DNA of 44,011 bases from Bacteroidales bacterium. GTDB taxonomy: Bacteria > Bacteroidota > Bacteroidia > Bacteroidales > UBA12170. The notes under the pieces were generated by a model. The model saw only the letters and a program-made list of their open reading frames with translations. It ran no database searches and was not told the DNA's origin. Numbering within the stretch: the stretch's first letter is position 1; each line of letters opens with the position of its first letter. Made by a program: the position numbers and the translations under genes. Of this stretch, positions 1 to 44,011 are shown piece after piece. The stretch covers positions 1-44,011 of the forward strand of contig JAGGWH010000016.1 of assembly GCA_021157585.1 (NCBI GenBank). The letters run 5' to 3'.

Positions 1-234
1 AAGAGATTGCCTGTAGAATTAGTGTATTTTGAAGAGTTTGAAAGAATTGATAAAGCGTTTTACCGTGAAAAGCAAGTACAGGGTTGGAGTAGAAAAAAGA
101 AAGAAGCATTGATTAAGGGTGAGTATGGAATATTGCTAGATTTATCGGTGGCTTATCGGAATAAGGAGACTTTGACTTCGAGAGCCTCAACCGATGTCTC
201 GGCATCAGTCGAAGTTTCTTCTAAGAAAAAGTAA
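1..234 (+). CDS. GIY-YIG family nuclease, 5' truncated by the window edge
   Basis: The reading frame is open from base 1 (Lys-Arg-Leu-Pro-Val...) and ends at TAA 232-234, so only the C-terminal part of the protein is present. The stretch LPVELVYFEEF followed by AFYREKQVQGWSRKKKEAL matches the C-terminal half of the small GIY-YIG nucleases (YhbQ/UvrC N-terminal type) that are frequent in Bacteroidota. The family consists of roughly 90-100 residue single-domain proteins. Their cellular role is not well established; structure-specific DNA cleavage is inferred. The catalytic GIY and YIG segments lie upstream of the window. The last 20 or so residues (Thr/Ser/Ala/Val rich, then SSKKK) are not part of the domain. 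They are encoded by a REP-like inverted repeat (172-215), so the C-terminus appears to have been created by repeat sequence at the gene end. Confidence 0.85.
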   Translation, partial: KRLPVELVYFEEFERIDKAFYREKQVQGWSRKKKEALIKGEYGILLDLSVAYRNKETLTSRASTDVSASVEVSSKKK

Positions 235-286
235 AATAGTTGCTTCATACATTTTCACTATCGTTAACTGAGGTTCTCGAAGTCAA
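172..286. repeat. REP-like inverted repeat pair at the 3' end of the GIY-YIG gene
   Basis: Bases 172-189 (ttgacttcgagagcctca) match the reverse complement of 269-286 at 17 of 18 positions. The left arm also contains its own smaller palindrome: acttcga at 175-181 pairs with tcgaagt at 209-215, with an inner ccga/tcgg. The left copy is inside the nuclease reading frame and the right copy is downstream of the stop. Two palindromic units in opposite orientation resemble a REP doublet (REPIN). Whether copies occur elsewhere in the genome cannot be seen from this window. Confidence 0.6.
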
Positions 287-291
287 CGGGA

Positions 292-327
292 TAAAAAAAG
301 TCCGAAATTGGATTAGTATTTCGGACT
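292..327 (-). terminator. Rho-independent terminator of the DUF5916 gene
   Basis: Perfect 9-bp stem agtccgaaa (299-307) / tttcggact (319-327) with an 11-base loop. Read on the minus strand it is followed directly by seven T residues (298-292). It lies 34 bases after the stop codon of the minus-strand gene that ends at 361. There is no T run on the plus-strand side, so it serves the minus strand only. Confidence 0.85.
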
Positions 328-360
328 CAAGGTTTAGTTAAGGTTTGTCTTCAAGGCTTG

Positions 361-2967
361 TTATATCGGTATTCTATAAGATAACTTGACTAAGAAAACG
401 TTGTGCGGAAAAACAGAGAACATATCCTCTATATCCTGATTAAAATCAAATGCGTAAGTTGAAGGGAAATCGGTTTTATTTTGAGACCAAACCAAGTACA
501 CAATAGAGCCGGGCTTGTATTCCCAACGTGCAACAAGGTTAGATTGAAATTGTAAAAATTTAAAATCTGGATTATATAAATAACCATCTATATTTCCGTC
601 ATTATTAATATCAACGCCATAATCTGCATCAGGGTTTGTGATTTTGAAACGGTCTGTATATTGGTCGGCTATGGGATTGGTAACATATTTAAAATTACTG
701 TATTCTCCTGTTGAGATAAATGGTTGTCCGTAATATTGAATACTGAAATCGGGAGTAAAGCTGTAATCAATTCTCAGTTGAGTTACAAATGTTTTTTGAT
801 CAATTTCTGCCAAGAAATATTTGTCTTGTCCTTCAATATCCAGAACATCAATATATTGTAGTTGGTTATTGGTAAATCGGAGCGATGGACGCAAAGAAAT
901 ACGTATACGATCCATTGGTCGATAGGTGAAGGTAAAGGAGTAGTTTTGGCGAGACTTAAAGTTTTCAGCTCCATAGAAATAGGAAATCATTGCGGAAGTA
1001 CTGAAATTCTTTTTTCTGTCTGTTGAAATATGCGCATAAGCATTTATGCCTGCCGGGCTTCGGAAGAGAGGGCCTCCTCTAAGTAATGTTTTTTCTAAGG
1101 AGCTTGTGTTAACACTGCTTCCAAATCCAAAAGACCAGAAATTAGTAAACTGACCTCTAAGACCTAAATTTCCGCTCATTGCTAAATATTTTCCACTATA
1201 ATCAAAAGAAGTTGCTTGTGATATTTCAACACTCAATCTACGGAAAATGCCAAAAGGTTTAGGTACATTATACTGAGTCCAAAGTATTTCCGTCATATCA
1301 TCGGCATAACGCAAAAAGCCAATATCGTTTAATTCAAAACCGGGCGATTGCCAACTAAACCACGCTATATAATTCCAACCTCCATTCGTAAATTTTCCAA
1401 ACCAGGCGTTTCCGGCATGTCCGCTTAAGCTGGTTAAGTTTGGGTTGTATTCCATATGTTTGGCATCGGGACGTTGGTAGTAGCGCGAAGAAGCCAATTG
1501 GAGTTCGCTAATTGCAGCTATATCGCCTTGAATGTGGCTACCCATTAGCTTGACAGAGAAATTGTATTTTCTGTTGTTCCAAGCGTGATCAAAGTTAAGG
1601 CCTCCAGTATAGGCTGCTGTGGGTAGAATGTCTAAATAGGCATCTTCAATTTTCCGATTGGTAGCCGTAAACATACCGCCAACTTTAGTATTTCCTTCAT
1701 TAAAATCTTTTTCTATGCGGCTGACAAAATAATTTGTTAAAGGTTCTGCGGTATATTCTTGGATATTTCCGTTAGCATCAGAAATACTGCCATATTCAGT
1801 ATTGGTAACACTTTCTAAAATTCCAATAGATAATCCGTTTTTTGTTCTGCCTGTTATTTTTGCAGCACCTAAAATCGATGTATTTTCAGGGGTGTCGATA
1901 AAAGAGTAATCATCAGGATAATAAGAAGGTCTTTTTCCAATGCGTCGCGAATAAAACAGGTTATCGTTAGCATCGTTGCCACCGCCTAAACGTAATGGAA
2001 AACTGTAAATGTTACGACCTTCGATAAAAAACATACGTTTTTCTTGAAAATAACTTTCAAAGGCAGATAAATTGACTTCGGACGGGTCGGCTTCAACCTG
2101 TCCAAAGTCAGGGTTAATGGTAAGGTCTAAGGTGAGGTTATTGGTAAGTCCTATCTTTGCATCTAATCCAATGCGACTATTGAATCCTGTTCCGTCGGTA
2201 AATGGATCACCTTCTTCAGCCTCAAAGGATTCAAAAGATGCAAGGGTATAGGGGGTAATGTCAAATTGCTTTTTAGGTTTAATATTTTTCAGTCCGTGTA
2301 ATTCTCCAAAGCGGCTAACATATCCGGCTTGTTCATTAGCAATGTGTTGCCAGAGGCTGCGTTCTTCTTTACGGTGAATAAATCGCTTTACTTGTAAACC
2401 CCAAATTTGTTCACGTTCTTCACTAAAACGCAATTGAGTGAAGGGGATTTTTATTTCTGCTACCCAGCCTTCTTTGTCGATACTGGTTTTTAGATACCAA
2501 ATAGGATCCCAAGTGCGGTCGTGTCCAAAACCGTCTTGAGTATATAATTCGTCATTTTTCACTCCCGCAACTGTTGCCGTAAAAGCGTAAGCAGTGTTAT
2601 AATCGTGGTAACTATCAAAAGCAATTTCAACCCAATCGCCTTGAAATCCGTCGCGGCGCGACATGCGGTTTACTATTTTTTCAGGAGTATCATCATATGC
2701 GCGAATTGCGATATAAAGAAAATCATCATCATATAAAATTTTAAATGCCGTTTGTAAGGCTGCTTCTCCACCGTTTAAAGGTCGATACTGAGTAAAAGTA
2801 TTTCCCCAATCAATTTGTTCCCAAGCAGCATCATTGAGCAGGCCGTCAATTTTTGGTGATTCTCCCTGAATTCGACTTGTTGTGTATTCCCTTTTTTCTT
2901 GAGAAAATATATTCCCTGTAATTAAAAGTATATTTAGTAAAAATAGTGGTCTTATAAATTTAATCAT
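361..2967 (-). CDS. DUF5916 family exported protein with N-terminal CBM9-like domain
   Basis: 868 residues with a signal peptide (MIKFIRPLFLLNILLITG, cleavage near residue 22). Residues about 35-215 resemble the CBM9-like carbohydrate-binding fold, with PKIDGLLNDAAWEQ, FLYIAIRAYDD, GDWVEIAFDSY and WVAEIKIPFTQLRF. The rest matches the DUF5916 family, predicted to form an outer-membrane beta-barrel: FGQVEADPSEVNL, EKRMFFIEGRNIY, YSRRIGKRP, alternating polar/aromatic strands, and a last strand ending LSYRIPI. Such proteins are common in Bacteroidota, often near sugar-utilisation or surface genes. The substrate is unknown; a role in surface glycan binding or handling is inferred. It follows the polysaccharide operon on the same strand but is separated by about 130 bases containing a palindrome, and it has its own terminator, so it may be a separate unit. 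Length is normal for the family. Confidence 0.85.
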   Translation of the reverse strand: MIKFIRPLFLLNILLITGNIFSQEKREYTTSRIQGESPKIDGLLNDAAWEQIDWGNTFTQYRPLNGGEAALQTAFKILYDDDFLYIAIRAYDDTPEKIVNRMSRRDGFQGDWVEIAFDSYHDYNTAYAFTATVAGVKNDELYTQDGFGHDRTWDPIWYLKTSIDKEGWVAEIKIPFTQLRFSEEREQIWGLQVKRFIHRKEERSLWQHIANEQAGYVSRFGELHGLKNIKPKKQFDITPYTLASFESFEAEEGDPFTDGTGFNSRIGLDAKIGLTNNLTLDLTINPDFGQVEADPSEVNLSAFESYFQEKRMFFIEGRNIYSFPLRLGGGNDANDNLFYSRRIGKRPSYYPDDYSFIDTPENTSILGAAKITGRTKNGLSIGILESVTNTEYGSISDANGNIQEYTAEPLTNYFVSRIEKDFNEGNTKVGGMFTATNRKIEDAYLDILPTAAYTGGLNFDHAWNNRKYNFSVKLMGSHIQGDIAAISELQLASSRYYQRPDAKHMEYNPNLTSLSGHAGNAWFGKFTNGGWNYIAWFSWQSPGFELNDIGFLRYADDMTEILWTQYNVPKPFGIFRRLSVEISQATSFDYSGKYLAMSGNLGLRGQFTNFWSFGFGSSVNTSSLEKTLLRGGPLFRSPAGINAYAHISTDRKKNFSTSAMISYFYGAENFKSRQNYSFTFTYRPMDRIRISLRPSLRFTNNQLQYIDVLDIEGQDKYFLAEIDQKTFVTQLRIDYSFTPDFSIQYYGQPFISTGEYSNFKYVTNPIADQYTDRFKITNPDADYGVDINNDGNIDGYLYNPDFKFLQFQSNLVARWEYKPGSIVYLVWSQNKTDFPSTYAFDFNQDIEDMFSVFPHNVFLVKLSYRIPI

Positions 2968-3082
2968 CGGCTCGCGTGAACCAATTTTTGTGCCGTTTAT
3001 TGTGATGCTCTGAAAGTTAAATTGTTAAGTGATTTTCGCTAATTTTATTTGGATATTTTAGTGTACGAAAAGAGAAAATAAA

Positions 3083-3098
3083 TGTACGATATCGTACA
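3083..3098. promoter_or_regulatory. Perfect 16-bp palindrome tgtacgatatcgtaca between two minus-strand genes
   Basis: The 16 bases equal their own reverse complement. An extra half-site tgtacga is at 3062-3068, in direct orientation to the left half. The element starts 2 bases after the stop codon of the O-antigen ligase-like gene (minus strand) and about 115 bases before the DUF5916 start. It may be an operator for the DUF5916 gene. Alternatively it is a short terminator: 6-bp stem, atat loop, then tttattttct on the minus strand. The sequence alone does not decide between them. Confidence 0.45.
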
Positions 3099-3099
3099 A

Positions 3100-4605
3100 T
3101 TATTTTTTAAATAATCCGCCAAAAAGATTAAAAGGATCTTTGCCTTGTTTGCGTTCAAGCGTAATAACTTTGTCGTAATGAGTAGCAATAAATAGGAAGG
3201 CCATACCATAATAAATATTAATGGAAGTTGGGAATTGACCCATAACGGCATTTCCGTAATTAGCCAATAAAATTCCCATAATGCCACTAAGAATAGCCAT
3301 CATTCTGGCTTTAAGTTCCGAATCTCGAATCCTAAACATTATAATATATCCACCCTTAATTACTATATAAAAAAGAATAAAAAAGTGTAATAGTAAACCT
3401 ATGGCTCCATTTTCTGCCCATATTAAAACATACCAACTGTCAGTAGCTACATTAGCCAAAAATCCATTTGGAACATATTTTTGTGCTCTAACACCTGCAT
3501 GACCTACACCTCCTCCAATAGGGCGAGTAGACAGATAGTTTTTTAATATTTTTTGATTGTCTAATCTCACTTGAAAACTGGCATCTTGCTCGGGATGAAA
3601 AGCCGTTCTGAGTCGTGCAACCTGATAGTTTGATTGTAAAATGGTAGTATAAGCGAAAAATATATAAACAGCTATACCGGCGATTAAACCCAATGCAATA
3701 AGTCTTTTGTTTTTTGTTAGTATCAAATAAGTGAAAAATCCTAAAGCAGGAATAGCAATAGCACCACGAGTTCCTGAAATAAGCATTCCGTAAAGTCCGA
3801 ATAAAGCTACAATTCCAAAGAAAAGTTTCTTTTTAAGGGATTTGGTTTCGTAGGCAATAATTCCTCCCATAACAAGAGCATGTGCCTGAGAAGCTCCAAA
3901 TTGTCCGGCATCACTCAGGAAAGAAAATACTCGGAGTTTTCCAAAAAGTAAATGTGTTTGATAAGCACCTGCATCCATCCATCTTTGTTCTGCAGGATCT
4001 AATCCGATGATAAGTTGCATAGCTCCTTTTAGTGTAGCTAAAATGGTCATCGATCCCCAGATATAAAAGAATATTTCTAAATCTTTTGGGCTTCGCATAA
4101 GAAGGAGTACCAGAGGAATTCCGAAAAAGAAATAGAGTGCTATTCCACGCATAGTATAAAACCAAGCCTGAAAACTAACGGCTTCGGGGTTAAGGATTTC
4201 AAGAAAAATCCATCCCATCCAAACGGCAGCTAAAAGGCTTACGTCTTTAAGCATTGGTTTCCAATTAACTCCAACATAGAAATGCTTGAAAATGATAGCG
4301 ACTAAAGCCAAGACAAATAAGCCGTCGGCTATCAGACCGTATGGTACTATCGGTCCGGTATAGCGTGGAAGACCATTTATAAAATAAGCGGCCAATTGTA
4401 TACTAAAAAGGGCGATTTTTGGATTGTAAAATACTCGATTAATAAAAATTACAATTAGAGGTAAAAATATAAGTCCTGCAATAAGTGGAATTCCACTGGT
4501 TGACATTAGTTTACCTATAAGAAAGGCGCCTATTACAACTAAAAGAATCGCAATGGGATGTTGCAGCTGAAGAGCTCCTGTATTTTTTTTAAAAGGATTA
4601 CGCAT
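3100..4605 (-). CDS. O-antigen ligase / Wzy polymerase-like membrane protein
   Basis: 501 residues with about a dozen hydrophobic segments. The Wzy_C/O-antigen ligase signature is visible: ISGTRGAIAIP around residues 276-286, then a long extracytoplasmic loop (about 325-390) containing PIGGGVGHAG (362-371), then a WYVLIWAENGAIGLLLHF helix. Enzymes of this family join undecaprenyl-diphosphate-linked oligosaccharides, either polymerising repeat units (Wzy) or transferring chains to an acceptor (WaaL). In this operon, with a flippase and a Wzc-like co-polymerase, the Wzy role is the more likely one. The start codon lies inside the end of the preceding small gene (8-base overlap), pointing to translational coupling. 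It is the last gene of the operon. Confidence 0.8.
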   Translation of the reverse strand: MRNPFKKNTGALQLQHPIAILLVVIGAFLIGKLMSTSGIPLIAGLIFLPLIVIFINRVFYNPKIALFSIQLAAYFINGLPRYTGPIVPYGLIADGLFVLALVAIIFKHFYVGVNWKPMLKDVSLLAAVWMGWIFLEILNPEAVSFQAWFYTMRGIALYFFFGIPLVLLLMRSPKDLEIFFYIWGSMTILATLKGAMQLIIGLDPAEQRWMDAGAYQTHLLFGKLRVFSFLSDAGQFGASQAHALVMGGIIAYETKSLKKKLFFGIVALFGLYGMLISGTRGAIAIPALGFFTYLILTKNKRLIALGLIAGIAVYIFFAYTTILQSNYQVARLRTAFHPEQDASFQVRLDNQKILKNYLSTRPIGGGVGHAGVRAQKYVPNGFLANVATDSWYVLIWAENGAIGLLLHFFILFYIVIKGGYIIMFRIRDSELKARMMAILSGIMGILLANYGNAVMGQFPTSINIYYGMAFLFIATHYDKVITLERKQGKDPFNLFGGLFKK

Positions 4606-4786
4606 TACTCTTTTGTTGTTTCTCGCTTTCTATTCTTTTTTTACGTTTTATTAAGTCTAATCTTTTCAGCTCCTTTTTATCTTTTTGTTCTTGCTCTTCT
4701 TTTACTTTGTTATCTTCGGCTTTGATAGAAAAATATACAGCGGCAACAGCTAGAAATAATGCTATGAATATGGGCCAGGTAATCAT
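4598..4786 (-). CDS. Small single-span membrane protein of the polysaccharide operon
   Basis: 62 residues: an N-terminal hydrophobic helix (WPIFIALFLAVAAVYFSI) followed by a highly charged Lys/Glu tail of about 40 residues, likely helical or coiled coil on the cytoplasmic side. No family recognised. It begins 2 bases after the stop of the beta-helix gene and its end overlaps the ligase/polymerase start by 8 bases (stop TAA within gtaatgcgtaa). The packing argues it is a real operon member. Its position suggests an accessory role to the membrane polymerase, which is inference only. Confidence 0.65.
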   Translation of the reverse strand: MITWPIFIALFLAVAAVYFSIKAEDNKVKEEQEQKDKKELKRLDLIKRKKRIESEKQQKSNA

Positions 4787-4788
4787 TT

Positions 4789-6486
4789 TTAGAATTTTTG
4801 AAAATTTTGAATCATTCTATTTGTTTCGTTGTATAAAACTATAATATATTTTGCTTTAGGAAGATGATTGATAGAAACGTATTTTGTATTTTCTCCTTTA
4901 GTAAAAGTCTCGTCAGAAAAGAGATTGAATGTTTTTCCTTCCATGTTCACGAGCTTTAAGCTGAGTGTTTGAGTTTTATTTAGCTTAAAACTTAAAGTCA
5001 AATAATCTGAGGCCGGATTTGGTGAAATTTTTAAGGATTGATTATATGTAGCTAAAGTATTTGTAGAAGTGATAATTTGAAGTTCGTAAGCACCAATATC
5101 AAAGTAATTATCAAAAGGGCGAGTGAAATTTTCTATGTCGAAAGTAATACCTTTATCACTTAAATTATAACCTGTATTTACGGCAGGAGAACCGCTTGTA
5201 AGACGATAGTTGTAATTGAGAGTGTCGACAAATAACTGTTCTTTTGAAGATCGTTCGAGAATATTATTAGATAGAAAAATATCATCGGAACTATCTAAAT
5301 AATTGTGAATATATGCATCTTGGGCTTCATAGTTAACAGAGCCCAGGTTTTCGTAAAATTCATAAGCTCCGGGATTGATAATGATATTATTAATAAAACG
5401 ATTGTTTTCACTATGCGAATTCATAAATCTTATACCGTCGCTTTTGGGATTTATTATGGTGTTATTATAGAAATGAAAAGAAGAATCCGGCGGTTGGATA
5501 TAGGTGTATTTTGAAAATATCCCAAACTGTTGTTTTAGGGTTTGATCTTCAAAATCATAATCGCGTCCGGCATTAATAATAAGGTTGTTATAAAAATATT
5601 GTCCGCCTGTTCCTTGATTTAAAATTCCTGTTCCTTTGCCATCGATTATAGTGTTATTATAAACGTTACAACTGCTTCCGGTATTGATAATTATACCTGA
5701 CATTTGATAGGTCGCTTCTGCTTGGGAATCTTTATATATTTGATTGTCGTGGATAGTACAGCCGTATAATGCACTTCCGACTTGTATTCCATCCCAACCG
5801 GTATATTCTACTCGATTATTGTATATTTCTACACCATTAATTATATGGGGAAGAAATGTTTTGTCGCAAGAGCTGATATATTGACCAAGATAAAAAGAAC
5901 TGCCAATATACATTCCTTCGTTTCCAATATCGTGAATATAATTATCGTGAATTTTTATATTGTACATGGTGAAATTAGGGCGGTCAGCATCGTAAACACA
6001 ATTGGGGTCGGTTTTAGCAATAATTCCAACAATTTTTGCATTACTAATCTCTATATTTTCCACTTCAAAATCTGTTGATAGACCTCCAATATTCAACCCT
6101 GAGCCATTGCTTACTTCGCGTATTAGAATTCCATATTTAATATTTTGGTCGCCTGCACCACTTATCACAATATTTTTAGATTCGGCAAACTTTAAGCCAT
6201 ATGTCAAATCAGAATCTATAATAGATTGTCCGCCTTTATTAATGATGACAATGGGTTTTTCGGCAGTACCGATAATATTTTTCAGGTAAAGAGGACCTCT
6301 TGTACCTGCCATTAAGCATAGAGTGTCTCCCGCTTGAAATTCAATATTTGTAATACTGGATGTCGTTGTGTTTATTTCGTAATCGCAATTTATTTGTGCT
6401 TGTGAGCTAAAAGAACTCAGAAGAAATAATGTTAAAACAGACCAGAATACCTTTTTTTGTTTTTTTTTATTGAAAATTTCTCGCAT
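4789..6486 (-). CDS. Exported right-handed parallel beta-helix protein with T9SS type A sorting domain
   Basis: 565 residues. A basic N-terminus and signal peptide (VFWSVLTLFLLSSFSSQAQ) lead to a repeated Asn/Gly/Ile-rich parallel beta-helix of about 400 residues (for example YIHDIGNEGMYIGSS, VEYTGWDGIQVGSALYG, NNTIIDGKGTGIL). The fold is typical of polysaccharide lyases, C5-epimerases and surface glycan proteins. The last 80 residues (SLKISPNPASDYLTL ... LPKAKYIIVLYN) match the T9SS type A C-terminal sorting domain, so the mature protein is expected at the cell surface. Lying between the flippase and polymerase genes, it probably acts on, or is displayed with, the exported polysaccharide; no catalytic residues can be assigned. 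Codons 7-12 contain an A9-C-A7 run that is prone to slippage. Confidence 0.8.
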   Translation of the reverse strand: MREIFNKKKQKKVFWSVLTLFLLSSFSSQAQINCDYEINTTTSSITNIEFQAGDTLCLMAGTRGPLYLKNIIGTAEKPIVIINKGGQSIIDSDLTYGLKFAESKNIVISGAGDQNIKYGILIREVSNGSGLNIGGLSTDFEVENIEISNAKIVGIIAKTDPNCVYDADRPNFTMYNIKIHDNYIHDIGNEGMYIGSSFYLGQYISSCDKTFLPHIINGVEIYNNRVEYTGWDGIQVGSALYGCTIHDNQIYKDSQAEATYQMSGIIINTGSSCNVYNNTIIDGKGTGILNQGTGGQYFYNNLIINAGRDYDFEDQTLKQQFGIFSKYTYIQPPDSSFHFYNNTIINPKSDGIRFMNSHSENNRFINNIIINPGAYEFYENLGSVNYEAQDAYIHNYLDSSDDIFLSNNILERSSKEQLFVDTLNYNYRLTSGSPAVNTGYNLSDKGITFDIENFTRPFDNYFDIGAYELQIITSTNTLATYNQSLKISPNPASDYLTLSFKLNKTQTLSLKLVNMEGKTFNLFSDETFTKGENTKYVSINHLPKAKYIIVLYNETNRMIQNFQKF

Positions 6487-6488
6487 AT

Positions 6489-7838
6489 CTACCCCACAAA
6501 CTCTTTGACTTTATTAGAATAAACCTTCCATCCTTCAACCCAGATTAAGCGTGGATTTAGCTGTAATTCTTTGGTTAAATATCTATAACCAATAATTACA
6601 CCTAAGAAGGTGAAAATAATGGTAACTACGGCGACAGCCATTAAGGATTTAAAGACAAAAACAGCAATTAAATCGCCAATTATATTGGCAGAAACCATAT
6701 AAATTATTTTATAGAAATTCTTTTTTGGTTTATTGATACTATCAAGTCCAACGCCTGTTAGTCTGTCGATAGGTAATAATATTCCATATAGTGCAAAGAC
6801 TTTAAAAATGGCAGAAGTGCTGGCTCCGGTAATAGGATCGACTCCGATATATTGCTGACCTCCGAGCAGCAAAACGAAGAAATCGGAAAAGATAAAGCCG
6901 AAAACAGCGACAGGAATAAACAGTATAGTCATAGATCCGGCATAGCTGTAGAAATAGTATCTAACCATTTTTATATCGTTCTGAATACTTGCTTTAGACA
7001 TTTTTGGAAAGGCCGTTGCCACGAAACTTCGTAAGGGAATCTGAAGCAATTCTGTTAATTTCATCGGTATACTATAGAGTGCAACGGCAGCAGTTCCGAG
7101 TGGGCTTAATGCTATAATAAAAGTGTCGGCACTTCTCAATAAATTAGTTCCTATAAGTGTTAGTGTTGTGTATTTACCAAAATTTAATATTGTGCTATTG
7201 GTTGCTTTATTTGCTTTTGTGAGATAACGTAAACCATCCCATCCGGCTAAAATAGTGATTAGTGATACAAAAGCCGAAATACCTAAATGAAACCAGATAA
7301 CATAAATTAAATCTAATTTTAACCAGAAAAGGTTAATTGTTAAACCCGCAAAGAATAAGCCTGAGTTTAGAGTTTTAACAATAAAAATCTGACCAAAATA
7401 TTGTTTAGCTTGCTGTATGGTAAGCGCATTATTAAAAGGTAAATTAAGAAATGCCAGTATGGGATACCATTTAAAGAAAAGATAAAATCCTGATTGTTTA
7501 ACTTGATCGGGGAAAAAGTATAACACTAACCATAATAAAATGGCAATCAGTAGGCTGGCAACAAGTCCGATAAGCCAGTTAGACCCAATTAATTGTTTCT
7601 TTTCTTCTTCTTTGGCGCCACTTAAAAAACGGATTAAAGCTGTTCTGGTAATTCCAAAGCGAAACATTTCCACAAATGTTGCACCAGTAAGATAAAGTAT
7701 CCATTCGCCAAAAATTTCTTTGTCGAAACTACGAGTGAGGACAACGAAATTCAAAAAACCAAAGCCGGCGGTAAGCATATTTCCGGCTAAGGATTGTATA
7801 TTTTTTTCTTTGGCAATATGAAGAATACGTTTGATCAT
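6489..7838 (-). CDS. Wzx-like oligosaccharide flippase (MATE/MOP superfamily)
   Basis: 449 residues with 12 or more predicted transmembrane helices and no large soluble domain, as in the polysaccharide-transporter branch of the MOP superfamily. The N-terminal segment (SLAGNMLTAGFGFLNFVVLTRSFDKEIFGEWILYL) and the FGKYTTLTLIGTNLLRSADTFIIA segment are characteristic. Expected function: moving undecaprenyl-diphosphate-linked repeat units across the inner membrane, upstream of the Wzy-like polymerase encoded two genes later. Its ATG overlaps the stop of the Wzc-like gene (ATGA), implying coupled translation. The next gene starts 2 bases after its stop. Confidence 0.85.
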   Translation of the reverse strand: MIKRILHIAKEKNIQSLAGNMLTAGFGFLNFVVLTRSFDKEIFGEWILYLTGATFVEMFRFGITRTALIRFLSGAKEEEKKQLIGSNWLIGLVASLLIAILLWLVLYFFPDQVKQSGFYLFFKWYPILAFLNLPFNNALTIQQAKQYFGQIFIVKTLNSGLFFAGLTINLFWLKLDLIYVIWFHLGISAFVSLITILAGWDGLRYLTKANKATNSTILNFGKYTTLTLIGTNLLRSADTFIIALSPLGTAAVALYSIPMKLTELLQIPLRSFVATAFPKMSKASIQNDIKMVRYYFYSYAGSMTILFIPVAVFGFIFSDFFVLLLGGQQYIGVDPITGASTSAIFKVFALYGILLPIDRLTGVGLDSINKPKKNFYKIIYMVSANIIGDLIAVFVFKSLMAVAVVTIIFTFLGVIIGYRYLTKELQLNPRLIWVEGWKVYSNKVKEFVG

Positions 7839-10387
7839 TTTTTCAGCGTATGTCGTTCAAAAAACTGAAGCTTTACAAGCTTTTTAGCGGCTCTACGTAT
7901 TCGGCTGCGTTTACGTGGTAATTCTCCTAAAAGTATTTCGAGTGATTCTGCTTGTGCCCCATTTAATAAAATAAGAGGATTGTATTTCATGAATTGCACT
8001 ATTCCTTTCAAGCTGTTTTCGTCGGAACTTGTCCAAGGACGATTAGCACGTGTTACGAGTATTCCTAAATCGGTATCTTTTATCAAAGCAGGAGGATATG
8101 CATGATGAGTAATAGAAGGAATTTCTATTAATACAAAATCATATTTTGAACAGTCATTTTCTTTTCCTAAAATTTCTTGAACACTTTCTTTAGTAAAGCC
8201 ATCGGCTTCTAGTTTGTATTCGATAGGCTTTTCATCTGAGATAAAAGAAAATTTCGGATTATAATTCGGAAGTTTATAGTTTGCAGATAAGACAGAAAAT
8301 CCGAATTCTTTAAGCTTTCCGCTAAGTGCATCCTGAATAAGCGATTTCCCATCGGTAATTTGAGTACTAAAGATTAAAATATTGATAGGTCTTTTATTTT
8401 GAATACCTTCCGTCTCAAGTATAGATTGCATTTTCTGCACCGCTTGTTCCATCAATCTGTTGGTTATGAAATTGTAATTAATTCCATTTGTTTTTTTAGA
8501 CATTAAGGGGTAAGCAGAAAGTAAATCTAAGCCGCTAAGTTTTTCGGCACGTATGGGTGTTTTAATTGTATTGTCGAAATATTCGAGAACAAGAATAACA
8601 AAAAGCACCAGCATAAGACCAACAATTCCTGCTGCAGCAATAAATAATTTACGCTTAGAAGATTCGGCAGATAAAGGAAAATAGGGAGGATCTACTGTTT
8701 TTATATTTGATTGAAGTTCAAGATTTTGTTGTTTTAGTTTGGCTAAATTAAGACTATTTAATACAGAAAGATATTGCTGTTCGTAAACGTTTATTTCGCG
8801 TTCTATACGCGATAATTTTGCACCAAGAGGAGCGAACTGTTCGTAGGTTTTTTGAAATTCTGTTTTTCTTTCTTGTAAAGCAGTTAGTTTAGCTTTAGTC
8901 TCTTCGTAAGTAAGGGTATTGCTTAGCCATTTAGAGAGTATTTCATCAGAGTTTACTCCTTGAGCAGAAAATTGCAAACTAAATACCTGATCGATATTTT
9001 TATTAATCTTATTGCGTAATTCAAGCTGCTTGTCTTTTAAGTCGGCAATGGCTTGTATGGTTTTTGGATCGGAAGAATTGTTTAATTCATTAATAGTAAT
9101 TTTATATGTTATATCTGAAAGTTGATTACGATACTCCAGCATATCGGTATTTAATTTCGCTATTCCTTTTTGGTTTGCGAGCTGTTTATTTAAGTTTTTT
9201 AAAACCGAATCGGCAGCAGTAAAAATCATCATTTCGTCGTAATATCTGCTTTCCAAAATTTGTTTTTGTTCTGAAATATGACGTGTTTGCTCGTAATAAT
9301 TAATAATGTTATTTTCTTGGTTAAATTTTAAAAGCCTGTTTTCTGCTGCCTGAAGGTTCATGCTCGATTCAGCCACTCTTTCTTCAAAATAGGCAACTAC
9401 ATTATCACTTTGGTTTTCTTTAAGCTTTTTATAATTTTTTTTAAAAGCATCAATAGTAAATTGTATACATTGCTTACAAATTCCGGGATCTGTAGTTTTA
9501 AAAGTTAGCTCAATCAAATCGCTACCCTGAACACGTTTTGCCGATACCCCACCAACAGCACGCATGCTGTAATATTTATGACCATAGTTTAAAAGTCCGT
9601 AAATATAATTGGTATCATCAGCTGCATAATATTTTTTAAAACGCTCTAATGTTTGGGCAAAACTAGCACTGTCAATTTCTGCTTTTAAATAATAAGTCGT
9701 ATCGGGAATGTAAAGCGGAATGGTGTCGTATTTTCCGGCTTTTGTGCTATGAACAATTAAATCTTCTTGATCGAAAATTAGTTCTGTGCCGGGTTCCAAT
9801 TTCGTTGATGTAAGCGTATTTTTATTCATTAATTCGCTGGCAGAAATTCCCAGCTTTGATGAAATGGAAAATAAAGATTCTTTGTCTTTAACTGTATATA
9901 CTTTATTTCTAACGAGATATTGTTTGTTTTTTAGGTTGGCAGTATCATTTATTATTAGAGGTATTTTATTATTTAAATTTGATTTATTTGCATTTTCAGG
10001 CAAAATAACCATATCTTTAATATACTGTGGAACAAGCTCTTGTAGTTCGTTAAACGATTTACGAGAAATGTATTGAGGGTCCCAGCTTTTAAGGCTTAAA
10101 CCTTGAATAAAAAGGCTTAAAGCAACTTCTTTATGTGTTTCACGAGCTTTGAAAATATTTATAATATTATCAAATTCCATCTTCGATCCAAAATAATCTA
10201 AACGAGAATTTGCTTGCGCTTCAAGTGTTAATCCGGAGCCTAAGCCGGTATAAATGGTGGAGGAGCTAACATAGTATTTTTCTTCATTACGTGTGCCGTA
10301 ATATACTAATGCGACCAAAATAACAGGCACAAGAATCAGTATTAAAAGATTTTTGCGGATAAGCTTAATAAATTGAATTATATCCAT
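7835..10387 (-). CDS. Wzc-like polysaccharide co-polymerase with periplasmic LysM insert and degenerate kinase domain
   Basis: 850 residues. Transmembrane helices at about 13-30 and 581-602 flank a long periplasmic region with a coiled-coil middle (about 320-560) and the DPPYFPLSAESSKRK segment typical of Wzz proteins before the second helix. Residues about 163-206 (YTVKDKESLFSISSKLG, ISASELMNKN, LEPGTELIF) read as a LysM domain, unusual in this family. The cytoplasmic part (about 640-850) resembles BY-kinase/ParA-type ATPases but is altered: Walker A is reduced to TQITDGKS (675-682), the Walker B-like strand reads DFVLIEIPS (750-758), and the C-terminus is basic (RKRSRIRRAAKK) with no tyrosine cluster. 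Expected role: chain-length control and coupling of polymerisation to export. Its first codon shares a base with the stop of the TolC-like gene (TAATG). Confidence 0.8.
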   Translation of the reverse strand: MDIIQFIKLIRKNLLILILVPVILVALVYYGTRNEEKYYVSSSTIYTGLGSGLTLEAQANSRLDYFGSKMEFDNIINIFKARETHKEVALSLFIQGLSLKSWDPQYISRKSFNELQELVPQYIKDMVILPENANKSNLNNKIPLIINDTANLKNKQYLVRNKVYTVKDKESLFSISSKLGISASELMNKNTLTSTKLEPGTELIFDQEDLIVHSTKAGKYDTIPLYIPDTTYYLKAEIDSASFAQTLERFKKYYAADDTNYIYGLLNYGHKYYSMRAVGGVSAKRVQGSDLIELTFKTTDPGICKQCIQFTIDAFKKNYKKLKENQSDNVVAYFEERVAESSMNLQAAENRLLKFNQENNIINYYEQTRHISEQKQILESRYYDEMMIFTAADSVLKNLNKQLANQKGIAKLNTDMLEYRNQLSDITYKITINELNNSSDPKTIQAIADLKDKQLELRNKINKNIDQVFSLQFSAQGVNSDEILSKWLSNTLTYEETKAKLTALQERKTEFQKTYEQFAPLGAKLSRIEREINVYEQQYLSVLNSLNLAKLKQQNLELQSNIKTVDPPYFPLSAESSKRKLFIAAAGIVGLMLVLFVILVLEYFDNTIKTPIRAEKLSGLDLLSAYPLMSKKTNGINYNFITNRLMEQAVQKMQSILETEGIQNKRPINILIFSTQITDGKSLIQDALSGKLKEFGFSVLSANYKLPNYNPKFSFISDEKPIEYKLEADGFTKESVQEILGKENDCSKYDFVLIEIPSITHHAYPPALIKDTDLGILVTRANRPWTSSDENSLKGIVQFMKYNPLILLNGAQAESLEILLGELPRKRSRIRRAAKKLVKLQFFERHTLKK

Positions 10388-11184
10388 TATTCCCAGTTAT
10401 TAAGTTCGTTAAATTTTATCCCAGTTATTTCCTGAAGCATTACATAAGCATTTATAAACCCTGTTTGGCTATCCACGAAACGGTATCTAGCTCTGGCTAA
10501 ATTGTCGCGTACTCTTGATAAATCGGCTAGCGATATTTTTCCGTTTTGAAACTCCCTGTCGGCCATTTCTGCTGTAAGCTCAGAAAACTCAATATTATCT
10601 ATATCAAGCTTTAGCATATTTTGTTGAATTATAAGCTCGTTGTACAGATTAATAACATTTGCTCTAATGGTTTGTCTGTCTTCAAGCATTTTTTCAATAT
10701 TCCGCTCAATACGCATTTTATTTAATTTAATTTGATTGCCACGATCCCAAAGACTTTGTATCGGTAATCGTAAACCCAAACCAATAGAGTAGCGTCCTTG
10801 ATCAGTTGTTCCTAAAGTTCCGACTTCATTGCCATATTCGTCTTGAATAAATACCAAACTTGTCCATGTTCCTTCTTTTGCTTCACCCGTAAAATATATT
10901 CCTTTAGCCCAGTCGCGTTTAGCAGATTTTAATTCGTATTCGGTAATTTTTATTTCTTTATCCCAATATTTTAAGCGGTGAGAATTTATTAGTGCAGAAT
11001 CAATTAAAACATCTAATGGAGGTATTTTTTTGGTTATATCATCCGTTAATGGGTTGAAAATGTTTTCGTTAGATATTGAAATTTCTTGAGCTGTTGAGTT
11101 TGATGGATACAATGCTGTTATAAGTAAGATAACAGATAATTGTTTTAGAATAATGTAGTATAGTTTCTTCCTTAGCCTATGCAT
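10387..11184 (-). CDS. Short TolC-like outer-membrane protein of the polysaccharide operon
   Basis: 265 residues from the ATG at 11184. The frame can be extended to a TTG at 11205, but the ATG gives a compact signal peptide (MHRLRKKLYYIILKQLSVILLITAL ... STAQ) and is preferred. The body looks like one outer-membrane efflux repeat of the TolC type: a long helix (LIDSALINSHRLKYWDKEI), a short strand region (GRYSIGLGLRLPI), then long helices (AEMADREFQNGKISLADLSRVRDNLARAR). Full TolC proteins are usually 400-500 residues with two such repeats, so this is about half size. It sits just before the Wzc-like gene, where a Wza-type export channel would be expected; it may form the outer-membrane exit as a multimer or with a partner. 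No Wza-type protein is encoded in the window. Confidence 0.7.
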   Translation of the reverse strand: MHRLRKKLYYIILKQLSVILLITALYPSNSTAQEISISNENIFNPLTDDITKKIPPLDVLIDSALINSHRLKYWDKEIKITEYELKSAKRDWAKGIYFTGEAKEGTWTSLVFIQDEYGNEVGTLGTTDQGRYSIGLGLRLPIQSLWDRGNQIKLNKMRIERNIEKMLEDRQTIRANVINLYNELIIQQNMLKLDIDNIEFSELTAEMADREFQNGKISLADLSRVRDNLARARYRFVDSQTGFINAYVMLQEITGIKFNELNNWE

Positions 11185-11226
11185 AAAACGTGATAGTTTG
11201 TACAAATTTAAAAAAAATCAATCAGT

Positions 11227-12414
11227 TTAAACACTTCCCCTTTGAATGAATATTTTTAAGGTGCGAAATATAAGCTTGATATCGCCCCAAAAGGAGTTGT
11301 TTTCTGCATAAGTATTATCATATTCAAAGCGTTCTTCTTCTGACATATCACCATCTTTTCCGCGTAATTCAACTTGCCAAAGCCCTGTTAAACCGGCAGC
11401 TGCTTTAAATCTACGTGCCCATCTGGATTTTGTTATTGCAATTGCTTCTCCTACGGGTAAAGGACGATTTCCAACTATTGACATATCTCCGTTTAAAATA
11501 TTAAAAAGTTGTGGTAATTCGTCTATACTTGTGTTTCGAATAAACCGACCAACTTTTGTTATTCTTGGATCGTTTTCGACTTTTAGAAATGCAGCTTTGG
11601 CATTTTTCTTTTTGATATAGAAATACTCGCAAATTTCGCTGCCGTCGTCTTGTTTGAGTGTGGGTGAACAAAAAACACCTTCGGGTAAACTCTTGCATCG
11701 TGGACATTCATCCTCAAGTAATTCGCCTTGATATTGATTTAAATGTTCTACTTCTTTTAAGCGCTTATCTGCATCGGGATACATAGAACGGAACTTATAG
11801 AAATTAAATTCGTGGAAATTAGCTCCTACTCTTTTAGATGAATAAAAAACTTTTCCTTTTGATTCTATTCGAATGGCAATGGCAGTGAGCAAGAAAACCG
11901 GACTTAAAACTAAGATTGCTCCTCCTGCCATAATAATATCAAAAGCACGTTTTAAAAATGGAGTTTTATATGGATGATTTTTGAAATCTTCAAAAGCTTT
12001 TTTTCTGTTTTTATCAGTATATTTTGCTTTATATTTTCTCAGAAATTTTATTCTGATTTTAAGGCGATCTATATCTAAAGGTAGTGCATAATAATCGTCG
12101 ACTTTATTTTTGTATGCAAGGATTCGGGAAGCAAATTCAAAACGTTTTGCTACTACTATAAAAGGGATTTTATTCAATAAGCTGTGGAAACGCATGTGGT
12201 TGTACAAGGAAAATGCATTCATCCCTTTAATTCCTAAAGAGCATAAAATGGCATCTATTTTGTCGTATTCGCTAATGTTATTATTTATCCATTGTATGGC
12301 TGCTAACCCATTGTCTTTACTAATAAATTCAACATTTTCTGTATTTGAAAGCTGTTCAATAATCTTGGGATCTTTCCCTATATATAATATTCTTCCTGTA
12401 TACGATTCTTTCAT
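11227..12414 (-). CDS. Initiating sugar transferase (monotopic phosphoglycosyl transferase) fused to a pseudo-receiver domain
   Basis: 395 residues. The C-terminal part (about 150-395) is a bacterial sugar transferase. It has a membrane segment (FDIIMAGGAILVLSPVFLLTAIAIRI), then KRVGANFHEFNFYKFRSM, TSIDELPQLFNILNGDMSIVGNRP with the Asp298-Glu299 dyad known to be catalytic in PglC, and LTGLWQVELRGK. It should transfer a sugar phosphate onto undecaprenyl phosphate, starting repeat-unit synthesis. Residues 1-125 align with the receiver of the neighbouring regulator, but the phospho-acceptor position is Ser59, the Ser/Thr position Ala89 and the Lys position Leu111, so it should not be phosphorylatable. 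An insert with Cys237, Cys240, Cys249 and Cys262 lies before NDPRITKVGRF and may bind a metal. It follows the receiver gene by 21 bases. Confidence 0.85.
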   Translation of the reverse strand: MKESYTGRILYIGKDPKIIEQLSNTENVEFISKDNGLAAIQWINNNISEYDKIDAILCSLGIKGMNAFSLYNHMRFHSLLNKIPFIVVAKRFEFASRILAYKNKVDDYYALPLDIDRLKIRIKFLRKYKAKYTDKNRKKAFEDFKNHPYKTPFLKRAFDIIMAGGAILVLSPVFLLTAIAIRIESKGKVFYSSKRVGANFHEFNFYKFRSMYPDADKRLKEVEHLNQYQGELLEDECPRCKSLPEGVFCSPTLKQDDGSEICEYFYIKKKNAKAAFLKVENDPRITKVGRFIRNTSIDELPQLFNILNGDMSIVGNRPLPVGEAIAITKSRWARRFKAAAGLTGLWQVELRGKDGDMSEEERFEYDNTYAENNSFWGDIKLIFRTLKIFIQRGSV

Positions 12415-12435
12415 AATCGATGGCTTTTACGATTT

Positions 12436-12834
12436 TTAATATCCTTTGCGCTGAGAGTATAAATCTAACGATATCAATCTCCTTTTAACCCTTGCAAGTA
12501 ATTCTTTAGGGTTGAAAGGTTTGATAATGTAGTCGTCGGCTCCGGTTTCGAAGCATTTTATTCTGTCGTCGCTACTTTCTTTACCCGAAAGCATAAGTAA
12601 AGGAATATCATCGAAAAAACCACTGGCACGAACTTGTTTGATAAACTCAAATCCGTTCATTATGGGCATTTCAATATCGCAAATTATTAAATCGGGAATG
12701 TCTCCGGTTTGCATTGACACTAAGGCCAGTTCCCCATTAGGGAAAGTTTCAATTTCAAAATCTTTCTTGAAAGTGTTTTCAATAATAAAGCGGATGCTTT
12801 GTTCATCATCGATGGCAAAAATCTTTTTTTTCAT
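12436..12834 (-). CDS. Single-domain response regulator (receiver only)
   Basis: 132 residues consisting of a canonical receiver domain: acidic pair Asp9-Asp10, phospho-acceptor Asp53 in IICDIEMPIMNGFEF, Ser83 in LMLSGKE, and Lys105 in ADDYIIKPF. There is no DNA-binding or enzymatic output domain, so it probably acts through protein contact. It is the first gene of the polysaccharide operon, directly before a sugar transferase whose N-terminus is a degenerate copy of the same domain. A regulatory contact between the two (receiver heterodimer) is a reasonable inference. No histidine kinase gene is in the window. Confidence 0.9.
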   Translation of the reverse strand: MKKKIFAIDDEQSIRFIIENTFKKDFEIETFPNGELALVSMQTGDIPDLIICDIEMPIMNGFEFIKQVRASGFFDDIPLLMLSGKESSDDRIKCFETGADDYIIKPFNPKELLARVKRRLISLDLYSQRKGY

Positions 12835-12891
12835 AATTTGTTCTTTACATTAATCCCCCCACTGCTATTTCAGGTTCAAGCAGCTAATGCA

Positions 12892-12899
12892 CAAATATA
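12892..12899 (-). promoter_or_regulatory. Promoter -7 box (TATATTTG) of the polysaccharide operon
   Basis: On the minus strand the sequence TATATTTG fits the Bacteroidota primary sigma -7 consensus TAnnTTTG. It lies about 58 bases before the start codon of the receiver gene, giving a leader of about 50 bases. No clear -33 TTTG is seen at the usual spacing. Confidence 0.5.
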
Positions 12900-12960
12900 G
12901 TTTATTTTAATTTCACTTACAATATAATTTTCAGAAGAAGAGTTTGAACAATTTAAAGTT

Positions 12961-14964
12961 TTAATCTAGCTGTTCAAGTTGCTTTTGATGTAATTGTAAT
13001 TCGTCGCGTATTTTAGCGGCTAAAAGAAAATCAAGTTCTTTAACAGCCGATTCCATATCTTTTTTAAGCTTTCGGATGGCTTTCTCTAATTTTGGTTTGG
13101 CAAGATAAACAAGGGCGGGGTCAGCTGCAGTTGTGAGAGCATCCGGTTCTATATAAGCCAATCTTTCTATACTCCCTTCTAATGCATTTGCTAATGGTTT
13201 TACAATAGCTTTAGGCGTAATATTATGTTTTTCGTTGTATTTTATTTGTATTTCTCGTTTCCTGCTAGTCTCATCTATTGTTTTTTGCATAGATGCTGTA
13301 ATTTTATCCGCATACATAATGACTAAAGAGTTGAGGTTACGAGCTGCTCTTCCTGCCGTTTGTGTTAGCGATCTTTCCGAACGTAAAAAACCTTCTTTGT
13401 CGGCATCTAAAATAGCAACCAAAGAAACTTCCGGTAAATCTAATCCTTCGCGTAAAAGGTTAACACCAACAAGAACATCAATTAAACCTTGTCGGAGGTT
13501 TTGCATAATCTCTACTCTTTCCAAAGTATCTACATCGGAATGAATATATGCTGTTTTAATTTTGAGGTTAATGAGATATTTGCTTAACTCTTCGGCCATA
13601 CGTTTGGTTAGCGTAGTAACTAAAACGCGTTCTTTCAATGCAATACGTTTTTGAACTTCATCTAGTAAATCGTCAATTTGATTTTGGCTGGGACGTATTT
13701 CAATGGGCGGATCTAAAAGCCCTGTCGGGCGAATTAGCTGTTCAACAACAACACCTTCGCTTCTTTGCAATTCATAATCTGCGGGAGTGGCACTTACATA
13801 AATAGTTTGGTTGCTAATGGCTTCAAATTCCTCAAATTTTAGAGGCCGATTGTCCATTGCCGAAGGTAAACGAAACCCATATTCTACCAAATTCTGTTTG
13901 CGCGAACGATCTCCGCCATACATTGCTCTGATTTGAGGGATAGTTACGTGAGATTCATCAATAATTGTTAAATAGTCGTCAGGAAAATAATCGAGCAAAC
14001 AAAAAGGTCTGCTTCCGGCTTTTCTTCCATCAAAATAACGAGAGTAATTTTCTATACCCGAACAGTAGCCTAACTCTTTAAGCATTTCAATATCGTAAGT
14101 AACCCGATCTTCTAATCGTTTTGCAGAGGTATAATCTTGTGTTTCTTTAAAAAAATCGACTTGCTTAAAAAGGTCATCCTGAATCTCAGTAATAGCCGAT
14201 TTCATTTTATTTTTCGTGGTAACAAAAATATTAGCAGGATAAATGGTTATTTGATTCATTTGATTGATTGACTTACCATTTTCGGGATCGATTTGTTCTA
14301 AAGATTCTATTTCGTTACCCCAAAAACCGATTCGAAAAGCAATATCGTCATAAGCGGGGTAAACATCTAGGGTATCTCCTTTAACCCGGAAAGTTCCTCT
14401 TGAAAATTGCATTTCGGTACGCGAGTACAAACTGTCAACCAAGCGGAGAAGCAGTTTATTTCGTTCTATTTTATCACCAACTTTTATCAGAATAACATTT
14501 TCGGTAAAATCTTCGGGATTTCCAATTCCGTAAATACAAGAAACTGAAGATACCACAATAATATCTCTACGTCCCGAAAGTAAAGCCGAAGAAGCACTTA
14601 AACGAAGTTTTTCTATTTCATCGTTAATGCTTAAATCTTTTTCGATATAAGTATTTGAACTTGGAAGATAAGCCTCTGGCTGATAGTAATCGTAATACGA
14701 GACAAAATATTCTACGGCATTCTCCGGAAAAAATTGTTTGAACTCACTGTAAAGTTGAGCTGCCAATGTTTTGTTATGTGAAAGCACCAAAACAGGTTGA
14801 TTTAATTTTTGAATAACATTGGCAACCGTAAAAGTTTTCCCCGAACCCGTTACGCCCAACAATACTTGCGATTCATCGCCACGTTTTAAACCTTCTACTA
14901 ACTGTTGAATAGCCTGAGGTTGATCTCCGGTAGGTTTAAATGTTGAGCTGAGTTTAAATTCCAT
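12961..14964 (-). CDS. uvrB: Excinuclease ABC subunit B (UvrB)
   Basis: 667 residues, full length for UvrB. Walker A GVTGSGKT (39-46), the beta-hairpin region YYDYYQPEAYLPSSNTYIEKD used to clamp damaged DNA, the VSSVSCIYGIGNPEDF segment, the DESH box (IIDESHVT), helicase motif VI in QTAGRAARN, and a C-terminal UVR domain (LEKAIRKLKKDMESAVKELDF) that contacts UvrC. It is the damage-verifying helicase-like subunit of nucleotide excision repair. It appears to be transcribed alone: a -7 box TAGATTTG lies at 14983-14990, and a 126-base gap with the next promoter follows its stop. Confidence 0.97.
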   Translation of the reverse strand: MEFKLSSTFKPTGDQPQAIQQLVEGLKRGDESQVLLGVTGSGKTFTVANVIQKLNQPVLVLSHNKTLAAQLYSEFKQFFPENAVEYFVSYYDYYQPEAYLPSSNTYIEKDLSINDEIEKLRLSASSALLSGRRDIIVVSSVSCIYGIGNPEDFTENVILIKVGDKIERNKLLLRLVDSLYSRTEMQFSRGTFRVKGDTLDVYPAYDDIAFRIGFWGNEIESLEQIDPENGKSINQMNQITIYPANIFVTTKNKMKSAITEIQDDLFKQVDFFKETQDYTSAKRLEDRVTYDIEMLKELGYCSGIENYSRYFDGRKAGSRPFCLLDYFPDDYLTIIDESHVTIPQIRAMYGGDRSRKQNLVEYGFRLPSAMDNRPLKFEEFEAISNQTIYVSATPADYELQRSEGVVVEQLIRPTGLLDPPIEIRPSQNQIDDLLDEVQKRIALKERVLVTTLTKRMAEELSKYLINLKIKTAYIHSDVDTLERVEIMQNLRQGLIDVLVGVNLLREGLDLPEVSLVAILDADKEGFLRSERSLTQTAGRAARNLNSLVIMYADKITASMQKTIDETSRKREIQIKYNEKHNITPKAIVKPLANALEGSIERLAYIEPDALTTAADPALVYLAKPKLEKAIRKLKKDMESAVKELDFLLAAKIRDELQLHQKQLEQLD

Positions 14965-14982
14965 GTCTTAAATATAGGTGGA

Positions 14983-14990
14983 CAAATCTA
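14983..14990 (-). promoter_or_regulatory. Promoter -7 box (TAGATTTG) of uvrB
   Basis: Minus-strand TAGATTTG fits TAnnTTTG and lies 18 bases before the uvrB start codon, which would give a leader of about 13 bases. No good -33 element is visible at 18-21 bases. Confidence 0.4.
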
Positions 14991-15048
14991 CAAAAGAAAT
15001 TTGGGTCGTTCAGAGTTTTACTTAAAGTGAAACCCTGATTAGGGTGTT

Positions 15049-16152
15049 TTATTTTGATAAATTTAAAGTGCCGATAATAGGATAGTGATCCGACTTATTA
15101 ATTTTCCCGATTTCAAATTGATAAACCTGAAACAAAGTATCGCTAAGAATATAATCTATACGCATAGGAGGTAATTCCCCATTATAAGTATTGCCATATC
15201 CTTTTCCTTTTTCAACAAAAGCATCTTTCATATTTTTGGTGAGTTTATGATAAGAATAGCTAGCAGGAGTGTCGTTGAAATCGCCACATATTAAAATAGG
15301 GTAAGGACTCTTTTTTATCAATTTGCTGATATGGTTTACTTGGATATTTCTTATTTTGGAATAGCGTGCAAGCTTATCAAATAAAATCGCAAGTCGTCCA
15401 CCGGTTTCTTCATTTAACCCAATTTCGGTCGAACTGAATATTTCGTATTCGTTAGGGTTAAAGTGATTGGATTCTAAATGGATATTAAACAGTCGAATAG
15501 TATCTTTTTTATAGGCAATATCAGCAATTAATGCATAACATTTGTTTTTAAAGCGTAGTTCTTGTTGTTTAATTATTGGATATTTTGAAAAAATAGTCAT
15601 TAAATCTACAAACTTAAACTTGCTCTTGGGTATATAGCGTGTTTCGGCAGAATAAGGCAAGCTAAGACGTGCCTTAAATTCTTCTACCGTGTTTATTCCT
15701 TTTGAAGGATAAGTTTGGAATTCTTGTAAACAAATTATATGTGCATTTTGTCCTTCGAGATAAGTAAGAATAGATGATCGTATTTTAATATCAGCATAAT
15801 TAATATTGTTATTAGAAAGGTTTTTTACATTAAAAGACAGCACTTTTAAGCTGTTTTCAATGCTTGGCTCTTCTGCTCCTTTAAGTTGAAAATGACTATT
15901 TAGAGTACTCCATCCGATAAGAATTGCCAAAAGCGAATAAATTAGATTTTTGTTTACTAAAATAAGCCAGAAAACAATAAATAAAATATTGATTAATAGT
16001 AAAATGGGATAAGTAAGACCGAATACGGATAGTGGCCAAAAAATTTGTGGTGGCACATATGGCGAGATATAAGTTAGTAACAGTAGAAACACAAAAAACT
16101 GATTAATCCAAAGGAAAATACGGGGGCGGAATTTGTGTTTTGATTTTGCCAT
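15049..16152 (-). CDS. Membrane-anchored endonuclease/exonuclease/phosphatase-fold protein
   Basis: 367 residues. Three hydrophobic segments in the first 85 residues (FFVFLLLLTYISPYV, YPILLLINILFIVFWLILV, IYSLLAILIGW) anchor a C-terminal EEP domain. The hallmark motifs are in order: LSFNVKNLS (Asn), ICLQEFQ (Glu), FNIHLESNHF (His), ICGDFNDTP (Asp and Asn) and SDHYPI (Asp-His). Members of this fold hydrolyse phosphodiesters or phosphomonoesters in nucleic acids, lipids or inositides. The topology places the catalytic domain on one face of the inner membrane and the substrate is unknown. This gene follows tandem rhomboid genes, an arrangement I recall as recurring in Bacteroidota. A promoter-like sequence about 176-208 bases upstream suggests a long leader. 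Confidence 0.85.
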   Translation of the reverse strand: MAKSKHKFRPRIFLWINQFFVFLLLLTYISPYVPPQIFWPLSVFGLTYPILLLINILFIVFWLILVNKNLIYSLLAILIGWSTLNSHFQLKGAEEPSIENSLKVLSFNVKNLSNNNINYADIKIRSSILTYLEGQNAHIICLQEFQTYPSKGINTVEEFKARLSLPYSAETRYIPKSKFKFVDLMTIFSKYPIIKQQELRFKNKCYALIADIAYKKDTIRLFNIHLESNHFNPNEYEIFSSTEIGLNEETGGRLAILFDKLARYSKIRNIQVNHISKLIKKSPYPILICGDFNDTPASYSYHKLTKNMKDAFVEKGKGYGNTYNGELPPMRIDYILSDTLFQVYQFEIGKINKSDHYPIIGTLNLSK

Positions 16153-16197
16153 TGAACAAAATTAAGAAAATAGTCTGATATAAGAGGCCTTAGAAGG

Positions 16198-16227
16198 AAA
16201 GAGATGATGTCAGGTCATCATCTCTTT
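16198..16227. other. Strong 12-bp hairpin between the rhomboid and EEP genes
   Basis: Bases 16198-16209 (aaagagatgatg) pair perfectly with 16216-16227 (catcatctcttt) around a 6-base loop. Minus-strand reading continues tttccttct, a poor U tract. It could be a weak terminator of the rhomboid pair or a structure in the leader of the downstream EEP gene, since a promoter-like sequence lies between the rhomboid stop and this hairpin. Confidence 0.5.
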
Positions 16228-16327
16228 AAACATTATCTAATAAATACGAACTATGAGAAAGTTCTAAAAACAAATGGTTATTTAATATCTTTTTAATTGC
16301 CGAAAGCCTGTTCGCGATTTTCTTTTA

Positions 16328-16360
16328 CAAAGATAGGGGTCTAAGCAGGTTAAGACCAAA
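16328..16360 (-). promoter_or_regulatory. Promoter (TTTG - 21 bases - TATCTTTG) upstream of the EEP gene
   Basis: Minus strand: TTTG at 16360-16357, a 21-base spacer, then TATCTTTG at 16335-16328, matching the Bacteroidota TTTG/TAnnTTTG promoter. Transcription would begin near 16322, giving a leader of about 170 bases that includes the hairpin at 16198-16227. Confidence 0.5.
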
Positions 16361-16437
16361 GGTTTGATTTTAAAAAATGGCAATAAATGCTTAGAATTTG
16401 TCCAGCTGATGGAAAGCGTTTTTTTTGGGAATAAAAG

Positions 16438-17388
16438 TTAGCTTTTCTTGCTCGCATCAAAAAGCTGAGCTTTCTCTTTAGCAGAAAGGCTTTCGTAACC
16501 TGATTTCTTAATTTTTTCCAGAATTTCATCGATACTCGCTTGCTCTTCGGCTTTTCTTCTTAAATAATCTTCATCCTTAGAAGGACGAGGATTGGAGTAG
16601 ACATTCTTGAATTTTTGCTTGGGTTTTTTAAACCAAGTAATAAACCTTTCAAGGTTTAAGTTTTCAAAAAAGAAACCAATATTTTTTCCTTTTTTTGAAT
16701 AGTAAGCGAATGAAAAACCATAAAGAGCTCCCCCTAAATGAGCAATATGTCCACCAGCATTTCCATTTTGGATATTTAAAATATCCAATACAATAAGCAC
16801 TATGGCAATATATTTTAATTTTATTTGCCCAAATAAAAACAGTTGCATCTTCAGTTCGGGAGCGCGTGTTGCACTGGCTGCAAAGATGGCCAAAACAGAT
16901 GCTGATGATCCTAAAGCAATGGCATTACCCACGTTTGCACTAAAAGCAGGGAAAAGATTAAAAGAAATAATGTAAAGTAAAGCTCCGCTTAAACCACCCA
17001 AGATATAGGTGGTTACCAACATTTTTGAACTCAAATAATTGATAAAGATTTGTCCTCCAACGTATAATACCATCATATTAAAGGCTAAATGGAATAAGCC
17101 TTCCTGAACAAACATATAGCTAATTAATGTCCAAGGTTTGAGTATCAATGCGCTTAAATCAGCAGGAAGTGATAACCAAAACACCAAGCGCGAAACGCCA
17201 TTTGCCTGAACAAAAGCTTGATCCAAAGAAAACAAGAACAGGAATAAATTTACCAAATTAATAAAAAGAAAAACAAGAATATTGATCAATATCAGATTGG
17301 ATAAAGCTGACTTTTGACTAAAAAAGAGCTTTATTGCTGTCCAATATTCTCTTGGTTGTTTTTGATATGGATTTGAGTAGCTGTACAT
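16438..17388 (-). CDS. Rhomboid family intramembrane serine protease with C-terminal tail (second of two)
   Basis: 316 residues from the ATG at 17388. An in-frame TTG at 17415 would add nine residues, but the ATG overlaps the upstream stop (TAATG) and is preferred. It has about six transmembrane helices. Catalytic residues are visible: Ser162 in LGSSASVLA (the GxS motif) and His217 in GHIAHLGGALYG. The FVQEGLFHLAFNMMVLYVGG helix carries the conserved His/Asn of the oxyanion region. The cytoplasmic C-terminal 80 residues are charged and end with a DEILEKIKKSGYESLSAKEK segment seen in Bacteroidota rhomboids. Substrates are unknown. It is translationally coupled to the preceding rhomboid gene. 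Confidence 0.88.
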   Translation of the reverse strand: MYSYSNPYQKQPREYWTAIKLFFSQKSALSNLILINILVFLFINLVNLFLFLFSLDQAFVQANGVSRLVFWLSLPADLSALILKPWTLISYMFVQEGLFHLAFNMMVLYVGGQIFINYLSSKMLVTTYILGGLSGALLYIISFNLFPAFSANVGNAIALGSSASVLAIFAASATRAPELKMQLFLFGQIKLKYIAIVLIVLDILNIQNGNAGGHIAHLGGALYGFSFAYYSKKGKNIGFFFENLNLERFITWFKKPKQKFKNVYSNPRPSKDEDYLRRKAEEQASIDEILEKIKKSGYESLSAKEKAQLFDASKKS

Positions 17389-18239
17389 TAATATAGTTTT
17401 CCTTTCTTTTTCCAATAAGTGATAAGCAGAAATCCAAAAAACATTCCCCCAAGATGGGCAAAATGTGCCACATTATCATTGGGGTTATTTGATAATCCGG
17501 AATACAACTCAAAAGCTCCGTAAAGGATTACAAACCATTTGGCTTTAATCGGAATAGCAAAATAGAGATAAATAACAGAATTGGGGAACATCATTCCAAA
17601 GGCAAGTAAAATACCAAATACCGCGCCGCTAGCTCCAACAACGGTGTGAGCATTCAAGAAATCAATACGATATTGCTCCATAAAATGAATGCTTTCCTGA
17701 AGAGCTTGAGAAGGGTTGTGTGCTATTAGCCGATTAAATTCGCCTGCAAAGGCATTAAAATTATTTTGTATATCGTAGCTTCCAATTTGAAAGAAATCAG
17801 AATTTCTGAATTCAACAAAAGCAGGAAGGCTAGGGTTGTTCAAGAATAAATCAATAGCGTTTAAGGTTGGTGCCAATTGAAAATGTATCCAGAATGTATA
17901 AATAACGCCCGCGCCGAGTCCTGTAACTAAATAATAGATCAAGAATTTTTTGCTTCCCCAAACATTTTCCAGTGTATTTCCAAACATCCAAAGGGCAAAC
18001 ATATTGAACAATATATGTGAAAAGTTTTGCGTGCTATGCATAAACATATAGGTCACATATTGAAACGGGCGGAAATTATCAGCTCCGATATAATGAAGTC
18101 CAAAGAGATTATTTAAGTCGAATTTAAACGCTGTTCCAACGCCAAGAGCCGCTAAAAAAAACAGTCCGTTTATAATAAGTAGATTTTTTACAACCGGAGG
18201 TAGAATAGCAAATCTGTTGGGTCTGAATTGTTGATTCAT
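17388..18239 (-). CDS. Rhomboid family intramembrane serine protease (first of two)
   Basis: 283 residues. Catalytic Ser204 in VGASGAVFG and His262 in AHFAHLGGMFFG; MFMHSTQNFSHILFNMFALWMFG supplies the conserved His/Asn helix. Between the third and fourth helices there is an unusually long polar stretch (about residues 120-195, including NNPSLPAFVEFRNSDFF and QESIHFMEQYR), absent from the paralogue encoded next. It should form an extra soluble loop. Both paralogues keep their catalytic dyads, so both are expected to be active on membrane substrates. A -7 box TACTTTTG at 18285-18292 gives the pair its own promoter inside the end of the mutL region. Confidence 0.88.
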   Translation of the reverse strand: MNQQFRPNRFAILPPVVKNLLIINGLFFLAALGVGTAFKFDLNNLFGLHYIGADNFRPFQYVTYMFMHSTQNFSHILFNMFALWMFGNTLENVWGSKKFLIYYLVTGLGAGVIYTFWIHFQLAPTLNAIDLFLNNPSLPAFVEFRNSDFFQIGSYDIQNNFNAFAGEFNRLIAHNPSQALQESIHFMEQYRIDFLNAHTVVGASGAVFGILLAFGMMFPNSVIYLYFAIPIKAKWFVILYGAFELYSGLSNNPNDNVAHFAHLGGMFFGFLLITYWKKKGKLY

Positions 18240-18284
18240 TCAATAGTATTTTTGGTGTTTTCCCTTTTGACGCAAAATGCTTGC

Positions 18285-18292
18285 CAAAAGTA
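18285..18292 (-). promoter_or_regulatory. Promoter -7 box (TACTTTTG) of the rhomboid pair
   Basis: Minus-strand TACTTTTG fits TAnnTTTG and lies 46 bases before the first rhomboid start codon. No matching -33 is seen at the standard spacing. Confidence 0.4.
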
Positions 18293-18302
18293 CAATTATA
18301 TT

Positions 18303-20117
18303 TTAGTGGAACTTTTCGTCAAGTTCTTCTGTGCCAATAATCTTAATAATACTTTGTCCTCCGGGCGATTTATCGGGCATCTGACAGGCAAAGAGTTCAT
18401 TAATCATTTGTGTCATTTCTTCTGTTTTCAAACGTTGTCCTGCCTTAATGGCAAGTTGCCGAGCAATACTTTTTGCGAAGTTTATATTTCTGTCTTGATC
18501 AAAATTCTTAACCGATTTATGGTTTTCGATAATCTGCTCAAGTAAAGTTTGAACCTGACTTTCTTGCACTTCAAGAGGAGCTCCATTGGCAATAAAATTC
18601 TGTTGACCGAAGGGTTCCAAATCAAATCCAATTACTTTTAAATCAGGCAGTAATTCTTTTATTATTTCGCTATCTGCCACGGTAAAATGTAGTTGAATAG
18701 GGAAGAGTAATTGCTGCGAAGGATTTTTCCCTTTCTGAAAACGTTCAAGATAGTTTTCAAATAAAATACGTTCGTGCGCCAACTGTTGGTTTATCACCAT
18801 TAACCCTGACTTAACAGAAGTAACAATATATTTTAACCCGCTTTGTAAAACCGCTTGATTAGTCTCTTCAATTTCCGATTGTGTATCTGTTTCAAAGGGA
18901 CTGGCAAATTCATCATCTGTTGTATTATTATCATCAGAAGGGTAAATTTTTTCCCAATGTTGTATGTTTGGATCTTTTTCTTTATGAAAAGTAGATTCTG
19001 TTTTCGAGCTGCTTTCAAAAGGGTTGTAATCAGGATCTATTTTAATTTGAGGCGGACGAATAGGGCGGTTGGCAGGAAAATCAAAATTCAAACTTGGTTC
19101 TGTTTCAAAATCTAAAACAGGTGTTAGATTATTTTCCGCTAAGGCTTTTTTAATAGATGATCCTAAAATAGAATATATCAGCTGTTTATCTAAAAAATTA
19201 ACTTCTACTTTAGTTGGATGAATATTAACATCAATAGATTTTGGGTCAACCTCAATAAAAATAAAATAACTTGGTATGGAGTTTTCCGGTATCAGCTCTT
19301 GAAAAGTGTTGGCTACAGCATGATGAAAATAAGGATGTTTGATAAAGCGATTATTAGCAAAGAAAAACTGTTCTCCACGTGTTTTTTTTGCAAACTCCGG
19401 TTTCCCAATAAAACCTTGAATATTTACATGCTCTGATTTTTGATATAGTGGTACTAAACGTTCGTTATAATTACCTCCGAAAACACCAACTATTCTTTGT
19501 TTTAAATTTGTTGATTTAAGCTGAAAAAGTATTTTTCCATTATTATAAAAAGTATATTCTATCTCCGGACTTGCAAGTGCAACTCTTTGAAACTCATCAA
19601 TAATATGTCGTAATTCTGCGTTATTTGATTTTAAAAAATTCCGTCTGGCAGGCACATTATAAAATAGGTTTTTAACCGATATTGAAGTGCCATTTTGGTG
19701 CTGACAGCTATCTTGGGAAACGACTTCTGATCCTTCAATTAAGATACAAGTTCCTAACTCATTGTTAGTTTGTTTTGTTTTGAGTTCTACGTGAGCAATA
19801 GCCGCAATAGAAGCTAAAGCCTCACCACGAAAGCCCATAGTGTTAAGGGAAAATAAATCATCGGCAGATTTTATTTTTGAAGTAGCGTGTTTCTCAAAAC
19901 AAAGTCGTGCATCGGTTTCCGACATTCCTTTGCCATTATCAACCACTTGAACCAATGTTTTCCCCGCATCTTTTATTATTAAAGTAATTTCTGTTGCCTC
20001 GGCATCCAATGCATTTTCGAGTAATTCCTTTACAACAGAAGCAGGTCGTTGAATAACTTCACCGGCTGCAATTTGATTAGCAACGGAATCGGGCAGTAAT
20101 TGAATGATATCAGCCAT
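18303..20117 (-). CDS. mutL: DNA mismatch repair protein MutL
   Basis: 604 residues. The N-terminal GHKL ATPase motifs are intact: NQIAAGEVIQRPASVVKELLENALDA, DNGKGM and GFRGEALASIAAI. A transducer domain contains VDVNIHPTKVEV. A polar linker (about 330-420) leads to the C-terminal dimerisation domain. The region matching the endonuclease motif DQHAxxExxxxE reads NQQLAHERILFE from residue 443, so the Asp and His are replaced. The CPHGRP-like motif near the end reads FACQMPDKSPGGQ. The protein therefore probably lacks the latent nuclease of many bacterial MutLs and acts as an ATP-dependent matchmaker between MutS and other repair factors. Its ATG shares a base with the stop of the preceding small gene (TAATG). 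Confidence 0.95.
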   Translation of the reverse strand: MADIIQLLPDSVANQIAAGEVIQRPASVVKELLENALDAEATEITLIIKDAGKTLVQVVDNGKGMSETDARLCFEKHATSKIKSADDLFSLNTMGFRGEALASIAAIAHVELKTKQTNNELGTCILIEGSEVVSQDSCQHQNGTSISVKNLFYNVPARRNFLKSNNAELRHIIDEFQRVALASPEIEYTFYNNGKILFQLKSTNLKQRIVGVFGGNYNERLVPLYQKSEHVNIQGFIGKPEFAKKTRGEQFFFANNRFIKHPYFHHAVANTFQELIPENSIPSYFIFIEVDPKSIDVNIHPTKVEVNFLDKQLIYSILGSSIKKALAENNLTPVLDFETEPSLNFDFPANRPIRPPQIKIDPDYNPFESSSKTESTFHKEKDPNIQHWEKIYPSDDNNTTDDEFASPFETDTQSEIEETNQAVLQSGLKYIVTSVKSGLMVINQQLAHERILFENYLERFQKGKNPSQQLLFPIQLHFTVADSEIIKELLPDLKVIGFDLEPFGQQNFIANGAPLEVQESQVQTLLEQIIENHKSVKNFDQDRNINFAKSIARQLAIKAGQRLKTEEMTQMINELFACQMPDKSPGGQSIIKIIGTEELDEKFH

Positions 20118-20377
20118 TATCTAAGTATAAAATAGAGTACAATAATGAGAACGAAAATATAAAAATAAAGAGCATATTTCTTAGATTTTGCTCTTGTTCT
20201 ATCATCACGAGCCCATTTTTTTCGCATCTCTTTACGGATATTTATCCGATCAGGGTTTTTAATGTTATCTTCAATTTCTTTTTTTCGTTTTTCTTCAGCC
20301 TCTTTCTTCTCGTCGTAATAACGAGTTTTCATTTCAAACTTCCTGTGCTTGTTTATTTTACCAAATGTTACCTTCAT
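20117..20377 (-). CDS. Small tail-anchored membrane protein cotranscribed with mutL
   Basis: 86 residues. The first 65 are very charged (Lys/Arg/Glu, for example YYDEKKEAEEKRKKEIED), and the protein ends in one hydrophobic helix (YALYFYIFVLIIVLYFIL), so it is likely tail-anchored with a cytoplasmic charged domain. No family recognised. Coupling to mutL (TAATG) and a -7 box TAAATTTG at 20401-20408, 24 bases upstream of the ATG, support a real first gene of the mutL operon. No function can be assigned. Confidence 0.7.
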   Translation of the reverse strand: MKVTFGKINKHRKFEMKTRYYDEKKEAEEKRKKEIEDNIKNPDRINIRKEMRKKWARDDRTRAKSKKYALYFYIFVLIIVLYFILR

Positions 20378-20400
20378 GGGTTTTTCCGAATTTCAGTCTG

Positions 20401-20408
20401 CAAATTTA
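20401..20408 (-). promoter_or_regulatory. Promoter -7 box (TAAATTTG) of the mutL operon
   Basis: Minus-strand TAAATTTG fits TAnnTTTG, 24 bases before the start codon of the small membrane protein gene. It lies in the 131-base divergent spacer shared with the M23 peptidase gene. No clear -33 element. Confidence 0.45.
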
Positions 20409-20476
20409 TTGATTATTTCCGAGCTGTCGAATTTTAGACTGACAATTGTGTGCAACTACAAATCTATTGTTTTTAC

Positions 20477-20484
20477 TATTTTTG
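20477..20484 (+). promoter_or_regulatory. Promoter -7 box (TATTTTTG) of the M23 peptidase gene
   Basis: TATTTTTG fits TAnnTTTG and is 25 bases before the ATG at 20509. A transcription start near 20490 would lie downstream of the longer alternative start at 20446, supporting the ATG at 20509. Confidence 0.45.
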
Positions 20485-20508
20485 CAAAACAAATTATTTT
20501 ATCCTAAA

Positions 20509-22188
20509 ATGAAACGTATTTTTATACTCTTTTTTATACTGCTTTCTGCTTTTTTTGTGCAGGCTCAGCAAATTTATCCTCAAGATTATTTTCGGTCGCC
20601 AATAGATTTTAGAATGTTGCTATCGGGAACTTTTGGAGAATTACGTCCCGATCATTTTCATACAGGTATAGATATAAAAACACGTAGTGTCGAAGGAGCT
20701 TCTGTTTATGCCGCTGCCGACGGATATATTAGTCGTATAAAAATCTCAGCATTTGGAACAGGAAAAACGCTTTATCTTACACATCCTAATGGTTTTGTAA
20801 GTGTTTACGGGCATTTAAGTGCATTTGAAAAATCTTTGGCAACTTATGCGAAAGAGCAGCAATACAAAAGAAAATCATTTGAAGTAGATTTATACCTGAA
20901 AAAAGATCAGTTTAAGTTTGCCAAAGGCGATATTATTGCACTATCAGGAAATTCGGGGAGCTCCGGTGGTCCGCATTTGCATTTTGAAATACGGGATGAA
21001 AAAACCCAAGAACCCATTAATCCACTCTTGTTTGGTATTAAAGTAAAAGATTATATCAGACCTGTTATAAATTCTATTAGGGTGTATCCAAGTGGTAAAA
21101 AGCCATTTAATTTGCAATTAGCCGGTTGGGGCGAAAATTATCGTTTAAAAGATGGAGATACAATTGGTTTACCCAATGATTTTTATTTAGCAATTAATAC
21201 CATCGATAAACAAAACGACACTAAGAATAATAATGGCGTTTTTGAGGTGGCTCTTTTTGTAGATTCCGTTCAGGTATTTGGTAATCGGCAGGAGCGACTG
21301 AATTTTTCAACAGGAAGGTATATAAATACTTTTATCGATTATGCTTATTATTCTGAGTATAGAAGACGATATCAACGAGCTTTTGTTGGAGAGCACAACA
21401 AACTAAAATTATATACTGAGCTTAAAAATAATGGGGTTGTTCATTTAACAGATAGTATTTTTCATCAGATAATATATCAGGTTAAAGATGCCAATAATAA
21501 CGTATCCAAATTAAAATTTTATACTTTTTTGGACGATTCAAATAAGTTTGAACCGCTCCCTACAGATACGGTAAAAAAGGCTGTTTTTTATGTTGACAGA
21601 GAAAATATTTTTAAAGCAGAAAATATAAAGTTGATAATGCCAACCAATGCGCTTTATGATAGTTTATATTTTCATTTCGATGTTTTAAAAGCGAATAAAC
21701 AAAACTATACCCCTATTTATCAGCTTCATTCTAAGGAAGTGCCTTTGCATAAGTATATTAAGTTGAGCATAAGGTCAGATAGTATTCCTGAAAAATTAAA
21801 AAGTAAGATATTAGTTGCCCGTATAGATAATAATAATTTTATACCGAGTACCACTAAATGGGAGGGCTCTTGGGCAACAGCTTCTATACGGAGTTTTGGT
21901 AATTATACTCTTATTGCCGATACTGTAAAACCTCAAATCAGACGGATTAATTTCTCTAAAAATAAAGTTTTAAAAGCAGGAGATAAACTTAGTTTTATAA
22001 TTAAAGATGAGTTGAGCGGTATTAAGAGTTATAAAGGCTTTTTTAATGGAGAGTGGGTGTTATTTGAATATGACGCAAAAAATAATTTAATTTTTTATAC
22101 TGTCGAGCAAAAACGCTTGCTTAAAAAAAATAAGATTCTTATTGAGATTGAGGATAGAGTTGGTAATAAAAGTATTTGGAGCGAATAA
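20509..22188 (+). CDS. Exported M23 family (LytM-type) metallopeptidase
   Basis: 559 residues from the ATG at 20509. The frame is open upstream to 20446, but this ATG gives a clean signal peptide (MKRIFILFFILLSAFFVQAQ). The LytM domain is at about 45-165: zinc ligands His51 and Asp55 in HTGID, the VYGHLS segment, and HLH at 156-158 in GGPHLHFEIRD. All zinc-ligand motifs are present, so activity as a peptidoglycan endopeptidase in the periplasm is expected. The remaining 390 residues are of unknown fold, rich in beta-strand patterns; the final 50 residues (LSFIIKDELSGIKSYKGFFNGEW) look like an immunoglobulin-like domain. It is transcribed divergently from the mutL operon. Confidence 0.88.
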   Translation: MKRIFILFFILLSAFFVQAQQIYPQDYFRSPIDFRMLLSGTFGELRPDHFHTGIDIKTRSVEGASVYAAADGYISRIKISAFGTGKTLYLTHPNGFVSVYGHLSAFEKSLATYAKEQQYKRKSFEVDLYLKKDQFKFAKGDIIALSGNSGSSGGPHLHFEIRDEKTQEPINPLLFGIKVKDYIRPVINSIRVYPSGKKPFNLQLAGWGENYRLKDGDTIGLPNDFYLAINTIDKQNDTKNNNGVFEVALFVDSVQVFGNRQERLNFSTGRYINTFIDYAYYSEYRRRYQRAFVGEHNKLKLYTELKNNGVVHLTDSIFHQIIYQVKDANNNVSKLKFYTFLDDSNKFEPLPTDTVKKAVFYVDRENIFKAENIKLIMPTNALYDSLYFHFDVLKANKQNYTPIYQLHSKEVPLHKYIKLSIRSDSIPEKLKSKILVARIDNNNFIPSTTKWEGSWATASIRSFGNYTLIADTVKPQIRRINFSKNKVLKAGDKLSFIIKDELSGIKSYKGFFNGEWVLFEYDAKNNLIFYTVEQKRLLKKNKILIEIEDRVGNKSIWSE

Positions 22189-22420
22189 TTTGAGTTGTTT
22201 TTAAAATCTTCGTTTAAATTTTTAAGTATTTTTATACCGACCTCAGATTGATACTGAAGTCTAAAGATATCAGGATGTTACTCATAGGTTTTTATTTTAA
22301 TTTTAAGCAACTTAACTGTAAAATCCGTAACATTTATCTTTAACATACCAATTTTAAAAAAATTGTTAATATTTTTTGTTTAAAACTTGCATCAAAATAA
22401 TTTATGCGTAACTTTGCCGT
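22189..22420. other. Non-coding spacer between the M23 peptidase gene and the candidate small RNA
   Basis: AT-rich stretch with no credible reading frame on either strand. A minus-strand frame at 22340-22567 overlaps the promoter, hairpins and terminator of the candidate RNA and looks spurious. Apart from the promoter at 22386-22416 I see nothing definable; there is no evident terminator directly after the peptidase stop. Confidence 0.5.
22386..22416 (+). promoter_or_regulatory. Promoter (cTTG - 19 bases - TAACTTTG) of the candidate small RNA
   Basis: TTG at 22387-22389, exactly 19 bases, then TAACTTTG at 22409-22416: a very good match to the Bacteroidota primary promoter (TTTG, 19-21 bases, TAnnTTTG). 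Transcription would begin near 22421. Confidence 0.65.
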
Positions 22421-22507
22421 TAGAAATGTTGTCATCCTGATAATATTTCTTTGGTTAATTATGGTTTGTGTTTGAGGTGCGAAGTGGTTATTCGCACCTT
22501 TTTTTAT
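22421..22507 (+). ncRNA. Candidate small RNA of about 85 nucleotides upstream of ffh
   Basis: A promoter ending at 22416 and a strong terminator ending at 22507 define a short transcript with no usable reading frame (its only ATG opens a four-codon frame, M-L-S-S-stop). The 5' part folds into a long hairpin: 22422-22434 (agaaatgttgtca) pairs along its whole length with 22438-22450 (tgataatatttct), 13 pairs including two G-U, with a 3-base loop. A single-stranded U/G-rich linker follows, then the terminator hairpin. It lacks the GGAA-tetraloop core of SRP RNA despite being next to ffh. It may be a free small RNA or an attenuated ffh leader. Confidence 0.55.
22475..22507 (+). terminator. Rho-independent terminator of the candidate small RNA
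   Basis: Perfect 9-bp stem aggtgcgaa (22475-22483) / ttcgcacct (22491-22499), 7-base loop, followed by seven or more T residues. It ends about 120 bases before the ffh start and is nearly 290 bases after the M23 gene stop, so it most simply ends a separate short transcript. Confidence 0.85.
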
Positions 22508-22588
22508 TTCTTTAAGCCAATATTTAAAGTTGTTTTGGAGATTATAGTACGAACTATAGTAAAACAACTTTTCTAAAAGAATATTTGT

Positions 22589-22596
22589 TAATTTTG
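22589..22596 (+). promoter_or_regulatory. Promoter -7 box (TAATTTTG) of the ffh operon
   Basis: TAATTTTG fits TAnnTTTG, 32 bases before the ffh ATG and downstream of the terminator at 22475-22507, so ffh can be transcribed independently of the small RNA. No clear -33 element. Confidence 0.5.
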
Positions 22597-22628
22597 CACA
22601 CTCAAAAAAACAGAATACATATAAGACT

Positions 22629-23966
22629 ATGTTTGAAGGATTAAGCGAAAGGTTAGACCGCTCCCTTAAAGTATTAAAGGGTCAGGGAAAAATTAGTGAA
22701 ATTAATGTTGCTGAAACAGTAAAAGAAATTCGTAAAGCTCTTCTTGAAGCGGATGTTAGCTATAAGATAGCCAAAGAGTTTACCAATACTGTTAAAGAAA
22801 AGGCTTTAGGACAGAATGTTTTAACAGCCGTTTCTCCTAATCAGTTAATGGTTAAGATTGTTCACGATGAGTTAGCCGCATTGATGGGAGGGCAAGCAGC
22901 TGAACTTGATATTCAGTCAAACCCAAGTATAATCTTGATGTCGGGTTTGCAAGGATCGGGTAAAACAACTTTTTCTGCCAAATTAGCCAACTATCTTAAA
23001 AATAAAAAAGGAAAAACACCATTATTGGTTGCTTGCGATGTTTATCGTCCTGCTGCTATTGAACAATTAAAAGTTCTTGGTGCAGAAATTGGTGTTGATG
23101 TACATAGTGATGAAGAGCAAAAAGATCCTGTAAAAATAGCAAAGGCAGCGGTTAAAAAAGCACATGCTTCGGCTTACGATGTTGTTATTATTGATACTGC
23201 CGGTCGTTTGGCAGTTGATGAGCAGATGATGACTGAGATTGCCAATATAAAAAATGCAGTCAAACCACAGGAAACTTTGTTTGTTGTAGATTCTATGACG
23301 GGTCAGGATGCTGTAAATACGGCAAAAGCTTTTAACGATCGACTTAATTTTGAGGGTGTAATTTTAACCAAATTAGATGGTGATACCAGAGGGGGTGCGG
23401 CATTAACTATTCGCACCGTTGTAGAAAAGCCAATAAAATTTGTTGGTGTTGGCGAAAAAATGGATGCTTTAGATATTTTCTATCCCGAACGTATGGCCGA
23501 CCGGATTTTGGGTATGGGTGATATTGTTTCTTTGGTAGAGAAAGCTCAAGAGCAGTTTGATAAAGAAGAGGCAAAAAAGCTACACAAAAAAATTGCTAAG
23601 GATCAATTTAATTTTAACGATTTTCTGGGTCAGATTAAGCAGATTAAGAAAATGGGTAATGTGAAAGATTTAATGGGAATGATTCCCGGAATGAGCAAAG
23701 CCATGAAAAATGTAGATATTGACGATGATGCTTTTAAAAATATAGAATCTATTATCTTTTCTATGACTAATAAAGAACGCGAAAACCCCAGCCTTTTAAA
23801 TGGTAGTCGCCGTAAGCGTATTGCTCTTGGATCAGGAACAAATATTCAGGAGGTAAATCAACTTATTAAGCAGTTTGACGAAACCCGTAAAATGATGAAA
23901 ATGATGACTAAGGGTGGTGGTAAAGCTATGGCGAATATGATGAGTAGAATGGGGGGAAGACGATAA
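22629..23966 (+). CDS. ffh: Signal recognition particle protein Ffh (SRP54)
   Basis: 445 residues, normal length. An N domain (residues 1-90) is followed by the GTPase domain with GLQGSGKT (106-113), DTAGRL (189-194) and TKLDGD (247-252). The methionine-rich M domain follows (MGNVKDLMGMIPGMSKAMKN) and ends in Met/Lys/Gly-rich sequence (MMKMMTKGGGKAMANMMSRMGG). It binds signal sequences of nascent membrane and secreted proteins and delivers them to FtsY at the membrane. It is the first gene of a run with folD (23-base gap), a secreted protein gene and queE. Confidence 0.97.
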   Translation: MFEGLSERLDRSLKVLKGQGKISEINVAETVKEIRKALLEADVSYKIAKEFTNTVKEKALGQNVLTAVSPNQLMVKIVHDELAALMGGQAAELDIQSNPSIILMSGLQGSGKTTFSAKLANYLKNKKGKTPLLVACDVYRPAAIEQLKVLGAEIGVDVHSDEEQKDPVKIAKAAVKKAHASAYDVVIIDTAGRLAVDEQMMTEIANIKNAVKPQETLFVVDSMTGQDAVNTAKAFNDRLNFEGVILTKLDGDTRGGAALTIRTVVEKPIKFVGVGEKMDALDIFYPERMADRILGMGDIVSLVEKAQEQFDKEEAKKLHKKIAKDQFNFNDFLGQIKQIKKMGNVKDLMGMIPGMSKAMKNVDIDDDAFKNIESIIFSMTNKERENPSLLNGSRRKRIALGSGTNIQEVNQLIKQFDETRKMMKMMTKGGGKAMANMMSRMGGRR

Positions 23967-23989
23967 TTTGTATTTCAAAAAAATAATTT

Positions 23990-24859
23990 ATGATACTTAT
24001 AGATGGTAAAGCAGCCGCAGCAAAACTTAAAAAAGAAATTGCTACGGAAGTAGCTGCAATGATTGATAAAAATCAAAAAGCACCACATTTAGTTGCAATC
24101 TTAGTTGGCGACGATCCTGCCAGTCAAACCTATGTTGCTAGTAAAGAAAAAGCCAGTCGTTCCGTAGGAATTACATCCTCTATTTATCGTTTGTCAGCTA
24201 AAACAAGCGAAAAGGAATTATTAGAACTAATTAGCTTTCTTAATAATGATGAGGATGTTGATGGTTTTATTGTTCAATTACCTTTGCCGGATCATATCAA
24301 TGTTGAAAAAATTATCAATAGTATAGATTATAGAAAAGATGTTGATGGTTTTCATCCTATGAATGTTGGTAAAATGGTTCTTGGAGAATCGGCTTTAATT
24401 TCGGCTACACCACAAGGAATACTCTATTTACTAGAAACATATAAAATAGAAACTAAAGGAAAAAATGTTGTTGTTTTAGGCAGAAGTAATATTGTAGGAA
24501 CACCAATGTCAATATTACTTTCTCGAAAATCAGAGCAAGGTGATGCAACAGTAACTCTTTGTCATAGTCGTACTAAAAATCTAAGTGATATTACCAAAAA
24601 AGCAGACATTATTATTGCAGCTATTGGTAAACCCGAGTTTTTAAAAGCCGATATGGTTAAAAAAGGAGTAGTTATTATTGATGTCGGAATTCATCGTATT
24701 CCGGATGAGAAAGCCGCTAAAGGCTATCGTTTAACCGGTGATGTTGATTTTGCTGCTGTATCTAAAAAAGCAAGTCATATTACCCCTGTCCCCGGAGGTG
24801 TTGGTCCAATGACTATTGCTGCCTTATTAAAAAATACATTATTATCCACTAAAAAATAA
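23990..24859 (+). CDS. folD: Bifunctional methylenetetrahydrofolate dehydrogenase/cyclohydrolase FolD
   Basis: 289 residues, full length. It shows the substrate-binding SQTYVASKEKA segment with the catalytic Lys, DGFIVQLPLP, KDVDGFHPMN, the NADP-binding VVVLGRSNIVGTPM, and the C-terminal TPVPGGVGPMTIAALLKNTL. It interconverts 5,10-methylene-, methenyl- and 10-formyl-tetrahydrofolate in the cytoplasm, feeding purine and formyl-methionine synthesis. It lies between ffh and a secreted protein gene, with only 4 bases to the next ATG. Confidence 0.97.
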   Translation: MILIDGKAAAAKLKKEIATEVAAMIDKNQKAPHLVAILVGDDPASQTYVASKEKASRSVGITSSIYRLSAKTSEKELLELISFLNNDEDVDGFIVQLPLPDHINVEKIINSIDYRKDVDGFHPMNVGKMVLGESALISATPQGILYLLETYKIETKGKNVVVLGRSNIVGTPMSILLSRKSEQGDATVTLCHSRTKNLSDITKKADIIIAAIGKPEFLKADMVKKGVVIIDVGIHRIPDEKAAKGYRLTGDVDFAAVSKKASHITPVPGGVGPMTIAALLKNTLLSTKK

Positions 24860-24863
24860 ATTG

Positions 24864-26057
24864 ATGAACCACTTAAAATTATTTTTTCTCGCATTAACGC
24901 TATTACTATTTTCTTTCTTGGGTTTTCCTCAAGATATTCCAAAAGAAAAAAATCAAGTGGAAGTTATTTCCCCTTCCATATTAATAGATAAACTATCTGA
25001 TAAAGTTGATGAAACTTCCGGCTTGATATTTTATCGTGGGAGTATATGGACTTTAAACGATAGTGGAGGAAAACCACAGATTTATCGCTTAAATGGTAAA
25101 ACGGGTAAAGTTGTTCAAGTTGTAAATATCAAAAATGCTAAAAACATAGATTTTGAAGATTTAACGCAGGATGATGATTTTATTTATGTTGGAGATATGG
25201 GTAATAATTATGGAAACAGAAAAAACTTATGCATATATAAAATTGCTAAGGCAGATATTCCGAAAGAAGGTGATATTAACCTAAAAGCAGAACTGATTAA
25301 GTTTAAGTATGCCGATCAGAAGAGTTTTCAGAAGAAAAATCGCAGAAATGATTTTGATTGTGAAGCAATTGTAAGTGTGGGCGATAAACTTTATTTGTTT
25401 ACTAAAAATTGGGTTGATGCAAAAACGAGAGTTTATGCTGCTCCAAAAAAAGCAGGTGATTTTACTTTGGAAGTTGTTGATGAATTTAATGTAGATGGAC
25501 TAATTACGGCAGCAGAATATCAAGCTGAAACCAAAACCCTTAGCCTTTTAGGGTATAAAGATTTTATGCCTTTTATATGGGTGTTTTGGAATTATCAAGA
25601 GCAAGATTTTTTTGGAGGCGAAAAGCGTCGTTTTAATATGGAAAGTATTCATGGTGCTCAAACAGAAGGAGTTTGCTTTAATGGCAAAGGGGATGTTTTG
25701 ATAAGTTGTGAGCAATCGTATTTTCCGCAAAGATTATATAGTATTCCACTTAAAGCATTAAGGAGTAAAGATGAGTTTTTGGCTCAGTGCAAGGGAAATA
25801 AAAATCTTGATCTTTCGTCTACTTTTGATGTCGATAAAAAAATTATTAATCTAAAAGTTAAAGGATTAAATAAGGGTGCTTATACCGTTGAGATATTAAA
25901 TGAGATTTGGAGAACGGAAAAGATTTCTTCTTTTAAGGCTAAAAAAAGAAACGAAGAAAATATTGAGCTGAAAGCCAAGAATTTAAAAGCGGGAATGTAT
26001 TATCTCCGAGTTGAACAAAAAGACTTACTCAAAGTAAATCGAGTTTACATAAAATAA
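24864..26057 (+). CDS. Exported protein of unknown function, beta-propeller-like with a T9SS-like tail
   Basis: 397 residues from the ATG at 24864 (an adjacent TTG at 24861 is in frame). Signal peptide LKLFFLALTLLLFSFLGFPQ. The body has repeated beta-strand patterns around SGLIFYRGSIWTLNDSGG, FEDLTQDDDFIYVGDMGNN and CEAIVSVGDKLYLFTKNW, resembling SdiA-regulated or propeller-type secreted proteins. The last 80 residues (FDVDKKIINLKVKGL ... LKAGMYYLRVEQKDL ... VNRVYIK) look like a T9SS sorting domain without the usual PNP motif, so surface localisation is plausible but less certain. No function is known. It is tightly packed between folD and queE, whose products are unrelated. Confidence 0.7.
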   Translation: MNHLKLFFLALTLLLFSFLGFPQDIPKEKNQVEVISPSILIDKLSDKVDETSGLIFYRGSIWTLNDSGGKPQIYRLNGKTGKVVQVVNIKNAKNIDFEDLTQDDDFIYVGDMGNNYGNRKNLCIYKIAKADIPKEGDINLKAELIKFKYADQKSFQKKNRRNDFDCEAIVSVGDKLYLFTKNWVDAKTRVYAAPKKAGDFTLEVVDEFNVDGLITAAEYQAETKTLSLLGYKDFMPFIWVFWNYQEQDFFGGEKRRFNMESIHGAQTEGVCFNGKGDVLISCEQSYFPQRLYSIPLKALRSKDEFLAQCKGNKNLDLSSTFDVDKKIINLKVKGLNKGAYTVEILNEIWRTEKISSFKAKKRNEENIELKAKNLKAGMYYLRVEQKDLLKVNRVYIK

Positions 26058-26064
26058 TTAATGT

Positions 26065-26700
26065 ATGTCTGAAGATACCACAGATGAATTACTTTTGAGT
26101 GGAAAGACACTTCCTTTAATGGAGGAGTTTTATACTATTCAGGGAGAGGGATTTAATACCGGACAAGCCGCTTATTTTGTGCGCATTGGTGGTTGCGATG
26201 TTGGTTGCCACTGGTGTGATGTAAAAGAATCGTGGAATGCTAAACTTTTTCCTGCAACTCCAACAGATAGCATAGTTGCTAATGTGGCTAAATGTCCTGC
26301 TAAAGCTGTTGTGGTTACCGGTGGAGAACCTTTGATGTACAATCTAAATTATTTTTGCTCTGAATTAAAAAAAGAAGGAATAAATAGATTTTTAGAAACA
26401 TCCGGTTCTCATCCGCTTAGCGGCGAATGGGAATGGATATGCTTGTCGCCCAAGAAAAATGCGCCTCCCTTAAACCCAATTTACAGTAAAGTTAGTGAGT
26501 TGAAAGTAATTATTGCTAATAAAGGCGATTTTGATTGGGCTGAGAAAAATGCTAAGTTGGTTAATGATAGTTGTCATTTGTATTTACAACCCGAATGGAG
26601 TAAATCAAAATTATTGATGCCTATTATTACTGATTATATTATGGCGCATCCACGATGGAAAATTTCTTTACAGAGTCATAAGTATATGAATATTCCTTAG
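26065..26700 (+). CDS. queE: 7-carboxy-7-deazaguanine synthase QueE (radical SAM)
   Basis: 211 residues. Radical SAM cluster Cys44-x3-Cys48-x2-Cys51 in GGCDVGCHWCD, preceded by FYTIQGEGFNTGQAAYFVR and followed by VVTGGEPLMYN and the FLETSGSHPLSG segment. It converts 6-carboxytetrahydropterin to 7-carboxy-7-deazaguanine in queuosine/7-deazaguanine biosynthesis. No queC, queD or queF is in the window. It starts 7 bases after the previous stop. An earlier ATG at 26061 gives only a three-codon frame, so 26065 is the start. Confidence 0.93.
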   Translation: MSEDTTDELLLSGKTLPLMEEFYTIQGEGFNTGQAAYFVRIGGCDVGCHWCDVKESWNAKLFPATPTDSIVANVAKCPAKAVVVTGGEPLMYNLNYFCSELKKEGINRFLETSGSHPLSGEWEWICLSPKKNAPPLNPIYSKVSELKVIIANKGDFDWAEKNAKLVNDSCHLYLQPEWSKSKLLMPIITDYIMAHPRWKISLQSHKYMNIP

Positions 26701-26739
26701 CCTGTTTTCTAACAACTTGGGTTAGCAGATAAGAATAAA

Positions 26740-27504
26740 TTATTGCTTCTTCTCATTAACGCCAAAGCCAAACAAAGCAAAATCATATTTTATCGGATCA
26801 TTGGGATCAAAGGAGCGGAGCGATTCGGTTATTTCAGTAACGGCTTTCCAGTCGTTTTGTTTTCGTAATAGTAAGCCTAAACTTCTACCGATACGACTTG
26901 TATGCACATCAAGTGGAAGCATAAGCTTGTTCGGCGAAATATTTCTCCAAATACCAAAGTCAACGCCGGAATTATCTTTTCTAACCATCCACCTCAGATA
27001 CATGTTTAGTCGTTTGGCTGCCGAGTTTTTTGCCGGATTCGATAAGTGCTTTTCGCTTCTTTTCAGATGAGAAATACTATTAAATAAAGTGTTGAATTCT
27101 ATTAAAGCCGTTTTAGCATTAGTCGTAAAACCATTTTCAAATACTTTTTCTAAACCTCCAAAATTCAGATATATGTTTTGGAGCGAACTGATAAAAAACT
27201 GCATGTCAACAGCTTGAAAAGTTCTATGTTTGAATGTGTCGAAAACTTGTAAGTCTGTATCAGAACAATTACGGACAAAATCTGCCGGAGCATAATCCAT
27301 CATTTCCATTAATCTATTTGCATTTCGGATAATTACAGGACGTTGACCCCAAGCAATACTGGCAGCTAAAAAACCTGCTATTTCTATATCCTCTTTTGCG
27401 GAAAATTGATGTGGAATTTGAATAGGATCATTTTCGATAAATTCAGGTCTATTGTATTTTAAAGTATAGTCTTCTAAAAATTCTAACAGCTGATTTCTAT
27501 CCAT
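26740..27504 (-). CDS. TIGR02757 / DUF2400 family protein
   Basis: 254 residues, full length for the family. It shows the conserved FLAASIAWGQRPVIIRNANRL segment, LPLDVHTSRIGRSLGLL, and DPIKYDFALFGFG near the C-terminus. The family is found mainly in Bacteroidota and other anaerobes; the helical LPLDVHTSRIGR region recalls the HhH-GPD DNA glycosylase fold, but function is unproven. The start codon overlaps the stop of the upstream CHAT gene by 8 bases, so the two are cotranscribed and coupled. It is convergent with queE (39-base gap, no convincing terminator). Confidence 0.85.
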   Translation of the reverse strand: MDRNQLLEFLEDYTLKYNRPEFIENDPIQIPHQFSAKEDIEIAGFLAASIAWGQRPVIIRNANRLMEMMDYAPADFVRNCSDTDLQVFDTFKHRTFQAVDMQFFISSLQNIYLNFGGLEKVFENGFTTNAKTALIEFNTLFNSISHLKRSEKHLSNPAKNSAAKRLNMYLRWMVRKDNSGVDFGIWRNISPNKLMLPLDVHTSRIGRSLGLLLRKQNDWKAVTEITESLRSFDPNDPIKYDFALFGFGVNEKKQ

Positions 27505-30500
27505 TTTTTTTCTTTTTACGTATTATTAAGGCAAGGATTATTAGAATTGGTATTATATATTCTAAGCCTTTTCCAAAATTGGATTTGCGAGAAACTATTG
27601 CTGTTTCATTTCCTATAAGGGTAAATCCTGCCCAATAATAGGGGTGAGAATACATAGCATTTCCTTTATTTATCATATCTAATTTAGCGCGATGTAAAGC
27701 CATGTTTTTTTCTAATCCTTTAGCTAAATAAGTGTAAAATCCGGCTATAAGGTCGGCACTATATTTATCGTTAACATCCCAATGTGTCATGACAACACTT
27801 GGTACTCCTGCATATTGAAATCCGGTAGAAAGACTCATAATGCCCTCGCCTTTGTTTAGTTTTCCGTTACCGGAATTACAAGCACTTAAAACTGCAAGAT
27901 CGGCACTTAAATTCATGCCAAATAGTTCACTTACAGTAAACATTCCGGATGAATGCTTGTCGTTAGAAAAAACTAATTTTGATTCCAAAGGATTATCATC
28001 ATTTAAAACGGCATGCATAGCGAGATGCAAAACGGAAGCTTTAGGAGCCTCTTTTTTAAAGTTCTTTTTTGTTGCTTCTTCGCCTTTAAATATTTTAGGA
28101 CTGAAAAAAGTGGAAATACTCTCGAGCTCTTTGTTAACATACAATAAAGGCATTAAAATATAATCATCTTTTATTGTCGTGTCACACCGGTCTAGAAAAG
28201 TATAAGTTGGAGCAAAAGCAATTATTTGTCCATGATTAGCTTTCTTTTTCTGTGTGTAGCTAAAATAAATTGCTGCTGAGTTTAAGGTGCTGCATACATT
28301 ATCGTTAATAAAATATGGTAAATCTCTATAGTTAGGTCGTTCATTTACAGCAGTGTCGCTAAGCAAAATATCAAAAGGTAAATAGCTAAGTATCCCATCG
28401 GGGATTATGAGTAATTCTTTTCCTTTAATTTGCTCAGCAAAATCCCCTAAAAGAAATTGATAATTCTCGTATGCTAAACTTATAAACGACTTATAATCGG
28501 CATAACTATTATCTGTGTTTACGTGGTGTAAAAGTTGTAATAGGCGTAGAATAGAATTGTTAAAACCCTGTGGTATTTTTTTTGAAAACACAGCCGCTTC
28601 TTTTTTCGAAATAACATAAACTAAAAGTAAAGAATCACTTAAAGCATAATCTACTATGACTTTATTCTTTGATAATTGTTTCTGCACATCCGAAATTTGG
28701 ATGATATTATTTCCGTAAAAAAGTCTGTAATACTCGGGATAATTAGCAGCTAAAACTTTTTGTATACTATCCAGACTTTTTTTAAAAATTTGTTTTTGTT
28801 GAAGATATATCCAAGTTGTTTTTTTGTTTGATGTTAAGCCTTCCATTTTTTCTTCGAGGCTTAGTAAGCTTTGTTTTAGGCTATTTTCTTTTTTGATTAA
28901 TTCGTTTGGAACGTTTGATAAATGAATAGAATCATTTTGTTGTAAACTTGCTAATAAAGCAGTTGATTTGTTTTGTTCAATAAGAGAAAAGCCGGCATTA
29001 AAATATTTTGATTCTTTACTGAGTAAATAAAGTTTGTACGAAACCTGAATAGCTTGATTGAGAAGGTTGTTTACTTCTTTATTTAAAATCAGATTAGAAG
29101 AGTATTTTTGTGAAAGGCGAAATCCTTCAACCAATTTTATACTCAATTGATAGGTATCGAAAGATGCTTTAAGATATTTTATGTCTTTAGTTTTTTCATA
29201 ATATTGAGCCAATGCACGAGCTTTCCAGCCTATACTATTGGTTACCGACGATAATTTAATATTTACTTTTTCAGGATTTATCAAAATGTCGGTTGAATTA
29301 AATCCCGGAGTTAAGGCTATAATAGATTTTTGAATAATTTCTAAAGCTTTTTCTGTGTCGTTTTCTTTGATAAAATATTTTGCTTGAGCCAGTAAAGCAC
29401 GACCCAAAGGTTCGTTTTTATCCCCCAAAGAAGAATGATATCCGCCAACAGCAAGATTCAAATAATATAAACCAAGCAGCTTATCTCTACCTGTTTGTAA
29501 ATAAAAAGAGCCTAACCAAAAATAAGTGTCTGCGGCTTCTTTTTCGTCTATAACACTCTTAGTTATTGCAAGATGATTTGCCCATTTAAGCATAGCTTCG
29601 GCATCATCTATACGGTTGGCTTTCCATAGTGTTTCTCCAAAAACACGTAATTGGTCGGGCTTTAATTCTTTTAATGAGCGGGCTAACTTAAAATATTCAA
29701 TTGCTTTGTCGTAATCTTCTAAGCTTTTGTAAACAGTGGCTAAATCGGAATACGAATTAATTAACAAAGAATGATTATCCGGCAAAAGTTCTCTATAAAT
29801 AGAATTTGCCTGTAAATATAAGTTTAAAGCATTTTCGTAATCTTTCAGCATGTAAAGAGAGGATGCTTGCGATTGTATAATGCGGGCTTTTTCTAAAACC
29901 GAACCATTAGCCTTATTAAAAAACACTAAAGATTTTTTGTATAAATCAATAGCTTTCGAATATTTAGCAAGAAAATGGTTCAAAAATCCTTTTCTTGAGT
30001 ATAATAATCCCAATTCTTCCTGATGTTCAGGGTTTTCTTCATCTAGCATTTCGATGGCTTCATTATAGTAATTTTCGGCTAAATCGTAATGGGATAATCT
30101 GGAATAAGAATCTCCAAATCTTCCGTAAATAGATGCAAGTTGAACTATGTTATTGCTTTGTAAATATACTATCTCTTTGGCTTTGCCAAGATAGGAAAAT
30201 GTATTTACCGAATCACCTTTTATGGAGTATATCTGACTGATATTCTGATAGGTATCTATTAAAATTGTATCGTAAACCTGAATGTGATTTTCGCGGTAGC
30301 TAATAGTTTTCTTATAATTGATAATTGCACTGTCATATTCATTATTATAGAAATAAATATTTCCTATTAAATGATACAGTTGAGGATATAATTCATTAGG
30401 ATCAGGAAACTTTTTTGTTTTACCTTTTAACCAAAAGACAATATTCGACGAATTAGTCATATCCCCCTTTTTCCAATACTCATAAGCTAAAATTTTCCAA

Positions 30501-30700
30501 CTTAATAAGTTATTTATGTTTCTATTGTTGAAGGTGTTTAGGAAATTATAAGTAGAGTCGAGTGATTTGCGTTGAATAAGTTTGTTAAATTGTTCTTGAT
30601 CACGTTTTAGGAAATCTTTTTTAATATTAGTTTCTTGAGCACTAACAGTTAAAAGTGTTGACACAAAAATGAGAACAGTTAAACATTTTTTTTTAAACAT
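27497..30700 (-). CDS. Exported, membrane-anchored TPR-CHAT protein
   Basis: 1067 residues from the ATG at 30700. The frame extends to 30754, but that start would lie upstream of the promoter's expected transcription start, and 30700 gives a good signal peptide (MFKKKCLTVLIFVSTLLTVSAQ). Residues about 90-560 are tetratricopeptide repeats (for example DSAIINYKKTISY, KAIEYFKLARSL). A coiled region leads to a C-terminal CHAT domain with the caspase-like dyad His896 (HLAMHAVL) and Cys941 (LSACNSGNG). One transmembrane helix (about 1048-1060, YIIPILIILALII) and a Lys-rich end follow. Topology implies a periplasmic protease domain anchored in the inner membrane. Many CHAT proteins are cytosolic; substrate and trigger here are unknown. 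Confidence 0.85.
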   Translation of the reverse strand: MFKKKCLTVLIFVSTLLTVSAQETNIKKDFLKRDQEQFNKLIQRKSLDSTYNFLNTFNNRNINNLLSWKILAYEYWKKGDMTNSSNIVFWLKGKTKKFPDPNELYPQLYHLIGNIYFYNNEYDSAIINYKKTISYRENHIQVYDTILIDTYQNISQIYSIKGDSVNTFSYLGKAKEIVYLQSNNIVQLASIYGRFGDSYSRLSHYDLAENYYNEAIEMLDEENPEHQEELGLLYSRKGFLNHFLAKYSKAIDLYKKSLVFFNKANGSVLEKARIIQSQASSLYMLKDYENALNLYLQANSIYRELLPDNHSLLINSYSDLATVYKSLEDYDKAIEYFKLARSLKELKPDQLRVFGETLWKANRIDDAEAMLKWANHLAITKSVIDEKEAADTYFWLGSFYLQTGRDKLLGLYYLNLAVGGYHSSLGDKNEPLGRALLAQAKYFIKENDTEKALEIIQKSIIALTPGFNSTDILINPEKVNIKLSSVTNSIGWKARALAQYYEKTKDIKYLKASFDTYQLSIKLVEGFRLSQKYSSNLILNKEVNNLLNQAIQVSYKLYLLSKESKYFNAGFSLIEQNKSTALLASLQQNDSIHLSNVPNELIKKENSLKQSLLSLEEKMEGLTSNKKTTWIYLQQKQIFKKSLDSIQKVLAANYPEYYRLFYGNNIIQISDVQKQLSKNKVIVDYALSDSLLLVYVISKKEAAVFSKKIPQGFNNSILRLLQLLHHVNTDNSYADYKSFISLAYENYQFLLGDFAEQIKGKELLIIPDGILSYLPFDILLSDTAVNERPNYRDLPYFINDNVCSTLNSAAIYFSYTQKKKANHGQIIAFAPTYTFLDRCDTTIKDDYILMPLLYVNKELESISTFFSPKIFKGEEATKKNFKKEAPKASVLHLAMHAVLNDDNPLESKLVFSNDKHSSGMFTVSELFGMNLSADLAVLSACNSGNGKLNKGEGIMSLSTGFQYAGVPSVVMTHWDVNDKYSADLIAGFYTYLAKGLEKNMALHRAKLDMINKGNAMYSHPYYWAGFTLIGNETAIVSRKSNFGKGLEYIIPILIILALIIRKKKKNG

Positions 30701-30723
30701 AATTATGACGCAATAGGATTTAA

Positions 30724-30755
30724 CAAAAGTAGGCTTTGTGTTACACACATCCAAA
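30724..30755 (-). promoter_or_regulatory. Promoter (TTTG - 20 bases - TACTTTTG) of the CHAT gene
   Basis: Minus strand: TTTG at 30755-30752, a 20-base spacer, TACTTTTG at 30731-30724. Both boxes match the Bacteroidota consensus exactly. Transcription would start near 30717, giving a leader of about 17 bases to the ATG at 30700 and ruling out the longer reading frame. Confidence 0.7.
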
Positions 30756-31141
30756 GGCTCAAATTGATTTCTATTGATATATAAACAAAAAAGGAGAGAA
30801 TAAAGCTGTTATTCATTACTTTAAAGATACAAATTATTTTACAAATAGAATTTTACGGTCGCCAAATTGTTATATTTCAGTAATTGTGTTTTTTTATAAA
30901 AAATATTTTTTTGTGTTTTTTTCTTTTAGTAGCCTGTCAATTTGACTATGTTTCAAGGCTTTGGCAAAAAAATTGAGAAATAAGTCCTAATTCTACTAAT
31001 GTAGTATTGGTTAATATTTATATTGCTGATATTGTGTTAGTTATAATTATTTTAATAAAATAAAAACTAAATACGCCAACTATCACCGACAGTTTTTCGG
31101 TTAGTTGGAATATAATACTGACAAAAACACAGGTTTAAGAT
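30756..31141. other. Non-coding spacer upstream of grpE
   Basis: AT-rich divergent spacer with no credible gene. It contains a hairpin just before grpE (31076-31108) and a short palindrome gtcaa-t-ttgac around 30937-30947. I find no exact TAnnTTTG box for grpE and no CIRCE element, so the grpE promoter is not identified. Confidence 0.5.
31076..31108 (+). promoter_or_regulatory. Hairpin in the presumed grpE leader
   Basis: Outer stem ccaacta (31076-31082) / tagttgg (31102-31108) and inner stem accga (31085-31089) / tcggt (31097-31101): 12 pairs with one 2-base bulge and a 7-base loop. It ends 33 bases before the grpE ATG with no T run, so it is not a terminator. It may be an operator or an RNA structure affecting heat-shock expression; this is inference. 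Confidence 0.45.
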
Positions 31142-31762
31142 ATGAATAAGGAAACAAAAAAAAGTAAAAAAGACCACGCTACTAATAAGCCAAAAAAAGA
31201 TACTGCTAAAAAAGCAAAGACTAAAAAGTTAGATGAAAAAGAGCAGTCTGTTGAAGAGAAAAAAATAGAGGAAGTTAAAGAAGATAATCAAGAGGAAATA
31301 CCTTCTTGCGAAACTGATATTGAGCAATTAGAAGCAACAATTGCTGAACTAAAAGATAAGCACTTACGGTTATTTTCCGAATTTGAGAATTATCGCAGAC
31401 GCACAATGAAAGAGCGTATAGAATTATTCAAAACTGCTTCTTCGGAAATTATTATAGAGTTACTCGGTATACTTGATGATTTTGATAGAGCAAATAAATC
31501 TTTTGAAACGGCTACCGATATAGAAGCTGTTAAGCAGGGGTTTGAACTAATTCACTCTAAACTTCAAGGTTTGCTTGCAAAAAAAGGTTTAGAGAGTATG
31601 GATGCTTTAGAAAAAGATTTTGATACTGATTTTCATGAAGCTATTACTGAGATTCCTGCTCCAACAAAAGAGCTTAAGTCGAAAGTTGTTGATGTTATTG
31701 AAAAAGGATATTTATTAAACGGTAAAGTTATTCGCTTTGCTAAAGTAGTAGTTGGGAAATAA
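31142..31762 (+). CDS. grpE: Nucleotide exchange factor GrpE
   Basis: 206 residues. An N-terminal 60-residue Lys/Glu-rich disordered stretch precedes the long dimerisation helix (IEQLEATIAELKDKHLRLFSEFENYRRRTMKE) and the C-terminal beta domain ending GKVIRFAKVVVGK. It releases ADP from DnaK. It is followed 22 bases later by dnaJ; dnaK is not in the window. Confidence 0.95.
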   Translation: MNKETKKSKKDHATNKPKKDTAKKAKTKKLDEKEQSVEEKKIEEVKEDNQEEIPSCETDIEQLEATIAELKDKHLRLFSEFENYRRRTMKERIELFKTASSEIIIELLGILDDFDRANKSFETATDIEAVKQGFELIHSKLQGLLAKKGLESMDALEKDFDTDFHEAITEIPAPTKELKSKVVDVIEKGYLLNGKVIRFAKVVVGK

Positions 31763-31784
31763 GCTTAGGATAAGTCTATAAGAT

Positions 31785-32927
31785 ATGAGTAAAAGAGATT
31801 ATTACGATATATTAGGTGTTGATAAAAATGCTACTGAAACAGAGCTGAAAAAAGCTTATCGTAAGGTTGCTATCAAATATCACCCTGATAAAAATCCGAA
31901 TGATAAAGGAGCAGAAGAAAAATTTAAGGAGGCTGCAGAAGCTTATGATGTTTTAAGCGATTCGCAAAAAAGACAACGTTACGATAGGTATGGTCATGCC
32001 GGAGTTGGAGGAGCTGCCGGAGGTGGTGGCTTTAGTGGTGGAGGTATGAATATGGATGATATCTTTAGCCACTTTGGTGATATTTTTGGTGGTGGCTTTG
32101 GTGGTGGCTTTGGCGGAGGCGGAAGTCGTCGCCATGTTAATCGCGGCTCAAATCTTCGTATAAAAGTTAAACTTACACTTGAAGAAATTGTAAAGGGAGC
32201 CGAGAAAAAAGTAAAAGTAACTAAATATGTTAGTTGTAATAGCTGTAATGGAACAGGTGCTGAAAGCGGAGGAACACAAACTTGTAGCACTTGTCATGGT
32301 ACAGGGCAGGTTACGCGTATTGTAAATAGTTTTCTCGGTCAGATGCAAACCTCTACTACTTGTCCGCAATGTGGTGGCGAAGGTGAAATTATTAAACATA
32401 AATGTAAGGCTTGTCACGGTAATGGTATTGTAAAAGGTGAGGAAGTGATTTCTCTTTCTATTCCTGCCGGTGTTGCTGAAGGTATGCAACTTTCTGTTTC
32501 GGGTAAGGGGAATGCAGCTGCTCGTGGAGGAATCGCTGGTGATTTAATTGTTCTTATTGAAGAAATTGAACATCCAGATTTAGTTCGTGATGGTAGTAAT
32601 TTATTGCACGATCATTTTATTAGTTTCCCCGATGCTGCTCTTGGTTGTACTATTAATGTGCCTACTGTTGAAGGAATGGCAAAAGTTAAAGTTGAAGCGG
32701 GAACTCAACCCGGAAGAGTGCTTAGATTAAAAGGCAAAGGCTTGCCTGATGTTAATTCTTATGGACGTGGTGACTTGCTCGTAACTATTAATGCTTGGGT
32801 TCCTAAAAAACTTAATCCTAACGAGCGCGAAGCTCTTAATAAAATGAATCAGTCGGTTAATTTTCAACCCGACCCAAATACTAAAGAAAAAGGATTCTTT
32901 AATCGTATGCGCGACTATTTTAGATAA
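31785..32927 (+). CDS. dnaJ: Chaperone DnaJ (Hsp40, type I)
   Basis: 380 residues, complete. J domain with His33-Pro34-Asp35; Gly/Phe-rich region (about 70-115); four CxxCxGxG zinc-binding repeats (Cys151/154, 167/170, 193/196, 207/210); then the substrate-binding C-terminal domains. It delivers unfolded clients to DnaK and stimulates its ATPase. It is the second gene of the grpE-dnaJ unit, closed by the terminator at 32949-32981. Confidence 0.97.
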
Positions 32928-32948
32928 GAATTATTGAATTTAGATACA

Positions 32949-32981
32949 AGCCAAAATGTAATTTGCATTTTGGCTTTTTTT
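32949..32981 (+). terminator. Rho-independent terminator of grpE-dnaJ
   Basis: Perfect 10-bp stem agccaaaatg (32949-32958) / cattttggct (32966-32975), 7-base loop, followed by a run of seven T. It begins 21 bases after the dnaJ stop. Confidence 0.9.
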
Positions 32982-33110
32982 GTCTCCACATATGCTTAAG
33001 AAAGTTATGTGGTACTTTTTGGGGGTTTACGGCTGATTAAGCTAAATGTTAACCTTTGCTGTGTTCGGACTCCTTTCTTGTATTTTTGGCGAGCTGTTTC
33101 TAAAATTACC

Positions 33111-34127
33111 TTATCTATGATCCTTGAAACGAGAATCCATTAATTGATAAACTTTTCGTGACGTGGCTACCCAACCAATATAAGGGCCATTGAATTCTAT
33201 GGCAACAAACTCTCTTGTTTCACCAATATTAACTTCTATCCAGTTTTTACCTGCATCAGTTGTATGATAAAGTAAACCTCTTACACCACATGTCCAACCT
33301 TCATTCGGACTTACAAAGTGAATATCATTTAAATTATGTTTCCCATCAATATACCATTGTTGTTTTTCCCAGGTTCTTCCTCCATTTGTTGTATGTGAGA
33401 TAAAACCACCATCGCCACAAATCCAGCCATCTTGAGAATCGTAAAAATACATTCCATTAATTATCTGGGCATTTGTTTTAAAATTGTATGGAATCCAGGT
33501 TTTTCCTGCATTGGTGGTCTTTAAAATAACTCCACGATTACTAGCATCACGTTGCATCCCAAGGATATATCCATTATTTTTATCTGTAAAAAATACTCTT
33601 GAGAAAAATACATTTACAGGTGATTGATAAATATTCCAGGTTTTTCCTCCATTTTTAGTATATATTATTGCTGCACCTCTGCCAACAGCCCATCCATTAT
33701 TCTCATCTGTAAACCAAATACTTTCCAAAAGAAGGTTATTTCCCGGTGTAGCTTGTGAATTCCAGGTTCCTTCATAACCATGATCGTCGCTATGCGATAC
33801 CATACCACTATATCCACATACCCAAACGTCTTTACCCAATACAAAAATATCTTGCGGATCACTATTAGCATTAATGGAAAGCTTAAGAAAATTCTGTGCC
33901 CACTTCTGATCTTTTGTCCACTGATTAATTTTGCTGACATGGTGAGCGAGATAAGAATTTTTTCTGTTTCCGCTTACAAATACATCATATTCTACACCAT
34001 CAGAAGATAAATTATTTATCATTAAGCCTCCATTACCTTCTTGTTCATAAATTAGCTCCCAATTTGCTTGTCCAAAAGTAATACCGGCAAAAATTAAGCA
34101 TACAAATAACAATGTTATCTTTCTCAT
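33111..34127 (-). CDS. Exported YCF48-like (BNR/Asp-box repeat) beta-propeller protein
   Basis: 338 residues with signal peptide (MRKITLLFVCLIFAGITFGQ). Several repeats of the form xxTxNGGKTW are visible: IIYTKNGGKTWNIY, LKTTNAGKTWIPY, SHTTNGGRTWEKQ and YHTTDAGKNWIEV. Each is preceded by a strand of the type FTDENNGWAVGRG or FYDSQDGWICGDGG. This is the pattern of the YCF48/sialidase-like propeller family. In Bacteroidota such proteins are secreted and mostly of unknown role; no photosystem connection is implied. No T9SS tail is visible. It is the last of three same-strand exported-protein genes (34-base gap from the previous). Confidence 0.8.
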   Translation of the reverse strand: MRKITLLFVCLIFAGITFGQANWELIYEQEGNGGLMINNLSSDGVEYDVFVSGNRKNSYLAHHVSKINQWTKDQKWAQNFLKLSINANSDPQDIFVLGKDVWVCGYSGMVSHSDDHGYEGTWNSQATPGNNLLLESIWFTDENNGWAVGRGAAIIYTKNGGKTWNIYQSPVNVFFSRVFFTDKNNGYILGMQRDASNRGVILKTTNAGKTWIPYNFKTNAQIINGMYFYDSQDGWICGDGGFISHTTNGGRTWEKQQWYIDGKHNLNDIHFVSPNEGWTCGVRGLLYHTTDAGKNWIEVNIGETREFVAIEFNGPYIGWVATSRKVYQLMDSRFKDHR

Positions 34128-34161
34128 AATCTTAATGTTTTATTTATAATTAAACTTTGAA

Positions 34162-36618
34162 TTAAAATCCTACATAAAGGATATTTACTATATTCTCTTC
34201 TTTTAAATAACCAAAAGGAATCAAGCCTGAATTTATTTTTGTATTTACATTTTGCATGATTGCATTATTATCATACTGATATCCTTCAATAGTCCAATTT
34301 GTTATTTTGGTATCAGGGATCTGTGTCATTAAAGTATAATACATGCCGTTATAAATAGTTATCCCAACAGGTACATATTGCTGATTGAGGTATGGTTGCA
34401 TGTTTGCACTTACCGCATTCAAATCAAGTTGAGATTCAACTAATTGCCAAGCTGTAACCGATACTTCTGATTTAATAAATAAGACATAAAGATCTCCCTG
34501 ATTGGTAAATGAAATGCCCATGGGAAAATAAGCTTGTTCAATATTTGATGTAATTCCATTTTGTAATGAAGTTGCATCATTATAGTCTTCAAGCTTCCAT
34601 GCTGTCATACCAAGCGGGTTTCCTTCTATATAATAAACAAGCACTTCGTGTCCATCACTTATATAAATTCCGGAAGGTGTTTTCCCTGAATTAATGGCAT
34701 TATTAATATCATTTTGAATGGCGGCGGGATTGTTTTCAATTTTCTGTGCCGACCAGCCATTTCCTTTTGAAATTATTCCGGGAACAGAGTTTCCTCCTGA
34801 TGTATTATTGTTATTATTAATATTGTTGTTTTGTTCCAGTTCGTCTTGCTCCGGATTGTAGGTTGGTTCATAATCTTCTTCATCTTCGTATTCCCATACG
34901 GGAGGATTATTAGGATTCTCATCTTGCTCTTCAACACCGGGAATTACCTGATTACTAACGATAATTATATCATCAGGATATGTATTATTTTCATCTTCAC
35001 AAAACTGAGTATACATTTCTGCTAATCTCGAAACCTCTTTATCAAACCAATCATAGTTTGTTTCGTTTTGACTTAACACATTATCAATCTGATATTGAAC
35101 GGCTCCCGAACTTTTAGCTTTATCGTTAATAGTATGATAATTTTTCTCGGCTTGCGCATATGCTATTTGTAAAGCCTTTATAAAATCTTCACAATAGATA
35201 TATTCATTTTTAAGATATTCACCTGCTTCTTTTATTTGATTAACATATACATCAACATCCCAATCGTATAAGCCTGTGCCCCAAATGGTTATTTTATCAC
35301 CTTTTATCGATTTATTATCCAAATCAAGGCGCATAATCCTATCATTTAAACAATCGATAGAGCTTAAATGAGAGTCGATATAAGCTCGATAGCGATCGAA
35401 TTGTTGTAATAGGTTTTTACTGCGTTTCTTTAGTTGTTCTACTGTTTCTCTGTTGGCTTTTATTAGACCATTTTGAGTAACATTTTCCCTAACCAAATCA
35501 AAAGTTTGTTTATAACCGTTGACAGCTGATAATAGTCCACCTGCAACTCCAATATAGCTTTTCCAATCCTTAGCATCTTCGCCTGCATTAAACGCCTCTT
35601 CTGAGGCAGTTTGAAATAACTGTACGGCATTATCTTGATAGCCATAACTGTTCCTGATAGCATCTATTGATCCCCATAATTTACCATCAAAAAGGCTCTT
35701 AAAATTGGTAACCAAATCATAAGTGGCTTTCACAAAACGAAATGGTATTTCAACATTTGCAGTAAAAGTTTGTATTCCTTCATTCCAAACAAGTCCAGAA
35801 TATGCTTCTACTGCCTTACGGTAGGCTATATTTGCCCTGCCTCGCATTTCCATCCAATATTCAGGAGTTACTTGTTCAGCCAAAGGCGTAATAGAAAAAC
35901 TAAATCCGGGATTTTCTTTTCTGATTTTTTTAAGTGTTCTGCTAAAATATTGATCTCCCTGATATCTTCTGAGTTTATCACACAGAATTTGTGATTTATT
36001 AAATGATTTTATTATTTGTCGATTAAGTGCAAGGCTGTTTATTTCAGCTATATCAGAATTTATCTTTGCTATTTCCGCAAGAAATTCGGATTCGAGGTTT
36101 GAGTTGGTTTCTGTTTTTGTTATTTTTTTTCCAATATATTTACTTCCATTTTTGTTTAATTCTTCTGTTATTTCATAAAGACAATTACCAACTAATGATT
36201 TTCGAATATTCCCATCGGGCCCGTCAGGATAGTTTGAATAATAATTATTAAGACTTATTAAATATTTATCTATATCAGCCCGATTATTAAATTGGGGAAA
36301 GTTATAAGGTAATTTACAGTGAGGAGGATTGCAGTATTCTCCCCATAATTTACCAGCACGATTGGTAATTTCATCTCGCGTTTTAAAGAGTTCCTTCAAT
36401 TCCTTATCTAAAGTTTTCCATTCAGGCGAGTTATAATATTCTCTTTTCCTTTTATCCTTGCAGGGCTTAATATAATTTTCGTAAAATGATCTCCCCTCTT
36501 TTACTACAGCCAAATACCTTTGCATAAGGTCTACCTTTTCTGGGCTAACCTCAATAGTTTGTGCTTGTGATACTTGGAAAATTGAAACAAGTACAATTAA
36601 AACTAAGATTTTTTTCAT
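34162..36618 (-). CDS. Exported protein of unknown function with four C-terminal tandem repeats
   Basis: 818 residues with signal peptide (MKKILVLIVLVSIFQVSQAQ). Residues about 20-560 are mostly helical and charged, with no family I recognise. Residues about 565-615 form an acidic, Pro/Asn-rich low-complexity linker that includes an Asn run. From about 620 there are four repeats of 46-52 residues, each following W-x-(4)... N-x-x-I/N ... P-x-G-I/Y ... strand (starts GWSAQKIE, AWKLEDYN, AWQLVESQ, NWTIEGYQ). The repeats resemble bacterial tandem-repeat propeller blades, but I cannot name a domain. It lies between two other exported-protein genes with gaps of 21 and 34 bases. Confidence 0.7.
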   Translation of the reverse strand: MKKILVLIVLVSIFQVSQAQTIEVSPEKVDLMQRYLAVVKEGRSFYENYIKPCKDKRKREYYNSPEWKTLDKELKELFKTRDEITNRAGKLWGEYCNPPHCKLPYNFPQFNNRADIDKYLISLNNYYSNYPDGPDGNIRKSLVGNCLYEITEELNKNGSKYIGKKITKTETNSNLESEFLAEIAKINSDIAEINSLALNRQIIKSFNKSQILCDKLRRYQGDQYFSRTLKKIRKENPGFSFSITPLAEQVTPEYWMEMRGRANIAYRKAVEAYSGLVWNEGIQTFTANVEIPFRFVKATYDLVTNFKSLFDGKLWGSIDAIRNSYGYQDNAVQLFQTASEEAFNAGEDAKDWKSYIGVAGGLLSAVNGYKQTFDLVRENVTQNGLIKANRETVEQLKKRSKNLLQQFDRYRAYIDSHLSSIDCLNDRIMRLDLDNKSIKGDKITIWGTGLYDWDVDVYVNQIKEAGEYLKNEYIYCEDFIKALQIAYAQAEKNYHTINDKAKSSGAVQYQIDNVLSQNETNYDWFDKEVSRLAEMYTQFCEDENNTYPDDIIIVSNQVIPGVEEQDENPNNPPVWEYEDEEDYEPTYNPEQDELEQNNNINNNNNTSGGNSVPGIISKGNGWSAQKIENNPAAIQNDINNAINSGKTPSGIYISDGHEVLVYYIEGNPLGMTAWKLEDYNDATSLQNGITSNIEQAYFPMGISFTNQGDLYVLFIKSEVSVTAWQLVESQLDLNAVSANMQPYLNQQYVPVGITIYNGMYYTLMTQIPDTKITNWTIEGYQYDNNAIMQNVNTKINSGLIPFGYLKEENIVNILYVGF

Positions 36619-36639
36619 ACAATTGTTTATTAATCACTC

Positions 36640-38295
36640 TTATTTTATAAACGTAAACACAATACCGTTGTCAGATGTCATAATGAGTTTATTCCTATTA
36701 ATTTTATAAGTACTTGATACGTAGCCTGATTGAAAAGTCAAAGTCAATGTATTTCCTGTAACCTTCCATGTGCCATCACTTTTACTTACATAGCTACCAG
36801 AGTTTTTTGGTTGATATTCTTCGTGGTAAGTTCCGTTTGTTCTAAGTTCAATAAAATGATAATTGACTAACGACTTACCGTCAGAACGACTTATAAAATT
36901 ATATTTTCCGGCAATATTTGTTTTTGACACTCTGCTGCTATTTCCGGATATCGGATATTCAACCTGAAAAGTGATTGTACGTTCACAATCATTACCATTG
37001 TCATTTTGCTTTTCATTAATAAACATAAATTTTCCATATGTGCCATCACGCAATTCTAAGATACAGACTCTGTTTAGAGGAACCGACTTAGAATCATGTT
37101 TAGCAACATTTGAAAACTTAGCCTTATCCCATGATGTAGTATTTTGAAAGTTGTTTTGGTTAGTAACAATAAATTTCCCACTAGCCTCAGGCAGTCCTTC
37201 ACAGCCACCATACAAAGCAAAACCTTCACCGGTTGATTTAGCAAAAGAAATAACTTTCCCTAGATGAAAATCATAAGCTTCGTGGGAGTGAATAACTAAT
37301 TGCTGATTATTCTGATTACTGCTTGACGAACTATTGGCAATGGATCTGCTGCCGTTAAAACGTCCTTTACCTGTGCTTTGTTTACTTACGGTAAAATCTA
37401 ATTTACGTATTATTTTACCTGCCATTTCAAACTTTACAGAATAGCTACCCACAGGCCATCCGGCATTTGGTTTAGTAACGCTAACAACTCCTATTCCGCC
37501 TTTTTTATTGGTAAAATTATATGCATCACTGCTTATAATTCTATCCCAATCATTAAAAATCCAACTTACAATCAAATCTTTTTGTGTTCCTCCCGTATAA
37601 TTCATCACGGCAAAAATTTCTGGAGTTTGAGTATTGAAAGTAGTTGTTGGATTGATGGCACGATTATTTGCATCAAGCTTATTACTTAGCTTTATTCCGG
37701 TAATTTTAAACGAATTGGAAGACGTACTTCCTGCTAAGCCACTTAAACCTGATGGTCTTTTATTTACAGTATTTGTAGATGCCGTAAAACCATCCAACGT
37801 GAAAGACTGGGTAATTGCCCTAACTTCATCCCCTTTTTGTTCTACCATACTTGTTGGAAGAATCGCGGTAAGAACAAATCCATTGCCATTCTGAACAGTA
37901 TAAAAGGCTGCCAAAATAACCTCATTTCCATTGTAATTCATACTATAAGTTCCTTGCTTTCCCGGAATACCATTTTTTGATGTGTGATTGGTTAAACTTT
38001 GTCTCTGGGCTCCTGCCGGAAGCATGTTTTGTTCATAAATCTGAACAAGTAAATCTATTGTTACTCCTGCTGTGGCTTTGAATGCACGCAGTTGGATAGC
38101 CGCATTCTCATCAGGGCTGTAAAAATCATATACCTTGTCCGTTCCATCCATATACGATGTTTTGCTCCAAGAAGATGGAATATTGATTTTGAAACCATAC
38201 TTTGAATCATATTGCCATTGAGTGTAGGCATTGTTATTAATGAAAAGAAAAAGTATTAATGCAATAAGCAAACTTAAATTTTTGAATGTTTTCAT
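36640..38295 (-). CDS. Exported three-part protein: PsbP/DUF1795-like N-terminus and lipocalin-like C-terminus
   Basis: 551 residues with signal peptide (LSLLIALILFLFINNNAYTQ). Residues about 25-165 (YDSKYGFKINIPSSWSK, AAIQLRAFKA, IYEQNMLPAG, FVLTAILPTSM) resemble the PsbP/DUF1795 fold. Residues about 200-310 (SYSVKFEMAGKIIRKLDFTV) look like a beta-sandwich. A Ser/Asn linker leads to a beta-rich region with Cys364-like and Cys residues (GGCEGLPEASGK, RVCILELRDGTYGKF). The final 95 residues (IAGKYNFISRSDGKS ... TWKVTGNTLTLTF) look lipocalin-like. Function unknown. First gene of the three-gene run; promoter at 38353-38381. Confidence 0.7.
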   Translation of the reverse strand: MKTFKNLSLLIALILFLFINNNAYTQWQYDSKYGFKINIPSSWSKTSYMDGTDKVYDFYSPDENAAIQLRAFKATAGVTIDLLVQIYEQNMLPAGAQRQSLTNHTSKNGIPGKQGTYSMNYNGNEVILAAFYTVQNGNGFVLTAILPTSMVEQKGDEVRAITQSFTLDGFTASTNTVNKRPSGLSGLAGSTSSNSFKITGIKLSNKLDANNRAINPTTTFNTQTPEIFAVMNYTGGTQKDLIVSWIFNDWDRIISSDAYNFTNKKGGIGVVSVTKPNAGWPVGSYSVKFEMAGKIIRKLDFTVSKQSTGKGRFNGSRSIANSSSSSNQNNQQLVIHSHEAYDFHLGKVISFAKSTGEGFALYGGCEGLPEASGKFIVTNQNNFQNTTSWDKAKFSNVAKHDSKSVPLNRVCILELRDGTYGKFMFINEKQNDNGNDCERTITFQVEYPISGNSSRVSKTNIAGKYNFISRSDGKSLVNYHFIELRTNGTYHEEYQPKNSGSYVSKSDGTWKVTGNTLTLTFQSGYVSSTYKINRNKLIMTSDNGIVFTFIK

Positions 38296-38352
38296 ATTTT
38301 TCCACTTTAGTGTAGAGTTAAAGATAGTTTATCCGTAGTGAAGATTGCAATA

Positions 38353-38381
38353 CAAATGTAAATCTGCCGCATATCAATCAA
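38353..38381 (-). promoter_or_regulatory. Promoter (TTG - 18 bases - TACATTTG) of the three-gene exported-protein operon
   Basis: Minus strand: TTG at 38381-38379, an 18-base spacer, TACATTTG at 38360-38353. Transcription would begin near 38346, about 50 bases before the ATG. It lies in the divergent spacer shared with the serine hydrolase gene. Confidence 0.6.
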
Positions 38382-38434
38382 TATTCGATGTGTAATTGAA
38401 ATAATTCGGTTTAAATAGGATAAAGAAGAATCCT

Positions 38435-38442
38435 TACATTTG
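38435..38442 (+). promoter_or_regulatory. Promoter -7 box (TACATTTG) of the serine hydrolase gene
   Basis: TACATTTG fits TAnnTTTG, 30 bases before the ATG, and is identical to the -7 box of the divergent operon. No clear -33 element. Confidence 0.5.
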
Positions 38443-38471
38443 TTTTAAATTTAAAACCAAGCACTAAAATC

Positions 38472-39980
38472 ATGAAGAACTATTTTTTAATTCTATTGTT
38501 TATATTTTTAGGATTTTCCACCGTAACTCAAGCCCAAAAAAAAATTAATACCAAAAAATTAGATAAGCAACTACAACAATCTTTTCAAGATTTTGAGCTA
38601 AACGGACTTTCTGTGCTTATCCTAAAAGATGGTGAACGAGTTTTCGAGAAAAATTACGGGACAAGAGATTTAGAAAACCCAATAACATCCAACTCATTAT
38701 ACAATATTGCTTCCGTAACAAAAGCCTTTACAGGTGCATTAATGGCAAAACTTGTTTATGAAAAGAAAATTAAATGGGATGATTTAGTTATCGATTACCT
38801 CCCCGATTTTCAATTGGCCGATGCCTATATTACCAGTCATTTAACCATCGCTGACTTGCTAAGCCACCGTAGTGGAATGGGGACTTTTTATGGCGATTTA
38901 CTTTGGTACGAAACGGAGCGTAGCAATGCCGATATCCTTCACCGTATGCGTTATTTACCCGTTACCAATCGTTTTCGCGATCAGTTTGGCTATCAAAACA
39001 ATATGTATATTGTTGCCGCAGAGATCCTTAAAAAAGTTACAGGGCAAGATTGGGAAACCTATATCAGCGAAAATATTCTATTGCCTTTAGAAATGACTCA
39101 AACGAGGACATCGGGCAATAAGTTAGAAGAAACTCAAGAGCTTGCTCATCCAATCATCAACAATAAAGTCGTTGGACTTTCTATGAAAAGACCACATGCC
39201 GCGGCAAGTCTTTTCACTTCTCCTAATGAGTTAAGTCATTGGGCTGAAATGCTTTTGAATAATGGAATTTATAAAGGCGATACTATTCTTAATTCCGCAA
39301 TTATTGCAGATATGTTTACAGGCAGAACTTTACAATCGGTTTCTGGCTTAAAGAAAATGGCAGGTGCTAATTTTAGTCAATATGCCTTGGGCTGGTCGGT
39401 TTGGGATTTTAATGGAACGCCTATTTATGAGCACGGTGGAGGAATGCCCGGCTATATCTCCAAATTTGTACTTATTCCAGAATATGATATGGCTTTTATA
39501 ATCCTCACAAATACACTCAGCAGCTTTCCTACAGCATTAGAATACCATTTATTGTCACAGCTCAGCGGAGATAAATCAACGGATTGGATAAGCCTTTTTA
39601 AGGATTTTAAAGAAAAAGGTGAAGCTGGTGAAATTAAAGCAAAAGAAAAACGTTTAGCCTCTCGTGTAGAAGGGACGAGCCCTCGTCTTGAATTATCCGA
39701 ATATGTTGGTACTTACGAGGATAAAATGTATGGCAAAGCTGAAATCACTTTTGTTGATGGAAAGCTACACCTTGTATTTGTTCCAGCAAAGCACATCTTC
39801 TTTTCGGATATGGAGCATTGGAATTACGACACCTTTAAAATAAAATTTGCTGATGAATTTTTACCCGAAGGTTATATTAGTTTCGATTTTGATTCGTGGA
39901 ATAAAATTAAAGGATTTAAGATTGATTTAAAGAGTAATGACTTCCACTTTTTTAATCTTGACTTTAAGAAATTAGATTAA
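38472..39980 (+). CDS. Exported beta-lactamase-fold serine hydrolase
   Basis: 502 residues with signal peptide (MKNYFLILLFIFLGFSTVTQAQ). Class C beta-lactamase/DD-peptidase motifs: Ser81-Val-Thr-Lys84 (SxxK), Tyr174-Gln-Asn176 (YxN) and His321-Gly-Gly323 (the KTG equivalent). The C-terminal 100 residues (LSEYVGTYEDKMYGKAEITFVDGKLHLVF) form a DUF3471-type beta-barrel domain found in many such hydrolases. Likely a periplasmic or surface esterase, peptidase or D-aminopeptidase. The family is broad and a beta-lactam resistance role should not be assumed. Stand-alone gene, convergent with the DUF5686 gene. Confidence 0.88.
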   Translation: MKNYFLILLFIFLGFSTVTQAQKKINTKKLDKQLQQSFQDFELNGLSVLILKDGERVFEKNYGTRDLENPITSNSLYNIASVTKAFTGALMAKLVYEKKIKWDDLVIDYLPDFQLADAYITSHLTIADLLSHRSGMGTFYGDLLWYETERSNADILHRMRYLPVTNRFRDQFGYQNNMYIVAAEILKKVTGQDWETYISENILLPLEMTQTRTSGNKLEETQELAHPIINNKVVGLSMKRPHAAASLFTSPNELSHWAEMLLNNGIYKGDTILNSAIIADMFTGRTLQSVSGLKKMAGANFSQYALGWSVWDFNGTPIYEHGGGMPGYISKFVLIPEYDMAFIILTNTLSSFPTALEYHLLSQLSGDKSTDWISLFKDFKEKGEAGEIKAKEKRLASRVEGTSPRLELSEYVGTYEDKMYGKAEITFVDGKLHLVFVPAKHIFFSDMEHWNYDTFKIKFADEFLPEGYISFDFDSWNKIKGFKIDLKSNDFHFFNLDFKKLD

Positions 39981-40056
39981 AAAAAATGACAGATATAATA
40001 AGAGTAAATCTATAAAATTCGTCTCCTTATTAATTTTTTTTAATACAGATTAAATT

Positions 40057-42519
40057 CTATTCAGAAACTTTTCCAAACTTCATTTTAATTGGTAAGCTAA
40101 GTGTAAGCTTATAGCCAATGTTGTCTTTAAAATCGGGGAAACTGTACGCTCCATAACGATATATTGTCCCTATACCTACATTAAACAGATAAAGTTTAAC
40201 TATATTATTAATCATTAAGCCACTCTCGTAATAGCCGTATTCCATTGTTTGGAAGTTTATATTAAGATGATATTCGGGATGTTCTAACCAGCCGAAGCCG
40301 ATATTTGTAATCAACTCAAATTCGGGTTTAAATTTTTCTCCCTTAAACAATAGGCTTCCAAAATTATGGGAAATAAAAAGTGAGATGTAAGAGTCAGATA
40401 AAAATTCGTTAGGTCTCATTGTTGCAAAACTTTTTGCTGCAAATAAACCCACAGGCTTATAAGTTCCTCCACCGGAATATAGTTTTGCATAAGGTATATC
40501 GCCCAAAACAAGTCCTGCCTTTAACTCAATATTCGTTTCGCCAAGATATTTGGTGTAAAATGATTCTCGTATTTGAAAATCCAGTTTTTTATAATCGAAA
40601 TCGCTATCAAATAATTGAGAAATACCTTGTGAATAATTAAACCATAACACAGGATATTTTGTGCCCATAGAAAGTGTTGTACGTCCGTTATCAAAATATT
40701 TTTCTTTATATGCGAATCGAAAACGAAGCTGTATTTCTGTCGATTGAAAGTCGCCGAATGTGAGAATATCATTTGGGTTTTTGAATAAATAGCTGCCTGT
40801 ATTTTCTATGCTTTCGTGACTAAAGCCACCGTATACTTGCAAATATTTGAATATTCTTCCGCTCAAACCAACTTCTTCTCTGACGGTATAATTCATTCTG
40901 TTTATAAAATATTCTTGAAATGTATTAGGATCAAACAAAGAATGGCTATCCTTAAAAAAGTCGATATTTCCACTCTCAATATTATCAGACAAATACTTTA
41001 AATGACCTTTAATTTCTTTAGGTTTATAAATTATAATTGAGGATTTTATGCCGAATTTTGATTGCCTGTCTTTTAAGCTATATGCATAATATCCACCTAA
41101 GGTAAATTTTTCTGAAAAGCGTTTATTTGTTTGTGCCCCAAGTCCAAACCAAAATCCTTCGAAAGAATTATAACCTACAAAACTATTGAGCAATAAATCA
41201 AAATAACCCCAAGAAACCTTTCCTGTTAAAACAGTTTCCAGTTCTTTTAACTTTTTATCAAATTTGGCTTTTTTGCCAAGACTATCCATAAAATGATAGG
41301 TTAGCTTATCGCGTGTGCTTAAAGAATCTATTCGGTAATTTCTCCACTGTTTATCTTTACGGTATACTGCGTTTGGGTCTATTTCAACTTCAATATGTGA
41401 GAAAGTTTTTTTTACTAATTCAGGATTTAGTTCAATATCTTTAATATAAGTCTTCCCAATTCCTATTAGCCTGCTTTGCTGTCCCCCGGAACCAATACTC
41501 AAAGCATCAAATGTAATATTTGTATTTAATTGTACGGGAAACCAATGTTCTCCATCAACCAATTCATATTTTTGTTGAATCTGAACAGCTATTCCTTTTA
41601 CGTCTTTTGCAGCTTTGGCTTTTACATTTACTATTGCCCATTTATTTGTGCTTATATGCAAAACACCTTGCAGTCCATCAAAATTTGTGTTTTTATTTGG
41701 CCTATACGAAATAGTATAAATAGTATCTTTTTGTCCGGAATACAAAGTGTCTTCCATTTGGAAGTAATACTTGTTTAAGCTGCCTTTACTTATTGGATTG
41801 ATATAATTTTTATTGGTAATATGAATAATCTCGTCGTAAAAAGATGTTGACTGAATCTGCGAAACTAAATAAACCATCATAGGATCTTTTAATCCGGAAA
41901 CTTTTGTAGCAATAACTCTTTCGTTACTTTTATCGGGAGCCATAAACTTCTTTTCAACAGCAGTTTCCATTAAAAATAAATCCTTACCCTTAAAGAAATC
42001 GGCAAGCCCCTTTACGCTATCATTTTGAATAAAGGATGTGTCTGTTATAAGCGAAGACGTATCAATTGTTATCACCATTTTATCGTAGGTAGTATAGGCA
42101 TACGATTTTAATTTCTGCGGATTATTAATATCTCTATTTCTAATAACATTTGTAATAATTCTATGTGCGGGATTTTTACCCGGAAATACCTCATATTCGT
42201 TTAAATCGTATTTGCGCGATTTCAGATAAATAGTTTTAGGTCCTTTTAGATTACTTGTTAGAACATAAGATGTTTTGTAACCTAAATATGAAATTCTGAT
42301 GCTATCAATACCTGTTGGTAAAACAAGTTTGAATTTACCATCAATATCGGTAGTGGTTCCGTAACGCCCATCGGCAGAAATAAGGTTTACAAAAGCCAAA
42401 GCTTCCTTGGTCTCTTTATCGAGAATCAAACCTGAATATTTTATTCCTTGCCCAAAAAGTCCGAAACTTAGGAAAAGAAAAATGCTAAGAATTATTTTAT
42501 GTTGATAGGGTTTTATCAT
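40057..42519 (-). CDS. DUF5686 family outer-membrane protein with carboxypeptidase-regulatory-like N-terminus
   Basis: 820 residues from the ATG at 42519. A GTG at 42567 is in frame but lies upstream of the -7 box at 42543-42550, and 42519 gives the signal peptide (HKIILSIFLFLSFGLFGQ). Residues about 22-110 are a CarboxypepD_reg-like domain (YSGLILDKETKEALAFVNL, GTTTDIDGKFKLVLP, RISYLGYKT). The rest matches DUF5686, with KNPAHRIITNVIRNRD and a C-terminal set of amphipathic strands predicted to form a beta-barrel. Such proteins resemble TonB-dependent receptors in domain order but lack a plug; the role in Bacteroidota is unknown. Confidence 0.85.
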   Translation of the reverse strand: MIKPYQHKIILSIFLFLSFGLFGQGIKYSGLILDKETKEALAFVNLISADGRYGTTTDIDGKFKLVLPTGIDSIRISYLGYKTSYVLTSNLKGPKTIYLKSRKYDLNEYEVFPGKNPAHRIITNVIRNRDINNPQKLKSYAYTTYDKMVITIDTSSLITDTSFIQNDSVKGLADFFKGKDLFLMETAVEKKFMAPDKSNERVIATKVSGLKDPMMVYLVSQIQSTSFYDEIIHITNKNYINPISKGSLNKYYFQMEDTLYSGQKDTIYTISYRPNKNTNFDGLQGVLHISTNKWAIVNVKAKAAKDVKGIAVQIQQKYELVDGEHWFPVQLNTNITFDALSIGSGGQQSRLIGIGKTYIKDIELNPELVKKTFSHIEVEIDPNAVYRKDKQWRNYRIDSLSTRDKLTYHFMDSLGKKAKFDKKLKELETVLTGKVSWGYFDLLLNSFVGYNSFEGFWFGLGAQTNKRFSEKFTLGGYYAYSLKDRQSKFGIKSSIIIYKPKEIKGHLKYLSDNIESGNIDFFKDSHSLFDPNTFQEYFINRMNYTVREEVGLSGRIFKYLQVYGGFSHESIENTGSYLFKNPNDILTFGDFQSTEIQLRFRFAYKEKYFDNGRTTLSMGTKYPVLWFNYSQGISQLFDSDFDYKKLDFQIRESFYTKYLGETNIELKAGLVLGDIPYAKLYSGGGTYKPVGLFAAKSFATMRPNEFLSDSYISLFISHNFGSLLFKGEKFKPEFELITNIGFGWLEHPEYHLNINFQTMEYGYYESGLMINNIVKLYLFNVGIGTIYRYGAYSFPDFKDNIGYKLTLSLPIKMKFGKVSE

Positions 42520-42542
42520 ATGAAATAATGACGCATGTTGAG

Positions 42543-42550
42543 CAAATATA
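42543..42550 (-). promoter_or_regulatory. Promoter -7 box (TATATTTG) of the DUF5686 gene
   Basis: Minus-strand TATATTTG fits TAnnTTTG, 24 bases before the ATG at 42519. It sits 12 bases downstream of a 19-base palindrome (42562-42580) that overlaps the end of the ThiS-like gene. Confidence 0.5.
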
Positions 42551-42556
42551 TTACAC

Positions 42557-42760
42557 TTAGCCTCCACTTATTAAGTGGAGTATTAAAACGGTATCGCCAT
42601 CCTTAACAAGAGCCGTGTCTCTATTTTCTTTTTTTATAAGCTCCCCATTTATTTTTGTCACTAGTAATTTAAAAGTGAAGTTTTTTTGCTTGATAATTTC
42701 GCTAATACTTAAACTATCTGCTTTAAAATTTTCTAATCGATTATTAAGCGTAATTTTCAT
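42557..42760 (-). CDS. ThiS/MoaD-like small sulfur carrier protein
   Basis: 67 residues with the ubiquitin-like carrier pattern: short strands at the start (MKITLNNRLENF), VTKINGELIKKEN, then LVKDGDTVLILHLISGG. The C-terminal Gly-Gly is the feature that becomes adenylated and thiocarboxylated in ThiS and MoaD. The NGEL and DGD-(4)-H-x-I-S-G-G spacing is closer to ThiS. No thiamine or molybdopterin genes are in the window; the upstream gene, 11 bases away, encodes a DUF364-like protein. Its sulfur acceptor is therefore unknown. Typical length for the family. Confidence 0.8.
   Translation of the reverse strand: MKITLNNRLENFKADSLSISEIIKQKNFTFKLLVTKINGELIKKENRDTALVKDGDTVLILHLISGG
42562..42580. 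repeat. 19-base palindrome at the end of the ThiS-like gene
   Basis: ctccactta (42562-42570) and taagtggag (42572-42580) are perfect inverted copies around one base. It overlaps the codons for the C-terminal Leu-Ile-Ser-Gly-Gly region and lies directly upstream of the DUF5686 -7 box, in the place of a -33 element. It may be an operator or may be a by-product of codon use. Confidence 0.4.
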
Positions 42761-42771
42761 AATAAAAGTGT

Positions 42772-43458
42772 TTAAATAAATACTTTTCTTGAAAAAGGAC
42801 TAAAATAGCGTGTTCCCAGATTAGCTTTAATTACATCTAAAACGCGTTGATCGTTTGCTTCGTATACAGAACCGAAAATCATTTTAACATTCCGGTATGC
42901 TTTCATATCCGCATGCATTATTGCTGAGGGACCTAAAATATAAATCGATGAACCTTCAGCACTATTTTCAATCAGGTCAACAAAGCTTTGATTAAACATG
43001 CTTGTGGCTGTTAAAATGATAGCATCCGCATTCTGAATAAATTGCATCTGATCTTTCATCTCCTGCAAAATTTCTTCATCTTCTCGCTTATCAAAAATAA
43101 AGAGTGGAATATTTGCTTGCTGAAATCGTTTTACGACAGGTCTGAAATTACCTACCATAACAATATTGGAAAAAGTCTTAAAATCAACGGCTTCAAAAAT
43201 ATCTTTCTCCTCTCTATATTCTTGATTATAATTAAGTAAGGCATTATAGTAGGCGTTCAAAAATATTCGATGCTCCGAATTTTCTAAATCAATTTCTTTT
43301 GGAATTTCTGCTTTGACAGTTTCGCCTAAAGTAGCACAAACACCAATATTTCCGTTCTTAAAAAGAATTGCTACATATCTTGCTCCGCTTACAAAATCTT
43401 TTACTAAAGAAGAATCGAAGGCGTATTTTTGGTAAAAATGAGTAATTGGATCTAACAT
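42772..43458 (-). CDS. DUF4213/DUF364-type putative heavy-metal chelation protein
   Basis: 228 residues. The N-terminal half (about 1-90: VKDFVSGARYVAILFKNGNIGVCATLG) resembles DUF4213. The C-terminal half (about 105-215: IVMVGNFRPVVKRF, NADAIILTATSMFNQSF, SSIYILGPSAIMHADM, VKMIFGSVYEAND) matches the Rossmann-like DUF364 domain, known structurally from Dhaf4260-type proteins. The family is suspected to bind metals or related ligands; its reaction is unknown. It is 11 bases upstream of the ThiS/MoaD-like gene on the same strand, so the two are probably cotranscribed, and an Lrp/AsnC regulator gene precedes it. Confidence 0.75.
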   Translation of the reverse strand: MLDPITHFYQKYAFDSSLVKDFVSGARYVAILFKNGNIGVCATLGETVKAEIPKEIDLENSEHRIFLNAYYNALLNYNQEYREEKDIFEAVDFKTFSNIVMVGNFRPVVKRFQQANIPLFIFDKREDEEILQEMKDQMQFIQNADAIILTATSMFNQSFVDLIENSAEGSSIYILGPSAIMHADMKAYRNVKMIFGSVYEANDQRVLDVIKANLGTRYFSPFSRKVFI

Positions 43459-43506
43459 ATTGAGCGCGAAATTAAGAAGAAAACTTTAAGCAATCTAACA
43501 ACAATG

Positions 43507-43974
43507 CTATTCAATATTCAATTTCCTGTTAAAACCTTCTTCTAAGGATAGAAAAGTTTCTGTACCGGTAACTTCTAAAATCGATTGTATTCTATGAACC
43601 AAAATCCTTTTTAAATCTTCGTTATTTCTGGCGTAAATTTTTATCATATAAGAGTATTTACCTGTAATTGAATGACATTCTACTACTTCCGGTATTTCAA
43701 CAATTTGTTGAAAAACTTCTTCGTGAGTTTTGTCGCTTGTAAGATTAACCTGAATACCTACAAATGCTAAAGTATGATAGCCTAGTTTTTTAGGAGATAA
43801 ATTAAACTGTGATCCCTTTAAAAGTCCGCCTTCAAACATTTTATGCACTCTCTGATGAACTGCGGAGCCTGTTACACCACATTGTCGGGCTACTTCAACA
43901 AAAGGTACTCGAGCATCTGCACGTAAGATGCGTAAAATACGCTTATCTAAAATATCTAAATGAAAGTTTTCCAT
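43507..43974 (-). CDS. Lrp/AsnC family transcriptional regulator
   Basis: 155 residues, full length. Winged helix-turn-helix at about 5-55 (LDKRILRILRADARVPFVEVARQCGVTGSAVHQRVHKM) and a C-terminal RAM/AsnC ligand-binding domain (YHTLAFVGIQVNL, VVECHSITGKYSYMIKIYA). Such proteins sense amino acids or related small molecules and form octamers. The gene lies 48 bases upstream of the DUF364-like gene on the same strand and may regulate or be cotranscribed with it. Its promoter is beyond or at the window edge. Confidence 0.92.
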   Translation of the reverse strand: MENFHLDILDKRILRILRADARVPFVEVARQCGVTGSAVHQRVHKMFEGGLLKGSQFNLSPKKLGYHTLAFVGIQVNLTSDKTHEEVFQQIVEIPEVVECHSITGKYSYMIKIYARNNEDLKRILVHRIQSILEVTGTETFLSLEEGFNRKLNIE

Positions 43975-44011
43975 ATCAATAAATGCTGTATTATTTTCAT
44001 TATTATAATAT

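Follow-up and report, generated by a model that had tools for sequence, protein, structure and literature searches.

Pairing of a single-domain response regulator with a pseudo-receiver-phosphoglycosyl transferase fusion in Bacteroidota: a candidate two-protein switch for glycan initiation

How bacteria share out undecaprenyl phosphate among glycan pathways that compete for it has yet to be settled. Response-regulator control of the first glycan enzyme has one studied case in the account given by PMC12802240 (mBio 2025), that of Myxococcus. A stretch of 44,011 nucleotides from a member of the Bacteroidales (assembly GCA_021157585.1, contig JAGGWH010000016.1), hereafter the window, raises the question whether such control could be exerted by a receiver on a receiver-like domain carried by the enzyme itself. 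Two neighbouring genes of this window encode a single-domain response regulator (SDRR, P0002) and a phosphoglycosyl transferase (PGT, P0001) with an additional N-terminal domain (Table 1). A sequence-only reading of this DNA had proposed that the phosphorylated receiver dimerises with a dead receiver fused to the transferase, and thus switches glycan initiation on or off.

Table 1. Features of the window, with their positions, strand and the evidence on which each assignment is based.
Feature	Positions	Strand	Evidence
SDRR (P0002, 132 aa)	12436-12834	-	Pfam Response_reg
Pseudo-receiver/PGT fusion (P0001, 395 aa)	11227-12414	-	Pfam Bac_transf
N-terminal pseudo-receiver domain of P0001 (residues ~1-140)	11995-12414	-	alignments, family profiles
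Predicted catalytic domain of P0001, small monotopic PGT type	11230-11952	-	D298-E299 near-invariant in family
Insert with four Cys in the catalytic domain of P0001	11581-11730	-	Cys counts in relatives
TolC-like outer-membrane protein (272 aa), next downstream of PGT	10387-11205	-	Pfam OEP, E 5.2e-27
Wzc-type chain-length protein (850 aa) with LysM domain	7835-10387	-	Pfam LysM, E 8.9e-9
Wzx-type flippase	6489-7838	-	Pfam Polysacc_synt, E 9.3e-14
Beta-helix protein with Por secretion-system tail, beside export genes	4789-6486		Pfam
Wzy/O-antigen-ligase-type protein	3100-4605	-	Pfam Wzy_C, E 8.2e-11
DUF5916/CBM9 protein, beside export genes	361-2967		Pfam

Relatives of the PGT were searched with P0001 as query (E<=1e-40) and were found in 68/393 genomes of the order, 54/395 of the class and 37/395 of the phylum, these three draws of genomes overlapping; their occurrence thus extends beyond the window's order to further orders and classes of its phylum. 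The listed matches, strong matches from the same genus and the window itself make up a set of 151 PGT open reading frames (ORFs), in which PGTs with the N-terminal domain are over-represented since the query carries this domain. The PGTs with at least 100 aa ahead of the catalytic domain, 123 in number, are called fused. The borderline case L248, with 96 aa when counted from the called start, is added to the residue, tree and downstream-gene counts (n=124), which leaves 27 PGTs (28 minus L248) without N-terminal domain, i.e., a clade of 12 and 15 others.

Taken as a single sequence, the N-terminal domain of P0001 resembles receivers weakly. Against Response_reg, the full-length protein reaches E 0.018 and the fragment of residues 1-138 reaches 0.0021, with 15.6-18.6 bits versus a cut-off of 30.2, and BLASTP of P0002 against P0001 aligns residues 54-123 (70 residues) with 26% identity (E 1e-8 for one comparison). 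Although these matches are weak, family profiles rule out a chance resemblance. The comparison by hhalign of 45 N-terminal domains (A4) with 39 SDRRs (A5) gives a probability of 99.8% (E 4.8e-30). This confirms the alignment of the transferase N-terminus with the upstream receiver made in the sequence-only reading, whose two ORFs lie where it had placed them. The A4 profile also matches receivers from the PDB (best E 3.9e-18, PleD 9.1e-18, PhoB 1e-13), and 36 of its 45 domains match Response_reg at E<=0.01. These 45 domains come from a sample of 62, from which ten divergent ones were put in a separate set (A6) and seven in neither, so that the A4 results describe the less divergent part of the whole; A5 contains 39 of 40 sampled SDRRs, L232, which has Glu at position 53, being left out. 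The divergent domains of A6 match the PDB receiver 3luf (E 7e-5) and the main set of N-terminal domains (97.9%, E 6e-13). Furthermore, an SDRR profile detects the N-terminal domain in 79/123 fused PGTs at E<=0.01.

The two partners show opposite fates of the residues involved in phosphorylation. P0002 matches Response_reg over residues 5-117 (E 9.1e-27), has no output domain and keeps an intact phosphorylation site (D9/D10, D53, S83, K105). The three substitutions that the sequence-only reading had listed for P0001, D53 to S59, S83 to A89 and K105 to L111, are all correct, and the metal-binding acidic pair, which it had overlooked, is also gone (D9/D10 to G13/K14). Four features were scored among relatives: an acid at position 9 or 10, Asp at 53, Ser/Thr at 83 and Lys at 105. 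In SDRRs, Asp 53 is found in 116/120, and Ser/Thr at 83 and Lys 105 in 120/120 each. In the 124 fused domains, position 53 is occupied by Glu (69), Asp (16) or Ser (11) among others, Lys 105 is kept in 16 and position 9 is Gly in 97. All four features are present in 115/120 SDRRs and in 0/124 fused domains, only 4 of which have three of them, so that in the family, as in the window, the SDRR looks phosphorylatable and the fused domain does not. Judged from profiles and alignments, the N-terminal domain of P0001 is a pseudo-receiver of the receiver family that has lost the residues required for phosphotransfer.

The pairing is conserved in many Bacteroidota. A same-strand SDRR gene lies directly upstream of 120/123 fused PGT genes, whereas a receiver was found within 1.5 kb in 0/20 other PGT loci. 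Of these 20 loci, 17 come from relatives and 3 from the same genome as the window; L021, L030, L031 and L035 are shortened because the contig stops, and L001 lies next to L002. This rejects a local accident as the origin of the pair, and the conservation that the sequence-only reading had made a check of its proposal is thus found. In the window, the two genes are separated by 21 nt, both being on the minus strand; over the 120 pairs, the median gap is 6 nt, with 35/120 pairs overlapping and 117/120 within 100 nt. Among the three fused PGTs without an adjacent SDRR, L081, whose contig stops after 272 nt, and L083 are contig-end cases, and L101 is a real absence. L248, the 124th row, has no adjacent SDRR either. 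Directly upstream of its pseudo-receiver-PGT, a FIST-domain protein is encoded between two histidine-kinase genes (L248:6331-10422). Tandem copies of the pair occur in L104 and L132, where 4/4 PGTs have their own SDRR. As these two genomes belong to the same genus and the tree joins the copies in pairs, they probably result from one duplication.

The genes that follow the pair point to its cellular function. They encode, in order, the TolC-like protein, the Wzc-type protein, the Wzx-type flippase, the beta-helix protein with Por tail and the Wzy_C protein. A TolC-like relative is found directly downstream in 80/124 fused loci and a Wzc relative is located downstream in 91/124, and the SDRR/PGT unit is thus part of a polysaccharide export operon. 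The Wzc-type protein of the window matches NCBIfam pepcterm_ChnLen (E 1.8e-13) and reaches 22.1 bits with Pfam GNVR, below the cut-off of 27.7; no kinase domain was found among its Pfam matches at E<=1. Its LysM domain covers residues 164-204.

P0001 itself matches Bac_transf (PF02397) with E 7.1e-59, its residues 155-390 covering positions 1-178 of the 179 of the profile. D298 and E299 are taken to be the catalytic Asp-Glu dyad, and S171 and P172 to be the Ser-Pro of the re-entrant helix. Among the 124 fused relatives, D298 is conserved in 122, E299 in 121, P172 in 124 and S171 in 98. The family match and these motifs together predict that P0001 is a small monotopic PGT.

The catalytic domain also carries an insert with four cysteines (C237, C240, C249 and C262), which are nearly all-or-none across relatives: four are present in 82 of the 124 fused PGTs, five in 5, one in 2 and none in 35. 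The four cysteines are also found in 16/27 related PGTs that lack the pseudo-receiver. This insert could be a metal site.

The two partners also differ at other receiver positions, and the fused domains keep some residues of a possible docking surface. The Y-T coupling residues are kept in 118/120 SDRRs versus 28/124 fused domains. All 120 of the 120 SDRRs have Phe at position K+2, and 88/124 fused domains have Ala, Ile, Leu or Val there; according to PMC12632262, Phe at K+2 of CheY biases towards inactive conformations, and A, I, L or V towards active ones. P0001 keeps R97, D106, D107 and R121, which are equivalent to R91, D100, D101 and R115 of P0002. Asp or Glu at 101 is combined with Arg or Lys at 115 in 85/120 SDRRs, and this combination is kept in 104/124 pseudo-receivers. 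In PhoB, R115D is inactive and is partly rescued by D101R (PMC4511772). However, since the matching pair of RegX3 stabilises beta5-alpha5 within the domain (PMC4511772), the conservation of 101 and 115 is suggestive, not decisive. Other positions of the PhoB-type interface are less kept in pseudo-receivers (base at 91 in 57/124, acid at 111 in 43/124).

Covariation between SDRRs and pseudo-receivers did not exceed that of shuffled pairs (the highest z is 5.2, and the highest z per shuffle averages 5.4 over 20 shuffles, with 54 effective sequences). AlphaFold2 applied to the whole PGT, with three sequences as input, gives a mean pLDDT of 36. A tethered read-through model of SDRR and pseudo-receiver reaches a mean pLDDT of 62 and a pTM of 0.47, the five models having mean pLDDT of 62, 52, 38, 37 and 34. 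The beta-alpha repeat appears in both halves of this model. The co-folding that the sequence-only reading had called for thus yields two receiver-like folds, but no interface is readable at these values. PleD chains fill the ten best Foldseek rows for the tethered model (E 3.0e-14 to 1.3e-12); as the rmsd to PleD is ~14 A over both domains, the folds of the domains agree but their arrangement does not. The rows listed by VIA-align 2 mostly span residues 1-131 only.

No constant kinase accompanies the pair. In the window, the gene upstream of the pair is presumably uvrB-like and not a kinase gene. The 1.5 kb upstream of the SDRR gene include a HATPase ORF in 13 of the 112 fused loci readable that far, and in 7 of these 13 it is on the same strand. 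The loci L118, L119, L128, L129, L131 and L135 have in common, close to the pair, a receiver-histidine kinase of ~375 aa (46-77% identical between loci), whose domains were checked in L118. The best match to the L118 kinase in the genome of the window, G000:C76:412-1494, is 36% identical, and no cognate kinase is therefore named for the pair of the window.

The PGTs without pseudo-receiver serve as a second comparison. Twelve of them make up a single clade (SH-aLRT 100), which the best tree places inside the fused PGTs. The 9-17 kb read per locus showed no single-domain receiver (only 235 nt upstream for L126), nor was any TolC-like or Wzc relative found downstream. This clade spans 11 genomes, 10 of which also hold a fused copy, and these fused copies have an SDRR in 8 cases and are contig-end cases in the 2 others.

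The 15 other PGTs are more varied. In L257 and L259-L261, an SDRR adjoins a PGT without pseudo-receiver, so that the pseudo-receiver cannot be the sole possible docking site; in L259-L261, a histidine kinase is encoded directly upstream of the SDRR. Five loci (L235, L236, L238, L252, L256) have a same-strand receiver ~2-3 kb upstream of the PGT, that of L238 having Asn at the phosphorylation position. A simple joint loss of pseudo-receiver and SDRR was dropped on account of these distant receivers, which leaves the clade of 12 as the one fairly clean control. In L258 and L262, a receiver is encoded on the opposite strand at another place of the stretch, and none was found in the stretch of L254. 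L110 resembles a broken fused gene, and the PGT of L112 sits where its contig stops. In L139 (7203-8711), receiver-type proteins of 152 and 124 aa are encoded separately and are followed by a PGT without N-terminal domain. A gene for a probable lipoprotein of ~675-740 aa, which we take to be LruC-like, is found upstream of the PGT in L235, L238, L252, L256 and L260, and lies between PGT and receiver in 4 of these 5 loci. On the tree, 8 changes are needed for the pseudo-receiver domain and 5 for the SDRR; an independent-pairs test of the domain versus the SDRR has 4 usable pairs and is not significant (median p 0.5).

An SDRR without output domain must act through another protein. Since the neighbour of this one is a PGT with a dead homologous domain whose interface is partly kept, docking is the simplest reading. 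The two genes would form one regulatory unit acting on the step that starts a Wzx/Wzy-type surface polysaccharide. In this unit, the SDRR would be the switch and would receive its phosphate from a histidine kinase whose gene lies elsewhere, and the pseudo-receiver would be a non-phosphorylatable adaptor that retains part of the docking surface of receivers. In a phosphate-dependent way, the SDRR would bind directly to the pseudo-receiver, most likely via the alpha4-beta5-alpha5 face as in PleD. This docking would alter the assembly or the accessibility of the PGT and most likely switch glycan initiation on. Activation is likelier than inhibition because EpsW~P stimulates EpsZ (PMC12802240). 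A probability of about 0.6 is given to this two-protein PleD-like switch, in which the phosphorylated SDRR docks and turns on glycan initiation. More generally, the pairing in many Bacteroidota suggests that a phosphorylation signal controls the production of a sugar polymer by direct contact with the enzyme. The direct control proposed by the sequence-only reading thus gains from the pairing, from the fates of the residues and from the EpsW-EpsZ precedent, but draws nothing from covariation, and the four loci with an SDRR beside a PGT devoid of pseudo-receiver count against it.

The same sequence data would fit negative control, in which a self-dimerised pseudo-receiver keeps the PGT active by default and the SDRR, in one of its two phosphorylation states, competes for the face used in this dimer and shuts initiation down. 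The data do not fix the sign, and many atypical receivers dimerise without phosphorylation (PMC12632262). Against this, the sole measured precedent, EpsW-EpsZ, is an activation (PMC12802240), and inhibition appears unlikely. Another possibility would place the target of the SDRR in the catalytic domain or in another member of the export complex, the pseudo-receiver being a scaffold that replaces the cytoplasmic domain of large PGTs. L257 and L259-L261 would agree with it, as would the published EpsZ-EpsW model, where EpsW contacts the DUF as well as the catalytic domain (PMC12802240). However, the SDRR accompanies nearly all PGTs that have the domain (120/123) and none was found around the clade of 12, which makes a pure scaffold improbable.

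The SDRR could also be merely co-transcribed, as a relay or phosphate sink for another pathway, while the pseudo-receiver senses something else. The lack of a constant kinase beside the pair would fit such a role, but the strict adjacency over the sampled phylum and the tandem copies that each hold both genes speak against it, and it is considered very improbable. The docking switch is thus the preferred reading. A more specific form of it is a split PleD across Bacteroidota, with a pseudo-receiver locked in an active-like state, a phosphorylated SDRR that licenses the PGT, lineage-specific kinases and no transcriptional step. This version is tentative and somewhat more likely to be wrong than right. 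If true, a kinase signal would commit undecaprenyl phosphate to one exopolysaccharide without a transcriptional step. A conserved two-gene switch, if true, would make response-regulator control of the first glycan enzyme general and testable with soluble domains.

Part of this is already known, since control of an initiating PGT by an SDRR is reported in Myxococcus, as are receiver domains in small monoPGTs (PMC12802240). In the literature listed for receivers with PGTs, sugar transferases or Bacteroidetes, subscription papers being largely outside, no paper on the Bacteroidota pair was found, nor any mention of the dead state of the PGT-fused receiver or of a conserved partner gene. The words glycosyl, sugar transferase and polysaccharide are absent from the main text of PMC12632262.

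A close parallel is EpsW-EpsZ of Myxococcus xanthus. EpsW~P stimulates EPS biosynthesis post-translationally, proximity labelling places it near EpsZ, and EpsW raises the activity of EpsZ in a heterologous host (PMC12802240). There, a single-domain response regulator acts on the initiating monotopic PGT of a Wzx/Wzy-type pathway. The pair described here would be similar, its partnership being seen as gene adjacency; it differs from EpsW-EpsZ in that the genes for SDRR and PGT lie immediately side by side. EpsW has as its kinase DifE, which belongs to a chemosensory system, and EpsZ is one of the large monoPGTs, combining a transmembrane bundle with a cytoplasmic DUF that lacks the beta-hairpin (PMC12802240). 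In contrast, P0001 would be of the small type, and the ~140 residues before its catalytic domain form a receiver-family domain. In this respect, it resembles the fusions of receiver-type domains to small monoPGTs catalogued by O'Toole et al. 2021 (PNAS, doi 10.1073/pnas.2018289118), as cited in PMC12802240.

The N-terminal domains share with pseudo-receivers in general the absence of catalytic residues and the predominance of Glu at the phosphorylation position (69/124 here), Glu being its commonest occupant in the survey of Bourret et al. 2025 (PMC12632262), whose abstract terms pseudo-receiver regulation a mystery. By its architecture, the pair is close to PleD of Caulobacter, which also combines a phosphorylatable receiver, a pseudo-receiver and a catalytic output, and in which phosphorylation of the receiver changes its contacts with the pseudo-receiver and leads to dimerisation and cyclase activity (PMC12632262). 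However, PleD is one chain with a diguanylate cyclase output, whereas two chains and a PGT output are found here; both receiver domains in one chain were not seen among the 123 fused PGT ORFs, the longest of which has 461 aa. The pair also offers a natural receiver and pseudo-receiver on separate chains, with which pseudo-receiver regulation could be measured directly.
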